DNA of 64,000 nucleotides from Paraburkholderia translucens (GTDB lineage Bacteria; Pseudomonadota; Gammaproteobacteria; Burkholderiales; Burkholderiaceae): positions 558,001-622,000 of the forward strand of contig NZ_JAJITC010000001.1 of assembly GCF_020881035.1 (NCBI RefSeq). Reading direction: 5' to 3'. Shown here piece after piece: positions 1 through 64,000 of the stretch. A program made the position numbers and the translations under genes. The first letter of the stretch is position 1. The number at the start of each line of letters is the position of its first letter. Below the pieces are notes generated by a model. The model did not search any database. It was not told where the DNA came from and was given only the letters and a program-made list of their open reading frames with translations.

Positions 1-1
1 A

Positions 2-1483
2 TCAGGCCGGCACGACAGCCCGTCGCGGCGCTACCGCCGACACCGCGAAGCTCACGACGATATTGGCAGCCAGTGCGATCAGGCCGATATACAGCGGATA
101 GTTCTCGTGGCCGAAATGCAGCCCATACACCGGCTTGAGCCCTTGCGAAATCGCGAGGCCCGTGCCGAGCGCGATACCGACGAGCCAGCCGACGAACAGA
201 CCCTGCGTGTTCAGACGACGCGTGTACAGCGAGAACACGACGGCCGGGAAAATCTGCAGAATCCACACGCCGCCGAGCAGTTGCAGATCGATCGCGTACT
301 GCGTCGGCAGGAACACGATGAACAGCAGCGCACCGAACTTGACGACCAGCGAGACGATCTTCGCATTGGCCGCTTCCGCTTGCGGCGTGATGTTCGGCGA
401 CACCAGCGGACGCCACAGATTACGCGTGAACAGATTCGCCGCGCCGATCGACATGATCGCGGCCGGCACCAGCGCGCTGATCGCAATCGCGGCGGCAGCG
501 AAGCCGACGAACCACGACGGGAACAGCGTGTTGAACAGGGCCGGCACCACGTCGCTCGGCGACTTCACGTTCACGCCTGCTGCGATCGCCATATAGCCGA
601 GCAGCGCGATCAGGCCAAGCAGCACCGTGTAGGCGGGCAGGAAGATCGCGTTTTTGCGCACCGTCTTCGCCGACGCCGAGGACAGCACCGCCGTCATCGT
701 ATGCGGATACATGAACGCGGCGAGCGCCGAGCCGAGCGCGAGCGATGCGAACGCGGTGTACTGGGTCGGCTTCAGCAGGATGCCGGTCGCGCCGCCCTTC
801 GCCTGGAAGTGCGCATCCGCCAGTTCAAACACGTGCCCATAGCCGCCGAGTTTCACCGGAATCAGCCATACCGCCGCGATCACCACGATATAGATCATGA
901 TGTCCTTGACGAACGCGATCATCGCCGGGGCGCGCAGGCCGCTCGCGTACGTGTACAGCGCGAGGATCACGAACGCGACGATCAGCGGCGTTTCGCCGCT
1001 CACGCCGAGCCCCTTGATCACGACCTGCATGCCGACCAGTTGCAGCGCGATATACGGCATCGTCGCGACGATACCGGTCAGCGCGACGGCCGCCGGGAAC
1101 CACTTGCCGCCGTACTCGCCATGCACATAGTCCGCCGCCGTGATGTGGTTGCGCGCATGCGCGACCTTCCACAGTTTCGGCATCACCGCGAACACGAACG
1201 GATAAACGATGATCGTGTACGGCAGCGCGAAGAAGCCATACGCGCCCACCGAATAAACGAGCGCGGGCACCGCGATTACCGTATACGCGGTGTAGAAATC
1301 GCCGCCGACGAGGAACCACGAAATGACCGTGCCGAACTGCCGGCCGCCCAGGCCCCACTCGTGCAACTGCGTCAGATCGCCGCGCTTCCAGCGCGCGGCA
1401 AAAAAGCCGATCACCGTGACGAGCACGAAGAACGCGATGAAAACCGTCATCGCAACCGGGTTCACAGGATTGAGTTCGCTCAT
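2..1483 (-). CDS. mctP: Monocarboxylate permease, sodium:solute symporter family (MctP-like)
   Basis: Inner-membrane SSS-family symporter of 493 residues with about 13 hydrophobic segments. The early GLGGRQFG-T-x-SWFLVGGDFYTAYT region is typical of this family. MctP homologues import lactate, pyruvate, propionate and other short monocarboxylates. I chose the ATG at 1483 because it overlaps the stop of the upstream DUF3311 gene (ATGA, 1480-1483), as expected for translational coupling. An in-frame start at 1534 would run back into that gene. The stop lies at positions 2-4, so the gene is complete. A divergent histidine kinase/regulator pair (1916-3981) fits the MctSR arrangement known for rhizobial mctP. 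The family is sure; the substrate is inferred. Confidence 0.88.
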   Translation of the reverse strand: MSELNPVNPVAMTVFIAFFVLVTVIGFFAARWKRGDLTQLHEWGLGGRQFGTVISWFLVGGDFYTAYTVIAVPALVYSVGAYGFFALPYTIIVYPFVFAVMPKLWKVAHARNHITAADYVHGEYGGKWFPAAVALTGIVATMPYIALQLVGMQVVIKGLGVSGETPLIVAFVILALYTYASGLRAPAMIAFVKDIMIYIVVIAAVWLIPVKLGGYGHVFELADAHFQAKGGATGILLKPTQYTAFASLALGSALAAFMYPHTMTAVLSSASAKTVRKNAIFLPAYTVLLGLIALLGYMAIAAGVNVKSPSDVVPALFNTLFPSWFVGFAAAAIAISALVPAAIMSIGAANLFTRNLWRPLVSPNITPQAEAANAKIVSLVVKFGALLFIVFLPTQYAIDLQLLGGVWILQIFPAVVFSLYTRRLNTQGLFVGWLVGIALGTGLAISQGLKPVYGLHFGHENYPLYIGLIALAANIVVSFAVSAVAPRRAVVPA

Positions 1484-1677
1484 TTGAGACCTCGATACAC
1501 GATGTAAATCAGCAAAGAGGTCAACGGCACCCACAGAAACTGATACCAGTAGAAGAAAGGAAAGCCCGCGAGCGGCGGATGCGTGTCGTTATAGAACGGC
1601 AGCCACAGCAGCGCGATATAAGGGATCAGCAAAATGAGCCAGAGCCATGAACGGCCGGCCGGGGGGGAGGTCTCCAC
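1480..1677 (-). CDS. DUF3311 small membrane protein, partner of the permease
   Basis: 65-residue protein with two hydrophobic segments (about residues 9-26 and 41-60) and the central LLWLPFYN / FPFFYWYQ signature of DUF3311. Proteins of this family commonly precede SSS permeases and may be accessory subunits. I chose the GTG start at 1677 because an AGGAG Shine-Dalgarno sits about six bases upstream and the protein then has the family's usual length. A longer in-frame ATG at 1863 would add about 60 residues with no family character. Its stop overlaps the permease start by four bases. Confidence 0.75.
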   Translation of the reverse strand: METSPPAGRSWLWLILLIPYIALLWLPFYNDTHPPLAGFPFFYWYQFLWVPLTSLLIYIVYRGLK

Positions 1678-1863
1678 GAACGTCTCCTGAGTAATTATCG
1701 ACAGCACGCGCGATGGCTCGTGGCCCGGCGCGCGGATGCCCGGTTGCCTGAGATCAGGCGGGAAAACGGGGAACGCCGCATACTTGCCCGCCAGGCGCAG
1801 CGCAGCGCGGTATACGACGGGCATGTAGTATTCGCCTTCACGCGTTTCCTTACAAGCGCGCAA

Positions 1864-1894
1864 CTACGTAAGCCGGCTACGTAATAATACGTAG
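1864..1894. promoter_or_regulatory. Three TACGTA elements between divergent permease and two-component genes
   Basis: The self-complementary hexamer TACGTA occurs at 1865-1870, 1878-1883 and 1888-1893, centre spacings of 13 and 10 bp. The outer copies extend to CTACGTA and TACGTAG. They sit just before the kinase start and upstream of the DUF3311/permease transcript. Binding by the NarL-type regulator encoded at 3328-3981 is an inference. Confidence 0.45.
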
Positions 1895-1915
1895 CCTGTC
1901 AGCCGGTTTTCGACG

Positions 1916-3331
1916 ATGAAACTCAAAGCAAAGATTGTGTTGCTCGCGATCGTGCCCTTCCTGGTCTCGATCGTCAGCATCGAGACGGGCGTGCGCCGCG
2001 AAGCCACGGCGCTCGCCGAGCGGCAGCACGCGACCACCCAGGCCGCGTACATGGCGAGCAAGGAGATCGAGCTCAAGCACTATGTCGAACTGGCTACCAC
2101 CGCGATCGCGCCGCTCTACGAAGCGGGCCGCGAGAATGCGCGCGACGACGCGCTGTTGCGCACGCGCGCCCTCGATATGCTCGAAAAAATGAATTTCGGC
2201 AAGGACGGTTATTTCTTCGTCTATGACATGCACGGCCGCTCGCTGATGCATCCGCGCGAGCCGGATCTGGTGGGCCGCGATCTGTGGTCGTTGCGCGATA
2301 GCCAGGGCACGCCGACGATCCAGCGACTGCTCGCCGCGGCCGCGCGCGGCGGCGGCTCCGTGCGCTACCTGTGGCATCGTCCGTCGACCGGCAAGGTCGA
2401 GTCGAAACTCGGCTACGTGGTGCCGCTCGAGCGCTGGGGCTGGATGCTCGGCACCGGCATCTATCTCGACGACGTCGACACCGCGCTCGCGCATATCGAC
2501 GCCGAGGCCGCGGCCAATATCGATCGAACGATGCGGTGGATCGACGCGATCGCGTTGGCCGGCCTCGCGGTGATCGCGCTGTGCGCGCTCGTGCTGAACG
2601 TCACCGAATATCGCAGCGCCGACGCGAAACTGAAGCGGCTCGCGCAGCAGGTCGTCGAATCGCAGGAAAACGAACGCGCGCGCCTGTCGCGCGAATTGCA
2701 TGACGGCATCAGCCAGATGATGGTGTCCGTGAAGCTGCTGCTCGAATCGGCGCTCGCGCGACTCGAACGCGGCGAGGCGCGCGAGCCCGCCGCCGAAGCC
2801 GCATTGTCCACCGGACTCGCGCGGCTCGGCGAGACGCTGCGCGAAGTCCGGCGCATCTCTCACGCGCTGCGTCCGTCGATGCTCGACGATCTCGGCGTCG
2901 CGGCCGCCCTCGAACAGCTAACGCGCGAACTCAGCGACGAGTCCGGCATCACGATCGGCTTCACGCAGGTCGCGCACACTCATGCGGCCACGTTGCCCGA
3001 GGGGGTCAACACCGTGCTGTTTCGCATCGCGCAGGAAGCGCTGACGAACATCGTGCGGCACGCGCAGGCGTCGAGCGCGGCGCTGGCGCTCGAAGTATCG
3101 CGCGATGCCGTCATGCTGACGATTTCCGACAACGGCCGCGGCTTCGACGCGACCGACGCATTCGTCGGCGGACGCGAAGGTGTCGGGCTGCGCAACATGC
3201 GCGAACGGCTGGAAGCACTCGGCGGCACGCTGTCGTTGAGCTCGCAGCCTGGCCACACCGTCGTCACCGCGCGCGTGCCGCTGCAAACGACGCACGCATC
3301 GGCGCCGTCCCTGCAGGAAATCTCTTCATGA
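1916..3331 (+). CDS. Cache-domain sensor histidine kinase (NarL-partner type)
   Basis: 471-residue membrane kinase. A first transmembrane segment (about residues 5-23) is followed by a periplasmic single-cache region containing GKDGYFFVYD and YVVPLERWGWMLGTG. A second transmembrane segment lies near 205-228. The HisKA_3 dimerisation part has the phospho-acceptor His262 in RELHDGISQ, followed by an HATPase with DNGRGF and GVGLRNMRERLEALGG. The stop overlaps the regulator start (ATGA, 3328-3331), so the pair is co-translated. Divergence from the permease suggests it senses monocarboxylates and controls their uptake, as described for MctSR in Rhizobium; that role is inferred. No clear Shine-Dalgarno precedes the ATG. 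Confidence 0.88.
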   Translation: MKLKAKIVLLAIVPFLVSIVSIETGVRREATALAERQHATTQAAYMASKEIELKHYVELATTAIAPLYEAGRENARDDALLRTRALDMLEKMNFGKDGYFFVYDMHGRSLMHPREPDLVGRDLWSLRDSQGTPTIQRLLAAAARGGGSVRYLWHRPSTGKVESKLGYVVPLERWGWMLGTGIYLDDVDTALAHIDAEAAANIDRTMRWIDAIALAGLAVIALCALVLNVTEYRSADAKLKRLAQQVVESQENERARLSRELHDGISQMMVSVKLLLESALARLERGEAREPAAEAALSTGLARLGETLREVRRISHALRPSMLDDLGVAAALEQLTRELSDESGITIGFTQVAHTHAATLPEGVNTVLFRIAQEALTNIVRHAQASSAALALEVSRDAVMLTISDNGRGFDATDAFVGGREGVGLRNMRERLEALGGTLSLSSQPGHTVVTARVPLQTTHASAPSLQEISS

Positions 3332-3981
3332 ACGACACGTCCTCTTCTTCCATTGCGCGTCTGCTGCTCGTCGACGATCATCCGCTCGTGCGCGACGGGC
3401 TGCGTGCACGCCTCGAAGCAGTGCGCCATTTCGAAGTGGTCGGCGAAGCGGGCGACGCGCAGGAAGCGCTCGCGCTCGCCGAACGGCAGTCGCCGCATCT
3501 GGCGCTGATGGATGTCGGCATGAAAAGCGGCATGAACGGCATCGCGCTGGCAGGCCTTTTTCACGAGCGTTTCCCGGCGATTCGCGTGCTGATGCTCTCG
3601 ATGCACGACAACCTCGAATACGTCACACAGGCGGTGCGCGCGGGCGCGAGCGGCTATGTGCTGAAAGATTCGCCCGCGCTCGAAATCATTCAGGCGATCG
3701 GCGCGGTGCTCGACGGCAAGACGTTCTTCAGCGCGGAGATCAGCGCGCGGCTGATCCAGGCGTCGGCGACGCAATCGCCGGTCGAACGTTTGACGCCGCG
3801 CGAGCGCGATATTCTCGATGCGCTTGCCGAAGGGCTGTCGAGCAAGCAGATCGCGCAGCGCAACGATCTGTCGGTGCGGACCGTGGAAACGCATCGGCTG
3901 AATCTGAAGCGCAAGCTCGATATTGAAGGGCAGGCGGAGTTGATCAAGTTCGCGGTCGAGAATCGGCGCAACAAGCGCTGA
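3328..3981 (+). CDS. NarL/FixJ-family response regulator
   Basis: 217-residue two-domain regulator. The receiver has the acidic pair Asp16-Asp17 (LLLVDDHP), phospho-acceptor Asp62 (ALMDVGM), and the conserved Lys in GYVLKDSP. The C-terminal LuxR-type helix-turn-helix begins at LTPRERDIL and contains SSKQIAQRNDLSVRTVETHR. It overlaps the kinase gene by four bases and is its obvious partner. The likely targets are the divergent permease operon and the TACGTA repeats at 1864-1894 (inference). Confidence 0.9.
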   Translation: MNDTSSSSIARLLLVDDHPLVRDGLRARLEAVRHFEVVGEAGDAQEALALAERQSPHLALMDVGMKSGMNGIALAGLFHERFPAIRVLMLSMHDNLEYVTQAVRAGASGYVLKDSPALEIIQAIGAVLDGKTFFSAEISARLIQASATQSPVERLTPRERDILDALAEGLSSKQIAQRNDLSVRTVETHRLNLKRKLDIEGQAELIKFAVENRRNKR

Positions 3982-4031
3982 GCGGTGGGGCCGCGCGATA
4001 ATAGGCGCTCCACGCCCGGAGCGACGACACC

Positions 4032-4574
4032 ATGAAACGCGTGTTGGAACTGAGCCTCGCCGGCCTGGTGCTTTGCACGGCCACGGCTTACGTTTATGGC
4101 GAACCGGCGCGCGTCAATCGCGGCCACGATCCGTTCATGCAAATCTCCAAAGCAATCGCCGATTGCCCAACGCCGCTCGGTCCATTCGAAACCGAAAAGG
4201 AATGGCTCGCTGACAGCCATTACCGGATCGAGCGCGGCAATAGCTGTTGGATCGAAGGACGTTGCCGTTTGCCGAACGCGTATCAGTACGACGCGGAAAT
4301 CGCCGGGAGCGTGCAACGGCGTCTCGCGAACCTGAACGCCGCGACGCACTGGCGCGAACAGTCGACACTATGGCTCACGCTGCAACGCCGCTTCATTTAC
4401 GTCGAGGGCTGCGTCGCGCCAGGCTTCGACAAAAAAACCTTCCTTACCGAACTCGCGAAGACGGCGGACGTCGAGCGCGTGATCGACAATATGATCAGCG
4501 ATCCGCATGCCGCGCAACTGCCCTACCGCACGCAGGCGGACCCCGATAAGCCCGTGCTGAACCCCGGCAATTGA
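4032..4574 (+). CDS. Exported protein, possible BON-like domain
   Basis: 180-residue protein with an N-terminal signal sequence (MKRVLELSLAGLVLCTATAY) and four later cysteines that could form disulfides. The central part, with IAGSVQRRLANLNAAT and a following WLTLQRRFIYVEGCV strand, resembles the pattern of BON (bacterial OsmY and nodulation) domains, but the match is weak. A GGAG sits about nine bases before the ATG. It stands between the two-component genes and the sulfatase operon, in the same direction, separated from the latter by 132 bases. Function unknown. Confidence 0.7.
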   Translation: MKRVLELSLAGLVLCTATAYVYGEPARVNRGHDPFMQISKAIADCPTPLGPFETEKEWLADSHYRIERGNSCWIEGRCRLPNAYQYDAEIAGSVQRRLANLNAATHWREQSTLWLTLQRRFIYVEGCVAPGFDKKTFLTELAKTADVERVIDNMISDPHAAQLPYRTQADPDKPVLNPGN

Positions 4575-4706
4575 TGCGGTGCGCGACGGCATCTTGCCAA
4601 TGCGATCTATATCGACAAAGGTCGATAGCAACGCAGAAATCGTTCGTTTGGCCTTGGCGACGTCATTGCTAACATCGGCGGCCCAACCATACGGTTCGCA
4701 ATAACA

Positions 4707-6665
4707 ATGACGACATTCCGATTTCGCCGTCCCGACTTTCGCCCTTCATTTCGCGTTGGCTTGATCGGCGCCGCCGTCGCGAGCTTCGTCATGCTCGCCT
4801 CGTGCGGCAGCGACAATCTGGCCGACCCGACACCGACCCCTGTCGTCGCGCAGAAGCGGCCCAACATTCTCTACATCATGGCCGACGATCTCGGCTACTC
4901 CGACATCCACGCGTTCGGCGGCGAAATCAACACGCCCAACCTCGATGCGCTCGTACAGACCGGCCGCATCCTGACGAATCACCACGTGGGCACCGTCTGC
5001 GCGATTACACGTTCGATGCTCATCTCTGGCACCGACCACCACCTGGTCGGCGAAGGCACGATGGGCGTGCCGACCGACGAGCGCAAAGGACTGCCCGGCT
5101 ATGAAGGCTATCTGAACGACCGCGCGCTATCGGTCGCGCAATTGCTGAAGGACGGCGGCTATCACACCTACATGGCCGGCAAGTGGCACATCGGCTCGGG
5201 CATCGTCGGCAGCGCGACAGGCAGTGGGCAGACGCCGGACCAATGGGGCTTCGAGCACAGCTACGCGCTGCTCGGCGGCGCCGCGACCAATCACTTCGCG
5301 CACGAGCCGGCCGGCTCGAAGAACTACACCCAAGACGGTAAGTACGTGCAGCCGGGCCAGCCGGGACAACCGGGCGGCACGGGCGGCAGCCCGGCGGTGT
5401 TCTATTCGACCGACTTCTACACGCAGCGGCTGATCTCGTACATCGATTCGAACAAGGGCGACGGCAAGCCGTTCTTCGCGTACGCGGCCTATACATCGCC
5501 GCACTGGCCTCTGCAGGTGCCCGAACCCTATCTGCACAACTACGTCGGCAAATACGATGCCGGCTACGATGCGATCCGGGATGCGCGTGTCGCGCGGCAG
5601 AAAGCGCTCGGCATCATTCCACAGGACTTCGTGCCATACGGCGGCGCCTCCGAAACGCTGGCGGCGAGTCCGGCCACCGCGAACAACGGAACCGCGAACG
5701 CGAAATACGTGAGCGCCGTGCACAGCGCCGCGCAGGGCTACAGCGATTACGGCCCCGGCTATGTGAGCAAGAAGTGGGACAGCCTGTCACCGGCCGAGAA
5801 GAAAGCGCAGGCGCGCTACATGGAAATCTACGCGGGCATGGTCGAGAACCTCGATCACAACATTGGTCTGCTAATCCAGCATCTGAAGGACATCGGCGAA
5901 TACGACAACACGTTCATCATGTTCCAGTCGGATAACGGCGCCGAAGGCTGGCCGATCGATTCCGGCGCCGACCCCACAGCCACCGATACCGCAAACGCGA
6001 CCGATCCGACCTACTCGCAACTCGGCACGGACAACGGCAAGCAAAACGCGCAACGTCTGCAATACGGCTTGCGCTGGGCCGAAGTCAGCGCGACGCCGTT
6101 CCGCCTGACCAAGGGTTATTCGGGCGAGGGCGGCGTGTCGGCGCCGTTGATCGTGCATCTGCCGGGACAGACTGAGCAAAAGCCGACCCTGCGCGAATTC
6201 ACGCACGTGACGGACAACACCGCGACATTCCTCGCGATTGCGCAGATTGCGCCGCCGACCACACCGGCCCCCGCCCTGATCAATACCCTGACCGGCGTCG
6301 ATCAGAACAAGGGCAAGGTGGTCTACAACAACCGCTACGTATATCCGATCACCGGGCAATCGCTGCTGCCGCTGCTTAAAGATCAGAGCACGGCACCGGT
6401 GCATAGCGCGTCGTTCGGCGACGAAGCGTACGGTCGCGGCTACCTGCGCAGCGCCGACGGACGCTGGAAAGCATTGTGGACGGAACCGCCGCTCGGTCCT
6501 GTCGACGGGCACTGGGAACTGTATGACATGAGCGCCGATCGCGGCGAAACGCAGGACGTGTCCACGCAGAACCAGTCGATCATCGACGGTCTCGTTCAAC
6601 AGTGGAACGACTATATGACGAGCGTGGGCGGCGTCGAGCCGCTGCGTCCGAAGGGCTATTACTGA
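4707..6665 (+). CDS. Lipoprotein arylsulfatase with atypical C-A-I-T-R motif
   Basis: 652-residue sulfatase of the alkaline-phosphatase superfamily. The N-terminus is a lipoprotein signal with the lipobox LASC (Cys33), so it should be membrane-anchored in the periplasm. Metal-binding Asp60-Asp61 lie in NILYIMADDLGYSD. GKWHIG and the FQSDNGAEGWP region are also sulfatase signatures. The nucleophile site is C98-A-I-T-R102, followed by SMLISGTDHH. The usual motif is C/S-x-P/A-x-R, so Ile at the third position is unusual. Such enzymes release sulfate from sulfate esters after the Cys is oxidised to formylglycine; the next gene encodes the matching oxidase family. No clear ribosome site is visible before the ATG. 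Confidence 0.88.
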   Translation: MTTFRFRRPDFRPSFRVGLIGAAVASFVMLASCGSDNLADPTPTPVVAQKRPNILYIMADDLGYSDIHAFGGEINTPNLDALVQTGRILTNHHVGTVCAITRSMLISGTDHHLVGEGTMGVPTDERKGLPGYEGYLNDRALSVAQLLKDGGYHTYMAGKWHIGSGIVGSATGSGQTPDQWGFEHSYALLGGAATNHFAHEPAGSKNYTQDGKYVQPGQPGQPGGTGGSPAVFYSTDFYTQRLISYIDSNKGDGKPFFAYAAYTSPHWPLQVPEPYLHNYVGKYDAGYDAIRDARVARQKALGIIPQDFVPYGGASETLAASPATANNGTANAKYVSAVHSAAQGYSDYGPGYVSKKWDSLSPAEKKAQARYMEIYAGMVENLDHNIGLLIQHLKDIGEYDNTFIMFQSDNGAEGWPIDSGADPTATDTANATDPTYSQLGTDNGKQNAQRLQYGLRWAEVSATPFRLTKGYSGEGGVSAPLIVHLPGQTEQKPTLREFTHVTDNTATFLAIAQIAPPTTPAPALINTLTGVDQNKGKVVYNNRYVYPITGQSLLPLLKDQSTAPVHSASFGDEAYGRGYLRSADGRWKALWTEPPLGPVDGHWELYDMSADRGETQDVSTQNQSIIDGLVQQWNDYMTSVGGVEPLRPKGYY

Positions 6666-6672
6666 GCACACG

Positions 6673-7764
6673 ATGGCGTTTTCATTCAAGCTCAAGGGCG
6701 GCGTGGCGCTGTATGCCGCGTACGCCGCGATCGCGGCGGCTGCGTTCGCCGTCGCGTTTGCCGCGCCTTCCATCAGCGCGGTGAGCGCAGCCGTCTTTGG
6801 CGAACGTCCGTCCAGCGCATTCGACAACCTCAATCGCTCGCGTCCCCTCGCCGCGCTCGGCTCCGAACAGCAATGCGAGCGTTACTCGGGCTTGCCCGCG
6901 GGCTGGCGCGACGATCCGCAGGCCGGCATGGTACATCTGCATGGCGGCGACTTCGTGTTCGGCAGCAAGCTCGGCTACGAAGACGAACGTCCAGCCGGTG
7001 ACGGCAAGACACATGTCAACGGTTTCTGGATCGACCAGACCGACGTCACGAATGCGCAGTTCGCCGCGTTCGTGCGCGCGACGGGCTACGTCAGCGATGC
7101 GGAGCGCCAGGGCGGCGCGGTGGTATTTCACACGCCGACGCACGATGAGATGGACGCGCGCGATCTCGCGTGGTGGAGCTGGGTCAAAGGCGCCGCGTGG
7201 AATCATCCGACGGGTCCCGGCAGCAATCTCGACGGCCTCATGAATCAACCGGTGACCATGGTCACGCAGGCCGATGCGCTCGCGTACGCGCACTGGCTGG
7301 GCCGCGATCTGCCGACCGAAGCCGAATGGGAATACGCGGGCAAAGCCGGCCATGAAGGCGCGGATCTCGACACCGCGCCGCGCGACGCGCACGGCAAGCC
7401 GAGCGCGAACTACTGGCAAGGCGTGTTTCCGGTGCTCAACACCGGCGAGGATGGTCACGTCGGCATCGCGCCCGTCGGGTGTTATGCGGCGAACGACTTC
7501 AAGCTCTACGACATGATCGGCAATGTGTGGGAATGGACCAAGGACGCGTATACCGGTCCGCATCAGTCACATACGAACGGCGATACCGCGGCCGTCGCGC
7601 CGCTCAGCCGCCGGCACGATACGCCGATGGTCATAAAAGGCGGCTCGTTCCTGTGCTCGCGTGACTATTGCGTCAGGTATCGCGCGGCGTCGCGCGAACA
7701 GCAGGAAGCGGACTTGCCGGCTTCGCACATTGGTTTTCGCACGGTGTCGAGGGATCCATCATGA
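6673..7764 (+). CDS. Exported formylglycine-generating enzyme homologue (SUMF1 family)
   Basis: 363-residue SUMF1/FGE-sulfatase-domain protein. It has GMVHLHGGDFVFGS at the domain start, LPTEAEWEYAGKAG, and NVWEWTKDAYTG. The C-terminal KGGSFLCSRDYCVRYR carries Cys328 and Cys333, spaced like the two catalytic cysteines of human FGE. This implies a true sulfatase-activating oxidase rather than a related EgtB/PvdO protein. Residues 8-35 form a hydrophobic signal or anchor, so it probably acts in the periplasm, next to the lipoprotein sulfatase encoded 7 bases upstream. Its stop overlaps the following gene (ATGA, 7761-7764). Confidence 0.87.
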   Translation: MAFSFKLKGGVALYAAYAAIAAAAFAVAFAAPSISAVSAAVFGERPSSAFDNLNRSRPLAALGSEQQCERYSGLPAGWRDDPQAGMVHLHGGDFVFGSKLGYEDERPAGDGKTHVNGFWIDQTDVTNAQFAAFVRATGYVSDAERQGGAVVFHTPTHDEMDARDLAWWSWVKGAAWNHPTGPGSNLDGLMNQPVTMVTQADALAYAHWLGRDLPTEAEWEYAGKAGHEGADLDTAPRDAHGKPSANYWQGVFPVLNTGEDGHVGIAPVGCYAANDFKLYDMIGNVWEWTKDAYTGPHQSHTNGDTAAVAPLSRRHDTPMVIKGGSFLCSRDYCVRYRAASREQQEADLPASHIGFRTVSRDPS

Positions 7765-8555
7765 AGCGACTGATCGTTGCCGCGCTTGCGCTCGCGGTGT
7801 TGCCTGCTTTGCTGCCTGAACGCCCGCACGCCGCATCGCGGCCGATCAGGGTCGGCGTGAGTTCGGGCGCGCAAGCGGAGATCATGAACGAAGTGCGCCG
7901 CGTCGCCGCGACCGAGGGCCTCGCGCTCGATGTCGTCGTATTCGATCAGCCTTCGCGGATCGACGCCGCGCTGGTCACGAAACAGATCGACGTCGCGAGC
8001 TTCGAAGACGAACCGGCACTCGAGGCGCAGCGCAAACGGCATGGCTATGCGCTGACAAGCGTGGCGACGACGATCACGTTTCCGGTCGCGCTGTACTCGC
8101 GCAAACTGAGGAACCTCGCGCAACTGGAACGCGGCGCGACGATCGCGATTCCCGACGACCCCGCAGGCACCGCACGCGCGCTGATCCTGCTGCAAAACGA
8201 AACGCTGTTGACGTTCCGCGACAGCGCCGGTCTGCATGCGACGCTCGCCGACATCACGAGCAACCGGCTCCGTCTGAAGATTCGCCAGGTGCCGCGCGCG
8301 CGTCTATACGACACGCTGAACAGCGTCGCATTCGCAGTGATCGACAGCGACACGGCGGCGCGCTCGGGTCTTCACCCGGCACGCGATGGCCTCAGTCTCG
8401 AAGACGCGCGCTCGCCGTATGCGAACGTACTGACCGTGCGCGACAGCGCTCGCCAGGATGCATGGGTCGGGCAACTGGTCGCCGCCTATCATTCGAACGA
8501 AGTCGCGCATTTCATTCTCACGCGATATCAGGACTCGGTGCGTCGGCCGTGGTGA
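7761..8555 (+). CDS. NlpA/MetQ-type periplasmic substrate-binding protein
   Basis: 264-residue exported protein. A cleavable signal (about residues 1-25) is followed by IRVGVSSGAQAEIMNEVRR and the MetQ-like signatures DVASFEDEPALEAQ, FPVALYSRKLRNLAQL, ATIAIPDDPAGTARALILLQ, and SPYANVLTVR. Family members bind methionine or related sulfur compounds for ABC import. There is no lipobox Cys, so it is probably soluble, and no ABC permease or ATPase lies next to it. The ATG overlaps the FGE gene by four bases and the stop overlaps the next gene. Together with the sulfatase this suggests capture of a sulfur compound (inference). Confidence 0.82.
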   Translation: MKRLIVAALALAVLPALLPERPHAASRPIRVGVSSGAQAEIMNEVRRVAATEGLALDVVVFDQPSRIDAALVTKQIDVASFEDEPALEAQRKRHGYALTSVATTITFPVALYSRKLRNLAQLERGATIAIPDDPAGTARALILLQNETLLTFRDSAGLHATLADITSNRLRLKIRQVPRARLYDTLNSVAFAVIDSDTAARSGLHPARDGLSLEDARSPYANVLTVRDSARQDAWVGQLVAAYHSNEVAHFILTRYQDSVRRPW

Positions 8556-9502
8556 ACACGTTTTCGTTTTCCTGCTCCGCGTGCGGTCGATGCTGCAACA
8601 GCCCGCCGTCGATGACGCTGGCGGAACTGTTCCGTCATCCTGACCGGTTTATCGGTTGCATCGCAATTGGACGAGTCGCGCGCAGGCGGCCCGGTGAACG
8701 GCTGCGCGTCGGCCGACATGAAGCGTTGCTCGACGAAGCCGACTGCGCGGCGTTCGACGGGCTCGCCGAGACGCTGCTGTATCGCCCGGGCGATACCTTC
8801 AGCATCGTCGCGCAGGGCTTCGACTATCCGTCGCTTGCCCGCTGCCCTGCTCTCGCGGACGACGGACGCTGCGCGATTCATCTGAAAGGCAAGCCGTTGA
8901 CGTGCGAAGTGGTGCCGCTCGATCCGCTCGTGCCGGACCACCTGCAACACCTGGTACTGGCAGAACGCGGCGACAGTGCCGTCTATGCCGGCAGTGCCTG
9001 CATTCAGGAAGGTACGCGTGACGATCTGGCGTTGCTGGTCGACGAAGGCCGCATTGCCGATCTGCATGCGCAACATGCGCTCGCGCGACGGCGGCGCGCG
9101 CTCGAAGAAGAGCGTTCAATCTGGACGCAGGCCGTATTCGACGCATTGCGCGCCGAGCTATTTGACTCGCCCGCCGCGCTTGCACGCATTCCCCCGGGCG
9201 GCTTTCTGACGATCTCGCTCGTACCCGCGCTGCTGAGCGTCGCGGCGGCATCCGCGCGCTGTCGCGCGCTGTGTATCGACTATATCGACAGCCAGTTGGC
9301 ATTGATCGAACGCTGCATCGCGCAGGCGCTCACGCGGCGCAGGCTCGACGATCGTCCGGTTACGCAGCAACTGCGTGGTTTTGCCAATGCGTATCGGCAC
9401 GCAAAAGCGCGCCTCTTCGATGCGGGCACCCTTGAAAAGGACCACGGCGAACCCGCCGCGCGCCCCGACATCGAAGCGTATCTGAGCAGCGCCGTTCAGT
9501 GA
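8552..9502 (+). CDS. YkgJ-family cysteine-cluster protein
   Basis: 316-residue cytoplasmic protein with the N-terminal CSACGRCC cluster, then CPALADDGRCAIHLKGKPLTC, the pattern of YkgJ-type zinc or iron-binding proteins. The C-terminal 140 residues are Ala/Arg-rich and not recognised. I chose the GTG at 8552 because it overlaps the upstream stop (GTGA, 8552-8555); a GTG at 8549 is equally in frame. It is the last gene of the four-gene sulfatase operon. In other bacteria Cys-cluster proteins occur beside sulfatases and metalloenzymes; a role in metal handling is only a guess. Confidence 0.75.
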   Translation: MNTFSFSCSACGRCCNSPPSMTLAELFRHPDRFIGCIAIGRVARRRPGERLRVGRHEALLDEADCAAFDGLAETLLYRPGDTFSIVAQGFDYPSLARCPALADDGRCAIHLKGKPLTCEVVPLDPLVPDHLQHLVLAERGDSAVYAGSACIQEGTRDDLALLVDEGRIADLHAQHALARRRRALEEERSIWTQAVFDALRAELFDSPAALARIPPGGFLTISLVPALLSVAAASARCRALCIDYIDSQLALIERCIAQALTRRRLDDRPVTQQLRGFANAYRHAKARLFDAGTLEKDHGEPAARPDIEAYLSSAVQ

Positions 9503-9537
9503 TCCGTCGGCGCCCCTCACGCAATCCGCACTGGCTT

Positions 9538-10812
9538 TCAAAGCTGCGGGTCCAGCACGCGCACGAACTTTTCGATCATTTTTTCGGTGAGCGAGCGCTG
9601 CGTCCAGGCTTCGAGCGTGACGCGCTTTGACTTCGCGATGTCTTCGGCGAACGTGGCGGTCTGCTGCTTCGCGAAATCGCCGTCGTAGATGTTCAGGTTC
9701 GCTTCGTCGTTCAGCTTGAAGGAGCGGCTATCGAAGTTCGTCGAGCCGACCGACACCAGGTATTCGTCGACCACCAGCAATTTGCAATGGAACATGGTCG
9801 GCTGGTACTCGTAGATCTCGACGCCCGCTTTCAACAGATCGCCCCAGCATGCACGCGATGCTTCGCGCACCGTGTGGGTGTCGATGCGTTTGCCCGGCGT
9901 GACGATCTGTACTTTCACACCGCGTTTCGCGGCTTCGACGATCGCATTGATGGTGAGCTTGTCGGGCACGAAGTACGCGCTCGCAAGATGCAGACTGCGC
10001 GTGGCCGCAGTGATGGCCATCAGATACATCAACTGCATGTCGTCGCTGCCGCCCGATGGCGAACTGCTGAACATATGCGCGAGACCCTCGCCCTCTCCTT
10101 TAGGCTCGGCGCCAATGCTCGGAAAATACTCGGGACCGTGCAAAACGTTGCCGGTCGCCTTGATCCAGTTGTCCATGAACACGGCTTGCATATGGCCGAC
10201 CACCGGACCTGTCACGCGAAAATGCGTATCGCGCCAGTGCCTTTCGTCCTGCGCATTACCGGTCCACTCCGGCGCAATCCCGACCCCGCCTGTAAAACCG
10301 ATCCGGCCGTCGATCACCAATAGTTTGCGGTGGGTCCGATCGTTCATACGACCGAGTCCGGTCCAATGCGGCTTGTGAAACTTGACGACTTGAGCACCGG
10401 CCTCGCGCAGCAGTTGCAGATAGCGCCGATCCATTTTCGACGAACCGATCCAGTCGAGCAGTACATGCACGGCGACGCCTTCGCGCGCCTTATCCGCAAG
10501 CGCGTGCGCAATCTGCTCACCGATCTCGCCGGACCAGTAAATGAACGTTTCAAACGTGATGGTTTCGCGCGCCGAGCGGATGCCTTCGAGCATCGAAGGA
10601 AAGATGCGGTCGCCATTGAGCAGCATCTCGAAGCGATTGCCCGGCACCACGGGCGGTCCGAGCAATAGGCCCATCGAGCGAAGGAATTGCGGATCTTCGC
10701 TCTTATATAGACGCTCGATCTTGTGTTCTATCTTCTTCTCGCCACTCGACAGATTGGCGATCACAAGAACGATCAGGAGCGTGACGAACGCGGTAATGAC
10801 AATAGTCAGCAT
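9538..10812 (-). CDS. Phospholipase D-family cardiolipin synthase-like protein
   Basis: 424-residue protein. An N-terminal transmembrane segment (about residues 1-20) is followed by two PLD domains. The first HKD motif is HRKLLVIDGRIGFTGG and the second HCKLLVVDEYLVSVGSTNFDSRSF; both have the catalytic His, Lys and Asp. Bacterial enzymes of this layout condense phosphatidylglycerol to cardiolipin or exchange head groups. I chose the ATG at 10812, which begins the hydrophobic segment and has GAGG about six bases upstream. The gene converges on the YkgJ gene, 35 bases apart. Confidence 0.87.
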   Translation of the reverse strand: MLTIVITAFVTLLIVLVIANLSSGEKKIEHKIERLYKSEDPQFLRSMGLLLGPPVVPGNRFEMLLNGDRIFPSMLEGIRSARETITFETFIYWSGEIGEQIAHALADKAREGVAVHVLLDWIGSSKMDRRYLQLLREAGAQVVKFHKPHWTGLGRMNDRTHRKLLVIDGRIGFTGGVGIAPEWTGNAQDERHWRDTHFRVTGPVVGHMQAVFMDNWIKATGNVLHGPEYFPSIGAEPKGEGEGLAHMFSSSPSGGSDDMQLMYLMAITAATRSLHLASAYFVPDKLTINAIVEAAKRGVKVQIVTPGKRIDTHTVREASRACWGDLLKAGVEIYEYQPTMFHCKLLVVDEYLVSVGSTNFDSRSFKLNDEANLNIYDGDFAKQQTATFAEDIAKSKRVTLEAWTQRSLTEKMIEKFVRVLDPQL

Positions 10813-10899
10813 GCGTGGCCTCGATGCCCGGCGACAGGACAGGCCATGCACAGCGCGTGCCCGAATCGGGACCGCACCTTGCTAGATACTTGTAATGCT

Positions 10900-11406
10900 T
10901 CATCTGACCAACGCAAATGCCTCGCGACTGGCTATTTCGCCCGCGCCGAAAACACCGATGATCGTATAGTCGGACGCCACGCATTCGAACGTCGACGCCT
11001 GAAACGTGATGACGAAATGCCGCCGCGCAGGAGCCGCGGGACCGGTGGCCATCGAGCCTGCCGCCACCGTGGCAATCTCAGCGCACAACGACGAATTGAC
11101 GACTTCGTGCACCGCAGAGCCGATCAGGCCTTGCGCCGCGAGCGGATGAATGGACAAATCGGCATCGCCCGGCGGCCCGAGTCGATGAAAGACGGCGTCG
11201 GCAAACAATACCGCGCAAAAAGGATCGTCGTCGGGATCGAATGGGCCGAACCGTTCAAAGTCCGACTCCGCGATCGGATAAGTCAGGATGACTCGGCCAT
11301 CGCTCGCGACGATGAAAGGCTCGGCGGTATCGGCTGCCGGACGAGGAGCGGCGTCCAGCAGGACGACCCGGTCTTCCTGCTGGGATGCGTCGAGCGGGCT
11401 AGCCAT
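10900..11406 (-). CDS. Hypothetical protein, 168 residues
   Basis: Soluble, acidic N-terminal half and Ala-rich C-terminal half with no signal peptide or motif that I recognise. Codon use matches its neighbours, and the frame is open from the ATG at 11406 to 10900. It sits 22 bases after the end of the H-NS gene in the same direction and could be co-transcribed with it. There is no strong Shine-Dalgarno before the ATG. Function unknown. Confidence 0.6.
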   Translation of the reverse strand: MASPLDASQQEDRVVLLDAAPRPAADTAEPFIVASDGRVILTYPIAESDFERFGPFDPDDDPFCAVLFADAVFHRLGPPGDADLSIHPLAAQGLIGSAVHEVVNSSLCAEIATVAAGSMATGPAAPARRHFVITFQASTFECVASDYTIIGVFGAGEIASREAFALVR

Positions 11407-11428
11407 CTACTTCACGATTCCGCGGTCA

Positions 11429-12277
11429 TTACGCGCTTGCTTGCGCCTCGGGCGTTTGCTGAGCTGCCGCGACGGGCGCCGCCGTGCTCGTTGCAGCAGC
11501 CTTGCGTGCCGGTGCTTTTCTTGCCGTCTTGACAGCGCTCTTGCGGCCGGCGGTTTTCTTGACCGTGGCTTTCCGGCTTGCCGGGGTCGCCTTGGTGGCC
11601 GCGGCCTTCTTCACCGCTGTCTTGCCCGCTGCCTTTTTCGCCGTTGCTTTTTTCGCCGTGGTCTTTTTGCCTACCGCGCTCGCGGTCGCTTTCGCCTGGC
11701 CGCCTTTTGCCGCCGCTTTTGCCGCCTTCGGAGCGGAGGTCGCCGCGCCTTCAATCAGGAATTTGCTGCGGTCCTTGACCGAAGCAAGCCAGGCCGGCGC
11801 CGGACCGCGGCCGCTCCAGGTCGCGCCGGTTTTCGGATTCAGGTACTTCGCCGGCTGCGCGCCTTTCGGCTGACCCTTGCCGCGCTTCGCGGCGGGCACA
11901 GCCGCGGATTTGTGTTCGCTCGCGGCATTGATCAGGAACGCCGTGCGGTCCTTCACGCCCGCTATCCAGCCAGGCGCGCGGCCGTGACCCGTCCATGTCG
12001 CGCCGGTTTTATGGTCGCGGTACTTCGCCGGCGTTGCCGATTTGGCGACTTTGCTCGGGCCCGCGGGTCTTCCCCGACCCTTGCTTACGCTGCCATTCTG
12101 ACCTTTCGCGGCCCGTCGTGCTTTCGCCTGAGCTTCGATATCGGCAGTCGTGAGACCGTGCTTGAGCATCAACTCGCGAATCTGATCGACTGCGGCTTGT
12201 GCCTTTCGGGCAATGAGAACGTCAGCCTGGGCCTGGAGCTTCTTAAGCTTTGCTTGGATTTGCTCTAACGAAGGCAT
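11429..12277 (-). CDS. H-NS-family nucleoid protein with two DNA-binding domains and a histone H1-like tail
   Basis: 282-residue protein. Residues 1-55 are the coiled-coil oligomerisation part (MPSLEQIQAKLKKLQAQADV). The H-NS C-terminal DNA-binding domain appears twice: KYRDHKTGATWTGHGRAPGW at about 85-104 and KYLNPKTGATWSGRGPAPAW at about 144-163. The last 100 residues are an Ala/Lys/Thr tail with repeated KKA/KKT units like eukaryotic histone H1 or AlgP. Burkholderia H-NS paralogues usually have one such domain in about 100 residues. A good ribosome site (AAGGAG) lies eight bases before the ATG. It should bridge and silence AT-rich DNA; the tail probably adds non-specific binding. Confidence 0.88.
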   Translation of the reverse strand: MPSLEQIQAKLKKLQAQADVLIARKAQAAVDQIRELMLKHGLTTADIEAQAKARRAAKGQNGSVSKGRGRPAGPSKVAKSATPAKYRDHKTGATWTGHGRAPGWIAGVKDRTAFLINAASEHKSAAVPAAKRGKGQPKGAQPAKYLNPKTGATWSGRGPAPAWLASVKDRSKFLIEGAATSAPKAAKAAAKGGQAKATASAVGKKTTAKKATAKKAAGKTAVKKAAATKATPASRKATVKKTAGRKSAVKTARKAPARKAAATSTAAPVAAAQQTPEAQASA

Positions 12278-12488
12278 TTGATTGCTCCTTATGTGGTAAT
12301 CGTCGAACTATGCCATGAATGACGGAAGAAAGGCAGTCTATTTACCTATCCTGATCTTCAATTCATCGATACGAGCGCTGAAGCAGCGTTCAAATAACAA
12401 AACTTTCAGGTCTTCTACCCCACTCATCGAAGCTTTCTTCCTTTTCCTTTCCCCCGGGAATTCTACTTTTCAATTTGGGTTCCACCAC

Positions 12489-12827
12489 TCAGATAGGCGT
12501 AAAAACGACGACCTGGCGATCGGCAATGTACCTCACACTCCGTATAAAGCGGTAGTGCTGACCATCCGCCGTTATCCGGTTCAAGCCAAGGCGGGTCAGG
12601 ACCAGCATTTCATCTGCCTGAAATGCGTCGACGACGCCAGAATCCGTTAAATCTTCCAATGCACCGGATGGATTTCCGACATAGACGTTGCGCAGTTGCA
12701 TACCGATCCGCATGACGACGACGCTTGTTCCCTCGTCGAGCGCCAACTCGAGAAAGCTCGCGAGCGTGCGCAACGACTCCGGCGTGCTAGTTCTGGTCTG
12801 ATAGATCGCTGCGTCCGATGGCGTCAT
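12489..12827 (-). CDS. Hypothetical protein, about 112 residues
   Basis: Soluble protein without recognised domains; a central ALDEGTSVVVMRIGMQLRNVY region and a C-terminal YRFIRSVRYIADRQVVVF strand-rich end look like a small folded domain. I prefer the ATG at 12827, preceded by GGGGAA seven bases upstream. The ATG at 12887 in the same frame would add 20 Ala-rich residues and lacks a ribosome site. It lies upstream of the H-NS gene, 211 bases away, same strand. Function unknown. Confidence 0.55.
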   Translation of the reverse strand: MTPSDAAIYQTRTSTPESLRTLASFLELALDEGTSVVVMRIGMQLRNVYVGNPSGALEDLTDSGVVDAFQADEMLVLTRLGLNRITADGQHYRFIRSVRYIADRQVVVFTPI

Positions 12828-13239
12828 TTCTGTTTCCCCGTCATCCGCACCGGCGGCAAAAAAGGGCGCCGCCGTGCTTGCTGGCATTAGTCGCTTCTAC
12901 TATAGGCAAGCATTTGAATATTCAAAGTAGAGCAGTCCACTTTTTATTTGAAAACGGTCGTTTTTCGCGGGCCAGCTATAGTGCACGGATTGCAGCGTGC
13001 ACGAAACGCTAGCGGCGATCAGGCAAAGACACGACCGCTGCTCCCGTAACGGGCCGTTACCGATCTTGCAGCATCTGTTGCGCCCGTACCGGCATCGTCC
13101 ATTTACACTACGTGACCGTGCCCGGCAACGGATGTTGGGCCAATAGAGCGTCTTTGCGAGCCAGCGTGCTCGTGGCGGCTATTGAAAAAGACGCCGGGCC
13201 ACCCTATTTTCGATCCACTCAAACACGATGGTACTCACC
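12828..13239. other. Intergenic region with no gene seen
   Basis: Somewhat AT-richer DNA between divergent small genes. No coding frame with plausible composition is visible. It should hold promoters for both neighbours; a TATAGT at about 12978-12983 is a possible -10 element for rightward transcription, but this is weak. Confidence 0.4.
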
Positions 13240-13491
13240 ATGAAAGCTGGTTTTATTCGGACCGCCCTCGGGGCAATCGCAGTCTCCCTGGCAATGGCCG
13301 GCACCGCGAATGCGGCCGGTTGCCTGAAAGGAGCGGTCGTAGGTGGCGTCGCCGGGCACTATGCGGGTCATCATGCGGTGGTCGGCGCAGTCGGCGGCTG
13401 TATCGTCGGACGACATATCGCTAAAAAGCACGCCCAGGAGCAGCAGGCGGCGGTTCAGGCTGCGCCACATCAGCAGGCCACAGCGCAGTAA
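13240..13491 (+). CDS. Small exported glycine-zipper protein
   Basis: 83-residue protein. A signal peptide (KAGFIRTALGAIAVSLAMAG, cleavage after ANA) precedes a glycine-zipper-like segment of alternating small residues (GAVVGGVAGHYAGHH, GAVGGCIVG). The tail is Gln/Ala-rich and hydrophilic. Such proteins insert into or associate with the outer membrane or periplasmic face; the exact role is unknown. An ATG at 13228 is also in frame; I prefer 13240 because it gives the usual basic start of a signal peptide. Confidence 0.7.
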   Translation: MKAGFIRTALGAIAVSLAMAGTANAAGCLKGAVVGGVAGHYAGHHAVVGAVGGCIVGRHIAKKHAQEQQAAVQAAPHQQATAQ

Positions 13492-13588
13492 CCGAAGCCA
13501 ATGCGGGCGCCGCCGAAAGCATTCGCGCAAGCGGCGCGGCAATGATGTTCGGTTTCCCGTTCGCGGCAGGGCGCTCCGCTCCGATCAG

Positions 13589-14662
13589 TCACGCAATGCG
13601 TAGTCCGCGAGCGGGCAAGATCTCCTGAGTGGTCACGTAACGGTGCTGTTTGACCGCGTCGTGAAAAAGGCGATAGTCGCTATTCTCGAAGGCGTTGGTC
13701 CATACCGGTCTGTCCCCGGTGTCGTCATCGCACAACAATCCGGTGGCCTGGTGCTTCCATGAACCGGGTCCTTTGGCGACATAGTCGGGCACGGGCTCTT
13801 TCAAACCCGGAATACGACCGGCTTTCACCCAATTGCAGACGGTTCGCAGACGCAGGTGATCGTCGGGATTGCGGTTCGTATCGAGCAGATCGGTCAATGC
13901 GTCCTTGACGTCGTCCGGCATGCCGGCCTGGGTTTCGAAATCTTCGCGTCCTGCCAGATAAGCTCGCACGACGCGGCAACTCATGTCCGCCGCCTGCACG
14001 AAATCGGGCAAATTATGTCGCGAGATGAAGTGATTGCGGCCGTCGATGTAATGCCACCGAGCCCACGGCTGGTCAGGGTAGTGCAATGCAGCGCCGTGAC
14101 CGACCGGCAAAGCGATCGTCAGAACGTCCTCCTCGACATGCTGGATTAGATGCGCGACGGCGAGTTCGAGGTTCGCGAGCCAACCTTTGCGCGTGCAATC
14201 CTGCGCTTCCAGAAGATGCACGCGATTCCACGGGCTTTCGATGCCCGCGAACCCCTGGTGCGCCCAGGTATCGACATAGGTATGAAGCGTCACGCCGAGC
14301 CGGTGCAACGCAGTCTCCGAATCGCGCTGCCGGATTGCGCGACGCACCACTTCGCGCGCGACTTCACTGTCGGGGCGACAGATCGCCTTCTCTTCGAGGC
14401 TCTCACCAACGCCTGCCGGCAGAAAATGGAACGGCGTCCACACGAGCCGATTCTGGTCGTTCTCGGTATTGGCGTAATCGAATAACTTGTGCGCGGTCGC
14501 GAAACGCTCGAATGTCTCTCCGCCTTTGAACCGCAGTATTCCGCTCGTCGTGGCGTCGTCCACATATTGGCAGGCATGCGCGACGGTTTGCGCGTCACCA
14601 GCCGTCATGCCGCCGACGCGCGCGGCAATATAGACCACGCCGTAATGGAAGTCGATGTTCAT
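13589..14662 (-). CDS. DUF6765-family protein
   Basis: 357-residue protein whose start (MNIDFHYGVVYIAARVGGM) and His/Asp-rich segments match DUF6765. Examples are the ACQYVDDATTSG, the HRLGVTLHTYVDTWAHQGFAG, and WARWHYIDGRNHF. The spread of His and Asp residues recalls zinc-dependent phospholipase C/nuclease folds, so it may bind metals, but that is an inference. There is no signal peptide. GAGGAG lies nine bases before the ATG. It stands alone between unrelated genes. Confidence 0.72.
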   Translation of the reverse strand: MNIDFHYGVVYIAARVGGMTAGDAQTVAHACQYVDDATTSGILRFKGGETFERFATAHKLFDYANTENDQNRLVWTPFHFLPAGVGESLEEKAICRPDSEVAREVVRRAIRQRDSETALHRLGVTLHTYVDTWAHQGFAGIESPWNRVHLLEAQDCTRKGWLANLELAVAHLIQHVEEDVLTIALPVGHGAALHYPDQPWARWHYIDGRNHFISRHNLPDFVQAADMSCRVVRAYLAGREDFETQAGMPDDVKDALTDLLDTNRNPDDHLRLRTVCNWVKAGRIPGLKEPVPDYVAKGPGSWKHQATGLLCDDDTGDRPVWTNAFENSDYRLFHDAVKQHRYVTTQEILPARGLRIA

Positions 14663-14933
14663 GGCAGGCGCTCCTCGCGCGCGTAATCACGAGCGGTCTG
14701 TTGCCGCCGGTAGGGCAAGACGAATACACGGAGCTGCGGGTGAGTAGATAGTAGACGAGCGAACGGAACGCACCTTGAAAAAACCCGCATTTGAGGCGTG
14801 CTTTTCCAAGTTCGCGCTAGCCAAACGTTCGGGCTACTGAAGGACGTAATGGCCAAGCCGGCCGCGGTGCAAGCTGCCGGCACGGAATACCGCCCGGCAA
14901 TCAGGGAATAAAGCGTCAGCCGGCCCGCGCCGT

Positions 14934-15395
14934 TCAGGTCAGGTGCGTAACGGCCAGACGACTATTCCATTGCTGGTTCAGATATTCGAGCGCGAACATC
15001 CTGTGACAATGATGTGGTAAATGTTCACTGCAAAGCAGGCACCCGGACTCGAATAGCGCGATATCCAGATTACTTTCCACGCGGCGGCGCGCAATGAGGT
15101 CGCAATATTCCTCGCGAAAGTTTTCCCAGCTCAATTGCTTGCCCTGGTAGCGCTTGAGCAGCTCCGGCTCAGGAGCGAGTTCAGGTATTTCCACGTACGC
15201 CGCATCGCACAACTGCTCGAGAAAGTAAGGCAGGTCCTGCTTTTTTGCAAAGCCGGCAAGTTGCGACGTGTTATTGAGGCGAATGTCGAGCACCGTGCGT
15301 ACATGGGCGTCCTTCAACAAGCCGAAGAATTTCTCCGCGCTCTTGCCGGTAAAACCGATGCTCGCTACCTGAACGGCACTTTTGTCGCGTTTCAT
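14934..15395 (-). CDS. DUF488-family protein
   Basis: 153-residue cytoplasmic protein. It has VASIGFTGKSAEKFFGLLKD at the start, TVLDIRLNNTSQLAGFAKK in the middle, and the C-terminal LLCSEHLPHHCHR that marks DUF488. The conserved Cys and His residues in that last motif suggest metal or nucleic-acid binding, but no activity is established for the family. AAGGG lies about eight bases before the ATG. It precedes, on the same strand, a stretch with no recognised gene. Confidence 0.85.
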   Translation of the reverse strand: MKRDKSAVQVASIGFTGKSAEKFFGLLKDAHVRTVLDIRLNNTSQLAGFAKKQDLPYFLEQLCDAAYVEIPELAPEPELLKRYQGKQLSWENFREEYCDLIARRRVESNLDIALFESGCLLCSEHLPHHCHRMFALEYLNQQWNSRLAVTHLT

Positions 15396-15428
15396 GGTGA
15401 ATCCCTTGTTGGACCATCTTGCGCCCGC

Positions 15429-15461
15429 AAAAAAGCCTCGCTGCGATGGGCGCAGCGAGGC
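15429..15461 (-). terminator. Rho-independent terminator of the FKBP gene
   Basis: Perfect 11-bp inverted repeat (15435-15445 and 15451-15461, GCCTCGCTGCG) with a 5-base loop. On the minus strand it is followed by a run of six T. It lies 39 bases after the FKBP stop. Confidence 0.88.
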
Positions 15462-15499
15462 CCGGGTCTCAGTGCATCTTTAGCGCCGCCCGCGCGCCT

Positions 15500-15901
15500 T
15501 TACTTGACGATGCTGACCAGTTCGACTTCGAAGGTCAGATCGGTGTTCGGCGGAATCGGGCCGACGCCGCGATCTCCATATGCGGTTGCCGCCGGGCATG
15601 TGAGCCGCGCCTTGCCGCCAACTTTCATCTTCTGCACGCCTTGGGTCCAGCATGGAATCACGCGATTGAGCGGGAAGGTGGCGGGGCCGCCATGCTTGGC
15701 CGAGCTGTCGAATTCGGTGCCGTTGGGCAGCGTGCCGCGATAGTTGACCTTCACGACGTCGTCCGCCGACGGTTGCGGGCCCGTGCCTTGCGTCAGATGT
15801 TCGACGATGACGCCGGACGGCAGCTTCTCCGTGGTCGGGCCGGCGGCCATCGCGGTCGAGGACAGAACGGCTGCGGCCAGCAAAGCAACGAGTGATTTCA
15901 A
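15500..15901 (-). CDS. Periplasmic FKBP-type peptidyl-prolyl isomerase
   Basis: 133-residue exported isomerase. A signal peptide (KSLVALLAAAVLSSTAMA) is followed by an FKBP domain with VKVNYRGTLPNGTEFDSS, VIPCWTQGVQKMKVGGKARL and the FEVEL end strand. Family members speed cis-trans isomerisation of X-Pro bonds during folding in the periplasm. I chose the TTG start at 15901 because GGAGA lies about eight bases upstream and the protein then begins directly with the signal peptide. The frame is open further upstream to 16348, but that part overlaps helicase remnant sequence on the other strand. A terminator follows. Confidence 0.85.
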   Translation of the reverse strand: MKSLVALLAAAVLSSTAMAAGPTTEKLPSGVIVEHLTQGTGPQPSADDVVKVNYRGTLPNGTEFDSSAKHGGPATFPLNRVIPCWTQGVQKMKVGGKARLTCPAATAYGDRGVGPIPPNTDLTFEVELVSIVK

Positions 15902-16015
15902 AGCGAGTCTCCAGTGAGGTAATCCGGCCGATTGTAACGGATCGGATGTCGGCCGAGGCGGCCAGGTATTGTTCGATGCCGCCGGTCGTTGCACGCCGTT
16001 CGGGCACGTTGCTGA

Positions 16016-16630
16016 ACCGCCACGCGGCCAAAGGCGTTCGGCGTGCTGGTGCTGCATCTCGTCACCATTGCGATTGGCCGTGGTTTCGTTGCATACGAGC
16101 TGCACGATTAAGTTCTGCATACCTATGCATAGCGCGATCCGGCCATGCTCGGCGCAATGCTCCTGGCACGCTTTCCATTTCGCTGTACGACTACGATTCT
16201 GGATCTCTGTGCGCGCAGGCATTCGATTGGGACGCGCGATTACAGAATGACCTGCCTTCCCCCAAAGAACTCGATCACGATATTCTCGCGAGTTTCGATT
16301 CGTCCGAGCTCTCGCTGCGCCGTTTTCGGGCGATTGCGCCCGTGTCAAGACTCGTGTTTAGGGTGCATCCCGGACGGAGGAAACCGCGAAGCAATTGCAG
16401 ATATCGCCAGGCTCGCCTATGAGACCTTTCGTCGGCACGATCGCGGCAATCTTCTGCTCGGCCAGGTCGCTACCGAAGTACTGCTGCCGGAACTTGAAGT
16501 GCAACGCATTTGTACCCTGCTCGAACCAATGCACGCTAGCCGCGTCGTCGTTACGCGGAGCAGGATGCCGACACGGTTCGCGTTTGCGTTTGCGTTTGCG
16601 TTGATCGCCGGACGGTTCGTCGAAGGCGAC
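16016..16630 (+). pseudogene. Decayed C-terminal fragment of an Lhr-like DEXH helicase
   Basis: Three pieces in different frames read in order like the C-terminal region of the ligase-associated or Lhr-type helicases. Piece one, about 16019-16108, includes FGVLVLHLVTIAIGRGF, compared with the family's DVL-QHLVT-ALGGGF. Piece two, about 16159-16375, includes APGTLSISLYDYD and SFDSSELSLRRFRAIAPVSR. Piece three, about 16385-16620, includes YETFRRHDRGNLLLGQVATE and the LEPMHASRVVV region. Stops and a frameshift near 16376-16390 separate them, and the start, helicase core and part between pieces one and two are missing. A GCGTTT hexamer repeated near 16580-16602 expands an Ala-Phe run, in line with decay by slippage. 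Confidence 0.7.
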
Positions 16631-16954
16631 CACGATCGGCGTGCGGGCGCGTTGCCGCAGACGTCGGATGTCGAAGCCGTGCGCGAGCCGTGCTTCGCTT
16701 TGGAATCGATTGTGGGGTGCTGCCGGTGTTTGGAAGTTTCACGAGGCTGCGCGTGAGACGGGCCGCGTTGCGGGGCAGTGGGTTCTTCCGGTGGTGCACC
16801 AGAGAGTGATCGAGTCGCGGAATTGATCGGACCGTGGGGGCCGTTTATCGGGTGGCCTGGTTGGTTTCCTCGCTGGCTTGTTGGCTGCCAGTTTCATGTG
16901 ACGCTCGATCGTGTTCGGTATGGAGGTCGGGCGGCGCCGGCCCCACGCTTGATG

Positions 16955-16981
16955 GGAGTCCCGCAAGCTTCGCGGGACTCC
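16955..16981 (-). terminator. Hairpin after the repeat-protein gene
   Basis: A 10-bp perfect stem (GGAGTCCCGC, 16955-16964, and its complement 16972-16981) with a 7-base loop lies 9 bases past the stop codon. No T-run follows on the minus strand, so it may be a weak terminator or an mRNA 3' stabiliser. Confidence 0.45.
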
Positions 16982-16990
16982 TGCGACTGG

Positions 16991-18631
16991 TTAGTGGTTA
17001 CCGCCGCCGTGGCCGCCATTGCCGGAGCCACCACCGCCGTAGCCGCCGTGGGAGCCGCCCTTGCCTTCGCCACCACTGTTGCTGGCCGGGCCACTACTGC
17101 TACCGTGGCCGCTGGCGCCACGACCGCTTTCACCATGGCTGCCATCGCCTCGACCGCCGTCGCCATGGCTGCCGTCACCACGACCGCCGTCGCCATGGCC
17201 GCCGTCACCACGGCCGCCGTCACCATGGCCGCTGGCGCCACGACCGCCGTCACCATGGCTGCCATCGCCTCGACCGCCGTCGCCTCGACCGCCGTCACCA
17301 TGACTGCCGTCACCACGGCCGCCGTCACCATGGCTGCCATCGCCTCGACCGCCGTCGCCATGGCTGCCATCGCCTCGACCGCCGTCGCCTCGACCGCCGT
17401 CACCATGACCGCCGTCACCACGGCCGCCGTCACCATGGCCGCTGGCGCCTCGACCGCCGTCACCATGACCGCCGTCACCACGGCCGCCGTCACCATGGCC
17501 GCTGGCGCCTCGACCGCCGTCACCATGGCTGCCATCGCCTCGACCGCCGTCGCCATGGGTGCCATCGCCACGGCCGCCGTCGCCATGGCTACCATCGCCA
17601 CGACCGCCGTCACCATGACTACCATCGCCACGACCGCCGTCACCGTGGCTGCCATCGCCTCGACCGCCGTCACCATGGCTGCCATCGCCTCGACCGCCGT
17701 CACCATGGCTGCCATCGCCTCGGCCGCCGTCACCATGGCTGCCATCGCCTCGGCCGCCGTCACCATGGCTGCCGTCACCATGGCTGCCATCGCCATGGCT
17801 GCCATCGCCACGACCGCCGTCACCATGGCTGCCATCGCCTCGGCCGCCGTCACCATGGCTGCCGTCACCATGGCTGCCGTCGCCATGGCGGCCATCGCCA
17901 CGGCCGCCGTCGCCATGACCGCGATCACCATGACCACCATCGCCATGACCGTGACCGCCATCGCCATCGCCACCATGGCCATGCCCATGACCGCCATCGC
18001 CATCACCACTGTGGCCATGACCATGACCGCCGTCGCCGCCACCATCACCACCGTGGCCATGCCCATGACCGCCGTCGCCGTCACCATCACCACTGTGGCC
18101 ATGACTATGACCGCCGTCGCCGTCACCATCACCACCGTGGCCAAGTCCATGACCGCCGTCGCCGTCGCTATCGCCGCCACCATCGCCACCGTGGCCGTGG
18201 CCCTGCCCATGGCCACCATCCCCGCCGTTATTCCCTCCGCCATCGCCACCGGTACCGCCAGTGCCGCCAGTTCCCGATCCATCGCCACCACTACCAGCAC
18301 CGCCGCTACCATTGTTGCCAAAACCGCTGCTGCCGCCGCCCGCCGACGACCCGGTGGACGACGTCGAACCCGATTTCGCCGCCGCGACGCCGAAGCCGCC
18401 CACCCCAGTCTGGCCGCCTGCTCGCAATGTGCATCCCGGCCCGGCTCCCGGCGGACATACGCCGTGCGCACCCATCTCGGCGGGCATCACCATTTCTGAA
18501 TTCGTTGCCGGCGCCGCGGAACTGACAGAATTCGTCTGCCCACCCGCCATCGCCGCATAAAGACTGACCGCCGCTGCAAAGGCCGCCCGTCGCGTCCCCA
18601 ATGTCCACGCGTCCCCGTTTTGCCTTTTCAT
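16991..18631 (-). CDS. Secreted Gly/Asp/His tandem-repeat protein
   Basis: 546-residue protein. The N-terminus has a basic stretch and a hydrophobic core (AAFAAAVSLYAAMAGG) that looks like a signal peptide. A short Ser/Ala/Gly region includes CPPGAGPGC. Residues from about 130 to 510 are built of five-residue units such as GGRGD, GSHGD, GSHGE and GHGDG, arranged as 15-base DNA repeats. The repeats are rich in Asp and His, so Ca2+ or transition-metal binding is possible, as in RTX-like or His-rich proteins, but no known family is assigned. The other frames across the repeats also stay open, which is a repeat effect. The minus frame is favoured because it starts with a signal peptide and ends before a hairpin. 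Confidence 0.65.
   Translation of the reverse strand: MKRQNGDAWTLGTRRAAFAAAVSLYAAMAGGQTNSVSSAAPATNSEMVMPAEMGAHGVCPPGAGPGCTLRAGGQTGVGGFGVAAAKSGSTSSTGSSAGGGSSGFGNNGSGGAGSGGDGSGTGGTGGTGGDGGGNNGGDGGHGQGHGHGGDGGGDSDGDGGHGLGHGGDGDGDGGHSHGHSGDGDGDGGHGHGHGGDGGGDGGHGHGHSGDGDGGHGHGHGGDGDGGHGHGDGGHGDRGHGDGGRGDGRHGDGSHGDGSHGDGGRGDGSHGDGGRGDGSHGDGSHGDGSHGDGGRGDGSHGDGGRGDGSHGDGGRGDGSHGDGGRGDGSHGDGGRGDGSHGDGGRGDGSHGDGGRGDGTHGDGGRGDGSHGDGGRGASGHGDGGRGDGGHGDGGRGASGHGDGGRGDGGHGDGGRGDGGRGDGSHGDGGRGDGSHGDGGRGDGSHGDGGRGDGGRGDGSHGDGGRGASGHGDGGRGDGGHGDGGRGDGSHGDGGRGDGSHGESGRGASGHGSSSGPASNSGGEGKGGSHGGYGGGGSGNGGHGGGNH
17105..18235. repeat. Imperfect 15-bp tandem repeats inside the repeat-protein gene
   Basis: About 1.1 kb of units close to CACCGTCGCCATGGC/T and variants. 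All are multiples of 15 or 30 bases and stay in frame. Longer blocks of about 60-75 bases also recur almost exactly, for example 17382-17456 against 17442-17516, pointing to recent expansion by recombination or slippage. Copy number probably varies between strains. Confidence 0.85.
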
Positions 18632-19633
18632 TTCACTCTCCTAATTATTTTCCCCAGAATGACCGGCCCAATTAACGATTCAATCTCCGCTCAATAGGAA
18701 AAAACGGAAATTCAAAGCCTCCGCCCTTCGCTTTATGCGAATTAAAAATGCGCCCGCACTGAACATTTCTCCCACGGAAAATCCCCGGCCGGATTTGGCG
18801 CGTTTCGAGAGAATGGGCTGGCCATGCGCGCACAACATCGTGCAAACCGCACAGCGAGGCTTGATGGACGTTGAAGTTATTCGTAGCGCGATCGCGCGAC
18901 CGTGCGTTAGGGCACGCAATGCGATATTGCCGATTCAGCCTACGAGGCGGCGTCAATCGACCAACCGCCCGCCAATGCCGGCAATACAGACTCTTCAGAC
19001 AGGGAGTGAAACCTTATTGCCATCGATGCAATCCGATCGACGCACGAAAATCAGTTCAGGGTTTTCTCGGACAAACTCGGGCTATTTACATACCGGTCGT
19101 TTTATTCATGTGTTTGTCCGCACACAAAAATAAAAATGCGAAAAGCCAAATGAGCGCAATCCCATAGACAGCGCAATGAAAATGATCGAAACGCGCGCGC
19201 GAAACATCGTGCGTCGCGACGCTGCTCGTGCGCGGCGAAATCGCTGTCGCAATGTACGTTGCCTCTCACTTCGTCGAACGCGTGCCTCAGGCGCCGGCAA
19301 CCGCAACCAACCCCAAAATCCAACGTGTCGCGGCATAACCACCACCGCATCAGAAAACCAACACATCAGCGCGCCCGGTTTTCGCGGAGCATTTCCATCA
19401 TCTCCGCCGGTGCAGCTTCGCAGCGCCGCCGCTGAGTTCGCAAAAGCCTGTCCCGCGAGCGACAGCGCGGGATCGCCTCGAGGCGCGGGTAAACCTTTGT
19501 TTGACTTCGACACGCCACCCCGTTTACTGCACGCAGCCGAACCTCTCAATTCGCTTTCATTCCCCGCCCGCACTTCGTTTGGTCTGCTGAGCAGTGTTCT
19601 GCGAGCGCCTTCCTCTCTCTGACGAGGTACATC
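18632..19633. other. Long intergenic region, AT-richer than its surroundings
   Basis: About 1 kb between the repeat-protein gene and the flavin oxidase. The part from 18640 to 19190 is clearly richer in A/T. The open frames across it have no family likeness, irregular composition and no ribosome sites, so I do not call them. It should contain the promoters of both divergent flanking genes. Confidence 0.5.
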
Positions 19634-21022
19634 ATGGTTTCTATCTCCAGCAGCGCGGTAGACGAATTCAAATCCGGCCTACGCGGCCAGCTTCTGCTGT
19701 CCGACTCGCCGGGCTTCGACGAGGCGCGCAGCATCTGGAACGCGATGATCGACCGTTGTCCCGCGATGATCCTGCGTTGCGCAGGCGTCGCCGACATTCG
19801 CCGCGGCGTTGCGTTCGCGCGCGACAACGGCCTGCCCCTCGCGATTCGAGGCGGCGGACACAACATTGCTGGCAGCGCGCTGTGCGACGACGGCCTCGTC
19901 CTCGATCTGTCGGCGATGAAATCGGTTCGCATCGACCCGGAAGCGCAGCGCGCGTATGTCGAGCCTGGCGCCACGCTGCACGATGTCGATCACGAAGCGC
20001 AGGCATTCGGACTCGCGACCCCGCTCGGCATCAACTCGACGACCGGCGTCGCGGGTCTGACGCTCGGCGGCGGCTTCGGCTGGCTGAGCCGCCGCTACGG
20101 CATGACGATCGACAACCTCCTCGCGGCGGACATCGTCACCGCGGACGGCGCATTGCGCCATGTGAGCGCCACCGAAAACGACGATCTGTTCTGGGCGATT
20201 CGCGGCGGCGGCGGCAATTTCGGCGTCGTGACGCTATTCGAGTTCGCGCTCCACGCGGTCGGCCCGACCGTGTACGGCGGCCTCGTCGTATTGCCGCTCG
20301 CCGGGGCGAAGGACGCACTGATCCAATACCGCAATGCCGCGCCCGCGATGCCCGACGAACTGGCCGTGTGGGCCGTCGCGCGGCTCGCCCCGCCGCTGCC
20401 GTTCCTGTCGCCCGACGTGCACGGCAAGCCCGTACTCGTGTTCGCGATGTGCTACAACGGGCCGGTCGAAGACGGCCCAGCGGCGGTTGAAGCGGTGCGG
20501 GGCTTCGGCACGCCGCTCGGCGAACATCTTGGTCCGATGCCCTATGAAAACTGGCAACAGGCCTTCGACCCGCTGCTCGCCCCAGGGGCGCGCAACTACT
20601 GGAAGTCGCACAATCTCGCGACGATCGACGATGGTCTGATCGACGCGCTGATCCATGCGATCGACGTGCTGCCGTCCCCGCAATGCGAGATCTTCTTCGG
20701 ACTGATCGGCGCGCAAACGCAGCGCGTGGCGGTCGACGCGACCGCCTACCCGGCCCGCGAGACGCTATACGCGATGAACGTGCACGGCCGCTGGGACGAT
20801 GCGCGCGACGACGAGCGCTGCATCGCATGGGCGCGTGAGTTTTTCGACGCGTCACGGCCCTTTGCGCTCGGCAGCGTCTACGTCAATTTCATGACGCAGG
20901 AAGAAGGCGGCCGCATCGCGGACGCCTATGGGCCGAACTATGATCGTCTCGTCGATGTGAAGAACCGCTACGACCCGCACAACCTGTTCCGCCAGAACCA
21001 GAACATTCGCCCGACGGTGTAG
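19634..21022 (+). CDS. FAD-linked oxidase, berberine-bridge/6-hydroxynicotine-oxidase type
   Basis: 462-residue oxidase. The FAD-binding PCMH domain has LAIRGGGHNIAGSALCDDG, whose His is the usual covalent flavin attachment point, and TGVAGLTLGGGFGWLSRRYG. The berberine-bridge C-terminal tail is YDPHNLFRQNQNI. The second covalent Cys of bicovalent BBE enzymes is absent here (GINSTTGVAG), so the flavin is probably held by His only. Family members oxidise alcohols, amines or sugars using O2; the substrate is unknown. GAGG lies nine bases before the ATG. There is no signal peptide. It stands alone upstream of a lipoprotein gene. Confidence 0.85.
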   Translation: MVSISSSAVDEFKSGLRGQLLLSDSPGFDEARSIWNAMIDRCPAMILRCAGVADIRRGVAFARDNGLPLAIRGGGHNIAGSALCDDGLVLDLSAMKSVRIDPEAQRAYVEPGATLHDVDHEAQAFGLATPLGINSTTGVAGLTLGGGFGWLSRRYGMTIDNLLAADIVTADGALRHVSATENDDLFWAIRGGGGNFGVVTLFEFALHAVGPTVYGGLVVLPLAGAKDALIQYRNAAPAMPDELAVWAVARLAPPLPFLSPDVHGKPVLVFAMCYNGPVEDGPAAVEAVRGFGTPLGEHLGPMPYENWQQAFDPLLAPGARNYWKSHNLATIDDGLIDALIHAIDVLPSPQCEIFFGLIGAQTQRVAVDATAYPARETLYAMNVHGRWDDARDDERCIAWAREFFDASRPFALGSVYVNFMTQEEGGRIADAYGPNYDRLVDVKNRYDPHNLFRQNQNIRPTV

Positions 21023-21238
21023 CGACGAAGCGTGACGCACGGCGGCGCGGCGCTTCGGCACGCTCCCTGCTAGTCTTGCAATGGATGCCCGCCATGCGGG
21101 CGTCGCGGCACGCCTGCGCCGCCACGGCAACCGCGCGCACGGAACCTCCTGCGCGCAAATGAGAACAAAGCAAGCGGGCGACTCGTCGCACACTCCCATA
21201 ACGAACGAAACGCGTGAGAAACGCAAAGGAAAACAGTC

Positions 21239-21829
21239 ATGCGCAGACGACAATTCATCATGACCGGCAGCGCTGCATTGGCCGTCGCAGGCCTGAGCCT
21301 CACCGGTTGCACGACGACTTCGCCGTCCTCGGACGCATCGCCATCGGCCAACGCCAGCAAGCGCGACACCATCAACGCCGGCGTCGATCTGACGCTCGCG
21401 CGTCTCTATGAAAACGTCGATGGTTCGCGCGAGCTCGTGTCCAAAGCGCGCGGCGTGCTGGTGTTTCCATCAGTGATCGCAGCCGGCTTCTGGATCGGCG
21501 GACAGTACGGGCAAGGGGCGCTGCGCGTCGGCGGCCGCACGGTCGGTTACTACAGCACGACCGCGGGCTCGTTCGGATTGCAGATCGGCGCGCAATCGAA
21601 GGCGCTCGTGTTCCTGTTCATGACGCAGGAAGCGCTCGACGAATTCCTGCACAGCCAGGGTTGGGCAGTCGGCGCGAATGCGACCGTCGCCGTGCTGAAG
21701 GTCGGGGCGAACGGCGCGGTCGATTCGTCGACCGCGACGAGCCCCGTGCAGGCTTTCGTGCTGACCAACGGCGGCCTGATGGCCGGTGTGTCGCTCGAAG
21801 GCACGAAGGTGTCACGGCTGATCATCTGA
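21239..21829 (+). CDS. SYLF-domain (YSC84-like) lipoprotein
   Basis: 196-residue lipoprotein. The signal ends in the lipobox LTGC after a basic RRRQF start. The mature part contains the SYLF pattern: ARGVLVFPSVIAAGFWIGGQ, GALRVGG, YYSTTAGSFGLQIGAQSKAL and FLFMTQEAL. SYLF domains in eukaryotes bind phosphoinositides; in bacteria the lipoproteins are periplasmic and of unknown function, often linked with envelope stress. AGGA lies eight bases before the ATG. Convergent with the chemotaxis receptor gene, 50 bases away. Confidence 0.85.
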   Translation: MRRRQFIMTGSAALAVAGLSLTGCTTTSPSSDASPSANASKRDTINAGVDLTLARLYENVDGSRELVSKARGVLVFPSVIAAGFWIGGQYGQGALRVGGRTVGYYSTTAGSFGLQIGAQSKALVFLFMTQEALDEFLHSQGWAVGANATVAVLKVGANGAVDSSTATSPVQAFVLTNGGLMAGVSLEGTKVSRLII

Positions 21830-21879
21830 GGGGAGCTTTTATCCGGCAGCGGGCAGCGGGCTGCGCGCGAGCCATGCTG

Positions 21880-23439
21880 CTACCGCTGCTTCGGCAACGT
21901 AAACACCGCAATGGCCGCCGACAACTGCCCGGTCTGCGTCTTCAGCACGTCGGCAGCCGCGCTCGCTTCCTCGACGAGCGCCGCGTTCTGCTGCGTCGCC
22001 TGGTCCATGCTCGTGACCGCGACATTGACCTGCTCGATGCCCGAAGTCTGCTCGGCCGACGCCGCGCTGATTTCGCCCATGATGTCGTTCACGCGACGCA
22101 CCGCCTGGACGACCTCCTGCATCGTCTCGCCCGCGCGCCCCACATACTCCGAGCCACCCGCGATCTGCGCGGCCGATTCCTCGATCAGTACCTTGATCTC
22201 CTTCGCGGCCGCGGCGCTGCGTTGCGCGAGCGTGCGCACTTCGCCCGCGACCACCGCGAAACCACGGCCCTCCTCGCCCGCGCGCGCCGCCTCGACGGCC
22301 GCGTTCAACGCGAGAATGTTGGTCTGAAACGCGATCCCCTCGATCACACCGATGATGTCGCCGATCCGGTGCGACGACTGCGAGATCCCGCGCATGGTCT
22401 CGATCACCTGGCCGACCACGTCGCCACCGCGCGCCGCAGTGTCCGAGGCGTTGTGCGCGATTTGGCTCGCCTGCTTCGCGTTGTCGGCGTTCTGGCGCAC
22501 GGTCGCGGTGATCTGCTCCATGCTCGATGCGGTCTCGCCGAGCGCGGCCGCCTGCTGCTCGGTGCGGCGCGACAGGTCCGCGTTGCCCGCGGCAATCTCG
22601 TTCGATACCGAGGAAATCAGCGCCGCGCCGCCGCGAATCTGCTCGATCGCCTGGGCGAGGCGCTGCTGCATGCGCTGCATCGCCGCGAGCAGGCTCGTGC
22701 CGTCGCCGGCCTTCGTGTCGACGACCACATCGAGATCGCCGTCCGCGATACGCGACGCGATCTGCACCGCGTACGCCGGTTCGCCGCCAAGTTGGCGCAG
22801 GATGCTGCGCAGGATCACGCCGATCACCACCGACACGAGCGCGCACAAAACCAGCGCCGCAATCACGTATTGCACGAGGGTGCGGTAGAACACGGCATCG
22901 ATGTCGTCAGTGAAGACGCCGGTGACGATCGTCCAGTCCCACGGCTTGTAGAGCCGCATGTAGTTGCTTTTCGGCGCGAGCTTGCCGGTGCCGGGCTTCA
23001 GGAACTGCAGATGGACGAATGCCTCGCCCTCCCGCTGCGTTTGCTCGGAACCTTCCTTGAACACATGACGGCCGTCCGGATCCGTGACGGTGGTCATGTC
23101 CTTGCCGACGAGGTCGGCGCGCGTGGGGTGCATCAGCACGTGCGCACGGCTGTCTTCGAGCACGACGTAGCCGCCGGCGCCGTCGTAGCGCATCGCACGC
23201 AGGTCGTCCATCGCGGCGCGCTGCGCGTCCGCGAGCGGCATCGTGCCGGCCGCGACGAGCGCGTTGTAACGATCGAGCACGCTGTATGCGATGCTGACCA
23301 CGCTTTTCAGCTCGCCCTCGCGATCGGCGATCATCGTGTCGCGCGTCTTGAACGCACCCCACAGACCGATCGCCAGAATGCCCATGCACATCACCGCGAG
23401 CGCGAGCCACAGCCGCACCTTCAGGCGAAACCGTTCCAT
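21880..23439 (-). CDS. Methyl-accepting chemotaxis protein with single-cache sensor domain
   Basis: 519-residue receptor. A transmembrane segment at about residues 8-28 is followed by a periplasmic sCache_2-like domain ([35 protein letters not shown]), a second transmembrane segment near 183-205 and a HAMP region. The signalling hairpin tip has [20 protein letters not shown] and [19 protein letters not shown], and a methylation helix has [18 protein letters not shown]. The sensor has the same fold pattern as the histidine kinase at 1916-3331, so small organic acids are plausible ligands (inference). Confidence 0.92.
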
Positions 23440-23546
23440 CTTCCGTATCCCTTGTAGTGGTCGGCGGCTGTCCGCGCAAACGGACGCCGCAAACGTTTGT
23501 CGTTCTCGGGATTAACGGCGCGACGGCGGAAAACTTCAGTGTGGCT

Positions 23547-24101
23547 TCAGGGTTGCGGGCTTGACTCCGCCGCCAGCGTCAAGGCGGCGACCTCGCAGCG
23601 CGGCCACTGCCGCAGCACGTCCGGCGCGAGCAGCAGCTTCGCCGCGCGCACGCCGGCGCCCATTACGATCTGCGCGCGCTCCATCACCGCGGCGTCGACG
23701 AGGACTCGCCAGTCGGCCGGCAGCCCGAACGCAGTAATGCCGCCGAACTCCATCTGGCTATGCTCGACCGCCGCCTCGCGCTTGGCGAACGACAGCCGCT
23801 GCGCGCCGAGCGCCGCCTTGACGGCGCCGTTGATGTCGAGCCGCCGCGAGCCGAGCGAGACCAGCGCCGCATAGTGCTCGCCGCCGTCTTTCTTGTAGCG
23901 GACCACGATGGTGTTCGCGCAGTCTTCGAGACCGAAGCCGTAGCGCGCGCTGAATGCGGCGGTGTCCGAGGCGTCGTCGGTGACGGCGAACACCGTGATT
24001 CCCTGCGCCGGCAATTGGTCGACGACGTGCGCGGGCAAATGCGCACCCCACCGGTCGCGGTCGATAACGTCTAGTTGCCGTACGAGTTCGTGCGAATGCA
24101 T
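23547..24101 (-). CDS. YbaK/ProX-type aminoacyl-tRNA deacylase-like protein
   Basis: 184-residue cytoplasmic protein with the YbaK-fold pattern: NTIVVRYKKDGGEHYAALVS, RRLDINGAVKAALGAQRLSF, and the GGITAFGLP active-site segment. Members remove mis-attached amino acids (such as Ala or Cys) from tRNA-Pro and similar tRNAs. I chose the ATG at 24101 (MHSHELVRQL), which gives the usual family length. In-frame ATGs further upstream would add basic residues lacking family character. No strong ribosome site is visible. It sits between the chemotaxis receptor and, divergently, the YihY-like gene. Confidence 0.75.
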   Translation of the reverse strand: MHSHELVRQLDVIDRDRWGAHLPAHVVDQLPAQGITVFAVTDDASDTAAFSARYGFGLEDCANTIVVRYKKDGGEHYAALVSLGSRRLDINGAVKAALGAQRLSFAKREAAVEHSQMEFGGITAFGLPADWRVLVDAAVMERAQIVMGAGVRAAKLLLAPDVLRQWPRCEVAALTLAAESSPQP

Positions 24102-24253
24102 GATGAGCGCAAATGTGAGGATAACCCGCTGCATTCTAGCGGCACGGCCCCCCAGTCGCGACGTGCCCCGCCTGGCTATAGTGAGGGGCACAAACTATGC
24201 GTCCGGCAACGAAGCCAACAACGTGAAGGCGCCGGCCCGATTCGAAGGCGATC

Positions 24254-25501
24254 ATGGACATCGACACCCTTTCTCGCGAGAACCTGCAGCAGGCCGCGCG
24301 TCAGCATGCCAACTGGGCGATCGGCGCCCTGCGCCAGTTTTCGGACAACCGCTGCCCGGCGATGGCGGCGAGCATCGCGTTTTATGCAGCGTTCTCGCTT
24401 GCGCCGACGCTCGTGATGGTGCTCGCGGTGGCCGGCTGGTTCTTCGGCCCGGCAGCCGCGCGCGGCGAACTGTACGGCCACATCAACGGACTGATCGGCG
24501 ACCAGGCCGCGGCCGGCGTGCAGACGATCGTCGAGAACGCGCATCACGCGGGCGCCAAAGGCGGCATCGCGACGATCATTTCAGTTTCGCTGCTGGCGAT
24601 CGGCGCGTCGGCGACGTTCTCGTCGCTGAACAGCGCGCTCAACATCGTGTGGCCGTACAGCGGCCAGCGCACGTCGAGCGTGCTCGCGCTGGTGCGCGTG
24701 CGGCTGATTTCGTTCGGGCTCGTGCTCGGCGTCGCGTTCCTGCTGATCGTGTCGCTCGTGCTCGACACGGTGATCGTGTTCGTCGGCGACTGGCTGTGGG
24801 GCAGTTCGCGATACGCGATGATCGGCAATCTGCTGCAACTCGGCGTCGGGCTCTTCGTGCTGATGTTCGCATTCGCCGCGCTGCTCAAGTTCCTGCCCGA
24901 CGCGCCCGTGCGGTGGCGCGATGCGCTGGTGGGCGGTGTCGTCGCGGCCGTGTTGTTTACAGGCGGCAAGAAGCTGTTCGCGCTCTATCTCGCGCATGCG
25001 GGAATGGCCAGCTCGTTCGGCGCGGCCGGCTCGCTGGCGGTGCTGATGATGTGGCTGTACTTCTCGGCGGCGGTGCTGCTGCTCGGCGCGGAGTTCTCGG
25101 CGGCGCGCGGCCGCCTGCACGATCCGCGTGGCGGCTGGGGCCTCCAGAGCGAGCCGCCGCCGGGCAGCCGCGCAAAGCTCGCGTCGGTGCTGGCGGCATC
25201 GACCTTCCCGGCGGCGCCGTTGGCTCCCGCGGCTGCGAGCGCCGCTCGCCAGTCGAGCGCGGCGCCGGCGGCAGGAACAGGGGGAAGCGCGTATGAAACC
25301 GCGGCGGACGTCGCACGCAAGGTACTCGACGCCGAAGCGCAAGCCACCCGTCTCGCGGCATCGGCGCTGCTCGAAGCGCGCCGCCAGGCGACGGCCGCGG
25401 ACCGCTACGTGCGACGCAACCCGTGGACCTCGGTGCTGCTGGCCGCCGCCGCGGGGCTCACCGCCGCGGCCCTGGCGCGTCGTGTCGCCAGCGAGCGCTG
25501 A
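24254..25501 (+). CDS. YihY/BrkB-family membrane protein with a DUF883-like tail
   Basis: 415-residue inner-membrane protein. The first 290 residues are a YihY/BrkB domain with about six transmembrane segments: FSDNRCPAMAASIAFYAAFS at the start, then the LWGSSRYAMIG region, and LMMWLYFSAAVLLLGAEFSA at the end. An Ala/Pro linker is followed by a C-terminal part, about 345-415, with an amphipathic helix and YVRRNPWTSVLLAAAAGL, the pattern of the ElaB/YqjD/DUF883 family, which docks ribosomes to the membrane. Such a fusion is uncommon. Earlier annotation of this family as ribonuclease BN was mistaken; its activity remains unknown. Confidence 0.85.
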   Translation: MDIDTLSRENLQQAARQHANWAIGALRQFSDNRCPAMAASIAFYAAFSLAPTLVMVLAVAGWFFGPAAARGELYGHINGLIGDQAAAGVQTIVENAHHAGAKGGIATIISVSLLAIGASATFSSLNSALNIVWPYSGQRTSSVLALVRVRLISFGLVLGVAFLLIVSLVLDTVIVFVGDWLWGSSRYAMIGNLLQLGVGLFVLMFAFAALLKFLPDAPVRWRDALVGGVVAAVLFTGGKKLFALYLAHAGMASSFGAAGSLAVLMMWLYFSAAVLLLGAEFSAARGRLHDPRGGWGLQSEPPPGSRAKLASVLAASTFPAAPLAPAAASAARQSSAAPAAGTGGSAYETAADVARKVLDAEAQATRLAASALLEARRQATAADRYVRRNPWTSVLLAAAAGLTAAALARRVASER

Positions 25502-25948
25502 TGCGGATGCTGCAGGCTGCCCTCCTCGTGCCGATGTCGTTGTAGACGCGCCGCAGTTGCAACTGACGGCCGACCGATGATGCCTGTGCACAACGCGCCG
25601 ATTCCGTCCAGCCTGTCTAGTCGATTCGTCGGCCGAAGTCTCATGCCGTCGTTGCAGAGTCAGGCGGTCGTATAGACGACCAAATTACATTGCGCATTCA
25701 AATCGATGCCGATTGCAGGCTCTGTGACTTGGTCACTATCAACGAATCAACAATAATGCACATCCGGCCAATAAATATTGCGCAAATAGAAACAATAGCA
25801 ACTAGGCCGTAAATACAAGGGTTTGCGCCGATTGTCGGTTTTTGGCGACACTCTTTTTTTTCCGTTTCTACCCCGTAGACCGGGTGAGCTATTCTCCTTC
25901 CCGAAACAACGACCAATCCAACAAACAATCATCTGCGTGGAGAATTGG
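25502..25948. other. Intergenic region upstream of the porin gene
   Basis: 447 bases without a credible gene. It becomes AT-rich from about 25680, as is usual ahead of strongly expressed porin genes, and should contain the porin promoter. No firm promoter boxes or small-RNA structure could be assigned by eye. Confidence 0.45.
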
Positions 25949-27151
25949 ATGAAACGAATTGCACTGTCTTCCCTCTCGCTGGCTCTCTTCGGCGTCGTTG
26001 GTGTCGCTCATGCGCAAAGCAGCGTGACCCTCTACGGCGTGCTGGATAACTCGATCCAGTACGTGAACAACGCTACGCCCGCTGGCGGCCATGTGTTCCA
26101 AATGTTTGGCGGCAACCTGCAAGGTAACCGTTTCGGCCTGAAGGGCACGGAAGACCTCGGCGGCGGCCTGAAGGCAATTTTCCAGTTGGAAAACGGCTTT
26201 GACATCAACAGCGGCAAGCTCGGTCAGGGCGGCCTGATGTTCGGTCGTCAGGCGTACGTCGGTCTGACGGGCGACGCTTGGGGCACGTTCACGGCTGGCC
26301 GTCAATACGACCCGCTGGTCGACATGATCCAGCCGCTGACGGGCGACAACTACTTCGGCAGCACGTTCGCTACGCCGGGTGACGTCGACAACAACGACAA
26401 CAGCTTCCGCGTGAACAACGCGCTCAAGTACGTGTCGCCGGTGTGGGCGGGCTTCCAGTTCGAAGGTTTGTACGCTCTGGGCGGCGTCGCGGGCGCAACG
26501 GGTTCGGGTCAAACGTGGGCGGGCGCGGCAACGTACGCAACGGGTCCGTTCAGCCTCGCGGCTGGCTACCTGCGTGCTGACAATGCAAGCACCACTCTTC
26601 CTGTGCGCCCGGCCCCGGGTTGGAACAGCTCGACGGTCCCCGGCGCTACGTTCGACACCAACTTCCCGAACAACGCAGGCATCAACCAGGCTTACGCCAC
26701 CTCGAAGTCGATCAGTATTGCTTCGGCAGCTGCTCAGTACGTGACGGGCCCGTTCACGGCCAACCTGTCGTACAGCAACGCGCGCTACAAGCCGGACGCG
26801 CAATCGACGTTCACGTCGACGCAGGTGTTCAACGTCGGCCGCGCGTACCTCGGCTACCAGATCACGCCGGCGGCGCTGCTGGGTCTCGGCTATGCGTACA
26901 CGCACGGCTCGGGCGACGCCAAAGCGACGTACAACCAGGTTTCGCTGGGCGCGGATTACTCGCTGTCCAAGCGCACGGACGTCTATACGGTTGGCGCATG
27001 GCAGCACGCGAGCGGCAACCAGCGTGTTCCTGTTGTCAACGGCGTTGGCGGCGGCCTCGTGTCGTCCACGGCTTCGATCGGTTCGTACGGCAACCAGTCG
27101 AGCACCGACAACCAGGTCATGGTCAGCGTCGGTATCCGTCACAAGTTCTAA
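25949..27151 (+). CDS. Gram-negative general porin
   Basis: 400-residue outer-membrane porin of the Burkholderia/Neisseria trimeric family. The signal peptide (MKRIALSSLSLALFGVVGVAHA) is followed by QSSVTLYGVLD, the hallmark of the mature start. LKGTEDLGGGLKAIFQLENG, LFGRQAYVGL and the terminal VSVGIRHKF, whose last Phe is needed for assembly, are also present. It forms a diffusion pore for small hydrophilic solutes. The ATG is preceded by GGAGAAT. A rho-independent terminator follows at 27203-27238. Its codon choice is visibly more biased than that of its neighbours, as expected for high expression. Confidence 0.95.
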   Translation: MKRIALSSLSLALFGVVGVAHAQSSVTLYGVLDNSIQYVNNATPAGGHVFQMFGGNLQGNRFGLKGTEDLGGGLKAIFQLENGFDINSGKLGQGGLMFGRQAYVGLTGDAWGTFTAGRQYDPLVDMIQPLTGDNYFGSTFATPGDVDNNDNSFRVNNALKYVSPVWAGFQFEGLYALGGVAGATGSGQTWAGAATYATGPFSLAAGYLRADNASTTLPVRPAPGWNSSTVPGATFDTNFPNNAGINQAYATSKSISIASAAAQYVTGPFTANLSYSNARYKPDAQSTFTSTQVFNVGRAYLGYQITPAALLGLGYAYTHGSGDAKATYNQVSLGADYSLSKRTDVYTVGAWQHASGNQRVPVVNGVGGGLVSSTASIGSYGNQSSTDNQVMVSVGIRHKF

Positions 27152-27202
27152 TCGGACTTCAAGCCGGACCTGCTACGCGGCTGACGAGTTGCGTAGCCAA
27201 AC

Positions 27203-27238
27203 AACCAGCCAAAGGCTTTGCCGATGGCTGGTTTTTTT
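27203..27238 (+). terminator. Rho-independent terminator of the porin gene
   Basis: A 9-bp stem (AACCAGCCA at 27203-27211 and its complement at 27225-27233) with a 13-base loop and seven T (27232-27238), 52 bases after the porin stop. Confidence 0.88.
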
Positions 27239-27297
27239 CGTCCTGAGTGTGGTGGCCGAGCCGGGCGGGCTGGATGCCCGCTTCGAAGCGAAGGCAG

Positions 27298-28170
27298 CTA
27301 GCGCCGCTGCGCCTTCCCCTTGTCGGCCTGCGCGAGTATCTGCGCAGGCGGCACGTCCTGCTCGTGCTCGATGCCATCGGCGCCGACCGGGGCACGATAC
27401 ATCACGAGCGCCCGCTCCGAGTGCGGCGACGGCGCATCTGGCGACTGCTGCCAGTCCGGATTGGGAATCTCGGCGAACACCTGCCGCAGACGCTCGCCCC
27501 ACGTGCGGTGAATCATGTCGAAGTACGCGTTATCGCGGTCGATCGACACGAACCGCGTGACGCGCAGCGCATCCTTCTCGTACACGAGCAGATCGAGCGG
27601 CAACCCCACCGACAGGTTCGAGCGCAGCGTCGAGTCCATCGAGATGAGCGCGGACTTGGCGGCTTCGTCGAGCGGCGTGGACGGCGTCAGCACCCGGTCG
27701 ATGATCGGCTTGCCGTACTTCGACTCGCCGATCTGGAAATACGGATTCACGCTCGACGTCTCGATGAAATTGCCCGCCGCGTAGATCATGAACAGGCGCA
27801 TCCGGTTGCCCGCGATCTGCCCGCCGAGGATGAAGCTGCAATTGAAGTCGACGCCGAACTTCTGCAGCGCCTCGGCGTCGCGCTGATGCACGCGACGCAC
27901 CGCGCTGCCGACCACGCGCGCCGCGTCAGCCATCGTCGGCACGGTCCAAAGCGTGGGCTCGCTGGCACCGGCGGGCTCGGACAGTTCGTGCAGCACCGCC
28001 TGCGTGAGTGAAAGATTGCCGGCGCCAAGCAGCACCAGCAGGCGTTCGCCGGGTTGTTCGAACACCGACATCTTGCGCGCGGTACTGACGTGATCGACGC
28101 CGGCATTGGTACGCGTGTCGGACAGGAATACGAGGCCGTCGTTGACGGCCATCGCTACGCAATAGGTCAT
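27298..28170 (-). CDS. Anbu-type proteasome-like peptidase
   Basis: 290-residue N-terminal-nucleophile hydrolase. The N-terminus is MTYCVAMAVNDGLVFLSDTR. Removal of Met exposes Thr1, with Asp17 (LSDTR) and Lys32 (TARKM) in the positions of the proteasome-type active site. Anbu (ancestral beta subunit) proteins form helical or ring assemblies and are known to sit with genes for transglutaminase-like, alpha-E and ATP-grasp proteins, as here. The C-terminal 60 residues are longer than the minimal family core and look disordered. It ends the leftward gene set, separated from the transglutaminase gene by 200 bases, so it may have its own promoter. The protease role in this system is inferred from family. 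Confidence 0.85.
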   Translation of the reverse strand: MTYCVAMAVNDGLVFLSDTRTNAGVDHVSTARKMSVFEQPGERLLVLLGAGNLSLTQAVLHELSEPAGASEPTLWTVPTMADAARVVGSAVRRVHQRDAEALQKFGVDFNCSFILGGQIAGNRMRLFMIYAAGNFIETSSVNPYFQIGESKYGKPIIDRVLTPSTPLDEAAKSALISMDSTLRSNLSVGLPLDLLVYEKDALRVTRFVSIDRDNAYFDMIHRTWGERLRQVFAEIPNPDWQQSPDAPSPHSERALVMYRAPVGADGIEHEQDVPPAQILAQADKGKAQRR

Positions 28171-28370
28171 GAGGAATCCGCAAAGGGCAAATGGACGGCG
28201 CCAACTATTGTAATGCCGTACACAGGTGCCCCTTATCTGTATTTACGGCGCTTTTCGCAGCCGGTTCGCGGCCGATTCTGAACATTTGCCAGCAATGTCC
28301 AATACCGCCACGCACGGATGGCACAGGCACATCGTCGCGAAACTTTGGGCGCGTTCGCGTTGCAACGCGG

Positions 28371-29171
28371 CTACTGCGAGCTCTGCGTGCTGACCGTCAC
28401 CGCCACGTCCAGCTGCTCTTCGAGCCCGCCGATACGTCGGCCGCGCACCGGCGCCGCCGCTTCGTAGTCGCGGGCGACCGCGAGCCGGCAGTAGATCTCG
28501 CTCGCAAACACGGCATGCGTGACGTCGATCGAAATCCAGCCCTTGCCGGCGAGCCATACGTCGACCCAAGCGTGACTCGCGCCCTGCGGCACGTCGCCCG
28601 GTTCGATATAACCGCTCACGTAGCGCGCCGGCACGCCGCGCGCGCGGCAGCATGCGAGCATCAGATGCGCATGGTCCTGGCACACGCCGTTGCCAAGCGC
28701 GAGCGCCTCGGCCGCCGTGCTCGTGACCGCAGTCACGCCGGGCTGATATTGCACGCGCTGCACGATCTGCTCGCACAGCGTAATCAGGCTCGCCGGGCTT
28801 GCCAGATTCGGCACCGACGCGGCCAGTTCGCGGATCGCGCCGTCGGCTTCGGTCAGGCGAGTCGCGCAGGTGAAATGTTCGAGCGGGATCGGGCCCGGCG
28901 GATCGCGCAGCACGCCGTCGACGAGCGGTATCGTGTCCACCTCGCCCGACACGTGCAGATGGATCTCGTCGTGCGGCTTGTTGATGACGAGCGTATGCAG
29001 CACGTTGCCGTATGCGTCGAGCGTGGCGTCGAGCTTGCCCGGCGCGTCGATGCTCCAGCGCCGCACCGTCTGCGCGGCGCCGCTCGCGGGCGTCAGGCGC
29101 AACTGCTGGATCGAATAGTGAACCGTCGCTTCGTAGCGGTAAGAGGTGTCGTGGCGGATCGTCAGGTCCAT
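28371..29171 (-). CDS. Transglutaminase-like protease-fold protein
   Basis: 266-residue protein of the bacterial transglutaminase-like family (COG1305). It opens with the N-terminal beta domain (LTIRHDTSYRYEATVHYSIQ). The papain-like core has the catalytic Cys in GNGVCQDHAHLMLACCRARG, the His in SHAWVDVWL and the Asp in ISIDVTHA. Members may cleave or cross-link amide bonds. Its stop-side neighbour is Anbu; the alpha-E gene is 12 bases upstream on the same strand, so co-transcription with it is likely. Confidence 0.87.
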   Translation of the reverse strand: MDLTIRHDTSYRYEATVHYSIQQLRLTPASGAAQTVRRWSIDAPGKLDATLDAYGNVLHTLVINKPHDEIHLHVSGEVDTIPLVDGVLRDPPGPIPLEHFTCATRLTEADGAIRELAASVPNLASPASLITLCEQIVQRVQYQPGVTAVTSTAAEALALGNGVCQDHAHLMLACCRARGVPARYVSGYIEPGDVPQGASHAWVDVWLAGKGWISIDVTHAVFASEIYCRLAVARDYEAAAPVRGRRIGGLEEQLDVAVTVSTQSSQ

Positions 29172-29183
29172 GAGAAAACTCCG

Positions 29184-30134
29184 TCAGGCCACTGGCAGCA
29201 TCAGATAGGTGCGCGCGACCAGATTGCCCAGCTCGAACACGCGCGCGAGGAACTGGGTCAGATAGCCGTGCAGACCGCTCTCCAGAATCTGCCGGATGTC
29301 GGCATACAGCAGTTCGGCGCGCAGCTTGCCGGCGAAGCGTTCGCACTGGTTCGAGCCCGAGGTGCGCAGCATCGCGAGATTGGAGCAGACTCCATCGAGC
29401 GAGGCGAGCAGCGAGCGCGGCATCTGCTGATTGAGGACCATGAGCTCGACCACGCGCGCGGGCGTCACGACGTCGCGATACACCTTGCGATAGATCTCGA
29501 GCGCCGATACCGAACCGAGGATCGAGGTCCAGTAATAGAAATCCTCGAGCTGGCGCGCGGCGTCGCGCGAGTTCGGTTCGACATTCGCGAAACGCACGTC
29601 GAGAATCCGCGCGGTGTTGTCGGCACGCTCCAGATACGTGCCTAGCTGCGTGAAGAAGAACGCGTCGTCCTGCAGCGCGGTGCCGATCGTCACGCCACGC
29701 GACAGATGCGAGCGGAATTTGACCCACTCGAACAGCGCGCCTGGATTGCTCGCGGCCTGGCCGCTCGAGAGCCGCTCGTTGAATTCGAGCCACGTGTCAT
29801 TGATGGTTTCCCACCACTCGGTCGTCAGCGTGCCGCGCACCGCGCGAGCGTTTTCGCGGGCGGCCTGCAGGCACGAATGAATGCTCGACGGATTGCTCGC
29901 GTCGGCAACCATGAAATCGAGCACGTGCTCGCGCGTCGGTTCGTCGTAGCGCTGCTCGAAGGCGCTTTCGAGTTCGGAGATGAGCAGCACCGAGCGCTGC
30001 GCGCGGGCCTCCTGTTCGGGCGTCTGCGGCAGCAGTTGCGCCTTCAGGTTGATGTCGAGCATGCGGGCGGTGTTCTCCGCGCGCTCCATGTAGCGGGCCA
30101 TCCAGAAGAGGTGATCGGCGGTTCGGCTAAGCAT
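29184..30134 (-). CDS. Alpha-E domain protein
   Basis: 316-residue all-helical protein of the alpha-E family. It begins with MLSRTADHLFWMARYMERAENTARML, the family hallmark, and repeats the YLERADNTARILDVR pattern halfway. Family members almost always occur with circularly permuted ATP-grasp proteins, from which they may be inseparable partners in a peptide-ligation reaction. Here it lies between the ATP-grasp gene (159 bases upstream) and the transglutaminase gene. No activity is established for the family. Confidence 0.88.
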   Translation of the reverse strand: MLSRTADHLFWMARYMERAENTARMLDINLKAQLLPQTPEQEARAQRSVLLISELESAFEQRYDEPTREHVLDFMVADASNPSSIHSCLQAARENARAVRGTLTTEWWETINDTWLEFNERLSSGQAASNPGALFEWVKFRSHLSRGVTIGTALQDDAFFFTQLGTYLERADNTARILDVRFANVEPNSRDAARQLEDFYYWTSILGSVSALEIYRKVYRDVVTPARVVELMVLNQQMPRSLLASLDGVCSNLAMLRTSGSNQCERFAGKLRAELLYADIRQILESGLHGYLTQFLARVFELGNLVARTYLMLPVA

Positions 30135-30293
30135 GACGGCGTTCCATGGCTGAGATCTGAACGCGCGAGGCCATCGTCAGCGACGAAGGTCCGCGCCGGT
30201 TATCCGTTGAGCGCCAGCGGCGCATCAGGTTGCAAGCGTCGCGCCCTGCTTTGCCCTGTTGCGAGCGAGGCGGGAAACGCGGCGGCAATCGCG

Positions 30294-31703
30294 TCAGTCG
30301 ACCATCCAGGTATCCTTGGTCCCGCCTCCCTGCGATGAATTGACGACGAGCGAGCCCTCCTGCAACGCGACGCGCGTGAGGCCGCCCGCCACCATCGTGG
30401 TGGTCTTGCCCGACAGTACGAACGGCCGCAGGTCGATATGGCGCGGCGCAATACCCGATTCGACGAAGGTCGGACACGCGGACAAGGCCAGCGTGGGCTG
30501 CGCGATATACCCGGCCGGACGCGCGATCAGCCGCTCGCGGAAGGCCTCGATCTCGGCCTTGGTCGACGCTGGGCCGACCAGCATCCCGTAGCCGCCCGCG
30601 CCGTGCACTTCCTTGACCACCAGCTCCGGCAGATGGGCGAGCGTGTAGGCGAGATCGTCGGGCTTGCGGCACTGATAGGTCGGCACGTTGTTCAGAATCG
30701 GCTTTTCGCCGAGATAGAACTCGATCATGTTCGGCACATACGGATAGATCGATTTGTCGTCGGCGATGCCGGTGCCCATTGCGTTCGCGAGCGCGACGCG
30801 CCCAGCGCGATAGGCGGTGAGCAGACCCGGCACGCCAAGCGCCGAGTCGGGGCGGAACGCTAGCGGGTCGAGAAAGTCGTCGTCGACGCGCCGGTAGATC
30901 ACGTCGACGCGCTTCGGCCCCTGCGTGGTGCGCATGAACACGTAGTTGTCGTCGACGAACAGATCCTTGCCTTCGACAAGCTCGACGCCCATCTGCTGCG
31001 CGAGGAACGTATGCTCGAAATAGGCGGAGTTGTACATACCCGGCGTCAGCACGACGACGACCGGATCGTCCACGCCTTCGGGCGCGACCGAGCGCAGCGT
31101 ATCGAGCAGCAGATCGGGATAGTGCGCCACCGGCGCGATGCGGTTCTGCACGAACAGCTCGGGGAAGAGCCGCATCATCATCTTGCGGTTTTCGAGCATG
31201 TACGACACGCCCGACGGCACCCGCAGGTTGTCTTCGAGCACGTAGAACTCGCCTTCGTCGCCGGCGCGCACCACGTCGACGCCCGCGATGTGGGCATACA
31301 CACCGAGCGGCACGTCGACACCCTGCATCTCGGGGCGATACTGCGCATTGGTATAGACCTGGTCAGCCGGCACGATGCCCGCACGCACGATCTTGCGATC
31401 GTGATAGACGTCGTGGATGAACAGGTTGAGCGCCTGCACGCGCTGCCGCAAACCCGCTTCGAGCGTCTGCCATTCGCTGCGCGGAATGATGCGCGGAATC
31501 AGATCGAATGGAATCAGCCGTTCGGTGCCAGACAGGTCCCCGTTCACCGCGAAGGTGATGCCGACACGCCGGAACAGCAGGTCCGCTTCCGCACGCTTGC
31601 GCGCGATCGCTTCATTACCCTGACTGTCCAGCCATCGCTCAAAGCGCGCGTAATGCGGGCGTACGCCATCGTGGTGATGACGCATCTCATCATAGCATCG
31701 CAT
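30294..31703 (-). CDS. Circularly permuted ATP-grasp type 2 protein
   Basis: 469-residue protein of the circularly permuted ATP-grasp family (COG2308). Signatures are VYHDRKIVRAGIVPADQVY, EDNLRVPSGVSYMLENRKMM, LTPGMYNSAYFEHTFLAQQM, ELVEGKDLFVDDNYVFMRT, VIYRRVDDDFLDPLAFRPDS, and the terminal SSQGGGTKDTWMVD. ATP-grasp enzymes of this kind are predicted to form amide bonds by an acyl-phosphate route. I chose the ATG at 31703, with AGGGG about seven bases upstream. First gene of the leftward cluster with alpha-E, transglutaminase and Anbu. Confidence 0.88.
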   Translation of the reverse strand: MRCYDEMRHHHDGVRPHYARFERWLDSQGNEAIARKRAEADLLFRRVGITFAVNGDLSGTERLIPFDLIPRIIPRSEWQTLEAGLRQRVQALNLFIHDVYHDRKIVRAGIVPADQVYTNAQYRPEMQGVDVPLGVYAHIAGVDVVRAGDEGEFYVLEDNLRVPSGVSYMLENRKMMMRLFPELFVQNRIAPVAHYPDLLLDTLRSVAPEGVDDPVVVVLTPGMYNSAYFEHTFLAQQMGVELVEGKDLFVDDNYVFMRTTQGPKRVDVIYRRVDDDFLDPLAFRPDSALGVPGLLTAYRAGRVALANAMGTGIADDKSIYPYVPNMIEFYLGEKPILNNVPTYQCRKPDDLAYTLAHLPELVVKEVHGAGGYGMLVGPASTKAEIEAFRERLIARPAGYIAQPTLALSACPTFVESGIAPRHIDLRPFVLSGKTTTMVAGGLTRVALQEGSLVVNSSQGGGTKDTWMVD

Positions 31704-31979
31704 GTCAGCCCCTGTCTTGTTGTCAAATAGAAGGCGAATGCGCTGCGCATTCGGTACCAGACCTTCGATCAAGCAAGCGCTATGCCATTGAATTTGTCGT
31801 GATAGAGCGTGTTGGCATGCACGCTTGCGGCGCATCCGCCGGGCAGTGTCATGACTGGATCGTACTGCCGTGGATCATGATGCGCCAATCAGGTGCGCAC
31901 GCGCTGTTCGAAAGCGCACTATGTGGCACGCGACTGCTGTTTGCCAATGGTTTCGGCGAGCCCGACGAAGCGTGCGCAT

Positions 31980-32013
31980 AAAAAAGTCCCCGTGGATTCG
32001 CATCCACGGGGAC
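31980..32013 (-). terminator. Rho-independent terminator of the HU-like gene
   Basis: Perfect 12-bp stem (GTCCCCGTGGAT, 31986-31997, with its complement 32002-32013) and 4-base loop. Six A on the plus strand (31980-31985) give a T-run for leftward transcription, 40 bases past the HU-like stop. Confidence 0.9.
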
Positions 32014-32053
32014 TCCGATTACCTGCATGCAGGCGCTGATTCAGGCAACGCGC

Positions 32054-32506
32054 TTACGCAGCCGCTGCGTCCTTCAGCTTCTTCAGCGCGCGCGCCTTGA
32101 TGCGCACGCTTGCCGGCTTGGCCGGGAACCAGCGCTCTTCACCCGTGAACGGGTCCTTGCCGAAGCGCTTTTTCTTCGCCGGCACAGCCTGCACGACGAT
32201 CTTCAGCAGACCCGACAGCGTGAATTCGCCAGCGCCCTTCTTGTGCACCGAGCCGAGGATCGTGTCTTCGAGCGCGGCCAGCACGGCCTTGGCGGTCTTC
32301 GGTTCCACTGCAGCGCGCTCAGCGATGTGAGCTGCCAACGAGGCCTTCGTGAAGGTGTCTTTGATCGGCGACGGTGCGCCAGACGCCTTCACGGCGACCT
32401 TCTTGGCTGCGACGGCTTTCTTCGCAGGGGCATTCTTTGCAGCAACCTTCTTGGTCGGTACCGGGGCAGCAGCCTTCTTGGCCACCTTTTTTGCGGAAGT
32501 CGGCAT
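32054..32506 (-). CDS. HU-family DNA-binding protein with Lys/Ala-rich N-terminal extension
   Basis: 150-residue nucleoid protein. Residues 1-50 are an Ala/Lys/Pro extension resembling histone H1 tails (KKVAAKNAPAKKAVAAKKVA). The HU/IHF core starts at about residue 52: FTKASLAAHIAERAAVEPKTAK and the GEFTLSGLLKIVVQ strand, then the GKDPFTGEERWFPAKPASVRI tail in place of the usual DNA-binding arm motif. I chose the ATG at 32506, preceded by AGGAGAAAC. A terminator follows. It may compact DNA more strongly than plain HU; the extension's role is inferred. It is common in Burkholderia. Confidence 0.88.
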   Translation of the reverse strand: MPTSAKKVAKKAAAPVPTKKVAAKNAPAKKAVAAKKVAVKASGAPSPIKDTFTKASLAAHIAERAAVEPKTAKAVLAALEDTILGSVHKKGAGEFTLSGLLKIVVQAVPAKKKRFGKDPFTGEERWFPAKPASVRIKARALKKLKDAAAA

Positions 32507-32851
32507 GTTTCTCCTACCTGTTGTGGTCAGTGAATTGCTCGAAGCGCACACCGCATGTGCACGCTTCAACGCCGGATTCTACAAGCGCTCAAGCGATTTG
32601 CGCGACTCTTTTATGTATCGCGATGAAGTTTTTTGCGCGGCACCGACACTGCCATACGTTTTAGCACCTGTTTTAGCGGGTAAAACGCACGCGGCGGGGT
32701 ACTCGATATCCATGCGTCACGCACGTTACAGTTGGTTTCGGCGGCGCGTTCAACGTGGTTGCCGCGGGGCGGCCCGGCATTTTCGCCCCTTGAATCAAGG
32801 CATTTTCTTCGTTTGACGCGTCAAACGACGCATGCCGCGCATCGCTTCGTT
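32507..32851. other. Intergenic region before the HU-like gene
   Basis: 345 bases between the HU-like gene start and the MocR stop. No coding frame of plausible composition is present. It should contain the HU-like promoter; an AT-rich stretch around 32640-32690 is the best location for it. Confidence 0.45.
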
Positions 32852-34339
32852 TCAGCGTGCAATGCGCTGCAGGATGCCGGCGAGCGTCGTCAGGGCCGAG
32901 TCGATATGCTCGGCCGCGATGCTGCCATAGCCGAAGATCAGCCCAGGCTGAGGCGTCACGCGATGGTGAAAAGGCGCGAGTCCGTAGAGGCCGATCGACG
33001 CTTGACGCGCCGCGGCGATGAGCGCCGCCTCGCCGAGCGAGGCCAACGGCCCCTTCAGCCGCGCGGCCAGGTGGATCCCGGCGGTCGGCACGATCGGTTC
33101 GAACCAGCGCGCGAGGCCCCCTTGCAGATGCTCGAGCAGCACGGCGCGGCGCGCCGCATAAGCCTTGTGCGCGCGCCGCAGATGGCGCGCGAAATCGCCG
33201 TTGAGCATGAACGACGCGAGCGCCGTTTGCGTGAGCGTGCAGCCATGACAATCAGCGATCTGCCGCGCCTTCAGCAGCGGACCGCGCAACGACGCCGGCG
33301 GCACCAGGTAGCCGATCCGCAGCTCGGGGAAGATCGTCTTCGAAAAGGTACCCACGTACGCGACGAGACCGGCGCGATCGAGGCTCTTCAACGGCTCCAT
33401 CGGCCGGCCTTCGAAACGGTACTCGCAGTCGTAGTCGTCTTCGATGATGACCGCACCGCGCTTTTGCGCCCATTCGAGCAGTTCGACGCGACGCTCGAGG
33501 CTCATCGGCATGCCGAGCGGAAACTGATGCGAAGGCGTCACATAGACGAGCCGCGCCTTGTCCGGCAGCTTACCGACGATCAGGCCTTCACGATCGACCG
33601 GAACCGGCACCACCCGCGCGCCCGTCACCGTGAAGCATGCATGTGCGGGCGGGTAGCCGGGGTCTTCGATCGCCGCGATTGCGCCCGGCCGCAGCATGAT
33701 GCGCGCCATCAGATCGAGCGCGTGCTGCGCGCCCTGCGTGACAATCACGTCTTCCCAATTGCTCGACACCGCGCGGTTGAAGGCGAGGTAACGCGAGATT
33801 GCGAGGCGCAGTTGCTGGTCGCCGGCCGCCTCGCGATAAGTGCCGGGGCTGCGCGCCTGGCCGCGCAGTGCATGATTCACGCAGCGGCGCCAGACGTCGA
33901 ACGGAAACAGCGTCTTGTCGACGGCACCACCGATGAAGTCGAGCGGCGACGGCACCGACGGCCGCGGCAACGGCAAGCTGTCGGGCATCTGCTCCCACAA
34001 CGGCTGCGCACGCGCAGCGGCCTTCGCTTGCGCCGCGGCCCGCTCGCGCGTGCGATCCACTGCGCGCGCCTGCGCGGAGCGCTTCTCGGGCAGACGTTCG
34101 AGCCCGTCGGCGACGAAAGTGCCCGAGCCGGCCCGGGCGCTCAAATATCCTTCGGAGAGCAGGCGCTCGAACACGTCCAGCGTGGTCTTGCGCGATACGC
34201 CTAGCTGCGTCGCGAGATCGCGCGTGGACGGCAGACGCGTGCCGCCGGCCAGGCGTCCTTCGAGGATGCCCGCGCGCAATTGCCGATAAATCTGTCCGGA
34301 CAGATCGTGATGACCTTCTACCGCGATGTGGATGTCCAT
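32852..34339 (-). CDS. MocR-family (GntR-aminotransferase) transcription regulator
   Basis: 495-residue PLP-linked regulator. An N-terminal GntR winged helix (IYRQLRAGILEGRLAGGTRLPSTRDLATQLGVSRKTTLD) is joined by a linker to a fold-type-I aminotransferase domain. The latter has TQGAQHALDLMARI and the PLP lysine in TFSKTIFPELRIGYLV. MocR proteins sense vitamin B6 or an amino compound through the PLP domain. I chose the ATG at 34339. It is divergent from the carboxymuconolactone-decarboxylase-like gene, and a palindrome at 34355-34377 is a likely operator for both. Confidence 0.9.
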   Translation of the reverse strand: MDIHIAVEGHHDLSGQIYRQLRAGILEGRLAGGTRLPSTRDLATQLGVSRKTTLDVFERLLSEGYLSARAGSGTFVADGLERLPEKRSAQARAVDRTRERAAAQAKAAARAQPLWEQMPDSLPLPRPSVPSPLDFIGGAVDKTLFPFDVWRRCVNHALRGQARSPGTYREAAGDQQLRLAISRYLAFNRAVSSNWEDVIVTQGAQHALDLMARIMLRPGAIAAIEDPGYPPAHACFTVTGARVVPVPVDREGLIVGKLPDKARLVYVTPSHQFPLGMPMSLERRVELLEWAQKRGAVIIEDDYDCEYRFEGRPMEPLKSLDRAGLVAYVGTFSKTIFPELRIGYLVPPASLRGPLLKARQIADCHGCTLTQTALASFMLNGDFARHLRRAHKAYAARRAVLLEHLQGGLARWFEPIVPTAGIHLAARLKGPLASLGEAALIAAARQASIGLYGLAPFHHRVTPQPGLIFGYGSIAAEHIDSALTTLAGILQRIAR

Positions 34340-34354
34340 TCGGGTGGTTACCTC

Positions 34355-34377
34355 AAATAACGGCAAAATGGTTATTT
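34355..34377. promoter_or_regulatory. Inverted repeat between MocR and CMD genes, candidate MocR operator
   Basis: Perfect 7-bp inverted repeat AAATAAC (34355-34361) and GTTATTT (34371-34377) with a 9-base spacer. It lies 16 bases before the MocR start and 79 bases before the divergent gene. Binding by MocR is inferred from position. Confidence 0.5.
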
Positions 34378-34455
34378 CTAACGACCAGTCGAGAACGTAA
34401 GCTTACCTCCGTGGACGCCGTTCCGGGCGCCCCCGACATTCACGAGGACTCTTCA

Positions 34456-34893
34456 ATGCAAGCACGTCTCGATTTCTACAAGGCCTGCCCCGGCGGGACC
34501 CGCGCGATGCTCGCGCTCGAGGAAACGATCGGTAAAAGCACGATCGACAAGACGCTCGCGGAGCTCGTACGGATTCGCGCGTCGCAGTTGAACGGCTGCG
34601 CGTTCTGCCTCGACATGCACGTGAGCGACGCGCGCAAGCACGGCGAAACCGAGCGGCGTCTCGCGACGGTCGCCGCGTGGCGCGAAGCGCCGTTTTTCAG
34701 CGCGCGCGAACGCGCGGCGCTCGAATGGACGGAAGCGGTGACGCTGATCGCGCAAACGCGCGTACCGGACGAGGTATGGGAAGCGGTGAAGCCGCATTTC
34801 AGCGAGCAGGAAATCAGCGACTTGACGCTGCTGATCGTCGCGATCAACGGCTGGAACCGGATTGCGGTGTCGTTCAGGAAGATGCCGGAGTAA
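34456..34893 (+). CDS. Carboxymuconolactone decarboxylase/AhpD-like peroxidase
   Basis: 145-residue all-helical AhpD-fold protein. The redox motif is C-A-F-C with the downstream His in CAFCLDMHVSDARKHGE, as in alkylhydroperoxidases. LVRIRASQLNGC precedes it, as in the family. I chose the ATG at 34456 (MQARLDFYK), preceded by GAGGA about seven bases upstream. The divergent MocR gene almost certainly controls it. It could reduce peroxides or thiols; carboxymuconolactone decarboxylation is not implied. Confidence 0.88.
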   Translation: MQARLDFYKACPGGTRAMLALEETIGKSTIDKTLAELVRIRASQLNGCAFCLDMHVSDARKHGETERRLATVAAWREAPFFSARERAALEWTEAVTLIAQTRVPDEVWEAVKPHFSEQEISDLTLLIVAINGWNRIAVSFRKMPE

Positions 34894-34917
34894 GCCGCGC
34901 GCGCCTTCGCGGCAGCG

Positions 34918-35217
34918 TCAGAAGATCACGGAGACTGCCACCGCGAGCCAGATGGCGGTCACGCCCGTGAGAAACAGATGCCGGGCGATGCGCACTCGCG
35001 AATCGCTGTTCTCCGGCTCGACGGGACTCGTCGCCATCCACGGCACGAGGCCGAGGCACGCGAAGCCGGCCAGCGCGAGCACGAACACCACGACGTCGGC
35101 CTTGTGCCAGGCGGTCGGTTCGTACATGCCCCAGTAGCCGAGAAACACGATGCCGATCGAGAACACGGTCGCCGAAGCGGCGCTGAGCGCGGGCACCGAA
35201 CCAGTGGGAGTAGGCAT
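34918..35217 (-). CDS. Small membrane protein, three hydrophobic segments
   Basis: 99-residue protein with three predicted transmembrane segments (about residues 10-30, 40-62 and 80-98) separated by charged loops. No family recognised. I chose the ATG at 35217 (MPTPTGSVPALS), since the upstream extension in this frame has poor composition. It lies 24 bases past the CMD gene, convergent with it, and 101 bases downstream of the PanE gene on the same strand. Confidence 0.65.
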   Translation of the reverse strand: MPTPTGSVPALSAASATVFSIGIVFLGYWGMYEPTAWHKADVVVFVLALAGFACLGLVPWMATSPVEPENSDSRVRIARHLFLTGVTAIWLAVAVSVIF

Positions 35218-35282
35218 GCTTGATCTCCGATCGTCAGCTTGCGGCGGCGCTCCATCGGCCCGATCCGCGTTCGCGCCGGCCG

Positions 35283-35321
35283 CGGCGAGCCGTGACGGCG
35301 AGCCGTGACGGCGAGCCGTCA
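35283..35321. repeat. 13-bp unit repeated three times at the panE stop codon
   Basis: CGGCGAGCCGTGA occurs at 35283-35295, 35296-35308 and 35309-35321 (last copy with one change, GTGA to GTCA). The stop codon of the leftward reductase gene is inside the last copy. The unit is not a multiple of three, so copy changes would not be neutral in frame. Confidence 0.85.
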
Positions 35322-36254
35322 GTAAGTGCGGGTTTGGCGCGCTTCGTACGTCTTCAGATGACTGTAGGCGATGCGCAGCAGCGACAGGCTGTGCTCGCCC
35401 TTCTGCGCGTCGCCCCCGCGCGCGATCAGGTCGCCGAGAATATGATCCGCCTCGGTATGCGAGTGGTTCTCGACGTCGCGCAGCATCGACGCGGTCAGCG
35501 GCGACGGCGTCAGCAACACCTGGGTGGCGCGGGCGTCGAAGTCCGCGTCCATCGGGAAGCCGTTTTGCTCGGCCACCGCGCGGCATTCGCCGAGCAGATT
35601 CTCCATCGCGCGCCTGCCGTCGGGCGCAGCCAGAATATCGCCGACCGAACCGCGCATCAAGCACGTACTCCCGGCCAATGTCGCCAGGAACACCCATTTC
35701 TCCCACATGCGCAGCAGAATGTTGTCGCTGACCGCGACGTCGAAGGTCGCGCCGGACATCTCATCGGCGATCGCCTCGGTCCGCTCCGACGTGCCGCCGA
35801 CGAGTTCGCCGAACGTCATGGCATGCATGTCGTTCAGATGCACGACGTGCTGCTCGGCATTGAGCGTCGCGGCGATCACGCACTGGCCGCCGAGCACGCG
35901 CTCCTTGCCGAAGCGTGCGGTCAGCACGTCGATATGGCGCATACCGTTGAGCATTGGCAGGATCAGCGTCTCTTCGCCGACGAACGGCGTGAACGAATCG
36001 ATCGCGTCGTCGAGACTGTAGGCCTTGCAGCTGAGCAGCACGAGGTCGAACGGTTCGGCTGCGACACCGGCGAGAATCGTCTTCACGTCGCGCAACTCGA
36101 GGTTGCCGCGCGGGCTCCTGATGACGAGGCCATCGCGCTGCAGCTTTTCCGCACGACCGGCGCGCACGAGGAAGGTCACGTCCTGCCCCGCCTCCGCCAG
36201 GCGTCCCCCGAAATAGCCGCCTACCGCCCCCGCTCCGACTACCAGAATTCGCAT
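35319..36254 (-). CDS. panE: 2-dehydropantoate 2-reductase
   Basis: 311-residue cytoplasmic NADPH-dependent ketopantoate reductase of the ApbA/PanE family, forming pantoate for coenzyme A. The start is the nucleotide-binding MRILVVGAGAVGGYFGGRLA. The KAY of LSCKAYSLDDAID and the LPMLNGMRHID, WEKWVFLATLAG segments match the catalytic and substrate regions. PanE-like paralogues are common in Burkholderia, so the actual 2-keto-acid substrate may differ. The gene stands alone. Confidence 0.87.
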   Translation of the reverse strand: MRILVVGAGAVGGYFGGRLAEAGQDVTFLVRAGRAEKLQRDGLVIRSPRGNLELRDVKTILAGVAAEPFDLVLLSCKAYSLDDAIDSFTPFVGEETLILPMLNGMRHIDVLTARFGKERVLGGQCVIAATLNAEQHVVHLNDMHAMTFGELVGGTSERTEAIADEMSGATFDVAVSDNILLRMWEKWVFLATLAGSTCLMRGSVGDILAAPDGRRAMENLLGECRAVAEQNGFPMDADFDARATQVLLTPSPLTASMLRDVENHSHTEADHILGDLIARGGDAQKGEHSLSLLRIAYSHLKTYEARQTRTY

Positions 36255-36427
36255 CTTGAGCCTCGAAAGATTTCAATGTTGGCGATCATGGGCGTCGCTG
36301 GCGGACGCATCCCGATGGCGCCGCGTACGCGGCGCCTGTGCAGGAATGTAGCAAAGATTGCGGATCGGTTCCTGCCAGGTTCCACTAGTTGGCGCCCATG
36401 CGATCGACGCCGCATGCCGTGTTTGCC

Positions 36428-37852
36428 TCACTGCCCCGCCGCCACGGTTTCCCGCTGATCCCAGCCGCCGCCGAGCGACCTGTACAACGCAATCGCGGAT
36501 AGCGCGTGCTCGCGCCGGGCCTGGTTCAGCGACTCCGAGTCGCGCAGATACGCTTCCTGCGCGTCGAGCACATCGAGGAAGCTCGACGCACCACCCTTGT
36601 ACAGCTCGGTCGACAAACGCAGCGCGTGGTTCGACGCATCGAGCGCACCGCCCAAACGCTGCACCTGCGCCGCGCCGCTGACAAGATCGCTGCGGTTGTC
36701 CTCGATTTCCTTTAGCGCCTGCAACATCGTCTGCTGCAAGCCGAGCTGCGATTCGCGCATCCGGCTCTCGCTCGCGTCGATGTTCGCGGTAATGCGTCCG
36801 GCGTTGAAGATCGGGCTCGTGGCATTCAGCGCGGCGCTGAACAGGTTGTCGGTCATGGTCGGCAAACCGAGGTACGACGACGCGAGCAGCCCATTCGTCA
36901 GATTGATCTTGAACTGAGGATAGCGCTGCGCTTTCGATACCCCCACTTCCGCCGCGCGCTGCTCGACGAGCGCATATGCGGTGCGCACATCGGGCCGATG
37001 CAGCAACGCGTCGGACGGCAACACCAGCGGCGCGCTTTGCGCGGGCACCGGAATCTCGCGCGCGTCGGACAGCACGAGCGTATCGACGCTTTCCGGCGTA
37101 CGCCCCGAATACACGGCGATCAGACTCAGTTGATGCTGCACCGCCGATTGCATGCGCGGAATCTGCGCCTGCAAATCCTGCAACTGATTCAGCGCGCGGG
37201 AGACGTCGAGCTGCGTCGACAGGCCGTAATGCAGACGCTCCTGCGTGAGCTTCAGCGCGCGGCTGCGAATCTGCTCGTTGTCGTCGAGGATCTGCAATTG
37301 CGCCTGCGCCCAGCGCAGATCGATATACGCGGCCGCCGCGTTCGCGGCGAGCGCGAGCCGCAACTGGTTCAACGCCGCGACGCTACCCGACTCCTGCGCC
37401 TGCGAGGCCAGCACCGCGAGCCGTTCGCCGCCGAACACGTCGGGAGTCCAGCTTGCGGCGAGGCCGATACCGGCCTGCCGCACATAGCCGAGTGGCGGCG
37501 GCGTGTTCTGCCGCTCGGTCGACGCGCGCGCGTTCGCATTCAGCTCCGGCACGAGCGCCGCGCGATTCTGTGTCACCAGATCCTGCGCCTGCTTCACGCG
37601 CTCGGCCGCGGCCTGCACGTCGAGATTGCCCGTCAACACCGACTCGATCAGTTGATGCATGATCGGGTCGCCGAATTGCGCCCACCACGCGTCGGTAGTC
37701 ACGCTGTCTTGCGGCGCGTCGACACTCCACGCGGCCGGCGCGAGCGTATGCACCGCATGCGGCAAATCCGCGTGCGTCGCCGGTTGCACCGCGCAGGCGG
37801 CGAGCGTCAGCAACGCCGCGCTCGACAGTAATTTCATCGCGATTCGTTTCAT
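36428..37852 (-). CDS. Outer-membrane efflux lipoprotein, NodT/OprM type
   Basis: 474-residue TolC-family outer-membrane channel. The lipobox LAAC (Cys at residue 20) marks a lipoprotein. Two long coiled-coil repeats are visible (QAAAERVKQAQDLVTQNRA and the TELYKGGASSFLDVLDAQE region), as expected for the two halves of this family. It completes an EmrAB-type tripartite pump. AGGAGACC precedes the ATG, which lies 9 bases after the transporter stop, so all three genes form one operon. Confidence 0.92.
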   Translation of the reverse strand: MKRIAMKLLSSAALLTLAACAVQPATHADLPHAVHTLAPAAWSVDAPQDSVTTDAWWAQFGDPIMHQLIESVLTGNLDVQAAAERVKQAQDLVTQNRAALVPELNANARASTERQNTPPPLGYVRQAGIGLAASWTPDVFGGERLAVLASQAQESGSVAALNQLRLALAANAAAAYIDLRWAQAQLQILDDNEQIRSRALKLTQERLHYGLSTQLDVSRALNQLQDLQAQIPRMQSAVQHQLSLIAVYSGRTPESVDTLVLSDAREIPVPAQSAPLVLPSDALLHRPDVRTAYALVEQRAAEVGVSKAQRYPQFKINLTNGLLASSYLGLPTMTDNLFSAALNATSPIFNAGRITANIDASESRMRESQLGLQQTMLQALKEIEDNRSDLVSGAAQVQRLGGALDASNHALRLSTELYKGGASSFLDVLDAQEAYLRDSESLNQARREHALSAIALYRSLGGGWDQRETVAAGQ

Positions 37853-37861
37853 GTTGGTCTC

Positions 37862-39433
37862 CTAGTGGGCATCGGGCGGCGGGGCGGTATTGCCGAACGG
37901 GCGCGAGAACAGCACGCTCAACAAGCCCACCACGAAGCACAGGGCAACCGCCAGAAAGGCGTCTGAGAATGCCTGCACCAGCGCTTCGCGCATCAATACC
38001 GCGTGCAATTCGGCGAGCCCCGCATTGGCGGCGTTCAGGACATCGCCACCCACGGCCGACAGGTACTCGGCCTGCTTCTGCAAGATCGATTCGACGACCG
38101 GACGGCCCGCATTCAGATGTTCGTCGAGCCGCTCGTAGTGGAGGTTCAAACGGTCGTTCAACATCGTGCTGCTGACCGCAATGCCAATCGCACCGCCGAG
38201 GTTGCGCATCAGATTGAACAGCCCGCTCGCGGAGCGCAGCCGCGACGGCGGCAACGCGCCGAGCGCCATCGTCACGATCGGCGGAATACAGAACTGCTGG
38301 CCGATACCGCGCAGCGCCTGCGGAATCAGTAACTGCTGCCAGCCCCATTGGTTCGTCAACGGCACGTACAGATAGCAGCCGATGCCAAACAGCGCGAGTC
38401 CGAACACCATCAGCATGCGCATATCGACGAAGCGCGCGAGCGTCGAGTATGCGGCGAGCGCGAGCAACTGGAAGCAGCCGACGGACAGCAACGCGAGGCC
38501 GATCTGCAACGAATCGAAGCCGCGCACGCGCGCGAGGAACACCGGCGTCAGAAACACGGTGCAGAAGATGCCGATTCCGGTGATGAACGACAGCAGACTG
38601 CCGATCCCGAAGTTGCGCAGCGCCAGCGCGCGCAGGTCGACGATCGGTTCCTTCGCGGTGAACGCATGCACGATGAACAGAAACCCGCAGATCGCCGCGA
38701 CCCACGCGCACAGCACGATCACGTCGTCGCCGAACCAGTTCTTGCGCGGCCCTTCTTCGAGCACGTATTCGAGGCAGCCGAGAAAGCCCGACATCAGCAG
38801 AATGCCGAGATAATCCCCCTTCTTCAGCAGCGACAGGTCGGCCCTGTCGATGTTCACGTACTTCGGCACCAGCAGCGTGACGGCAATGCCCGGCACGAGG
38901 TTCAGATAGAACAGCCAGTGCCACGACCATTGCGACGTGATCCAGCCGCCGATCACCGGCCCGATCGTCGGCGCAAGCGAGGCGAGCGCACCGATCGTCG
39001 TCGATGCGATGAGGCGCTGCTTGCCGGGAAACAGCACGAACGCGGTCGTGAACACGGTCGGGATCATCGCGGCACCGAGCGCGCCTTGCAGACCGCGAAA
39101 CAGGATCATCGAGTTGATGTCCCAGGCGAGGCCGCACAGCATGCTGGTGAGCGTGAAGCCGAAGGCCGAGAACGTGAAGACCCAACGCGTCGAGAACACG
39201 CGCGTGAGCCACCCCGACATCGGAATCACGATGATCTCCGCAATCAGATAGGAAGTCTGCACCCAGGAGAGTTCGTCCTGACTCGCGGACAGTCCCCCGC
39301 CGATATCGCGCAGCGACGATGCGACGATCTGGATATCGAGCGTCGCCATGAAAAAGCCGACGCACATCAGCGCGAATGCGAAGACCTTGGTGCGGGTCGG
39401 CTGGTCGGCCGGGTTGTCAAAAGCGTGAGTCAT
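37862..39433 (-). CDS. emrB: MFS multidrug transporter, DHA2 (EmrB) family
   Basis: 523-residue inner-membrane proton antiporter with 14 predicted transmembrane segments. DHA2 signatures: LDIQIVASSLRDIGGGLSAS, ETSYLIAE-like QTSYLIAEIIVIPMSGWLTR, GPVIGGWI in segment 5. It exports drugs or phenolic compounds through the outer-membrane channel with the help of the periplasmic adaptor. I chose the ATG at 39433 because GGGGTGATCC precedes it; it is 7 bases after the adaptor stop. The substrate is unknown. Confidence 0.92.
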   Translation of the reverse strand: MTHAFDNPADQPTRTKVFAFALMCVGFFMATLDIQIVASSLRDIGGGLSASQDELSWVQTSYLIAEIIVIPMSGWLTRVFSTRWVFTFSAFGFTLTSMLCGLAWDINSMILFRGLQGALGAAMIPTVFTTAFVLFPGKQRLIASTTIGALASLAPTIGPVIGGWITSQWSWHWLFYLNLVPGIAVTLLVPKYVNIDRADLSLLKKGDYLGILLMSGFLGCLEYVLEEGPRKNWFGDDVIVLCAWVAAICGFLFIVHAFTAKEPIVDLRALALRNFGIGSLLSFITGIGIFCTVFLTPVFLARVRGFDSLQIGLALLSVGCFQLLALAAYSTLARFVDMRMLMVFGLALFGIGCYLYVPLTNQWGWQQLLIPQALRGIGQQFCIPPIVTMALGALPPSRLRSASGLFNLMRNLGGAIGIAVSSTMLNDRLNLHYERLDEHLNAGRPVVESILQKQAEYLSAVGGDVLNAANAGLAELHAVLMREALVQAFSDAFLAVALCFVVGLLSVLFSRPFGNTAPPPDAH

Positions 39434-39440
39434 GATCGGA

Positions 39441-40541
39441 TCACCCCTGCGCGGCCGGATGGCCCGCACCGACGTGCACTTTCACGGTCGCCGAGAGGCC
39501 CGGACGCAGTACGCCCTGCATGTCCTTCGGCACATCGAGGCGCACGCGCACCGGCACGCGCTGCACGATCTTCGTAAAGTTGCCGGTGGCGTTTTCCGCG
39601 GGCAACACGCTGAAGGTCGCGCCGGTCGCCGGTGCAAGACTGTCGACCACGCCGTGCAGCCTGGTGCTCGACGCGTCGAGTTCGATATCGACGCTGTCGC
39701 CCGCGTGCATTTTGCGCAATTGATCTTCCTTGAAGTTTGCGTCGATCCAGAGACCGCTCGCCGGCACGACCGTCAACAGCGACACGCCGGTGTTGGCGAG
39801 CAGCCCGACACGAGCGGTGCGATTGCCGACATAGCCATCGATCGGCGAGCGGATCGTCGTGTACTCGACGTTCAACGCTGCGACGCGCTGCGCGGCCTGC
39901 GCGGTCGCGATACGCGCTTTCGCGTCGCCGATCTGCGCGTCGAGCACCGCAATCTCGCGTTGCGCAGCAAGCAGCGCCGCGCTGCTGCGATCGACCGCGG
40001 CGCGCGCTTTGGCCAGATCGGCGTCGGCCTTCTCGACGACCTGGTTCGACACCGCGTCGTCTTTCACGAGCTCGCGGTAGCGCGTCTGGTCGGCTGCGCT
40101 GCGCGTCAACTCCGCGCCGGACGCACGGACCTCGGCGGCCTGCTCGCTGATCGCCGCGAGCTGCAGTGATTTTTTCGCTTCGAGTTCGGTGACGGCGGCC
40201 TGCGCGCTCTCCACTTCGGCGTTGGCCTGAGCGAGACGTGCGTCGTAATCGCGGGCATCGAGACGCACCAGCACCTGATTGGCGTGCACGAACTCGTTGT
40301 CGTGCACGAGCACGTCGGTAACGAAGCCGTTGACCTTCGGCGCCATCACCGTGACGTCACCGCCGACGTAGGCATCATCGGTACTCTCGACGAAGCGGCC
40401 GACGAAGAACCAGTACGAAGCGGCCAGCGCCAGCACGACGAGAACGGAGAGGATCGCGAGCGGCATCCACGGAATGCGCCGCGCCGGCCTGGCGGGTTGT
40501 ATCACGCTCGGCGGCGCGACGGTCGAAGGAGTGGTGGACAT
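39441..40541 (-). CDS. emrA: HlyD-family efflux adaptor (EmrA)
   Basis: 366-residue periplasmic adaptor. One transmembrane segment (about residues 26-47) is followed by VESTDDAYVGGDVTVMAPKVNGFV, long alpha-hairpin helices, and the VEYTTIRSPIDGYVGNRTAR lipoyl-like end. It links the inner-membrane transporter to the outer-membrane lipoprotein channel. It is the first gene of the pump operon. The palindrome-like GTGCGTATGCAC at 40553-40564 ends 11 bases before the ATG, placed to repress both transcription and translation. Confidence 0.92.
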   Translation of the reverse strand: MSTTPSTVAPPSVIQPARPARRIPWMPLAILSVLVVLALAASYWFFVGRFVESTDDAYVGGDVTVMAPKVNGFVTDVLVHDNEFVHANQVLVRLDARDYDARLAQANAEVESAQAAVTELEAKKSLQLAAISEQAAEVRASGAELTRSAADQTRYRELVKDDAVSNQVVEKADADLAKARAAVDRSSAALLAAQREIAVLDAQIGDAKARIATAQAAQRVAALNVEYTTIRSPIDGYVGNRTARVGLLANTGVSLLTVVPASGLWIDANFKEDQLRKMHAGDSVDIELDASSTRLHGVVDSLAPATGATFSVLPAENATGNFTKIVQRVPVRVRLDVPKDMQGVLRPGLSATVKVHVGAGHPAAQG

Positions 40542-40552
40542 GATGTCGATAT

Positions 40553-40564
40553 GTGCGTATGCAC
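40553..40564. promoter_or_regulatory. MarR-type operator upstream of emrA (one mismatch)
   Basis: GTGCGTATGCAC differs by one base from the perfect palindrome GTGCATATGCAC found before both tandem marR genes. Position, immediately upstream of emrA, suggests a repressor site. Confidence 0.6.
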
Positions 40565-40622
40565 TCTCAAGATTGAAAAAAACGGCGCGGTGCGCCGGCC
40601 TCCGCCATCTTCAGCGTTTACG

Positions 40623-41045
40623 TCAAAGCGTATCCTGGGTGATCGCAAACAGCTCGGTGCGCAATGCAGCCGCACGCTCCTCGCCGAAGCGGTGTTCGAA
40701 CTCGGCCTGCGCGGCATACCAGTGCGCGCGGCCCGCGGCCAACCGCGATTGGCCTTCGGCGGTCAGGGAGATCAGCAGCGCGCGCGCATCCGCGCCCATC
40801 GTCTCGCTCGCCACCAGCCCGTCGCGTCGCAGCGGCTGGATCGTGCGGACCAGTGTGGTGCGCTGCATTCGCATGACCTCGGCGAGCTGCTTCATCGTCA
40901 TCGGACCGCTGCGCTTCAGGCGCCCCAGCAGCGAAAACTGCGTGATGGTCAGCCCGACATGCGACAGATGCCGGTCGTAGATCTGCGATACGTGGCGCGC
41001 GGCCTGGCGGATCGCAAAACAATCGTCGTCTATGAGCGCTTCCAT
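40623..41045 (-). CDS. MarR-family regulator, copy 1
   Basis: 140-residue winged-helix regulator. The HTH region is MTMKQLAEVMRMQRTTLVRTIQPLRRDGLV and the wing has GADARALLISLTAEGQSRL. Residues FAIRQAARHVSQIYDRHLSHVGLTITQFSLLGRL align closely with the paralogue at 41127. It lies 82 bases upstream of emrA on the same strand and has a perfect GTGCATATGCAC palindrome 23 bases before its start, so autoregulation and control of the pump are likely. Confidence 0.9.
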   Translation of the reverse strand: MEALIDDDCFAIRQAARHVSQIYDRHLSHVGLTITQFSLLGRLKRSGPMTMKQLAEVMRMQRTTLVRTIQPLRRDGLVASETMGADARALLISLTAEGQSRLAAGRAHWYAAQAEFEHRFGEERAAALRTELFAITQDTL

Positions 41046-41068
41046 TCGCCGTACTTCCCTGTTCTTTA

Positions 41069-41080
41069 GTGCATATGCAC
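41069..41080. promoter_or_regulatory. Perfect palindromic MarR operator, copy 1
   Basis: GTGCATATGCAC is fully self-complementary. It lies between the two marR genes and upstream of marR copy 1. The same 12 bases occur at 41566-41577. Confidence 0.7.
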
Positions 41081-41126
41081 ATTAAGCGTCGCAACAAACC
41101 CGCCGAAGCGGGTTACTCAAGTTGAT

Positions 41127-41549
41127 CTAGTCGGTGATGCTGAACAGCTCGGCGCGCAGGGTCTTTGCACGGGCGCGGCCGAACTTCTTTTCGAATTCGT
41201 CCTGCGCGGCGCGCCAGGCGACCGCAGCCTGATCGAACGTGGTCTCGCCCTTTTCCGTGAGGCTGAACAGCAACGTGCGGTTGTCATGGTCCGCCGGTTC
41301 GGCCAACACGAGGCCGTCGCGCTGCAACGGCTTCATCGCGCGGACCAGTGTGGTGCGCTCCATGACCATCGCGTCCGCTAGCTCCGCCATTGGCAGGCGC
41401 GGCGTGCGCGCGAGCTTCGCCAGGATCGTGAACTGCGCAGCCGTCAACCCGACGCCGGCGAGATGGCGCTCGTAGATTTGCGTGACGTGCCGCGCTGCCT
41501 GGCGCAGCGCGAAGCAGTTGCATTCGTCGTAGGAGATGGGACGGTTCAT
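41127..41549 (-). CDS. MarR-family regulator, copy 2 (tandem paralogue)
   Basis: 140-residue winged-helix regulator, the same length as its neighbour and clearly a tandem duplicate. The shared parts are FALRQAARHVTQIYERHL, LPMAELADAMVMERTTLVRA and the FEKKFGRARAKTLRAELFSIT end. Sequences have diverged notably, so the duplication is old or selection has split their inducers. I chose the ATG at 41549. A perfect GTGCATATGCAC operator sits 16 bases upstream. It may respond to a different inducer from copy 1. Confidence 0.9.
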   Translation of the reverse strand: MNRPISYDECNCFALRQAARHVTQIYERHLAGVGLTAAQFTILAKLARTPRLPMAELADAMVMERTTLVRAMKPLQRDGLVLAEPADHDNRTLLFSLTEKGETTFDQAAVAWRAAQDEFEKKFGRARAKTLRAELFSITD

Positions 41550-41565
41550 GCAGCGAAGTTTATGT

Positions 41566-41577
41566 GTGCATATGCAC
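41566..41577. promoter_or_regulatory. Perfect palindromic MarR operator, copy 2
   Basis: Second exact copy of GTGCATATGCAC, upstream of marR copy 2 and just before the divergent TonB-domain fragment. Confidence 0.7.
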
Positions 41578-41593
41578 GGTGTCAAGTTTTTCG

Positions 41594-41932
41594 ATGGACC
41601 GCAGGTCGATGTCTCGCCGGTTGCGCTTCGACGACGGACAGTTCGCGGCGGCTTCGGCAGCCGCCAACACCGCCGCCCGCTCGATCTCGCAACCGCTACC
41701 GTCTCTCCCGGACGAGTTGCGCGGGCGAGCCTATCAAACCGTAGCGACCGCACGCTTCACGATCCACGTAGACGGCTCGGTCGACGTCGAACTCATTCAG
41801 GCAACGCCGATCCCCCGCCTCAATCAGATGCTGCTCGACACCTTGCGGCGCTGGCGCTTTTTCCCCGCGCTGCGCGATGGCCGGCCCGTCGAAAGCACGC
41901 AGGACATCCGTGTGCATTTCAACGTCAGCTGA
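41594..41932 (+). CDS. TonB C-terminal-domain protein lacking the membrane anchor, possible remnant
   Basis: About 112 residues. The C-terminal 65 form a TonB-type domain: ARFTIHVDGSVDVELIQATP, then LDTLRRWRFFPALRDGRPV and the final IRVHFNVS. Full TonB proteins carry an N-terminal transmembrane anchor and a Pro-rich linker; neither is seen here, and no other frame supplies them. The start is uncertain; ATGs at 41564, 41594 and 41609 are possible, and the first overlaps an operator. It may be a truncated gene or an N-terminally shortened cytoplasmic protein. Confidence 0.55.
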   Translation: MDRRSMSRRLRFDDGQFAAASAAANTAARSISQPLPSLPDELRGRAYQTVATARFTIHVDGSVDVELIQATPIPRLNQMLLDTLRRWRFFPALRDGRPVESTQDIRVHFNVS

Positions 41933-42065
41933 GCCGCGCCCACTGGCTTGCGCGCTTGAAATACGCGCGCTGCAAGCCTTCAGCGCAAGCCGAGGCAATA
42001 CTCGACGCGTTGCCGCTCGTGGCTGACGGGCTGACGAAGTACGAGTACCAGCCGGTGGGACCGCT

Positions 42066-42092
42066 CGTGCCGCCAACGTGGTTGGCGGCACG
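42066..42092. terminator. Strong hairpin between convergent genes
   Basis: An 11-bp perfect stem (CGTGCCGCCAA, 42066-42076, and its complement 42082-42092) with a 5-base loop, followed by TTTC. It sits between the TonB-domain gene and the convergent META-domain gene, probably a bidirectional terminator with a short T-run. Confidence 0.6.
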
Positions 42093-42101
42093 TTTCAAGA
42101 C

Positions 42102-42914
42102 TTACTGCCCCACCTTCTCCGATTCAACGACCAGGTCCAGCACATAAGCGACCGAGGCCCCGTCTGCAGGCGGGTTTTTGATCGCGAAACGCTTCACGCG
42201 CAGCACGTTACGGATACCCGGCGTGTGCGCATAACCTTCGATAGCCTGATTCAACGGTTGCCATGGCCCAGGCGTGCCGGTCGCCAGACCCTGCTCGTCG
42301 AAGAAGCGTTCGCGCACGAGCAGACATTCCCCGTTGGGCATCGCCGGATGGTTGCACGGCACGGGCTGCGGCGCCACTTCAAGAAACGCTAGCTGACCGG
42401 GGGCGCCATAGCGCGTCTCGGCCGTCGGAAAGCCGGTGAAGCTCAGCGTATCGCCGCTATCCGTGATCAGTTGCAGGCTCGGCGCGTCGTCACGCACAAG
42501 CAGGTTCACGTTGACGCTCCCGCGCACGCGCTGCGAGATCGCATCGTCGAGTGCGGCAAGCGCGGGATCGGGGCAGGCCATCATCGTGCTGACCATCGGG
42601 CCGATCTGCAAATACCCTTTCCTGACGGTGTAACCCGCTCCCATGCTGTTGCAGCCATTGACGACAGTGATGCGGTACGGACTGAAGTCGAGTTGCAGGG
42701 GCTTGTCCGGGCGGACGAACAGCGCATCGAGGTGCGTGCCATTGCGATCGATCGCGTTGTTCAGTTGCCAGTGGTACCGGGTCAACAGATCGGTGCCGCT
42801 CGGCGATACCGGGTTCGCGGCGGCCGTGCTTGCCGGTGGCACCGGCGCTGTCACTTCGGGTGTCTGTGCACAGGCGGCGAGGACGAGCGGCAGCAATAGG
42901 ATGCGATATTTCAT
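42102..42914 (-). CDS. META-domain plus DUF4377 lipoprotein
   Basis: 270-residue lipoprotein (lipobox LAAC within LPLVLAACAQ). Residues about 40-160 form a META/HslJ-like domain (YHWQLNNAIDRNG, RITVVNGCNSMGAGYTVRKG, MACPDPALAALDDAIS). Residues about 175-265 form a DUF4377 domain (VAPQPVPCNHPAMPNGECLLVRE, IEGYAHTPGIRNVLRVKRF). The META domain occurs in the heat-shock and motility proteins HslJ; its role is unclear. I chose the ATG at 42914 at the signal start. It stands between the TonB fragment and a membrane-protein gene. Confidence 0.84.
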   Translation of the reverse strand: MKYRILLLPLVLAACAQTPEVTAPVPPASTAAANPVSPSGTDLLTRYHWQLNNAIDRNGTHLDALFVRPDKPLQLDFSPYRITVVNGCNSMGAGYTVRKGYLQIGPMVSTMMACPDPALAALDDAISQRVRGSVNVNLLVRDDAPSLQLITDSGDTLSFTGFPTAETRYGAPGQLAFLEVAPQPVPCNHPAMPNGECLLVRERFFDEQGLATGTPGPWQPLNQAIEGYAHTPGIRNVLRVKRFAIKNPPADGASVAYVLDLVVESEKVGQ

Positions 42915-43188
42915 GTCGGCACCTCGCTGAGTTCGGTGATTGTTCCGGGGCGTCTGCTCGCGTCGCCGGGGCGAAGGGACGCGAGAATCAGGTCGCATGC
43001 GCGAAAGCCGGAAGTGCCGTTGAAGGTACCACCCGGCCGCATCAGGCCGGGTTTGCGCACCTGCTTCATTCAGGCCGCGAGCATCGACTCGACGACCGAC
43101 AGCATAACGCAGGTGGAAGGCGTAAAAACGTCACTCGATGTTGTTCGGATGCTTCGTTAGGTGATCGAACCGCGGCCGGTGAAGCAGG

Positions 43189-43722
43189 CTACGCCTGGGA
43201 AATGTCCCGGCCGACGGACGGAACGGCGTGAAGCCGCTTCAGCCGAGGGCGCAACATCAGATAGAAGGCGGCAACGTGCGTGATCGCCAGCGTCGGCACA
43301 TAGATGATCGGAATCGCGTACAAGGCGCCCAGTTCTCCTGAATGTGCGGGCAGATCGGACGCCACCGCGCGGTAGTAGTCGACGATCAGATCGGCCATAC
43401 CAACCAGATTGAAAGCAACGACGAACGACCAGAAAAGCGGACGTATGCGAGCCGTCAGCAACGCCAGCATGGCCAGCACGCCCGTGGCGAAATCTCCATA
43501 GGCAGCAAACGCGGCGAAACTCGCGGACAGCTGCGGACTGACGACCCCGGGCAACAGAAAGGCGAGCCCGAAGAAGCGGAAGCTGTGCAACGTGGCGATC
43601 GCGCGTTGCGCGTCGAATGGAGCCATCGACTTGAGCTTCGGCCACACGTAGGTGCCGAAGCACAGCAGCCAGGCGACATAGCCAAAAACGAGGTGTAACT
43701 GGAACAGAAGCCGCGGTGACAT
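43189..43722 (-). CDS. Membrane protein, unknown family
   Basis: 177-residue protein with four to five predicted transmembrane segments (about 5-30, 50-72, 75-92, 97-118 and 135-157). No family recognised with certainty. It is divergent from the LysR regulator at 43811, 88 bases apart, the usual layout for a LysR target gene, so that regulator probably controls it. The short C-terminal tail is basic. Confidence 0.72.
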   Translation of the reverse strand: MSPRLLFQLHLVFGYVAWLLCFGTYVWPKLKSMAPFDAQRAIATLHSFRFFGLAFLLPGVVSPQLSASFAAFAAYGDFATGVLAMLALLTARIRPLFWSFVVAFNLVGMADLIVDYYRAVASDLPAHSGELGALYAIPIIYVPTLAITHVAAFYLMLRPRLKRLHAVPSVGRDISQA

Positions 43723-43810
43723 GGTGCCTCCTTGTCAAAGGTTGGACGTCCAGGTGTTAGGTGTACCATCGTCTCGCGCGAGTGACTATTCCTCACAATG
43801 TTGACAGGCT

Positions 43811-44743
43811 ATGAAGCAGAACTTCACGGTCAGGCAGGGCGCGCTCGATGGTGTCGAGGTCTTCCTCAGCGTCGCCGAGCAGCGCAGTTTTCGCGGCGCC
43901 GCCGCGCAACTCGGCGTGACGCCGTCCGCCGTCAGTCAGGCGGTGCGTGTGCTCGAAGCCCGCATCGGCGCGACCCTGTTCATCCGCACTACGCGCAGCG
44001 TCGGTTTGACCGAGGCCGGCGAGCGCTTTCTGGCTCGCGCCAAGCCGGCTTTCGAGGAACTCGTCGCCGCTAGCGAGGTGGCGCGCGGACTGGGCGAACG
44101 ACCTTCCGGCCTGTTGCGTCTTTCCGTACCGCGTGCGGTCGTGCCGATCCTGCTGGAGCCGCTGATCGCGTCGTTCTGCAAGGCCAATCCCGAGGTCGAG
44201 GTGGAGGTCGCGGCGAGCAAGGAACTGATCGATCTCGCGACGGAAGGCTTCGACGCCGGCATCCGGCTGGGTCAGTTCGTCGCCGCCGACATGGTCGCGG
44301 TGCCGCTTTCGGCGCCGTTCCGCTTTGTCGTGGTAGGCAGTCCCGGCTATTTCGCGTCCCGCAGCCGCCCCGAGCACCTGGACGATCTGCGCGAGCATGC
44401 ATGCCTTCGCTGGCGGCGCTCCAGCGGCGCGCTCGCGTCGTGGACGTTCAACGTCAACGGCCAGCCGATAGAGATCGCGGTCTCCGGTCCTTTCATCGCT
44501 AGCGATTTTCCGGGCATGCTGGGCGCGGCGATCGAAGGCATTGGCCTTGCGCAGCTACCCGAGCCGATGGCCGCCGAGGGGTTGCGAACGGGAAAGCTGG
44601 TGCAGGTTCTGGATGCGTACGCGCCGATGGTCCCGGGCGTGTTTCTCTACTATCCGAGCCGCCGCCAGATCATGCCGAAGCTGCGTGCGTTCATCGATCA
44701 TGTGAAGAGCCGCACGATGCGATCGATGCCTATCGATAGTTGA
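43811..44743 (+). CDS. LysR-family transcription regulator
   Basis: 310-residue regulator. The N-terminal HTH includes GVEVFLSVAEQRSFRGAAAQLGVTPSAVSQAVRVLEARIGATLF, followed by the usual LysR substrate-binding domain (LRLSVPRAVVPILLEPLI, DAGIRLGQFVAADMVAVPL). The divergent membrane-protein gene is the likely target. The C-terminal end overlaps the convergent lipoprotein gene by 14 bases. Confidence 0.93.
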   Translation: MKQNFTVRQGALDGVEVFLSVAEQRSFRGAAAQLGVTPSAVSQAVRVLEARIGATLFIRTTRSVGLTEAGERFLARAKPAFEELVAASEVARGLGERPSGLLRLSVPRAVVPILLEPLIASFCKANPEVEVEVAASKELIDLATEGFDAGIRLGQFVAADMVAVPLSAPFRFVVVGSPGYFASRSRPEHLDDLREHACLRWRRSSGALASWTFNVNGQPIEIAVSGPFIASDFPGMLGAAIEGIGLAQLPEPMAAEGLRTGKLVQVLDAYAPMVPGVFLYYPSRRQIMPKLRAFIDHVKSRTMRSMPIDS

Positions 44744-44960
44744 CGAAGTTGATGATGTCGTTGAGGAACCACGGCAGAATCAGTTGCGTGTCGGGATAGC
44801 TGGTGCCGACGGTGAGTCTCGGTGGTTTCGATGCGGCGGCGGGAGCGTGCAGCATGTAGGTGTTCGAATCGTACGCCGTCTGAGGGTTCGCCGGCGACGA
44901 GGTCGAAGCGCAGCCGGCAGTGAGAACGACGAGAGCTGCTGCGAAGCAGAGTGACTTCAT
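44730..44960 (-). CDS. Small lipoprotein
   Basis: 76-residue protein. A signal with lipobox LTAGC leaves a mature part of about 59 residues rich in Ser, Pro and Ala, with the aromatic/aliphatic end ILPWFLNDIINFVNYR. No family recognised. It is convergent with and overlaps the LysR gene tail. It lies downstream of the ATP-grasp/transglutaminase cluster on the same strand, but 77 bases away, so co-transcription is possible. Confidence 0.65.
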   Translation of the reverse strand: MKSLCFAAALVVLTAGCASTSSPANPQTAYDSNTYMLHAPAAASKPPRLTVGTSYPDTQLILPWFLNDIINFVNYR

Positions 44961-45037
44961 GGCGGGGTGAACTCCGGCGACGTTTCCGACATTATGGCCG
45001 AACTACGTCGAATTCCGCGAATGGACCGCACCCGCCG

Positions 45038-45934
45038 TCACAACTCCAGCACCGTCACACCCACTTCCATCCGATGCGCGCCGCCGCCAAGAATCGTCCC
45101 GCGCAGCAGCGACACATCGCTGTAATCGCGCCCGATCGCAAGCGTCACATGATCGACATCGGCGAGCACGTCGTTGGTCGGATCGAGATCGATCCAGCCG
45201 CTCGCCGGACAATGCACCGACACCCACGCATGCGAGGCATCCGCGCCAATCAGCCGTGGCTGGCCCGGCGGCGGATCGTTGCGCAGATAGCCGCTCACGT
45301 AGCGCGCGGGCAAACCGAGCGAACGCAAACAGCCGATCATCACCTGCGCGAAATCCTGACACACGCCGCTCTTCAGCTCGAACGCGCGTTCGGCCGGCGT
45401 ATCGAACAGCGTTGCCGACGGCTTGTACGCGAAGTCCTCGTGAATCCGATGCATCAGATCGATCGCGCCCGCGACGAGCGGCCGGCCGCGCGTGAAGCTC
45501 GGCAACGCATAGGCGCGCAGCGCCGGCCGCAGCGTGATATTCGGCGACGCGAAACAATACTCCGCTTCCGGTCGGAACGCGCCGCCCACGCAAAAACGCA
45601 GTGCCTCGGCCACGCTTTCCCAGTCGGGAGTCGCCTCGGCATCGAGGTCGGTCCAACGCGGCGTCAGCGCGACCGTGGTTTCGCTGACGAGCTGCAGGCG
45701 CTCGTGCGGTGTATCGAGCGCGAAGTACAGCACGTCGTTGCCGAACGCGTCGATACGGCTATGCTGATACGACGGCTTCGGCTCGATCCGCTCGCTGCGC
45801 GAGATCACCCGCTGCCACGGGCACGCGAGCGGCCGGATCGTCGCCAGATGCTGCGCTGTTTCGACATACGTCGAGTAATGGTAAGTCGTGCGATGTGAGA
45901 CCGACAGCACGGTCGGCGCCTTCTTCATACCCAT
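45038..45934 (-). CDS. Transglutaminase-like protein (second cluster)
   Basis: 298-residue protein of the bacterial transglutaminase-like family. The N-terminal beta domain has VSHRTTYHYSTYVETAQHL. The catalytic Cys is in LKSGVCQDFAQVMIGCLRSLG, the His in ASHAWVSVHCP and the Asp in WIDLDPTND. It is a paralogue of the protein at 28371-29171. Its gene start overlaps the fused ATP-grasp/alpha-E gene by 10 bases, so it is translationally coupled. Last gene of the leftward operon. Confidence 0.88.
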   Translation of the reverse strand: MGMKKAPTVLSVSHRTTYHYSTYVETAQHLATIRPLACPWQRVISRSERIEPKPSYQHSRIDAFGNDVLYFALDTPHERLQLVSETTVALTPRWTDLDAEATPDWESVAEALRFCVGGAFRPEAEYCFASPNITLRPALRAYALPSFTRGRPLVAGAIDLMHRIHEDFAYKPSATLFDTPAERAFELKSGVCQDFAQVMIGCLRSLGLPARYVSGYLRNDPPPGQPRLIGADASHAWVSVHCPASGWIDLDPTNDVLADVDHVTLAIGRDYSDVSLLRGTILGGGAHRMEVGVTVLEL

Positions 45935-48546
45935 ACCTGCGAGGCGACCGTGGTTGCGTGACTGAAATAGCGCGCGCTGATCTCATGCGCGGCCGCGTTG
46001 GCCAAGCCGCCGATCTGATCGCACAGCGCGATCAGCGTGGCATGCGATCCGTTTTCGTCGACCTCGCACAGCGATTCGAGCGACGGCAGCATCTCGACGG
46101 GCGGCAGCAGCTCCGCAAACGGCCGATGCCGCAGGCTGCCCGCCGCGACGGCGATTTCGTCGAGCTTGTTGCGCAGCCGCTCGTACACGCCATAAATGCC
46201 GCGCGGATTGTGCGGTTCGATCACGAGCAGATCGAGCAGCGCGGGCACTTCGAATCGCCCCGGGTACAGCGATCGATACGTGAGCGTGCTGTCGAACATT
46301 TGCAGCAACAGATCGAAGCCGGCGGGCGTCGCGAGCTGGCCGTTCGCGGCGACGACGCGCATGAACGCGGCCATGCTCGCCACGCGTTCGATATGACGCC
46401 CGACGAACAGCAGCCGCCACGCTTCGTCGCGCGTCATGCGGTCACCCTGCGCGCCGCTGATTGCCGATAGCTGCACCGACAGATGCTCGAGCGCATTCGC
46501 AAGCGTCACGCGATCGTAACGATCGAACGCACTACCGCTATTCGTGCTGCCATTGCCCGCGCCCACGGCCGGCAGCAATACCTGCAACGCGTCTTCAAAG
46601 TCATTGCGCGCCGCGAGGATCATGCGCCAATGATCATTCGACAAGCGGCCACGCACCTCGCCGTTCGCGCGGGCCTGGCAATTCAGGTTCTGGCTGATGC
46701 TCACGCTCCCCGCGCTCCCGCCGAGATTCGCGACGAGCGCGCGCTCGAACGTCTGCGGCGACACCGGCGCGTGCGGCGCCGCCATGTCGCCCGCCTGCAC
46801 GAGGCCGCACCACGTCGCAAGTTCGAGCAGCGTCGCGAACATCGCATCGGCGTCGTTGCCTTCGAGCGAGCCGAGAATCAGCCGCAGCAGCCGCACGTTG
46901 TTTTCCGCGCGCTCGCCGTAGCGGCCCGCCCAGAACAGATTTTCCGCGGCGCGGCTCGACACCGTGCGATGCTTGCGCGTGAGGTCGGCGGGCTGCAGCG
47001 GCGAAGGCAGCAGCGTAAACGTCGAGGTCGGCTGGCTCGACAGCACCCATGTATCGACACTGCTGCCGCCGTACTGCATCGATACCGTGGTCTGCCGCTC
47101 GGCGGCCATGCGCGTGAAGCCGCCCGGCATCACGTGCCAGCCGCCGTTGACGTCGGCGATCGCATAGACGCGCAGCACCGACGCCCGGCCGCCGACCGTG
47201 CCCTCCTCGTAGCGCGGCGTGCAGGAAAAGCGCTGCTCCTGCTGGATCGTGAACGCGTCGGGCACCGCCTCGATGCGCTCGCGCCATGCCGCGAGCGGCT
47301 GCCTGCCGCGCTCGATGCCCGGCGGCGCGTCGCGTCCGGAGACCGGCCAGGTCGGCACGATGAACGCCTCGTCGAGATGCGCGAACGCATGCTCGCGCGC
47401 GGCTTGCTCGCCGCACCACCAGGTCGGCACGCCGGGCAGCAGCAATTCCGCGCCGAGCAAGGCCTCGGCGATTCCCGGCAAGAAACCGTGCAGCGCCGGC
47501 GATTCGGCGAATCCCGAGCCCGGCACGTTCGACACGATCACATTGCCTGCGCGCATCACCTGCAACAGCCCTGGCACGCCGATCGTCGAATCGGCGCGCA
47601 GTTCGACCGGGTCGCAGAACGCGTCGTCGAGACGGCGCAGTACGACGTGCACGCGTTCGAGCCCGGCCAGGGTCTTCAGATAGAGCCTGTCGCCCCGCAC
47701 GGTCAGATCCTTGCCTTCGACGAGCGTGACACCGAGATAGCGCGCAAGGAACACGTGCTCGAAATAAGTTTCGCTATACGGCCCCGGCGTGAGCAGCGCG
47801 ATATGCGGCGACGCGTCGGCGCTTTCACCGTCGCGCATCGTCGCATGGGCGGCCTGCACGTGTGTGGCGATCAGTTGCGAATAGAGCGGCGCGAGGCGGC
47901 TCACGCGCAGCGAGCGGAATGGCTCGGCGAGCAGCGTCGAGATGATCAGGCGGTTCTCGAGCGCGTAGCCGAGGCCGGACGGCGCCTCGGTGCGATGCGC
48001 GATCACGCTCCACTCGCCGCCCGGCGTGCGCGCGAGATCGAGCGCGACGACCTGCAGATACTGGCCACCCGGCGGCGTGAAGCCCTTCACCGAGCGCAGA
48101 TAGCCCGGATGACCGAACACCAGCGCGGGCGGCAGTTGCCCACGTTCGAGCAGGGTCTGCGGTCCGTAGATATCGGCGACGATCGCGTTGAGCAGATGCG
48201 CGCGCTGCGCGACGCCGCGCTCGATTTGCGCCCACTCGGCCTCGCTGATCAGGAACGGCAGCAGGTCGAGCGCCCAGGGCCGCGACTTGCCGTTGTCCGC
48301 GTAGACGTTGTAGCTGATGTCGTTGTCGCGGATCTGCTGCGCGATCGACGCGTGATGGTCCGCGAGCCGCGCGACGCCGCCTTCGCCAAGCAGCGCGAAG
48401 AACTGCCGCCACGGTTCGCGCAGCGCGCCGGAGGCGTCGCGCAACTCGTCCCAATGTCCGTCATGACCCGGCAGCAACCGCAACATGGACGAAGCGTCCG
48501 CCGGCAGCGCGGACGCTTCAAAGGGCAAAGTCGATTGAAAGGCCAA
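45925..48546 (-). CDS. Fused circularly permuted ATP-grasp and alpha-E protein
   Basis: 873-residue fusion of the two proteins that are separate at 29184-31703. The ATP-grasp part, about 1-500, has GLGYALENRLIISTLLAEPF, LLTPGPYSETYFEHVFLARY and VTLVEGKDLTVRGDRLYLK. The alpha-E part begins near residue 525 with RAAENLFWAGRYGERAENNV and repeats HIERVASMAAFM later. The fusion shows that both act in one reaction, probably peptide-bond formation on an unknown target. It lies 29 bases after the large transglutaminase/DUF2126 gene and overlaps the following transglutaminase gene by 10 bases. Confidence 0.9.
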   Translation of the reverse strand: MAFQSTLPFEASALPADASSMLRLLPGHDGHWDELRDASGALREPWRQFFALLGEGGVARLADHHASIAQQIRDNDISYNVYADNGKSRPWALDLLPFLISEAEWAQIERGVAQRAHLLNAIVADIYGPQTLLERGQLPPALVFGHPGYLRSVKGFTPPGGQYLQVVALDLARTPGGEWSVIAHRTEAPSGLGYALENRLIISTLLAEPFRSLRVSRLAPLYSQLIATHVQAAHATMRDGESADASPHIALLTPGPYSETYFEHVFLARYLGVTLVEGKDLTVRGDRLYLKTLAGLERVHVVLRRLDDAFCDPVELRADSTIGVPGLLQVMRAGNVIVSNVPGSGFAESPALHGFLPGIAEALLGAELLLPGVPTWWCGEQAAREHAFAHLDEAFIVPTWPVSGRDAPPGIERGRQPLAAWRERIEAVPDAFTIQQEQRFSCTPRYEEGTVGGRASVLRVYAIADVNGGWHVMPGGFTRMAAERQTTVSMQYGGSSVDTWVLSSQPTSTFTLLPSPLQPADLTRKHRTVSSRAAENLFWAGRYGERAENNVRLLRLILGSLEGNDADAMFATLLELATWCGLVQAGDMAAPHAPVSPQTFERALVANLGGSAGSVSISQNLNCQARANGEVRGRLSNDHWRMILAARNDFEDALQVLLPAVGAGNGSTNSGSAFDRYDRVTLANALEHLSVQLSAISGAQGDRMTRDEAWRLLFVGRHIERVASMAAFMRVVAANGQLATPAGFDLLLQMFDSTLTYRSLYPGRFEVPALLDLLVIEPHNPRGIYGVYERLRNKLDEIAVAAGSLRHRPFAELLPPVEMLPSLESLCEVDENGSHATLIALCDQIGGLANAAAHEISARYFSHATTVASQVWV

Positions 48547-48575
48547 GATCGTGTGGTGTCAGCGATGCATGTTGT

Positions 48576-51500
48576 TCAACTGTGCCGCAAATCGAGCGTG
48601 AACGGAAACTCGAGACTGCGCTGCGGCGTGCCCACGGCGAGCGGCCCCGGCGTATGGCCCGACGCGAAGAAACGCGCGCGCCGCCGGCTTTCCGCCTCGT
48701 AGGCGTTGACCGGGAAGGTCTGATAGTTGCGCCCGCCCGGATGAGCGACATGATACTGGCACCCGCCGAGCGAGCGGCCGCTCCAGGTGTCGACGAGGTC
48801 GAACGTGAGCGGCGCATGCACGCCGATCGTCGGATGCAGCGCCGACGCCTGCGACCACGCGCGAAAACGCACGCCGGCCACGTACTCGCTGACACGGCCG
48901 GTGGGCTGCAACGGCACCGGCACACCGTTGACGCTCAGCACGTGGCGATTGCCGTTCAAGCCCAGCGCACGCACCTCCAGCCGCTCGACCGATGAATCGA
49001 CATAACGCACCGTGCCGCCCGCGGCGCCCTCCTCGCCCATCACGTGCCACGGTTCGAGTGCATTGCGAATCGTCAGATCGATGCCGCTCAGTGTCATCTC
49101 GCCGACGAGCGGAAAGCGGAATTCGAAGTGCGGCGCGAACCACGCGCTGTCGAATGCGAAGCCCGCTTCGCGCAGCTCGGCGAGCACGTCGTCGAAATCC
49201 ATTTTCACGAAGGTGCCGAGCAGGAAGCGGTCGTGCAGCTCCGTGCCCCAACGCGTGAGGCGCTGCGTGTACGGCGTGCGCCAGAATCGCGCGACCAGTG
49301 CGCGCAGCAGCAGTTGCTGCACCAGACTCATGCGTGCATGCGGCGGCATCTCGAAGCCGCGCAGTTCCAGCAGGCCGAGGCGGCCGGCCGGCCCGTCGGG
49401 CGAATAGAGCTTGTCGATGCAGAACTCGGCGCGGTGCGTGTTGCCGGTCACGTCGATCAGGATGTTGCGCAGCGCCCGATCGATCATCCAGGGCGGCAGG
49501 TTGCCGCTGTCGCGGCCGCCGAGCAGATCAACTTGCCGTTGCAGTTCGGCGAGCGCGATTTCAAGTTCGTAGACCTGATCGTTGCGGGCTTCGTCGACAC
49601 GTGGCGCCTGGCTCGTCGGCCCGATGAACAGCCCCGAGAACAGATACGACAGAGACGGATGGTTGTGCCAATACGCGATCAGGCTCGCGAGCAGATCGGG
49701 CCGCCGCAGGAACGGGCTGTCGGCCGGTGTCGCGCCGCCGAGCACGAAGTGATTGCCGCCGCCGGTGCCGGTGTGGCGCCCGTCGAGCATGAATTTCTCG
49801 CTGCTCAGGTAGCTGTGCGCCGCCGACTGGTACAGGTACTCGGTGTGATCGACGAGCTCGTCCCAGTTCGCGGCCGGATGAATGTTGACTTCGATCACGC
49901 CGGGGTCCGGCGTGAGCTGCAGCACTTTCAGGCGCGCGTCGCGAGGCGGCGGATAGCCTTCGAGCACGATCTGCATCTTCAGTTCATCGGCCGTCGCTTC
50001 GACCGCGGCGAGCAGGTCGAGATAATCGTCGAGATCAGTCAGCGGCGGCATGAACACGTGCAGCAGCGTGCGGCCGCTGCCGAACGAATGTGCCTCGGCT
50101 GTGGGGCCTGCCGCGCGTTTCGGGTCGCGCGCCTCGACGCACACCGCCGTGCGCAACGTGTCCTTCGACGACTGCCCACGTGCCGGCGCCGACTCGTCAT
50201 GGCGCGGCGGCGCATATGCGAGCACCCCGCCGTGAGGCATTCCGCTCAGCAGATCGGCGGCCGACAGCGATAGCGCGGCCGCCTGCCGTGCGCTGGCCGC
50301 TTCGTCAGCGATCTGCCGGCCCTCGCGCCCGCCCTCGTACTGAACGCGCAACTGCGCGGCCGTACGCAGCGGCTGCGGCGGCGCGAACGGATCGTGCGCA
50401 TGCTGATACGGATAGTCGGTCTTCGACACCCACGGCAGCGAATCGAGCGGCAGCCGGTAGCCCATCGGCGAATCGCCGGGGATCAGATACATGCGTTCAT
50501 CGCGGAAGAACCAGCGGCCCGTGATCCACGTTGGTGCGATGCCGGGCGCGCCGCGCTCGCGGCCGATCGGCAACACATAGCCCGACGGGCTCGCGAGCCC
50601 CGCGTCGAACACGCGCCGCAGCCGCACGCGTTCGAGTTCGTCGTCGAGGCGCGCGTCGAACGGATCGACGTTGACCGGCAGACGGCGCTCGCGCCACAGG
50701 TAGTACCAGGCGTCTTCGTAGCCGGGCTGAATGCAGTCCGCGTCGAGAGACAGCTTTGCGGCCAGATGCGCGATGAAGCGTTGCGCGTCCCCGGCCGTGT
50801 AGCGGCCCGGCTCGCGTTCGTCGGCGAACAGCGCCGGGTTGTGCCAGCACGGCTCGCCGTCGGCGCGCCAGTACAGCGACATCGCCCAGCGCGGCAGTTG
50901 CTCGCCCGGATACCACTTGCCCTGGCCGGTATGCAGGAAGCCGTTCGCGCCGTAGCGCTGGCGCAGCCGGTCCATCAGCGCGACCGCATAGCCGCGCTTG
51001 GTCGGTCCGAGCGCATCGGTGTTCCATTCGGCGGCGTCGCGATCGCGCACCGACACGAAGGTCGGCTCGCCGCCCATCGTCAGTCGCACATCCATCTCGG
51101 CGAGGTCGTCGTCGACTCGCGCGCCCATCTTCAGCACCTCGCCCCATGCGGCTTCGCTATACGGCTTCGTGACGCGCGGCGACTCCAGCAAGCGTTCGAT
51201 CGACATTTCGTGCTCGAACTCGACCTCGCATTCGTCGACCGCGCCCGAGATCGGCGCCGCGCTGCCCGGCTCCGGCGTACAAGCAACCGGAATATGCCCT
51301 TCGCCCGCGAGCAGCCCCGAGGTCGGATCGAGCCCGATCCAGCCCGCGCCGGGCAGATAGACCTCGCACCACGCGTGCAGGTCGGTGAAGTCGACCTCGG
51401 TGCCGCTCGGGCCGTCGATCGATCTGACGTCGGGCGCAAGCTGTAGCAGATAGCCGGACACGAAGCGCGCGGCGAAGCCGAGTTGCCGCAGCGTCTCCAC

Positions 51501-52061
51501 GAGCAGCCAGCCCGAATCGCGGCACGAGCCCGAGGCGTTGGTCAAGGTCTCCTCTGGCGTCTGCACGCCCGGCTCCATGCGGATCAGATAGCGGACCTCG
51601 CGTTGCAGCCGCTGGTTCAGCGCGACGAGAAAGTTCGCGGTGCCGGCCGGCGTGCGGTCGATGCTCGCGACGAACTCCGCAAAGCGCGGCGTCATCGGCC
51701 GCTTCACGCAGTAAGGCGCGAGCTCGGCCGCCAGTTCCGGCGCGTACTCGAACGGAAACTGCTCCGCCGACGGTTCGAGAAAGAAGTCGAACGGGTTGTA
51801 GACGGCCATTTCGGCGACCAGATCGACACTCACCTTGAACTCGCGCGTCGGCTCGGGAAATACGAGCCGCGCCTGGTAGTTGGCGAACGCGTCCTGCTGC
51901 CAGTTGATAAAGTGCCTCGCGGGCTCGACGCGCATCGAGTACGACAGGATCGGCGTACGACAATGCGGCGCGGGCCGTAGCCGCACGACCTGAGGCGAAA
52001 GCGACACCAGCCTGTCGTAGCGGTAATGAGTAACGTGATGCAACGCGACGCGTATGGACAC
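48576..52061 (-). CDS. Large transglutaminase-like/DUF2126 protein
   Basis: 1161-residue protein. Residues about 1-290 are a transglutaminase-like domain with SIRVALHHVTHYRYDRLVSL, the catalytic Cys in ASGSCRDSGWLLVE, the His in TDLHAWCEVYLP and the Asp in WIGLDPTSG. The remaining 850 residues are the DUF2126 region (VRLTMGGEPTFVSVRDRDAA, GRHTGTGGGNHFVLGGATPA, LRGFEMPPHARMSLVQQLLL). The start is the GTG at 52061, preceded by GAGGAG about eight bases upstream. First gene of the second cluster. The part after residue 300 has no assigned activity, but the strongly conserved GTGGGNH and ELRGFEMPPH motifs suggest an enzyme. Confidence 0.9.
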   Translation of the reverse strand: MSIRVALHHVTHYRYDRLVSLSPQVVRLRPAPHCRTPILSYSMRVEPARHFINWQQDAFANYQARLVFPEPTREFKVSVDLVAEMAVYNPFDFFLEPSAEQFPFEYAPELAAELAPYCVKRPMTPRFAEFVASIDRTPAGTANFLVALNQRLQREVRYLIRMEPGVQTPEETLTNASGSCRDSGWLLVETLRQLGFAARFVSGYLLQLAPDVRSIDGPSGTEVDFTDLHAWCEVYLPGAGWIGLDPTSGLLAGEGHIPVACTPEPGSAAPISGAVDECEVEFEHEMSIERLLESPRVTKPYSEAAWGEVLKMGARVDDDLAEMDVRLTMGGEPTFVSVRDRDAAEWNTDALGPTKRGYAVALMDRLRQRYGANGFLHTGQGKWYPGEQLPRWAMSLYWRADGEPCWHNPALFADEREPGRYTAGDAQRFIAHLAAKLSLDADCIQPGYEDAWYYLWRERRLPVNVDPFDARLDDELERVRLRRVFDAGLASPSGYVLPIGRERGAPGIAPTWITGRWFFRDERMYLIPGDSPMGYRLPLDSLPWVSKTDYPYQHAHDPFAPPQPLRTAAQLRVQYEGGREGRQIADEAASARQAAALSLSAADLLSGMPHGGVLAYAPPRHDESAPARGQSSKDTLRTAVCVEARDPKRAAGPTAEAHSFGSGRTLLHVFMPPLTDLDDYLDLLAAVEATADELKMQIVLEGYPPPRDARLKVLQLTPDPGVIEVNIHPAANWDELVDHTEYLYQSAAHSYLSSEKFMLDGRHTGTGGGNHFVLGGATPADSPFLRRPDLLASLIAYWHNHPSLSYLFSGLFIGPTSQAPRVDEARNDQVYELEIALAELQRQVDLLGGRDSGNLPPWMIDRALRNILIDVTGNTHRAEFCIDKLYSPDGPAGRLGLLELRGFEMPPHARMSLVQQLLLRALVARFWRTPYTQRLTRWGTELHDRFLLGTFVKMDFDDVLAELREAGFAFDSAWFAPHFEFRFPLVGEMTLSGIDLTIRNALEPWHVMGEEGAAGGTVRYVDSSVERLEVRALGLNGNRHVLSVNGVPVPLQPTGRVSEYVAGVRFRAWSQASALHPTIGVHAPLTFDLVDTWSGRSLGGCQYHVAHPGGRNYQTFPVNAYEAESRRRARFFASGHTPGPLAVGTPQRSLEFPFTLDLRHS

Positions 52062-52375
52062 TCCGGACTCCTCGACGAAAGGGGCAGCCCGCCAAAAAAG
52101 CAAGCTCTATGCCGTTGTTGGACAAACTCGAATGAACCGCCTGATGTTGCCTGACCTGCGTGTGCGTTTTGCGTACCGCTCACCTTCCCGCTGGTCCGCG
52201 CCGAAGCATGCACCAAAACGGAGCAGCGCCGTTGCACGAACATGACCGTACTGTGCGTTAAAGCGGTGAGGTCTGGCAATCCCGGCATGAAGATTGCGGC
52301 CCGCTTTCGCCGACTGGCGCGCTGACTACGGCGCTCAACATGACTCGTCACAACACTCATCACGAGGCCCGCCCG
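52062..52375. other. Intergenic promoter region of two divergent genes
   Basis: 314 bases between the DUF2126 gene and the zinc-ribbon metallopeptidase gene. No coding frame seen. It should hold divergent promoters, so the two transcripts may be controlled together. Confidence 0.5.
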
Positions 52376-53494
52376 ATGAAAATCTTTCACTGCAATCGCT
52401 GCGCGCAACTCCTGTTCTATGAGAACGTCCGCTGCGAGCGCTGCGACTCGCTGCTCGGCTATGTGCCTGAACAGCGGGAAATCAGCGCCTTCGAAGACGC
52501 TGGCGACGGCTGCTGGCGCAGCCTGCACCCCGAGGCGAACGGCGCGCTGTTCCGGCAATGCCACAACTACGCGGTCGAGAATGTCTGCAATTGGATGATT
52601 CCCGCCGATTCGCCCGACACGCTGTGCCGGTCCTGCCAGCTGACCCGCACGATTCCGAACCTGAGCGAACCGGAAAACCGGCTCTACTGGTACCGGCTCG
52701 AAGTGGCGAAACGGCGTCTGCTCTACACGCTGGCCGGGCTTGACCTCGACGTGCCATCGCGCGAAGCGGACCCCGAGCACGGTCTCGCCTTCGAATTTCT
52801 CGCCGACGGCAGCGACGGCGAGCGCGTCATGACCGGTCACGACAACGGACTGATCACGCTGAACATCGCCGAGGCCGACGACGCGCATCGCGAGAAGGTC
52901 CGCACCGCGATGGGCGAACCATACCGCACGCTGCTCGGCCACTTCCGCCATGAGACGGGCCACTACTTCTTCAGCCAGCTGATCGAAACCGAGCCGCGCT
53001 GGCTCGAACCGTTTCGCGGGCTGTTCGGCGACGAGCGGGCCGATTACGGCGAAGCGCTCGAAGCCTACTATCGCGAGGGCGCGCCGGCCGACTGGCAGGC
53101 ATCGTACATCAGTGCGTACGCGACGATGCATCCGTGGGAAGACTGGGCGGAGACCTGGGCGCACTACCTGTTGATCGTCGATGTGCTCGATACCTCGACG
53201 TCGTACGGGCTCGCGCTGGTGCCCGACGATCCGCGCGAGCCGACGCTGACCGACCGCACGCCGGTCGAGGATGCGAGCTTCGGCAATCTGATGAAGCGCT
53301 GGTTTCCGCTGACGTACGCGCTGAACAGTCTGAACCGCAGTCTCGGCATGCCCGACGGCTATCCGTTCACGCTCGCCGCGCCGGTGGTCGAGAAGCTGCG
53401 CTTCGTGCATCGCGTGATCGCGGCGGCGGGAGACAGGAGCGCAGGGAAACGCTCGCCATCGGCCCACCAGCAAAGCCCTGCGCAAGCTCAGTAA
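52376..53494 (+). CDS. Zinc-ribbon putative metallopeptidase (COG4307 type)
   Basis: 372-residue protein. The N-terminal zinc ribbon has CNRC (residues 6-9) and CERC (20-23), and a second Cys set (CHNY...CNW, CRSC) follows near 60-85. The catalytic motif HETGH in GHFRHETGHYFFSQLIE fits the HExxH zinc-protease signature, and a later Asp/Glu-rich EALEAYYREG segment could give the third ligand. Proteins of this family occur beside transglutaminase/ATP-grasp clusters, as here, divergent from the DUF2126 gene. I chose the ATG at 52376 (MKIFHC). The end is a low-complexity tail. The role as a protease that trims the cluster's product is a guess. Confidence 0.82.
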   Translation: MKIFHCNRCAQLLFYENVRCERCDSLLGYVPEQREISAFEDAGDGCWRSLHPEANGALFRQCHNYAVENVCNWMIPADSPDTLCRSCQLTRTIPNLSEPENRLYWYRLEVAKRRLLYTLAGLDLDVPSREADPEHGLAFEFLADGSDGERVMTGHDNGLITLNIAEADDAHREKVRTAMGEPYRTLLGHFRHETGHYFFSQLIETEPRWLEPFRGLFGDERADYGEALEAYYREGAPADWQASYISAYATMHPWEDWAETWAHYLLIVDVLDTSTSYGLALVPDDPREPTLTDRTPVEDASFGNLMKRWFPLTYALNSLNRSLGMPDGYPFTLAAPVVEKLRFVHRVIAAAGDRSAGKRSPSAHQQSPAQAQ

Positions 53495-53699
53495 GCCACG
53501 TAAGACCCCGTCCCGCCCGGCGTTGCCTGCTGCGCGATAACGGGCGTGTGTCAGCTACCGCACGGACGCAACCCGCCTGAAGCCTCAAATTTCCGCCAAC
53601 CGCGGATTCGCACCGGGTAGCCCGTATGGCGAACGGTGCCGATCGATACCACAAGGACAGCGGCGACACGAACCACTTGAGACCAGCCTGAGCGACGCC

Positions 53700-54848
53700 A
53701 TGCAGCGATTTGAAGACAACGTGTGCAACCAGCAATCCGGCCTTGAAATCATTACTGATCCCGACGCTTTCCTCGCGCTTCGACACGCATGGAACGCGCT
53801 CTGGTCGAAAGCCGACGGACGCCACCACGAGGCATTCGATGTCTGCTGGTTGTGCTGGACTCAGGTGGCGAAGCCGCGCGGTCGCCGGCTGCATTGCATC
53901 GTGTATCGGGAAAACGGTGAACTCGTGCTGGTCTGGCCGCTCGTGAGCCGCCGGCGGTTCTTCTGGACCGTGCTCGAACCGCTTACGCCCGGTACCGCTG
54001 AATACACCAGCATTCTCAGCGCCCCCGGTGCGAGCGTGGCGATCGAGGCAGCTTGGCGCGCCGCGACCCGATACTCTCAAGCCGATATCTTCAATATTCC
54101 GTACGTAGTCAAGAACGCGCCGTTCTACGATCTCGCATCGCGACACACGGGCCTCGTCGCGACGACGCAGCATGTCTCCGCGATGGCGTTTCTGCGCAAT
54201 GAGCCGGATTGGACGGCTTACTGCAGCACGCTGGGGACGTTGTCGAAGAAAAAGCCTGGCGCGCGCGAAAAGCGCTTCCAAAAGGAAGGCACGTTGGAAA
54301 TCCGCGCTCTCGACGCCAAGGACACGCACGCGCACGCCCAATGGGTGGACTGGATGCTCGCGCGCAAACGCGAGTGGGCGGAACGCGTCGAAAAACAAGG
54401 GCCTTGGCTCGATTCGCGCGAGTACCGGGACTTTCTGGTCAACCTCGTCGACGGCACGCACACGCAGCCGATGGGAATACTTTTTGTGATGACGCTCGAC
54501 GGCGCGCCGGTCGCGGCAAGCCTCATAGGCTTGGGGCATACGTGCATCAACGGTCTGATCGCTGGCTTCGACCCGAAGTTTTCGAGGTTCGCCCCCGGTT
54601 CGATCATGATGGAGCGTTGCATCAAATGGGCCTGGGAAAATCGTATGGATGTCGACTTCGGCATCGGCACGGAGGATTTCAAGGCGTACTGGAGCCGCGG
54701 CAACATACTGCCGAACACGAGCTTTCAGATTGCTACCACGCGCTGGGGAAAAATGGCGTTTTACGCCAGGGGTCTCGCGAAAAGATTGGCGGATAGGCGC
54801 GCCGCCGGAGCACGCGCCAATGCCGGCAAAGCCACGATGACCGCCTAG
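53700..54848 (+). CDS. GNAT/BioF2-type acetyltransferase
   Basis: 382-residue cytoplasmic protein of the GNAT superfamily, BioF2/CelD-like. The C-terminal half has PMGILFVMTLDGAPVAASLIG, GLIAGFDPKFSRFAPGSIMM and DVDFGIGTEDFKAYWSRGN, the pattern of acyl-CoA-using FemAB/BioF2 enzymes. N-terminal residues 1-170 are the matching FemAB-like half. Such enzymes move acyl or amino-acyl groups to polysaccharides or envelope glycolipids. No cellulose or polysaccharide genes lie nearby, so the target is unknown. It stands alone 205 bases after the metallopeptidase gene. Confidence 0.8.
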   Translation: MQRFEDNVCNQQSGLEIITDPDAFLALRHAWNALWSKADGRHHEAFDVCWLCWTQVAKPRGRRLHCIVYRENGELVLVWPLVSRRRFFWTVLEPLTPGTAEYTSILSAPGASVAIEAAWRAATRYSQADIFNIPYVVKNAPFYDLASRHTGLVATTQHVSAMAFLRNEPDWTAYCSTLGTLSKKKPGAREKRFQKEGTLEIRALDAKDTHAHAQWVDWMLARKREWAERVEKQGPWLDSREYRDFLVNLVDGTHTQPMGILFVMTLDGAPVAASLIGLGHTCINGLIAGFDPKFSRFAPGSIMMERCIKWAWENRMDVDFGIGTEDFKAYWSRGNILPNTSFQIATTRWGKMAFYARGLAKRLADRRAAGARANAGKATMTA

Positions 54849-54896
54849 TGCGGCCAACTTCCGGTATCACGCAGCCGCTGGAAGTTGAAGTAAGCA

Positions 54897-55061
54897 ATGC
54901 GCTTCCCGAATGGTCGCGGCTCTCTCGCGGAAAATCCAAGCCAGAGGGAACCAGCAGATACCGCTTCGGGATATAACGACCCTGACTTCGAAGAAGCGGT
55001 GGCCTTCGCAATCGAAGTCGAACGCGAGCGCCAGATGCCCTACCCGCATGAGTGGGAATAA
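54897..55061 (+). CDS. Small acidic protein, 54 residues
   Basis: The frame encodes a compact acidic protein with DPDFEEAVAFAIEVERERQ as a likely amphipathic helix and a PYPHEWE end. The composition resembles a conserved small protein rather than noise. No strong ribosome site is visible before the ATG; GAAGT lies nine bases upstream. It is 48 bases after the acetyltransferase gene, same strand. Function unknown. Confidence 0.5.
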   Translation: MRFPNGRGSLAENPSQREPADTASGYNDPDFEEAVAFAIEVERERQMPYPHEWE

Positions 55062-55126
55062 CGCCGCGAAGGGCTTGTCGGCCCTCCGCGGTATCGATCG
55101 TTTGAAACGCCTCGCCTGCGTTACTG

Positions 55127-55549
55127 TTACTTCTTCTGCTGTAGAAGCGACTTCAGCTCCTGCACGTTCTCCTCGACGCGTTTGGCGATTACCGCATACG
55201 ACTCCGCCTGCGTCTGATACGCCGCTTGCGCGAGTTGCTGCATGTCGGCAAGCGCCTTATGCAGACTCTGCTGGATCAGCTCCGCGGTTTTGCTCGACGG
55301 CGTAACGCCGGCCGCGGTGAGCTGCGTCGTCAGCGACTGTAGCTCGCCCAGCGTGGCGCGCAGCATCTCAGCCTGTTTCTGCGCGAGCGACTGCATCCCC
55401 TGGAATGCGGTCTGATTCGCCTGAACCAGCGCTTCCATGTCCTTGCGGCGCGCTTCCATGATGGCGGGCACGTCGAAGCCGGGGAGCTTGAACTGCTCCA
55501 GCATTTTGGTGAAATCGCCAAACGGATTGGCTGCTTCGGGTCGGTCCAT
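55127..55549 (-). CDS. Phasin-family protein
   Basis: 140-residue protein with the phasin signature: NPFGDFTKMLEQFKLPGFDV at the start, then MEARRKDMEALVQANQTAFQ and helical QSLAQKQAEMLRATLGELQS. Phasins coat polyhydroxyalkanoate granules in the cytoplasm. The ATG at 55549 is preceded by AGGAGG, eight bases upstream, which decides the start. No PHA synthase gene is in this window, so this is a separate, possibly secondary phasin copy. Confidence 0.9.
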   Translation of the reverse strand: MDRPEAANPFGDFTKMLEQFKLPGFDVPAIMEARRKDMEALVQANQTAFQGMQSLAQKQAEMLRATLGELQSLTTQLTAAGVTPSSKTAELIQQSLHKALADMQQLAQAAYQTQAESYAVIAKRVEENVQELKSLLQQKK

Positions 55550-55939
55550 GCGAAATCCTCCTTGCGGTTGAAGACTCATCGCCTTTGCGCCGCCGGGTGA
55601 GGCGCGACGCCGATGCCGGCGGCGGCGCGTGCCGCGCGTGCCGCGACGGCGAAATGGTTTTGGGGTCGCACGGCACGTCGCAGCAATCATGCGCTATCCG
55701 GCTTCGTTGCGCCAGTGGGCCCGCCCTGGCGTGAACCCACTGCGCTGACGGGCGCCGTGAATGGTCCGAAAGGTGGGCCAGGCGCTTGCGCTCGCGGACC
55801 ACTGAAGCGCTCCCACCATCCGCCCCGCGCGGCTTTTCGGATTGCGTGGGCTGTCCCACATTGGCGCTTCACTGGCGCTTTTCATCTTCCGTCAGGAGAT
55901 TACGATAGGGACTTCGCAACATCAGGCGAGGGTGAAGGA
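55550..55939. other. Intergenic region with no gene seen
   Basis: 390 bases between the phasin start and a 27-residue small protein. Frames across it have irregular composition and no family likeness. It should hold the phasin promoter. Confidence 0.4.
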
Positions 55940-56023
55940 ATGCGCTATCCGCTGGACGTGGCCATCGCCGCCGCCCTGCTCGTGTTGGTCCTGTGTTGCA
56001 TCGTCGGGCTCGCTCTGAACTGA
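55940..56023 (+). CDS. 27-residue single-span membrane protein
   Basis: Encodes a very small protein made of a short polar start (MRYPLD) and one hydrophobic segment (VAIAAALLVLVLCCIVGLAL). GAGGGTGAAGGA lies directly upstream of the ATG, giving a plausible ribosome site at GAGG. Small single-span proteins of this kind often stabilise or tune larger membrane complexes. Only short length keeps confidence moderate. Confidence 0.5.
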   Translation: MRYPLDVAIAAALLVLVLCCIVGLALN

Positions 56024-56345
56024 TCGGCGGCCGACGTTCGCCTGTTCTCGCCCACGCCCTCTGCTTCGTCCATTCCCTCGCTGCTTCGCAGCGCATGGCA
56101 CCGCGCGCGCCCGTGCTTCGCGCCTTCATTTCGCCGTGACATCACTCGAAATAATTGTTGAATAGAGTTCGGCGGACGACTCCCCCATACTTCGTTCGCT
56201 GCCGGTGCGTCACGAAACACAGACGCATGAGATCGAAAGGCTTTACGTGCGAATCCCTTCGCCGATGATCGACGATCCCACGGTTGCCCGATCATCGGCG
56301 ACGGACTCGAACAGACCGGCACCGCGTGCCGACACCAGGATCATC
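56024..56345. other. Intergenic region before the DUF4410 lipoprotein gene
   Basis: 322 bases with no recognisable gene. The DUF4410 frame stays open upstream to 56205, but that extension lacks a signal peptide and ribosome site. It should contain the promoter of the lipoprotein gene; around 56140-56165 it is AT-rich. Confidence 0.45.
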
Positions 56346-57137
56346 ATGTCGACTTCAGTGAACTTCATCAACAAGAACGCCGCCCGTTTCACCTGCATCG
56401 CACTCGTCTGCGGCAGCGCGCTGCTGAGCGGCTGCGCTGGCGCCAGCGTCACGAATCTGAGCGCGGCGAGCACGTCCGTGACCGCCGACGCAGGCACGCA
56501 GTCGACGATGCATCCGGACACGATCTACGTGTACACGTTCGATGCCGATCCGCAGCAGGTCAAGCTCGACAGCGGCGGCATGCTGCACAGGCTGAAGACG
56601 CAGATGTCGGGTTCGTCGGACGCGCAGAAGCAGGTCGCGGATGCGGCCCAGGTGCGCGAGCAGGTCGCCGACGAGATCGTCCATCAGCTACAGGCGATGG
56701 GTCTGCATGCGATGCGCACCGACGCGCCGGTGCCCGCCGACCAGAACGCGCTGCTCGTGCAAGGCAGCTTCGGGACGATCGACGCCGGCAATCGCCGCCG
56801 TCGCACGCTGATCGGCTTGGGCGCGGGCAAGAGCGAGGTGAGCAGCGTGGTGCAGCTCGTCTACCAGCCTGCGGGCGGCGCGCCGCGCGTCGTGCAGAGC
56901 TTCACGGCCAACGCGGACAGCGGCAAGATGCCGGGCATGGCGGAAACCGCCGGGGTCGGCGCGGCGGCCGGCACCGTCGCGACCGCGGCCGCGGCGGGCG
57001 CGGGCTTGCATGGCGTGAGCGAAACGAAACGCGCGGGCGTGTCGGACGATGCAAAGCGCCTCGCCGATGCAGTCGCGAAGCAGATCGCGCGGTTTGGCGT
57101 CGAAGCCGGCTGGATGCAGGCCGCGCAAAAGAGCTGA
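56346..57137 (+). CDS. DUF4410-domain lipoprotein
   Basis: 263-residue lipoprotein. The lipobox is LLSGC, about residue 25. The mature part has YVYTFDADPQQVKLDSGGML and DEIVHQLQAMGLHAMRTDAP, then the LLVQGSFGTIDAGNRRRRTL and LGAGKSEVSSVVQLVYQ strands, which are the DUF4410 signature. A glycine/alanine-rich segment (GVGAAAGTVATAAAAGAG) follows. Related proteins occur in the periplasm or at the outer membrane and have no known activity. I chose the ATG at 56346 as start of the signal peptide. Confidence 0.82.
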   Translation: MSTSVNFINKNAARFTCIALVCGSALLSGCAGASVTNLSAASTSVTADAGTQSTMHPDTIYVYTFDADPQQVKLDSGGMLHRLKTQMSGSSDAQKQVADAAQVREQVADEIVHQLQAMGLHAMRTDAPVPADQNALLVQGSFGTIDAGNRRRRTLIGLGAGKSEVSSVVQLVYQPAGGAPRVVQSFTANADSGKMPGMAETAGVGAAAGTVATAAAAGAGLHGVSETKRAGVSDDAKRLADAVAKQIARFGVEAGWMQAAQKS

Positions 57138-57213
57138 GCGATCGACCGCGGCCGGCTGCGAGCCTGGGCCAGATAGTGCGGCGGGGTACAAACGGCCCGC
57201 GCGCCGCTTGGCG

Positions 57214-57351
57214 TCACTCGACAGGCGGCTCGCCTTCGGGCTTTTTCTTCAGCCGCTGCGCATCATCGTCGCGCGGCGGCAGCTTGCTTTTTTCGTTATC
57301 GCTGTGCCTGGCGGGCTGGGGATGCCTGAGTTGCTCCTCGACGTCTTTCAT
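57214..57351 (-). CDS. Small hydrophilic protein, 45 residues
   Basis: Very polar protein rich in Asp, Glu, Lys and Pro (ends KKKPEGEPPVE), with no membrane segment. A strong GGGAGG ribosome site lies 5-6 bases before the ATG at 57351, which makes it a likely real gene despite its size. It lies 41 bases downstream of the universal-stress-protein gene on the same strand, so the two are probably one transcript. Function unknown. Confidence 0.6.
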   Translation of the reverse strand: MKDVEEQLRHPQPARHSDNEKSKLPPRDDDAQRLKKKPEGEPPVE

Positions 57352-57392
57352 GTGTGCCTCCCGGCGAACGCAACACAACACAAACACGACGC

Positions 57393-57890
57393 TCATGAAT
57401 GTTCGGCGGACCGCGCGGTCTCGCCGGTGCCCGTCACCACGGCTGGCGCATCGGCTGCCGCGCCGATCGTCACGAGCACGCTGCATGTGACGCGGTCGAG
57501 CAGCAGCGCGTCGTGGCGGCCGCCCCACCAGCGCGCGAGCCCATGACTGCGACGATGCCCGACGACGACCAGATCGGCCTTCAGATCGTTGGCGAAGAAC
57601 GAAATCTCGTCGAGCGGTTCGCCGATTGCGAGATGACCTGTCGCGCGAATACCGCGTGCGGCGAGTTTCTGCAAGCCCTCGTCGAGCACCGCTTTGGCGG
57701 ATTCGTTGATGAAATCGATTGGCACCGCGGAGGTGATGTCCGCGCCCTGCATCCAGGCCGTATTGTTGAGCACGGAAAGCAGGTGCACTTCTGCTTGCAG
57801 ATCTTGCGCGAGAGCGGCACCGTCCTTCAACGCGTGTTGTCCTTCGCGTGTTCCGTCGTAACAGAGAAGAATGCGCTTGAAGCTCGACAT
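57393..57890 (-). CDS. Universal stress protein (UspA family)
   Basis: 165-residue cytoplasmic protein. The start is SSFKRILLCYDGTREGQHAL, and the ATP-binding end motif is GHRRSHGLARWWGGRHDALLL followed by VTCSVLVTIGA. Usp proteins aid survival during growth arrest or oxygen limitation. I chose the ATG at 57890, with AAGGAGG eight bases upstream. An inverted repeat TATGTC...GACATA at 57937-57955 is a possible operator. Confidence 0.88.
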   Translation of the reverse strand: MSSFKRILLCYDGTREGQHALKDGAALAQDLQAEVHLLSVLNNTAWMQGADITSAVPIDFINESAKAVLDEGLQKLAARGIRATGHLAIGEPLDEISFFANDLKADLVVVGHRRSHGLARWWGGRHDALLLDRVTCSVLVTIGAAADAPAVVTGTGETARSAEHS

Positions 57891-57936
57891 GGGAACCTCC
57901 TTGCGCCGCGTGCGCGCCACATCCTCATGAAAATTA

Positions 57937-57955
57937 TATGTCAATTGGCGACATA
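57937..57955. promoter_or_regulatory. Inverted repeat upstream of the universal stress gene
   Basis: TATGTC (57937-57942) and GACATA (57950-57955) with a 7-base spacer, 46 bases before the ATG of the universal stress protein. It does not match the FNR consensus. Binding by a regulator is inferred from position alone. Confidence 0.4.
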
Positions 57956-58066
57956 CACTGCGCCGCGTCAGGCATGCAAATATCCACGGAAACGCCGCGA
58001 AAAAGCACTATTCGCGAGATTCGGCGCTCGCCGCATCTCCGCGTCGCGCCTGTCTGGAACGCTGCG

Positions 58067-58417
58067 CTACGACTCCGGCCACAGGAAGAAAACATGCGCC
58101 GCGTTTGCCGCGGGATCGACGGGCAAACCATAGCCACGCGAATGAGCGGTCCATCTTTCGTGCGGCGAACCGTTCGGCCATTTCACGAGCACTACGGCTC
58201 CGCTGGACAACTGGTCGACAACGGTGCCGCCAAACACGCCGATCACACTGCCCCGCACCCCGGCATCGCGCGCCGCGGTGCACGAGTCATGCGTCGTCGG
58301 CTGATATCGATCGGTTTCCCGCGCGGGGGAGAAAGCGTAGGCGTAGGTGGTAAGCGGAACGGCGCAAACTGAAATCAGCAGGATTGCCAAACGTCGCCGC
58401 GACACACGTCGTTTCAT
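58067..58417 (-). CDS. Exported hypothetical protein
   Basis: 116-residue protein. A signal peptide (SRRRLAILLISVCAVPLTTYA) is followed by a small globular part with GVRGSVIGVFGGTVVDQL and VVLVKWPNGSPHERW. No family recognised. AAGGAG lies eight bases before the ATG. It is 18 bases after the DUF1840 gene on the same strand, so they are probably co-transcribed. Confidence 0.65.
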   Translation of the reverse strand: MKRRVSRRRLAILLISVCAVPLTTYAYAFSPARETDRYQPTTHDSCTAARDAGVRGSVIGVFGGTVVDQLSSGAVVLVKWPNGSPHERWTAHSRGYGLPVDPAANAAHVFFLWPES

Positions 58418-58435
58418 CGCAACTCCTTCGACGAA

Positions 58436-58753
58436 CTACAGCCCCCAGATAATGTCCGCGTCCGAGGCGCGCGCCGCGCGCATCATGTGCAGAAACGGCC
58501 ATGCCCGCTGCGACAGCCGGTTGGGCGAATCGCGCTGATTGCTGGGCGAGCAGTGCAATGCTTCGAGCATCGTCTCCGCGGCCGCGTCTTCGGTAATGGC
58601 GGCTTCGAGCCTATCGATCGCGTGCGGCAACTCATCATGGCTGATGACGCCTCGCTCGCCGAGCCGCTTGCCGATCAGACCGAGCAGGTATTGCGCAAGA
58701 TCCCTGAGCATGACGACATCCGGCGACGCCGTCGATTGAAATGTGATCATCAT
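58436..58753 (-). CDS. DUF1840-family protein
   Basis: 105-residue soluble protein matching DUF1840: MITFQSTASPDVVMLRDLAQ, LLGLIGKRLGERGVIS, and ELPHAIDRLEAAITED, which are the family's usual segments; the C-terminus has AWPFLHMMRAARASDADIIWGL. The family is found in beta-proteobacteria without known role. GGAG lies six bases before the first of two ATGs. It precedes the small exported protein on the same strand. Confidence 0.85.
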   Translation of the reverse strand: MMITFQSTASPDVVMLRDLAQYLLGLIGKRLGERGVISHDELPHAIDRLEAAITEDAAAETMLEALHCSPSNQRDSPNRLSQRAWPFLHMMRAARASDADIIWGL

Positions 58754-58951
58754 GATGGCTCCCTTATAGAACTATCAGATAACGGGCCAACAAATCCCTG
58801 TCACCATTTTACATCACGTCATGACAGAAAAGAGCGCATGAAAGCCCATCGCGGTGGCGTGTTGGACGACGTGGGCCGCGGTGCCGACTCTCTACGATTG
58901 CCAACAGATTGCCCGCGCCGGGAGCCGGGTCTGGAACTTTTTATATCATAT

Positions 58952-58965
58952 TGAAATATAATCAT
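58952..58965 (+). promoter_or_regulatory. TGAAATATA motif upstream of the HPP gene
   Basis: TGAAATATAATCAT in an AT-rich run. A close match (TGAAATATATCAT, minus strand, 60287-60299) lies before the MarR-CLC operon, suggesting a shared regulator. Confidence 0.4.
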
Positions 58966-59043
58966 GACCAGACTGTATTCGCGTTGCCAGGGTTCCCCCG
59001 GTAATGTCGGGCCCGGCATCATCGACTACTTTCCGCTCCCATC

Positions 59044-60210
59044 TTGTCCCGCACATCTGTTTCCGGCTGGCTTGCCAGCTTTCTCCCTGCTCCGGTCACC
59101 GTGAAATGGCACGAGCGTGCGCGCTCTTGCCTCGGCGCGTTGCTCGGCATCGTGTTCACCGGCGGCCTGATGCTTCTGCTGTTCGGTCCCGCGGCGAACA
59201 TTCCGCTGCTCGTCGCGCCGATGGGCGCGTCCACCGTCCTGCTGTTCGCGGTACCCGCGAGCCCGCTCGCGCAGCCATGGTCGATCATCGGCGGCAACCT
59301 CGTGTCGGCGACGATCGGCGTGACCTGCGCAATGCTGATCGGCGATCCGACGCTCGCGGCCGCGCTCGCGGTGTCGCTGTCGATCTGCGGCATGTTCGCG
59401 CTGCGCTGCGTCCACCCGCCGTCGGGCGCGGTCGCATTGACCGCGGTGCTGGGCGGCCCGGTCATTCACGCACTCGGCTATCGCTTCGTGCTCGAACCGA
59501 TAGCGATCCAGTCTGCCGCGCTGCTGTTCGCGGCGCTCGTCTATCACGCGGCGACCGGCCACCGCTATCCGCACGCGGGCCGCCAGGATCGCGCGACGCC
59601 GAGTCAGGCCGCCGACGAAGCCGCACGTGTCGGCTTCACGCGCGACGATGTGAAGGCCGTGCTCGCACGCCGCGATGAAATGCTCGACATCGACACCGAC
59701 GACCTCTATTCGCTGCTGCGCGAAACGCAGCTTCAGGCGTTCTCCCGCAGTTTCAACGAACTGCGCTGCGAGGACGTGATGTCGCGCCACGTCGTATCGG
59801 TCTCGCCGGGCACGCGCGCGGCGGCCGCATGGCAGCTGTTCAAACGCCACAACGTGAAGGCGTTGCCGGTCGTCGATGCGGCGCAGAAATTGGTCGGCAT
59901 CGTTACGCGCGCCGATTTCGTCGAGAGGAAAAGATTCGGTGCGCTGGCGCCGATCCTCGACTACTTCGACGGCTGGCTGCGCGGCGATGCGCTTCGTATT
60001 CCGAACGTAGGCAGCGTGATGACCACCGACGTTTGCAGCGTCGCCGCAAACGCGCCTATCACCGAACTGGTGCCGATGTTCGCGAATTTCGGCCATCACC
60101 ACGTCCCGGTGCTCGATCACGCGGAGCGCGTGGTCGGCATGATCACGCAGGTAGACCTGATCTCGGGCCTGTATCGACAAACCGCCACCCGAGCCCGCGA
60201 GGCGGCCTGA
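59044..60210 (+). CDS. HPP-family membrane protein with two CBS domains
   Basis: 388-residue protein. The N-terminal part (about 15-165) is an HPP domain with four to five transmembrane segments and the RCVHPPSGAVALTAVLG signature. The C-terminal half has two CBS domains (ALPVVDAAQKLVGIVTRADF and VPVLDHAERVVGMITQVDL), which usually bind adenine nucleotides. HPP proteins are linked with nitrite or ion transport. I chose the TTG at 59044 because FLPAPVTV, normally within the first 15 residues of this family, follows directly; a GTG at 59101 would remove it. Confidence 0.84.
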   Translation: MSRTSVSGWLASFLPAPVTVKWHERARSCLGALLGIVFTGGLMLLLFGPAANIPLLVAPMGASTVLLFAVPASPLAQPWSIIGGNLVSATIGVTCAMLIGDPTLAAALAVSLSICGMFALRCVHPPSGAVALTAVLGGPVIHALGYRFVLEPIAIQSAALLFAALVYHAATGHRYPHAGRQDRATPSQAADEAARVGFTRDDVKAVLARRDEMLDIDTDDLYSLLRETQLQAFSRSFNELRCEDVMSRHVVSVSPGTRAAAAWQLFKRHNVKALPVVDAAQKLVGIVTRADFVERKRFGALAPILDYFDGWLRGDALRIPNVGSVMTTDVCSVAANAPITELVPMFANFGHHHVPVLDHAERVVGMITQVDLISGLYRQTATRAREAA

Positions 60211-60282
60211 TTTCAATTAAAAGAGCCAGGAGACCGGGCGCGCAATGCGGTAGTGAAGGCCGCAACTCACCGAAATACATCA

Positions 60283-60299
60283 TGAAATGATATATTTCA
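60283..60299. promoter_or_regulatory. Inverted repeat before the MarR-CLC operon
   Basis: TGAAAT (60283-60288) and ATTTCA (60294-60299) with a 5-base spacer, 27 bases before the marR start. It is likely the MarR operator and shares the TGAAATATA core with the site at 58952. Confidence 0.5.
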
Positions 60300-60325
60300 G
60301 GCTTCTTCGAATCGGCAGATACCCT

Positions 60326-60742
60326 ATGAAAGTACGGACTCGCAAGCTCGTCAAGAGCGATTTCGAGCAGCTATCGAACTTTCGCTACCAGATGCGGCGC
60401 TTCGAGCGCTTCTCGGAGCAGGCCGCGCAAAACGAGGGCATCACGCCGTTGCAATACCTGTTGCTGCTGCATATCAAGGGCTATCCGGAGCGCGAGTGGG
60501 CCACCGTCGGCGAACTCGCGGAGCGGCTGCAGGCGCAGCATCACGGCGTCGTCGCACTGGTCTCGCGCTGCGAAGCACTGAATCTGGTGCGCCGCCAGGT
60601 CAGCGAAACCGATCGCCGCCAGGTCGAAGTACACCTTGAAAAAGCGGGGGAACGGGTGCTCGAGCGGCTCGCGGAACTGCACCGCGCCGAATTGAGATCA
60701 CTCGAAGGCTCCTTCCAGGTTCCACAGATCGATCTCGACTAA
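60326..60742 (+). CDS. MarR-family regulator of the CLC gene
   Basis: 138-residue winged-helix regulator. The HTH region includes ATVGELAERLQAQHHGVVAL and the wing VRRQVSETDRRQVEVHLEKA. It lies 3 bases before the chloride-channel gene on the same strand, so they form one operon and it probably represses itself and the channel. The inverted repeat at 60283-60299 is the likely operator. I chose the ATG at 60326. Confidence 0.88.
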   Translation: MKVRTRKLVKSDFEQLSNFRYQMRRFERFSEQAAQNEGITPLQYLLLLHIKGYPEREWATVGELAERLQAQHHGVVALVSRCEALNLVRRQVSETDRRQVEVHLEKAGERVLERLAELHRAELRSLEGSFQVPQIDLD

Positions 60743-60744
60743 CC

Positions 60745-62544
60745 ATGAGCATGGATTCCCACAAACGCGACTTTGCGGCGAATGCACGACTTCCCGGCAT
60801 TTTTGCGCTCGCCGCGTGCATCGGCGTCGTCAGCACATTTGCCGCCTTTGCTTTGCTGAATCTGATTCGCCTCTTCACCAATCTGTTCTTCTTCGGCATG
60901 CTGTCGTTCGCCGACCGCTCGCCCGCCACCAACACGCTCGGCGTGTGGGTAATCGGCGTGCCGGTGATCGGCGGCCTGATCGTCGGGTTGATGGCGCGCT
61001 TCGGCTCCGAGAAGATTCGCGGCCACGGCATTCCCGAGGCGATCGAAGCGATCCTGTTCGGCAAGAGCAGGATGTCGCCGAAAGTGGCGGTGCTCAAGCC
61101 GCTCTCGTCGGGCATCGTGATCGGCAGCGGCGGGCCGTTCGGCGCCGAAGGCCCGATCATCATGACCGGCGGCGCGCTCGGCTCGCTGATCGCGCAGTGC
61201 GTGAAGCTCACTTCGGCTGAACGCAAGACGCTGCTCGTGGCCGGCGCCGCGGCCGGCATGACCGCGGTGTTCGGCACGCCGCTCGCGGCCGTGCTGCTGG
61301 CGGTCGAACTGCTCCTGTTCGAATGGCGGCCGCGCAGTTTTCTGCCGGTCGCGGTGGCTTGTGCGGTCGCCGGTTTCGCCCGCGCGATTTTCTTCGGTAC
61401 AGGTCCGCTGTTTCCGCTGCAGACTGCCGCGCCCAATGGCTGGTCGCTGCTGTCGTGCGCGGTCGCCGGCGTATTGTCGGGCGCGCTGGCGTCGGGCCTA
61501 TCCGCCGCGCTCTACAAGGTGGAAGACCTGTTCGGCAAACTGCCGATCCACTGGATGTGGTGGCCGGCCCTCGGCGGCATCGTGGTGGGCATTGGCGGCT
61601 GGCTCGAACCGCGCGCGCTCGGCGTCGGTTACGACGTGATTGGCGATCTGCTGCATCAGAATATTGCGGTGCAGGTCGCGCTCGTGCTGCTCGCCGTGAA
61701 GGCAGCGATGTGGGTCGTCGCGCTCGGCTCGGGCACGTCGGGCGGCGTGCTCGCACCGCTGCTCATGCTCGGCGCCGGGCTCGGCACGGTGCTCGCGCAC
61801 TGGCTGCCTGGCGGCGAACCGGCCCTGTGGCCGCTCGTCTGCATGGCCGCAACGCTCGGCGCCACGCTCGGCGCGCCGCTGACGGCCATCGTATTCGCCT
61901 TCGGTCTCACGCACGATGCCAATGCGCTGCTGCCGCTGCTGGCGGCAACGCTGATCGCGCACGGTTTCGCCGTGCTCGCGATGCGGCGCTCGATCATGAC
62001 CGAGAAAATCGCGCGGCGCGGTTATCACATCTATCGCGAGTACGGCGTCGATCCGCTAGAGCGTCACTATGTCGACGAAGTGATGACCGGCTCGGTCGAA
62101 TCGGTCGATGCCGCCGCGACGGTCGGCGCGACACTGCAGACTCGGTTCGGCGCGAACCAGTCGCGCCGCGCCTATCCGGTGGTACGCGACGGCGTGGTAA
62201 TCGGCGTGGCCGAGCGCACGTCGCTCGAACGCTTCTGCGCCGAAGACTCGGAGCGCAAGCGCACAATGACGCTCGCCGACGTATTCGCGCAGCACAACAC
62301 CGCCTTCGCCTTGCCCTCCGAAACATGCCGGCTCGTGGCGACGCGGCTTGCCGTGCTGGGTCTCGAACGCTTGCCTGTGGTCGCCGATAGGAACAGCATG
62401 CGTCTGGTCGGAATCGTATCGCGCAGCGATCTGGTCAAGCCGTCGCTGGCTCACTTCGAAGAAGAACACAAGCGGGAGCGCTTCCGTCGCATCGGACCGC
62501 CGCTGGGCAAGCGGCGCTTTACGCCGGTTCGTAAAACCGGCTAA
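60745..62544 (+). CDS. CLC-family chloride channel/antiporter with CBS domains
   Basis: 599-residue membrane protein. The CLC pore region has G127-S-G-G-P-F-G-A-E-G-P137, with gating Glu135, and GSGTSGGVLAPLLMLGAGLG for the second half. About 10-12 transmembrane segments are visible. The C-terminal 160 residues are two CBS domains (VRDGVVIGVAERTSLERF and MRLVGIVSRSDLVKPSL). It moves chloride or fluoride/nitrate and may use proton exchange, as the gating Glu is present. It is co-transcribed with the MarR regulator. A terminator follows at 62567-62597. Confidence 0.92.
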   Translation: MSMDSHKRDFAANARLPGIFALAACIGVVSTFAAFALLNLIRLFTNLFFFGMLSFADRSPATNTLGVWVIGVPVIGGLIVGLMARFGSEKIRGHGIPEAIEAILFGKSRMSPKVAVLKPLSSGIVIGSGGPFGAEGPIIMTGGALGSLIAQCVKLTSAERKTLLVAGAAAGMTAVFGTPLAAVLLAVELLLFEWRPRSFLPVAVACAVAGFARAIFFGTGPLFPLQTAAPNGWSLLSCAVAGVLSGALASGLSAALYKVEDLFGKLPIHWMWWPALGGIVVGIGGWLEPRALGVGYDVIGDLLHQNIAVQVALVLLAVKAAMWVVALGSGTSGGVLAPLLMLGAGLGTVLAHWLPGGEPALWPLVCMAATLGATLGAPLTAIVFAFGLTHDANALLPLLAATLIAHGFAVLAMRRSIMTEKIARRGYHIYREYGVDPLERHYVDEVMTGSVESVDAAATVGATLQTRFGANQSRRAYPVVRDGVVIGVAERTSLERFCAEDSERKRTMTLADVFAQHNTAFALPSETCRLVATRLAVLGLERLPVVADRNSMRLVGIVSRSDLVKPSLAHFEEEHKRERFRRIGPPLGKRRFTPVRKTG

Positions 62545-62566
62545 AGGAAACAGCGATGATCGATAC

Positions 62567-62597
62567 AAGGCCGAGGCCCGTTCGGGACTCGGCCTTT
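62567..62597 (+). terminator. Rho-independent terminator of the MarR-CLC operon
   Basis: 9-bp stem (AAGGCCGAG, 62567-62575, and CTCGGCCTT, 62588-62596) with a 12-base loop and three T. It also lies 17 bases beyond the stop of the convergent small exported gene, so it may act both ways. Confidence 0.75.
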
Positions 62598-62613
62598 CTA
62601 CTTGCACAGCCGG

Positions 62614-63009
62614 TCATTTGCCCGCACCGCGCGACTCGGCGCAACCCAGCACGAGCGTATCGCCCGATTTCACGCCGGGACTCAGCGCTGCTGTGTGAAA
62701 GTCCGCGTGGTCGCAATGCCATTCGGCGCTGAAGTTGCTCGCGCACGTCATCGTCGTGCCGTTCAGGTGCAGGCCGGGCATCGCGTAATCACACGTCTGC
62801 CGTCCGTTGCAATGACGCGCGAGCTCGCGAGTCAGATTGCCGTGCGGCGCGCCGCAATTCTCGCCAAAGCTGCCCGAGACGATCGTGATGACGCGCATCT
62901 GGGCGCCACTGTTCGCAGACGCCATGAAAATGCCCGCCAGCACGAGCGCACCGCTGAGAACTCCTCTGAGAAAAACTCTTTTGTCCCGCGAACGCTCTAT
63001 CGGCCTCAT
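62614..63009 (-). CDS. Exported Cys-rich protein, SUEL/lectin-like pattern
   Basis: 131-residue protein. The N-terminus (RDKRVFLRGVLSGALVLAGI) is a signal peptide or anchor. The mature part has six cysteines in a pattern (ENCGAPHGNLTRELARHCNG, QTCDYAMPG) like rhamnose-binding SUEL lectin domains. A sugar-binding or envelope role is a guess. I chose the ATG at 63009 because AGGAGGT lies nine bases upstream. It follows the partial binding-protein gene on the same strand, 126 bases away. Confidence 0.65.
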   Translation of the reverse strand: MRPIERSRDKRVFLRGVLSGALVLAGIFMASANSGAQMRVITIVSGSFGENCGAPHGNLTRELARHCNGRQTCDYAMPGLHLNGTTMTCASNFSAEWHCDHADFHTAALSPGVKSGDTLVLGCAESRGAGK

Positions 63010-63135
63010 CACTTTGCACCTCCTTCCTGCGATCCGGCGACGCATTCAACCGCAACGCGTCGCCTGTTCCAGGTATAGAGGGAAAAACAATGCCACGCCA
63101 CTGCGAAACGCACGCAATGGGCGCGATCAACGCCG

Positions 63136-64000
63136 CTATTCAAGCGCCTTGTCGTTCGGCTTTGCGTAAAGCTGCTTGAGCGAATCGCTCATCGGAAAGT
63201 CGAAGCTGATGTTCTTCGGCGGCACGGGCTTGACGAACCATCTGTCGTACATCGTGTGGATTTCCGATCCTTTCATCGTCTGTTCGAGCGTGTCGTCGAC
63301 GAGTTTTCTGAACTCGGGATCCTCGCGGCGCATCATGAAGCCATACGCTTCCGACGATTGCGGCGTGCCCGTGATGATCCAGTCCGACGGGTTCGCGGTC
63401 AGCGTGCGTGTGCCGGCAAGCAACACGTCATCCATCATGTACGCGACGGCACGGCCGCTCTCGAGCGTGAGGCGCCCTTCGCCGTAATCCTTCGCGCTGA
63501 TGATCTGCATGTTCATCTTTTTGTCTTCATTCATCTTGCGCAGGATGCGCTCGGACGTCGTGCCCTGATTCGTCACCACCGTCTTGCCCGCGAGATCCGG
63601 GAAGTCCTTGATGCCCGAATCCTTGCGCGTCAGAAGACGCGTCGTCGCGACGAAGAACGTGTCGGCAAACGTCACCTGGCTTTGGCGCGCGGCGAGATTG
63701 GTCGTCACGCCGCATTCGAGATCGACCGTGCCGTTCTGCACGAGCGGAATGCGGTTCTGCGAGGTGACAGGTATGAAGCGCACCTTGAGGTCCGCACGCT
63801 TCGTTTTCACCTTCACCGCATCGATAACCTTGTTGCACAGGTCCTGCGAAAAGCCGATCACCTGGTTGTTCGCGTCGACATACGAGAACGGCACCGACGT
63901 CTCGCGGTGGCCAATCGCGATCACGCCGCTTTGCTGGATTTTCGCGAGGGTGGACGTCACGTCCTGCGCGAATGCGCCCGGACTCGCCGAGGTTGCCGCC
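63136..64000 (-). CDS. gltI: Glutamate/aspartate-type ABC binding protein (5' end missing)
   Basis: At least 288 residues are in the window; the frame is open to position 64000, so the start, including most of the signal peptide, lies outside. The visible start (SPGAFAQDVTSTLAKIQQSG) looks like the end of a signal peptide. Binding-protein motifs are VIAIGHRETSVPFSYVDANN, QVIGFSQDLCNKVIDAVK and VDLECGVTTNLAARQSQVTF, very like GltI. It should capture glutamate or aspartate in the periplasm for an ABC importer, whose genes are probably beyond the window edge or elsewhere. Confidence 0.88.
   Translation of the reverse strand, partial: AATSASPGAFAQDVTSTLAKIQQSGVIAIGHRETSVPFSYVDANNQVIGFSQDLCNKVIDAVKVKTKRADLKVRFIPVTSQNRIPLVQNGTVDLECGVTTNLAARQSQVTFADTFFVATTRLLTRKDSGIKDFPDLAGKTVVTNQGTTSERILRKMNEDKKMNMQIISAKDYGEGRLTLESGRAVAYMMDDVLLAGTRTLTANPSDWIITGTPQSSEAYGFMMRREDPEFRKLVDDTLEQTMKGSEIHTMYDRWFVKPVPPKNISFDFPMSDSLKQLYAKPNDKALE

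Follow-up and report, generated by a model that had tools for sequence, protein, structure and literature searches.

The window, that is, the whole stretch of 64,000 nucleotides analysed here (positions 558001-622000 of contig 1 in a 6.5 Mb assembly; all coordinates below are window positions), contains four genes on one strand, the minus strand, in the order ATP-grasp, alpha-E, transglutaminase, and Anbu, together with a predicted upstream control region:

27298-28170, minus strand: Anbu, an Ntn-hydrolase of the proteasome-like family, with Thr1 following the Met
28207-28212, minus strand: TACAAT, a -10-like element predicted to belong to a separate promoter of Anbu, within the 200-base gap
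28371-29171, minus strand: transglutaminase-like protein with Bact_transglu_N and Transglut_core domains and the triad Cys164-His200-Asp216
29184-30134, minus strand: alpha-E protein, a duplicated helical unit with ERA(E/D)NTARxLD in each half
30294-31703, minus strand: circularly permuted type 2 ATP-grasp protein (CP-ATP-grasp), a 3n6x homologue
31735-31753, minus strand: perfect palindrome CGAATGCG-CAG-CGCATTCG, in the predicted 5' leader
31772-31787, minus strand: predicted sigma54 (-24/-12) promoter TGGCATAGCGCTTGCT
31818-31834, minus strand: NtrC-like dyad 2, TGCGCC-GCAAG-CGTGCA, 47 bases upstream of the sigma54 site
31881-31897, minus strand: NtrC-like dyad 1, CGCACC-TGATT-GGCGCA, 110 bases upstream of the sigma54 site

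The first-pass annotation had placed all four genes exactly, and its gene identities hold in Pfam searches and in matches to solved structures. Named close relatives of the encoded proteins belong to Paraburkholderia, and on this basis the DNA is assigned to that genus, the one surveyed below. Pfam assigns the ATP-grasp protein to CP_ATPgrasp_2 (E = 2e-168) and the alpha-E protein to Alpha-E (E = 5e-93), and detects Transglut_core (E = 7e-22) and Bact_transglu_N (E = 7e-21) in the transglutaminase-like protein. Anbu scores 21.7 bits against the general Proteasome model, slightly below the cut-off of 22.4, and matches the sequences of five distinct solved Anbus (E = 1e-93 to 5e-70), of which one is a designed protein. 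By sequence, 3n6x matches the ATP-grasp protein across 466 residues (E = 9e-221). We set the start of the ATP-grasp gene at 31703 and not at 31835, because the sigma54 site falls within the longer frame. Of the 19 genus loci fetched first, 14 have HU-like and porin genes on either side of the operon, and a domain scan of the four operon genes and four neighbours (HU-like, MocR-like, porin, and BrkB) revealed no AAA+ gene. These genes are the known Anbu operon and not a new system.

Alignments bear out the exposed N-terminal threonine of Anbu and the intact Cys-His-Asp triad of the transglutaminase that had been proposed from the DNA. Thr1, Asp17, and Lys32 of Anbu (mature numbering) are invariant in all 20 aligned Anbus and in 95/95 members of a larger set (28 genus and 67 other sequences, the named-locus members being selected to align from the first two residues), and the transglutaminase triad Cys164, His200, and Asp216 is unchanged in 22/22 sequences. 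At two positions that PMC5666114 assigns to the S1 pocket, the Anbu encoded here carries A30 and G48. Residue 30 is A in 24/28 and S in 4/28 genus sequences and F or Y in 59/67 others, and position 48 is G in 20, V in four, S in two, and C and A in one each of the 28 genus sequences and T or S in 59/67 others. Genus Anbus are 288-303 residues long, compared with 236-254 in 39 of the 67 others, and the C-terminus of the Anbu encoded here extends approximately 40-50 residues beyond that of the solved Anbus. The alpha-E protein is an internal duplication of a helical unit, with the motif ERA(E/D)NTARxLD in both halves. In the sister cluster, alpha-E is fused to an ATP-grasp, and the fold of this fusion paralogue (not of the operon's own ATP-grasp protein) ranks with glutathione and peptide-spermidine synthetases.

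We surveyed the operon in samples drawn from the genus and from the phylum, with one genome per species. In the genus, Anbu is present in 108 and alpha-E in 110 of 117 genomes, seven genomes have neither, and Anbu is never found without alpha-E (0/108). Counting one alpha-E match per genome (two for G104, and the adjacent, second-best match for G044), we found alpha-E on the strand of Anbu, 0.9-1.43 kb upstream of it, in 99 of the 108 Anbu-bearing genomes and elsewhere in nine, among the matches listed. Three of these nine (G058, G005, and G025) carry an intact trio apart from Anbu, with its own sigma54 site; in G086, the trio, whose promoter was left out of the sigma54 scoring, lies approximately 13 kb from Anbu; the best alpha-E match of G049, G079, G024, and G081 falls in a cluster of the sister type; and the alpha-E found in G104 has no ATP-grasp gene next to it. 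In the phylum sample (n = 299), 102 genomes carry Anbu and 156 carry alpha-E: both are present in 101, Anbu alone in one, alpha-E alone in 55, and neither in 142 (Fisher test, 1.6e-37, the genomes being non-independent). Sixty phylum loci were fetched from 59 of the 102 Anbu-bearing genomes; the complete set stands in order on a single strand in 41, Anbu is alone in 11, and eight are partial. Conservation of the four-gene set is far beyond chance. The first-pass annotation had stated that these families occur together, as they do, and had named scattering among relatives as the observation that would speak against a unit; scattering is mainly absent and is seen in the nine of 108 genus genomes described above.

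The ATP-grasp gene is preceded by the main regulatory region, which falls beyond the interval 27298-31703 that the first-pass annotation had covered. Here, TGGCATAGCGCTTGCT is the sole exact match to the sigma54 pattern in the window; the genome has 27 exact matches, compared with five for the reversed pattern, and a second ATP-grasp/alpha-E pair (L034, on contig 10) has another of the 27 upstream. A sigma54 site scoring 19 (maximum 19.5) is kept in 20/20 scored promoter sequences of Anbu-type operons from the genus, which are related and not independent (L123 was too short to be scored); its spacer bases are changed in L051 and L052. We predict a conserved -24/-12 promoter at a plausible distance from the gene. 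The palindrome in the predicted leader has no other exact copy in the genome.

Outside the Anbu-type operons of the genus, the signal is patchier. Among sister-type ATP-grasp clusters of the genus, a sigma54 score of at least 18 within 350 bases occurs in only three of ten fetched. For a score of at least 18 within 200 bases of the ATP-grasp start, we found sites in 51 of the best 80 named loci (0.64 expected), a non-random set comprising the best-scoring of the matches listed, some of them cut by contig ends; controls at these loci gave 8/880 coding windows, 0/80 reversed sequences, and 1/80 on the opposite strand. Sites occur at 21 of the 36 loci with Anbu downstream and at 30 of the 44 without it, again among the best 80 of the matches listed. 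Two of the three named Pseudomonas loci with Anbu downstream (L138 and L140) have no sigma54 site, and in the phylum set, only 10/47 loci have a score of at least 18 within 200 bases, compared with 3/517 coding windows. Phylum-wide, sigma54 sites are above chance and far from universal.

We further scored dyads against what we take to be the NtrC consensus. Scores of at least 9 out of 12 occur in 19 of 20 genus sequences in each of two windows, compared with 8 of 4160 other positions; the windows are 6 and 15 positions wide and were set after the shuffle results. L047 lacks an NtrC-like dyad. Shuffling gave p ≤ 0.05 for 13/20 genus sequences and for only 2/16 loci outside the genus, and the exact NtrC pattern is common enough that 0.55 matches are expected per window. 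These data point to two upstream NtrC-like dyads at conserved positions, predicted in the genus only. For comparison, we read 20 of the 27 sigma54 sites of the genome and scanned ten downstream proteins with Pfam. Dyads scoring 9, 10, and 9 accompany sites upstream of PF13433 and SBP_bac_3 periplasmic binding proteins and, by our own domain reading, a nitrite-reductase-like oxidoreductase; dyads scoring 8 accompany an ABC ATPase and a PQQ enzyme, and dyads scoring 7 a topoisomerase, SDF, MoxR-like, and MFS proteins. A porin promoter of the same genome also has a dyad scoring 9, and two sites whose downstream proteins were outside the scan have dyads of 11 and 10.

The gaps of 200 and 159 bases reported earlier between Anbu and the transglutaminase gene and upstream of alpha-E were confirmed. 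Estimated from matches, the gaps in genus loci span 113-193 bases between ATP-grasp and alpha-E and 73-265 bases between transglutaminase and Anbu, excluding the diverged L051 and L052 (40/55 and 82/91, respectively). Of the 41 four-gene loci from other genera, 35 have a first gap of at most 72 bases and 34 a second gap of at most 99. Screening 2278 small ORFs of 25-160 residues within 1.5 kb, we found that the largest conserved cluster spans six of 76 full loci, and within this size range no conserved small gene for a Pup- or ubiquitin-like tag is linked to the ligase. Since the gaps are shorter in most other genera and no small-ORF cluster exceeds 6/76 loci, no substrate gene is shown in them. 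This agrees with the earlier remark that an obvious small substrate gene is missing; its proposal that the gaps house regulatory or small coding elements stands for the first part, in the Anbu gap, and the conserved small frames it suggested seeking across relatives did not emerge. The regulatory candidate is TACAAT. Of the 30 closest genus loci, 29 carry it at most 60 bases from the start of Anbu; it is displaced in L047 and missing there in the diverged L051, L052, and L053. It also precedes four of nine separated Anbus (L048, L122, L125, and L126); in L041, another of the nine, a sigma54-like site with a score of 18.5 is present instead, at -181. Given the conservation of TACAAT, a separate Anbu promoter is likely, and its predicted form has no recognised -35, none being listed in the Anbu gap by a consensus scan.

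Nitrogen control of the operon in relatives is already known in outline, and the evidence on its rpoN dependence conflicts. PMC7801951 names NtrB/NtrC as the putative regulator of P. putida PP_2685-2688 and compares PP_2685 with a beta subunit of the 20S proteasome. Its fold changes for the wild type, relA-spoT, and rpoN strains are 1.1/4.8/1.5 for PP_2685, 12.6/37.3/14.2 for PP_2686, 11.0/16.6/16.0 for PP_2687, and 14.7/32.8/19.6 for PP_2688. PP_2686-2688 are therefore induced 14-20 fold in the rpoN mutant, so that RpoN is not needed in P. putida; induction of urtA and nasA likewise persists in this mutant (PMC7801951). Nitrogen relative to carbon limitation raised PP2685, PP2686, and PP2687 by 11.1, 6.6, and 7.1 fold (PMC3325844). 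Elsewhere, the sister cluster is counted with the targets shared by sigma54 and NtrC (PMC5491218), COG3484 appears among predicted sigma54 targets (PMC12316311), and these domains are linked in marine metagenomes to urea metabolism (PMC3597751). The main text of two P. phymatum papers on nitrogen starvation and sigma54 contains no operon terms. The literature searched, in which coverage of the key papers is incomplete, yielded no description of the promoter architecture, the alpha-E duplication, or the S1 change. What this analysis adds is mainly regulatory, namely, the predicted conserved sigma54 promoter and NtrC-like dyads in the genus and the -10-like element of Anbu, together with the alpha-E duplication and the S1 change.

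We read the Anbu operon of this genome as a nitrogen-starvation amide-turnover module, tentatively and with a probability of roughly 0.45, the mechanism being inferred. As the conserved motifs and the data on relatives suggest, NtrC would bind the two upstream dyads when nitrogen is short and drive sigma54 RNA polymerase through the ATP-grasp, alpha-E, and transglutaminase genes. The ATP-grasp protein, judged by its glutathione/peptide-spermidine synthetase fold, would activate a carboxylate and join it to an amine, with alpha-E as its presumed constant partner, and amide bonds may be moved or cut by the Thr amidohydrolase Anbu and the transglutaminase-like Cys enzyme. A basal promoter signal probably belongs to Anbu alone, so nitrogen control of the cutting arm may be less strict than that of the making arm. 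We favour as the product either a small peptide/amine conjugate or existing proteins modified at an end, over a dedicated, genetically encoded tag. The induction of PP_2686-2688 that persists in the rpoN mutant speaks against sigma54 dependence in P. putida. Further points against the reading are PP_2685 (Anbu), which barely changes in the wild type in PMC7801951 although it rises 11 fold in PMC3325844; the lack of Anbu activity on three proteasome peptides and of a complex among the operon proteins (PMC6376114); the case for protein degradation made in PMC5666114; and the limited spread of the sigma54 and NtrC-like signals outside the genus.

Other accounts share part of this evidence. The ATP-grasp protein might add amino acids or a peptide to proteins, with Anbu and/or the transglutaminase removing the tag or degrading the tagged protein; this is both the reading of the first-pass annotation and the published hypothesis as summarised in PMC6376114, it fits the presence of ligase and hydrolase folds in a single operon, and it has a precedent in RimK/RimB and the rlo locus, which pair an ATP-grasp enzyme with a protease (PMC12239564). 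We consider it rather unlikely. We are similarly doubtful that Anbu degrades unfolded or surplus protein in nitrogen starvation, with the remaining three genes feeding or salvaging the peptides it releases. The proteasome-like active site of Anbu is intact, proteasome inhibitors bind Anbu and the authors of PMC5666114 favour a role in protein degradation, and nitrogen induction is seen in P. putida (PMC7801951 and PMC3325844); however, no AAA+ gene was found among the eight genes scanned, Anbu cleaved none of three standard proteasome peptides (PMC6376114), and degradation leaves unexplained why 101 of 102 phylum-sample Anbu genomes also carry alpha-E. The same source saw no complex among the operon proteins and reported, for a Yersinia ATP-grasp relative, only phosphate release from ATP (PMC6376114).

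The genes could also be merely co-regulated neighbours, with ATP-grasp and alpha-E as a working pair and Anbu doing a separate job. Anbu has its own -10-like element and lies apart in 9/108 genus genomes among the matches listed, four of them (G049, G079, G024, and G081) having a sister-type best alpha-E; no Anbu lies downstream in 44 of the best 80 named ATP-grasp loci, in some of them owing to contig ends, and 55 of 299 phylum-sample genomes have alpha-E without Anbu. Yet Anbu almost never occurs in a genome without alpha-E (0/108 in the genus and 1/102 in the phylum), and we judge this explanation improbable. One could also speculate, with little confidence, that many Proteobacteria share ATP-grasp/alpha-E as a nitrogen-starvation output linking a carboxylate to an amine, e.g., a polyamine, that Anbu is an uncoupled, constitutively available cutter, and that the S1 pocket was remodelled in Paraburkholderia, so that the conjugate would differ between lineages. 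Anbu has solved structures, yet no known substrate; the conserved nitrogen-control-like promoter in readily cultured soil bacteria, the ligase fold, and the lineage-specific S1 pocket indicate when to look (nitrogen starvation), where (amine/peptide conjugates), and which proteins to compare.

Among known systems, the operon is an ordinary member of a functionally open one, with a genus-conserved nitrogen-control-like promoter and some lineage-specific changes. The Anbu operon as described in PMC6376114 and PMC5666114 has the same four families, order, strand, and catalytic residues, and neither has an AAA+ ATPase beside it; the operon studied here differs in its wider gaps, the -10-like element before Anbu, the change of S1 residues from F30/T48 to A30/G48, and an Anbu that is 40-50 residues longer. 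P. putida PP_2685-2688 (PMC7801951 and PMC3325844), likened by description and not by sequence, is likewise an operon with a 20S-proteasome-beta-like gene and a transglutaminase and is induced by nitrogen limitation, but its induction persists in the rpoN mutant. B. cenocepacia I35_5080-5083, sigma54- and NtrC-dependent in PMC5491218, shares the ATP-grasp (DUF404/407), alpha-E (DUF403), and transglutaminase genes and differs in having a large transglutaminase protein in place of Anbu. E. coli YgiC and glutathionylspermidine synthetase-amidase are more distant, with 9-10% identity and neither alpha-E nor Anbu, and the rlo and rim loci of Pseudomonas likewise pair an ATP-grasp enzyme with a protease (PMC12239564). 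A close homologue of the operon ATP-grasp protein is 3n6x of Methylobacillus flagellatus, a glutathionylspermidine synthase by putative function.

Directly downstream of the predicted transcription start, the leader of the Anbu operon carries the following element:

31735-31753, perfect 19-base palindrome

This palindrome is unchanged across all 18 of the 18 aligned genus sequences; it was not found in the diverged loci L051, L052 and L054, and a search of the genome returned no further exact copy.

Two of the named ATP-grasp loci of relatives, L177 and L187, have Anbu placed upstream of the ATP-grasp gene, which in L177 is flanked by Anbu matches on either side. In another relative (locus L042), matches to the ATP-grasp gene (4889-6352) are split over two reading frames close to the C-terminus, and this gene may therefore be frame-shifted or misassembled in that region.

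The window also contains a second, sister-type cluster (45038-53494), located approximately 13 kb upstream of the Anbu operon and comprising four genes:

45038-45934, minus strand, transglutaminase
45925-48546, minus strand, ATP-grasp/alpha-E fusion
48576-52103, minus strand, DUF2126 plus transglutaminase protein
52340-53494, divergent from the other three genes, zinc metallopeptidase (Peptidase_Mx with a zinc ribbon)

Elsewhere in the window, a 546-residue frame on the minus strand (16991-18631) carries long GDGGHGDGGRGDGSH-like repeats.

A third system, consisting only of ATP-grasp and alpha-E, lies on contig 10 of the same genome (locus L034, 6718-9416). An exact match to the sigma54 pattern precedes this pair by 200-340 bases, the distance varying with the start codon chosen.
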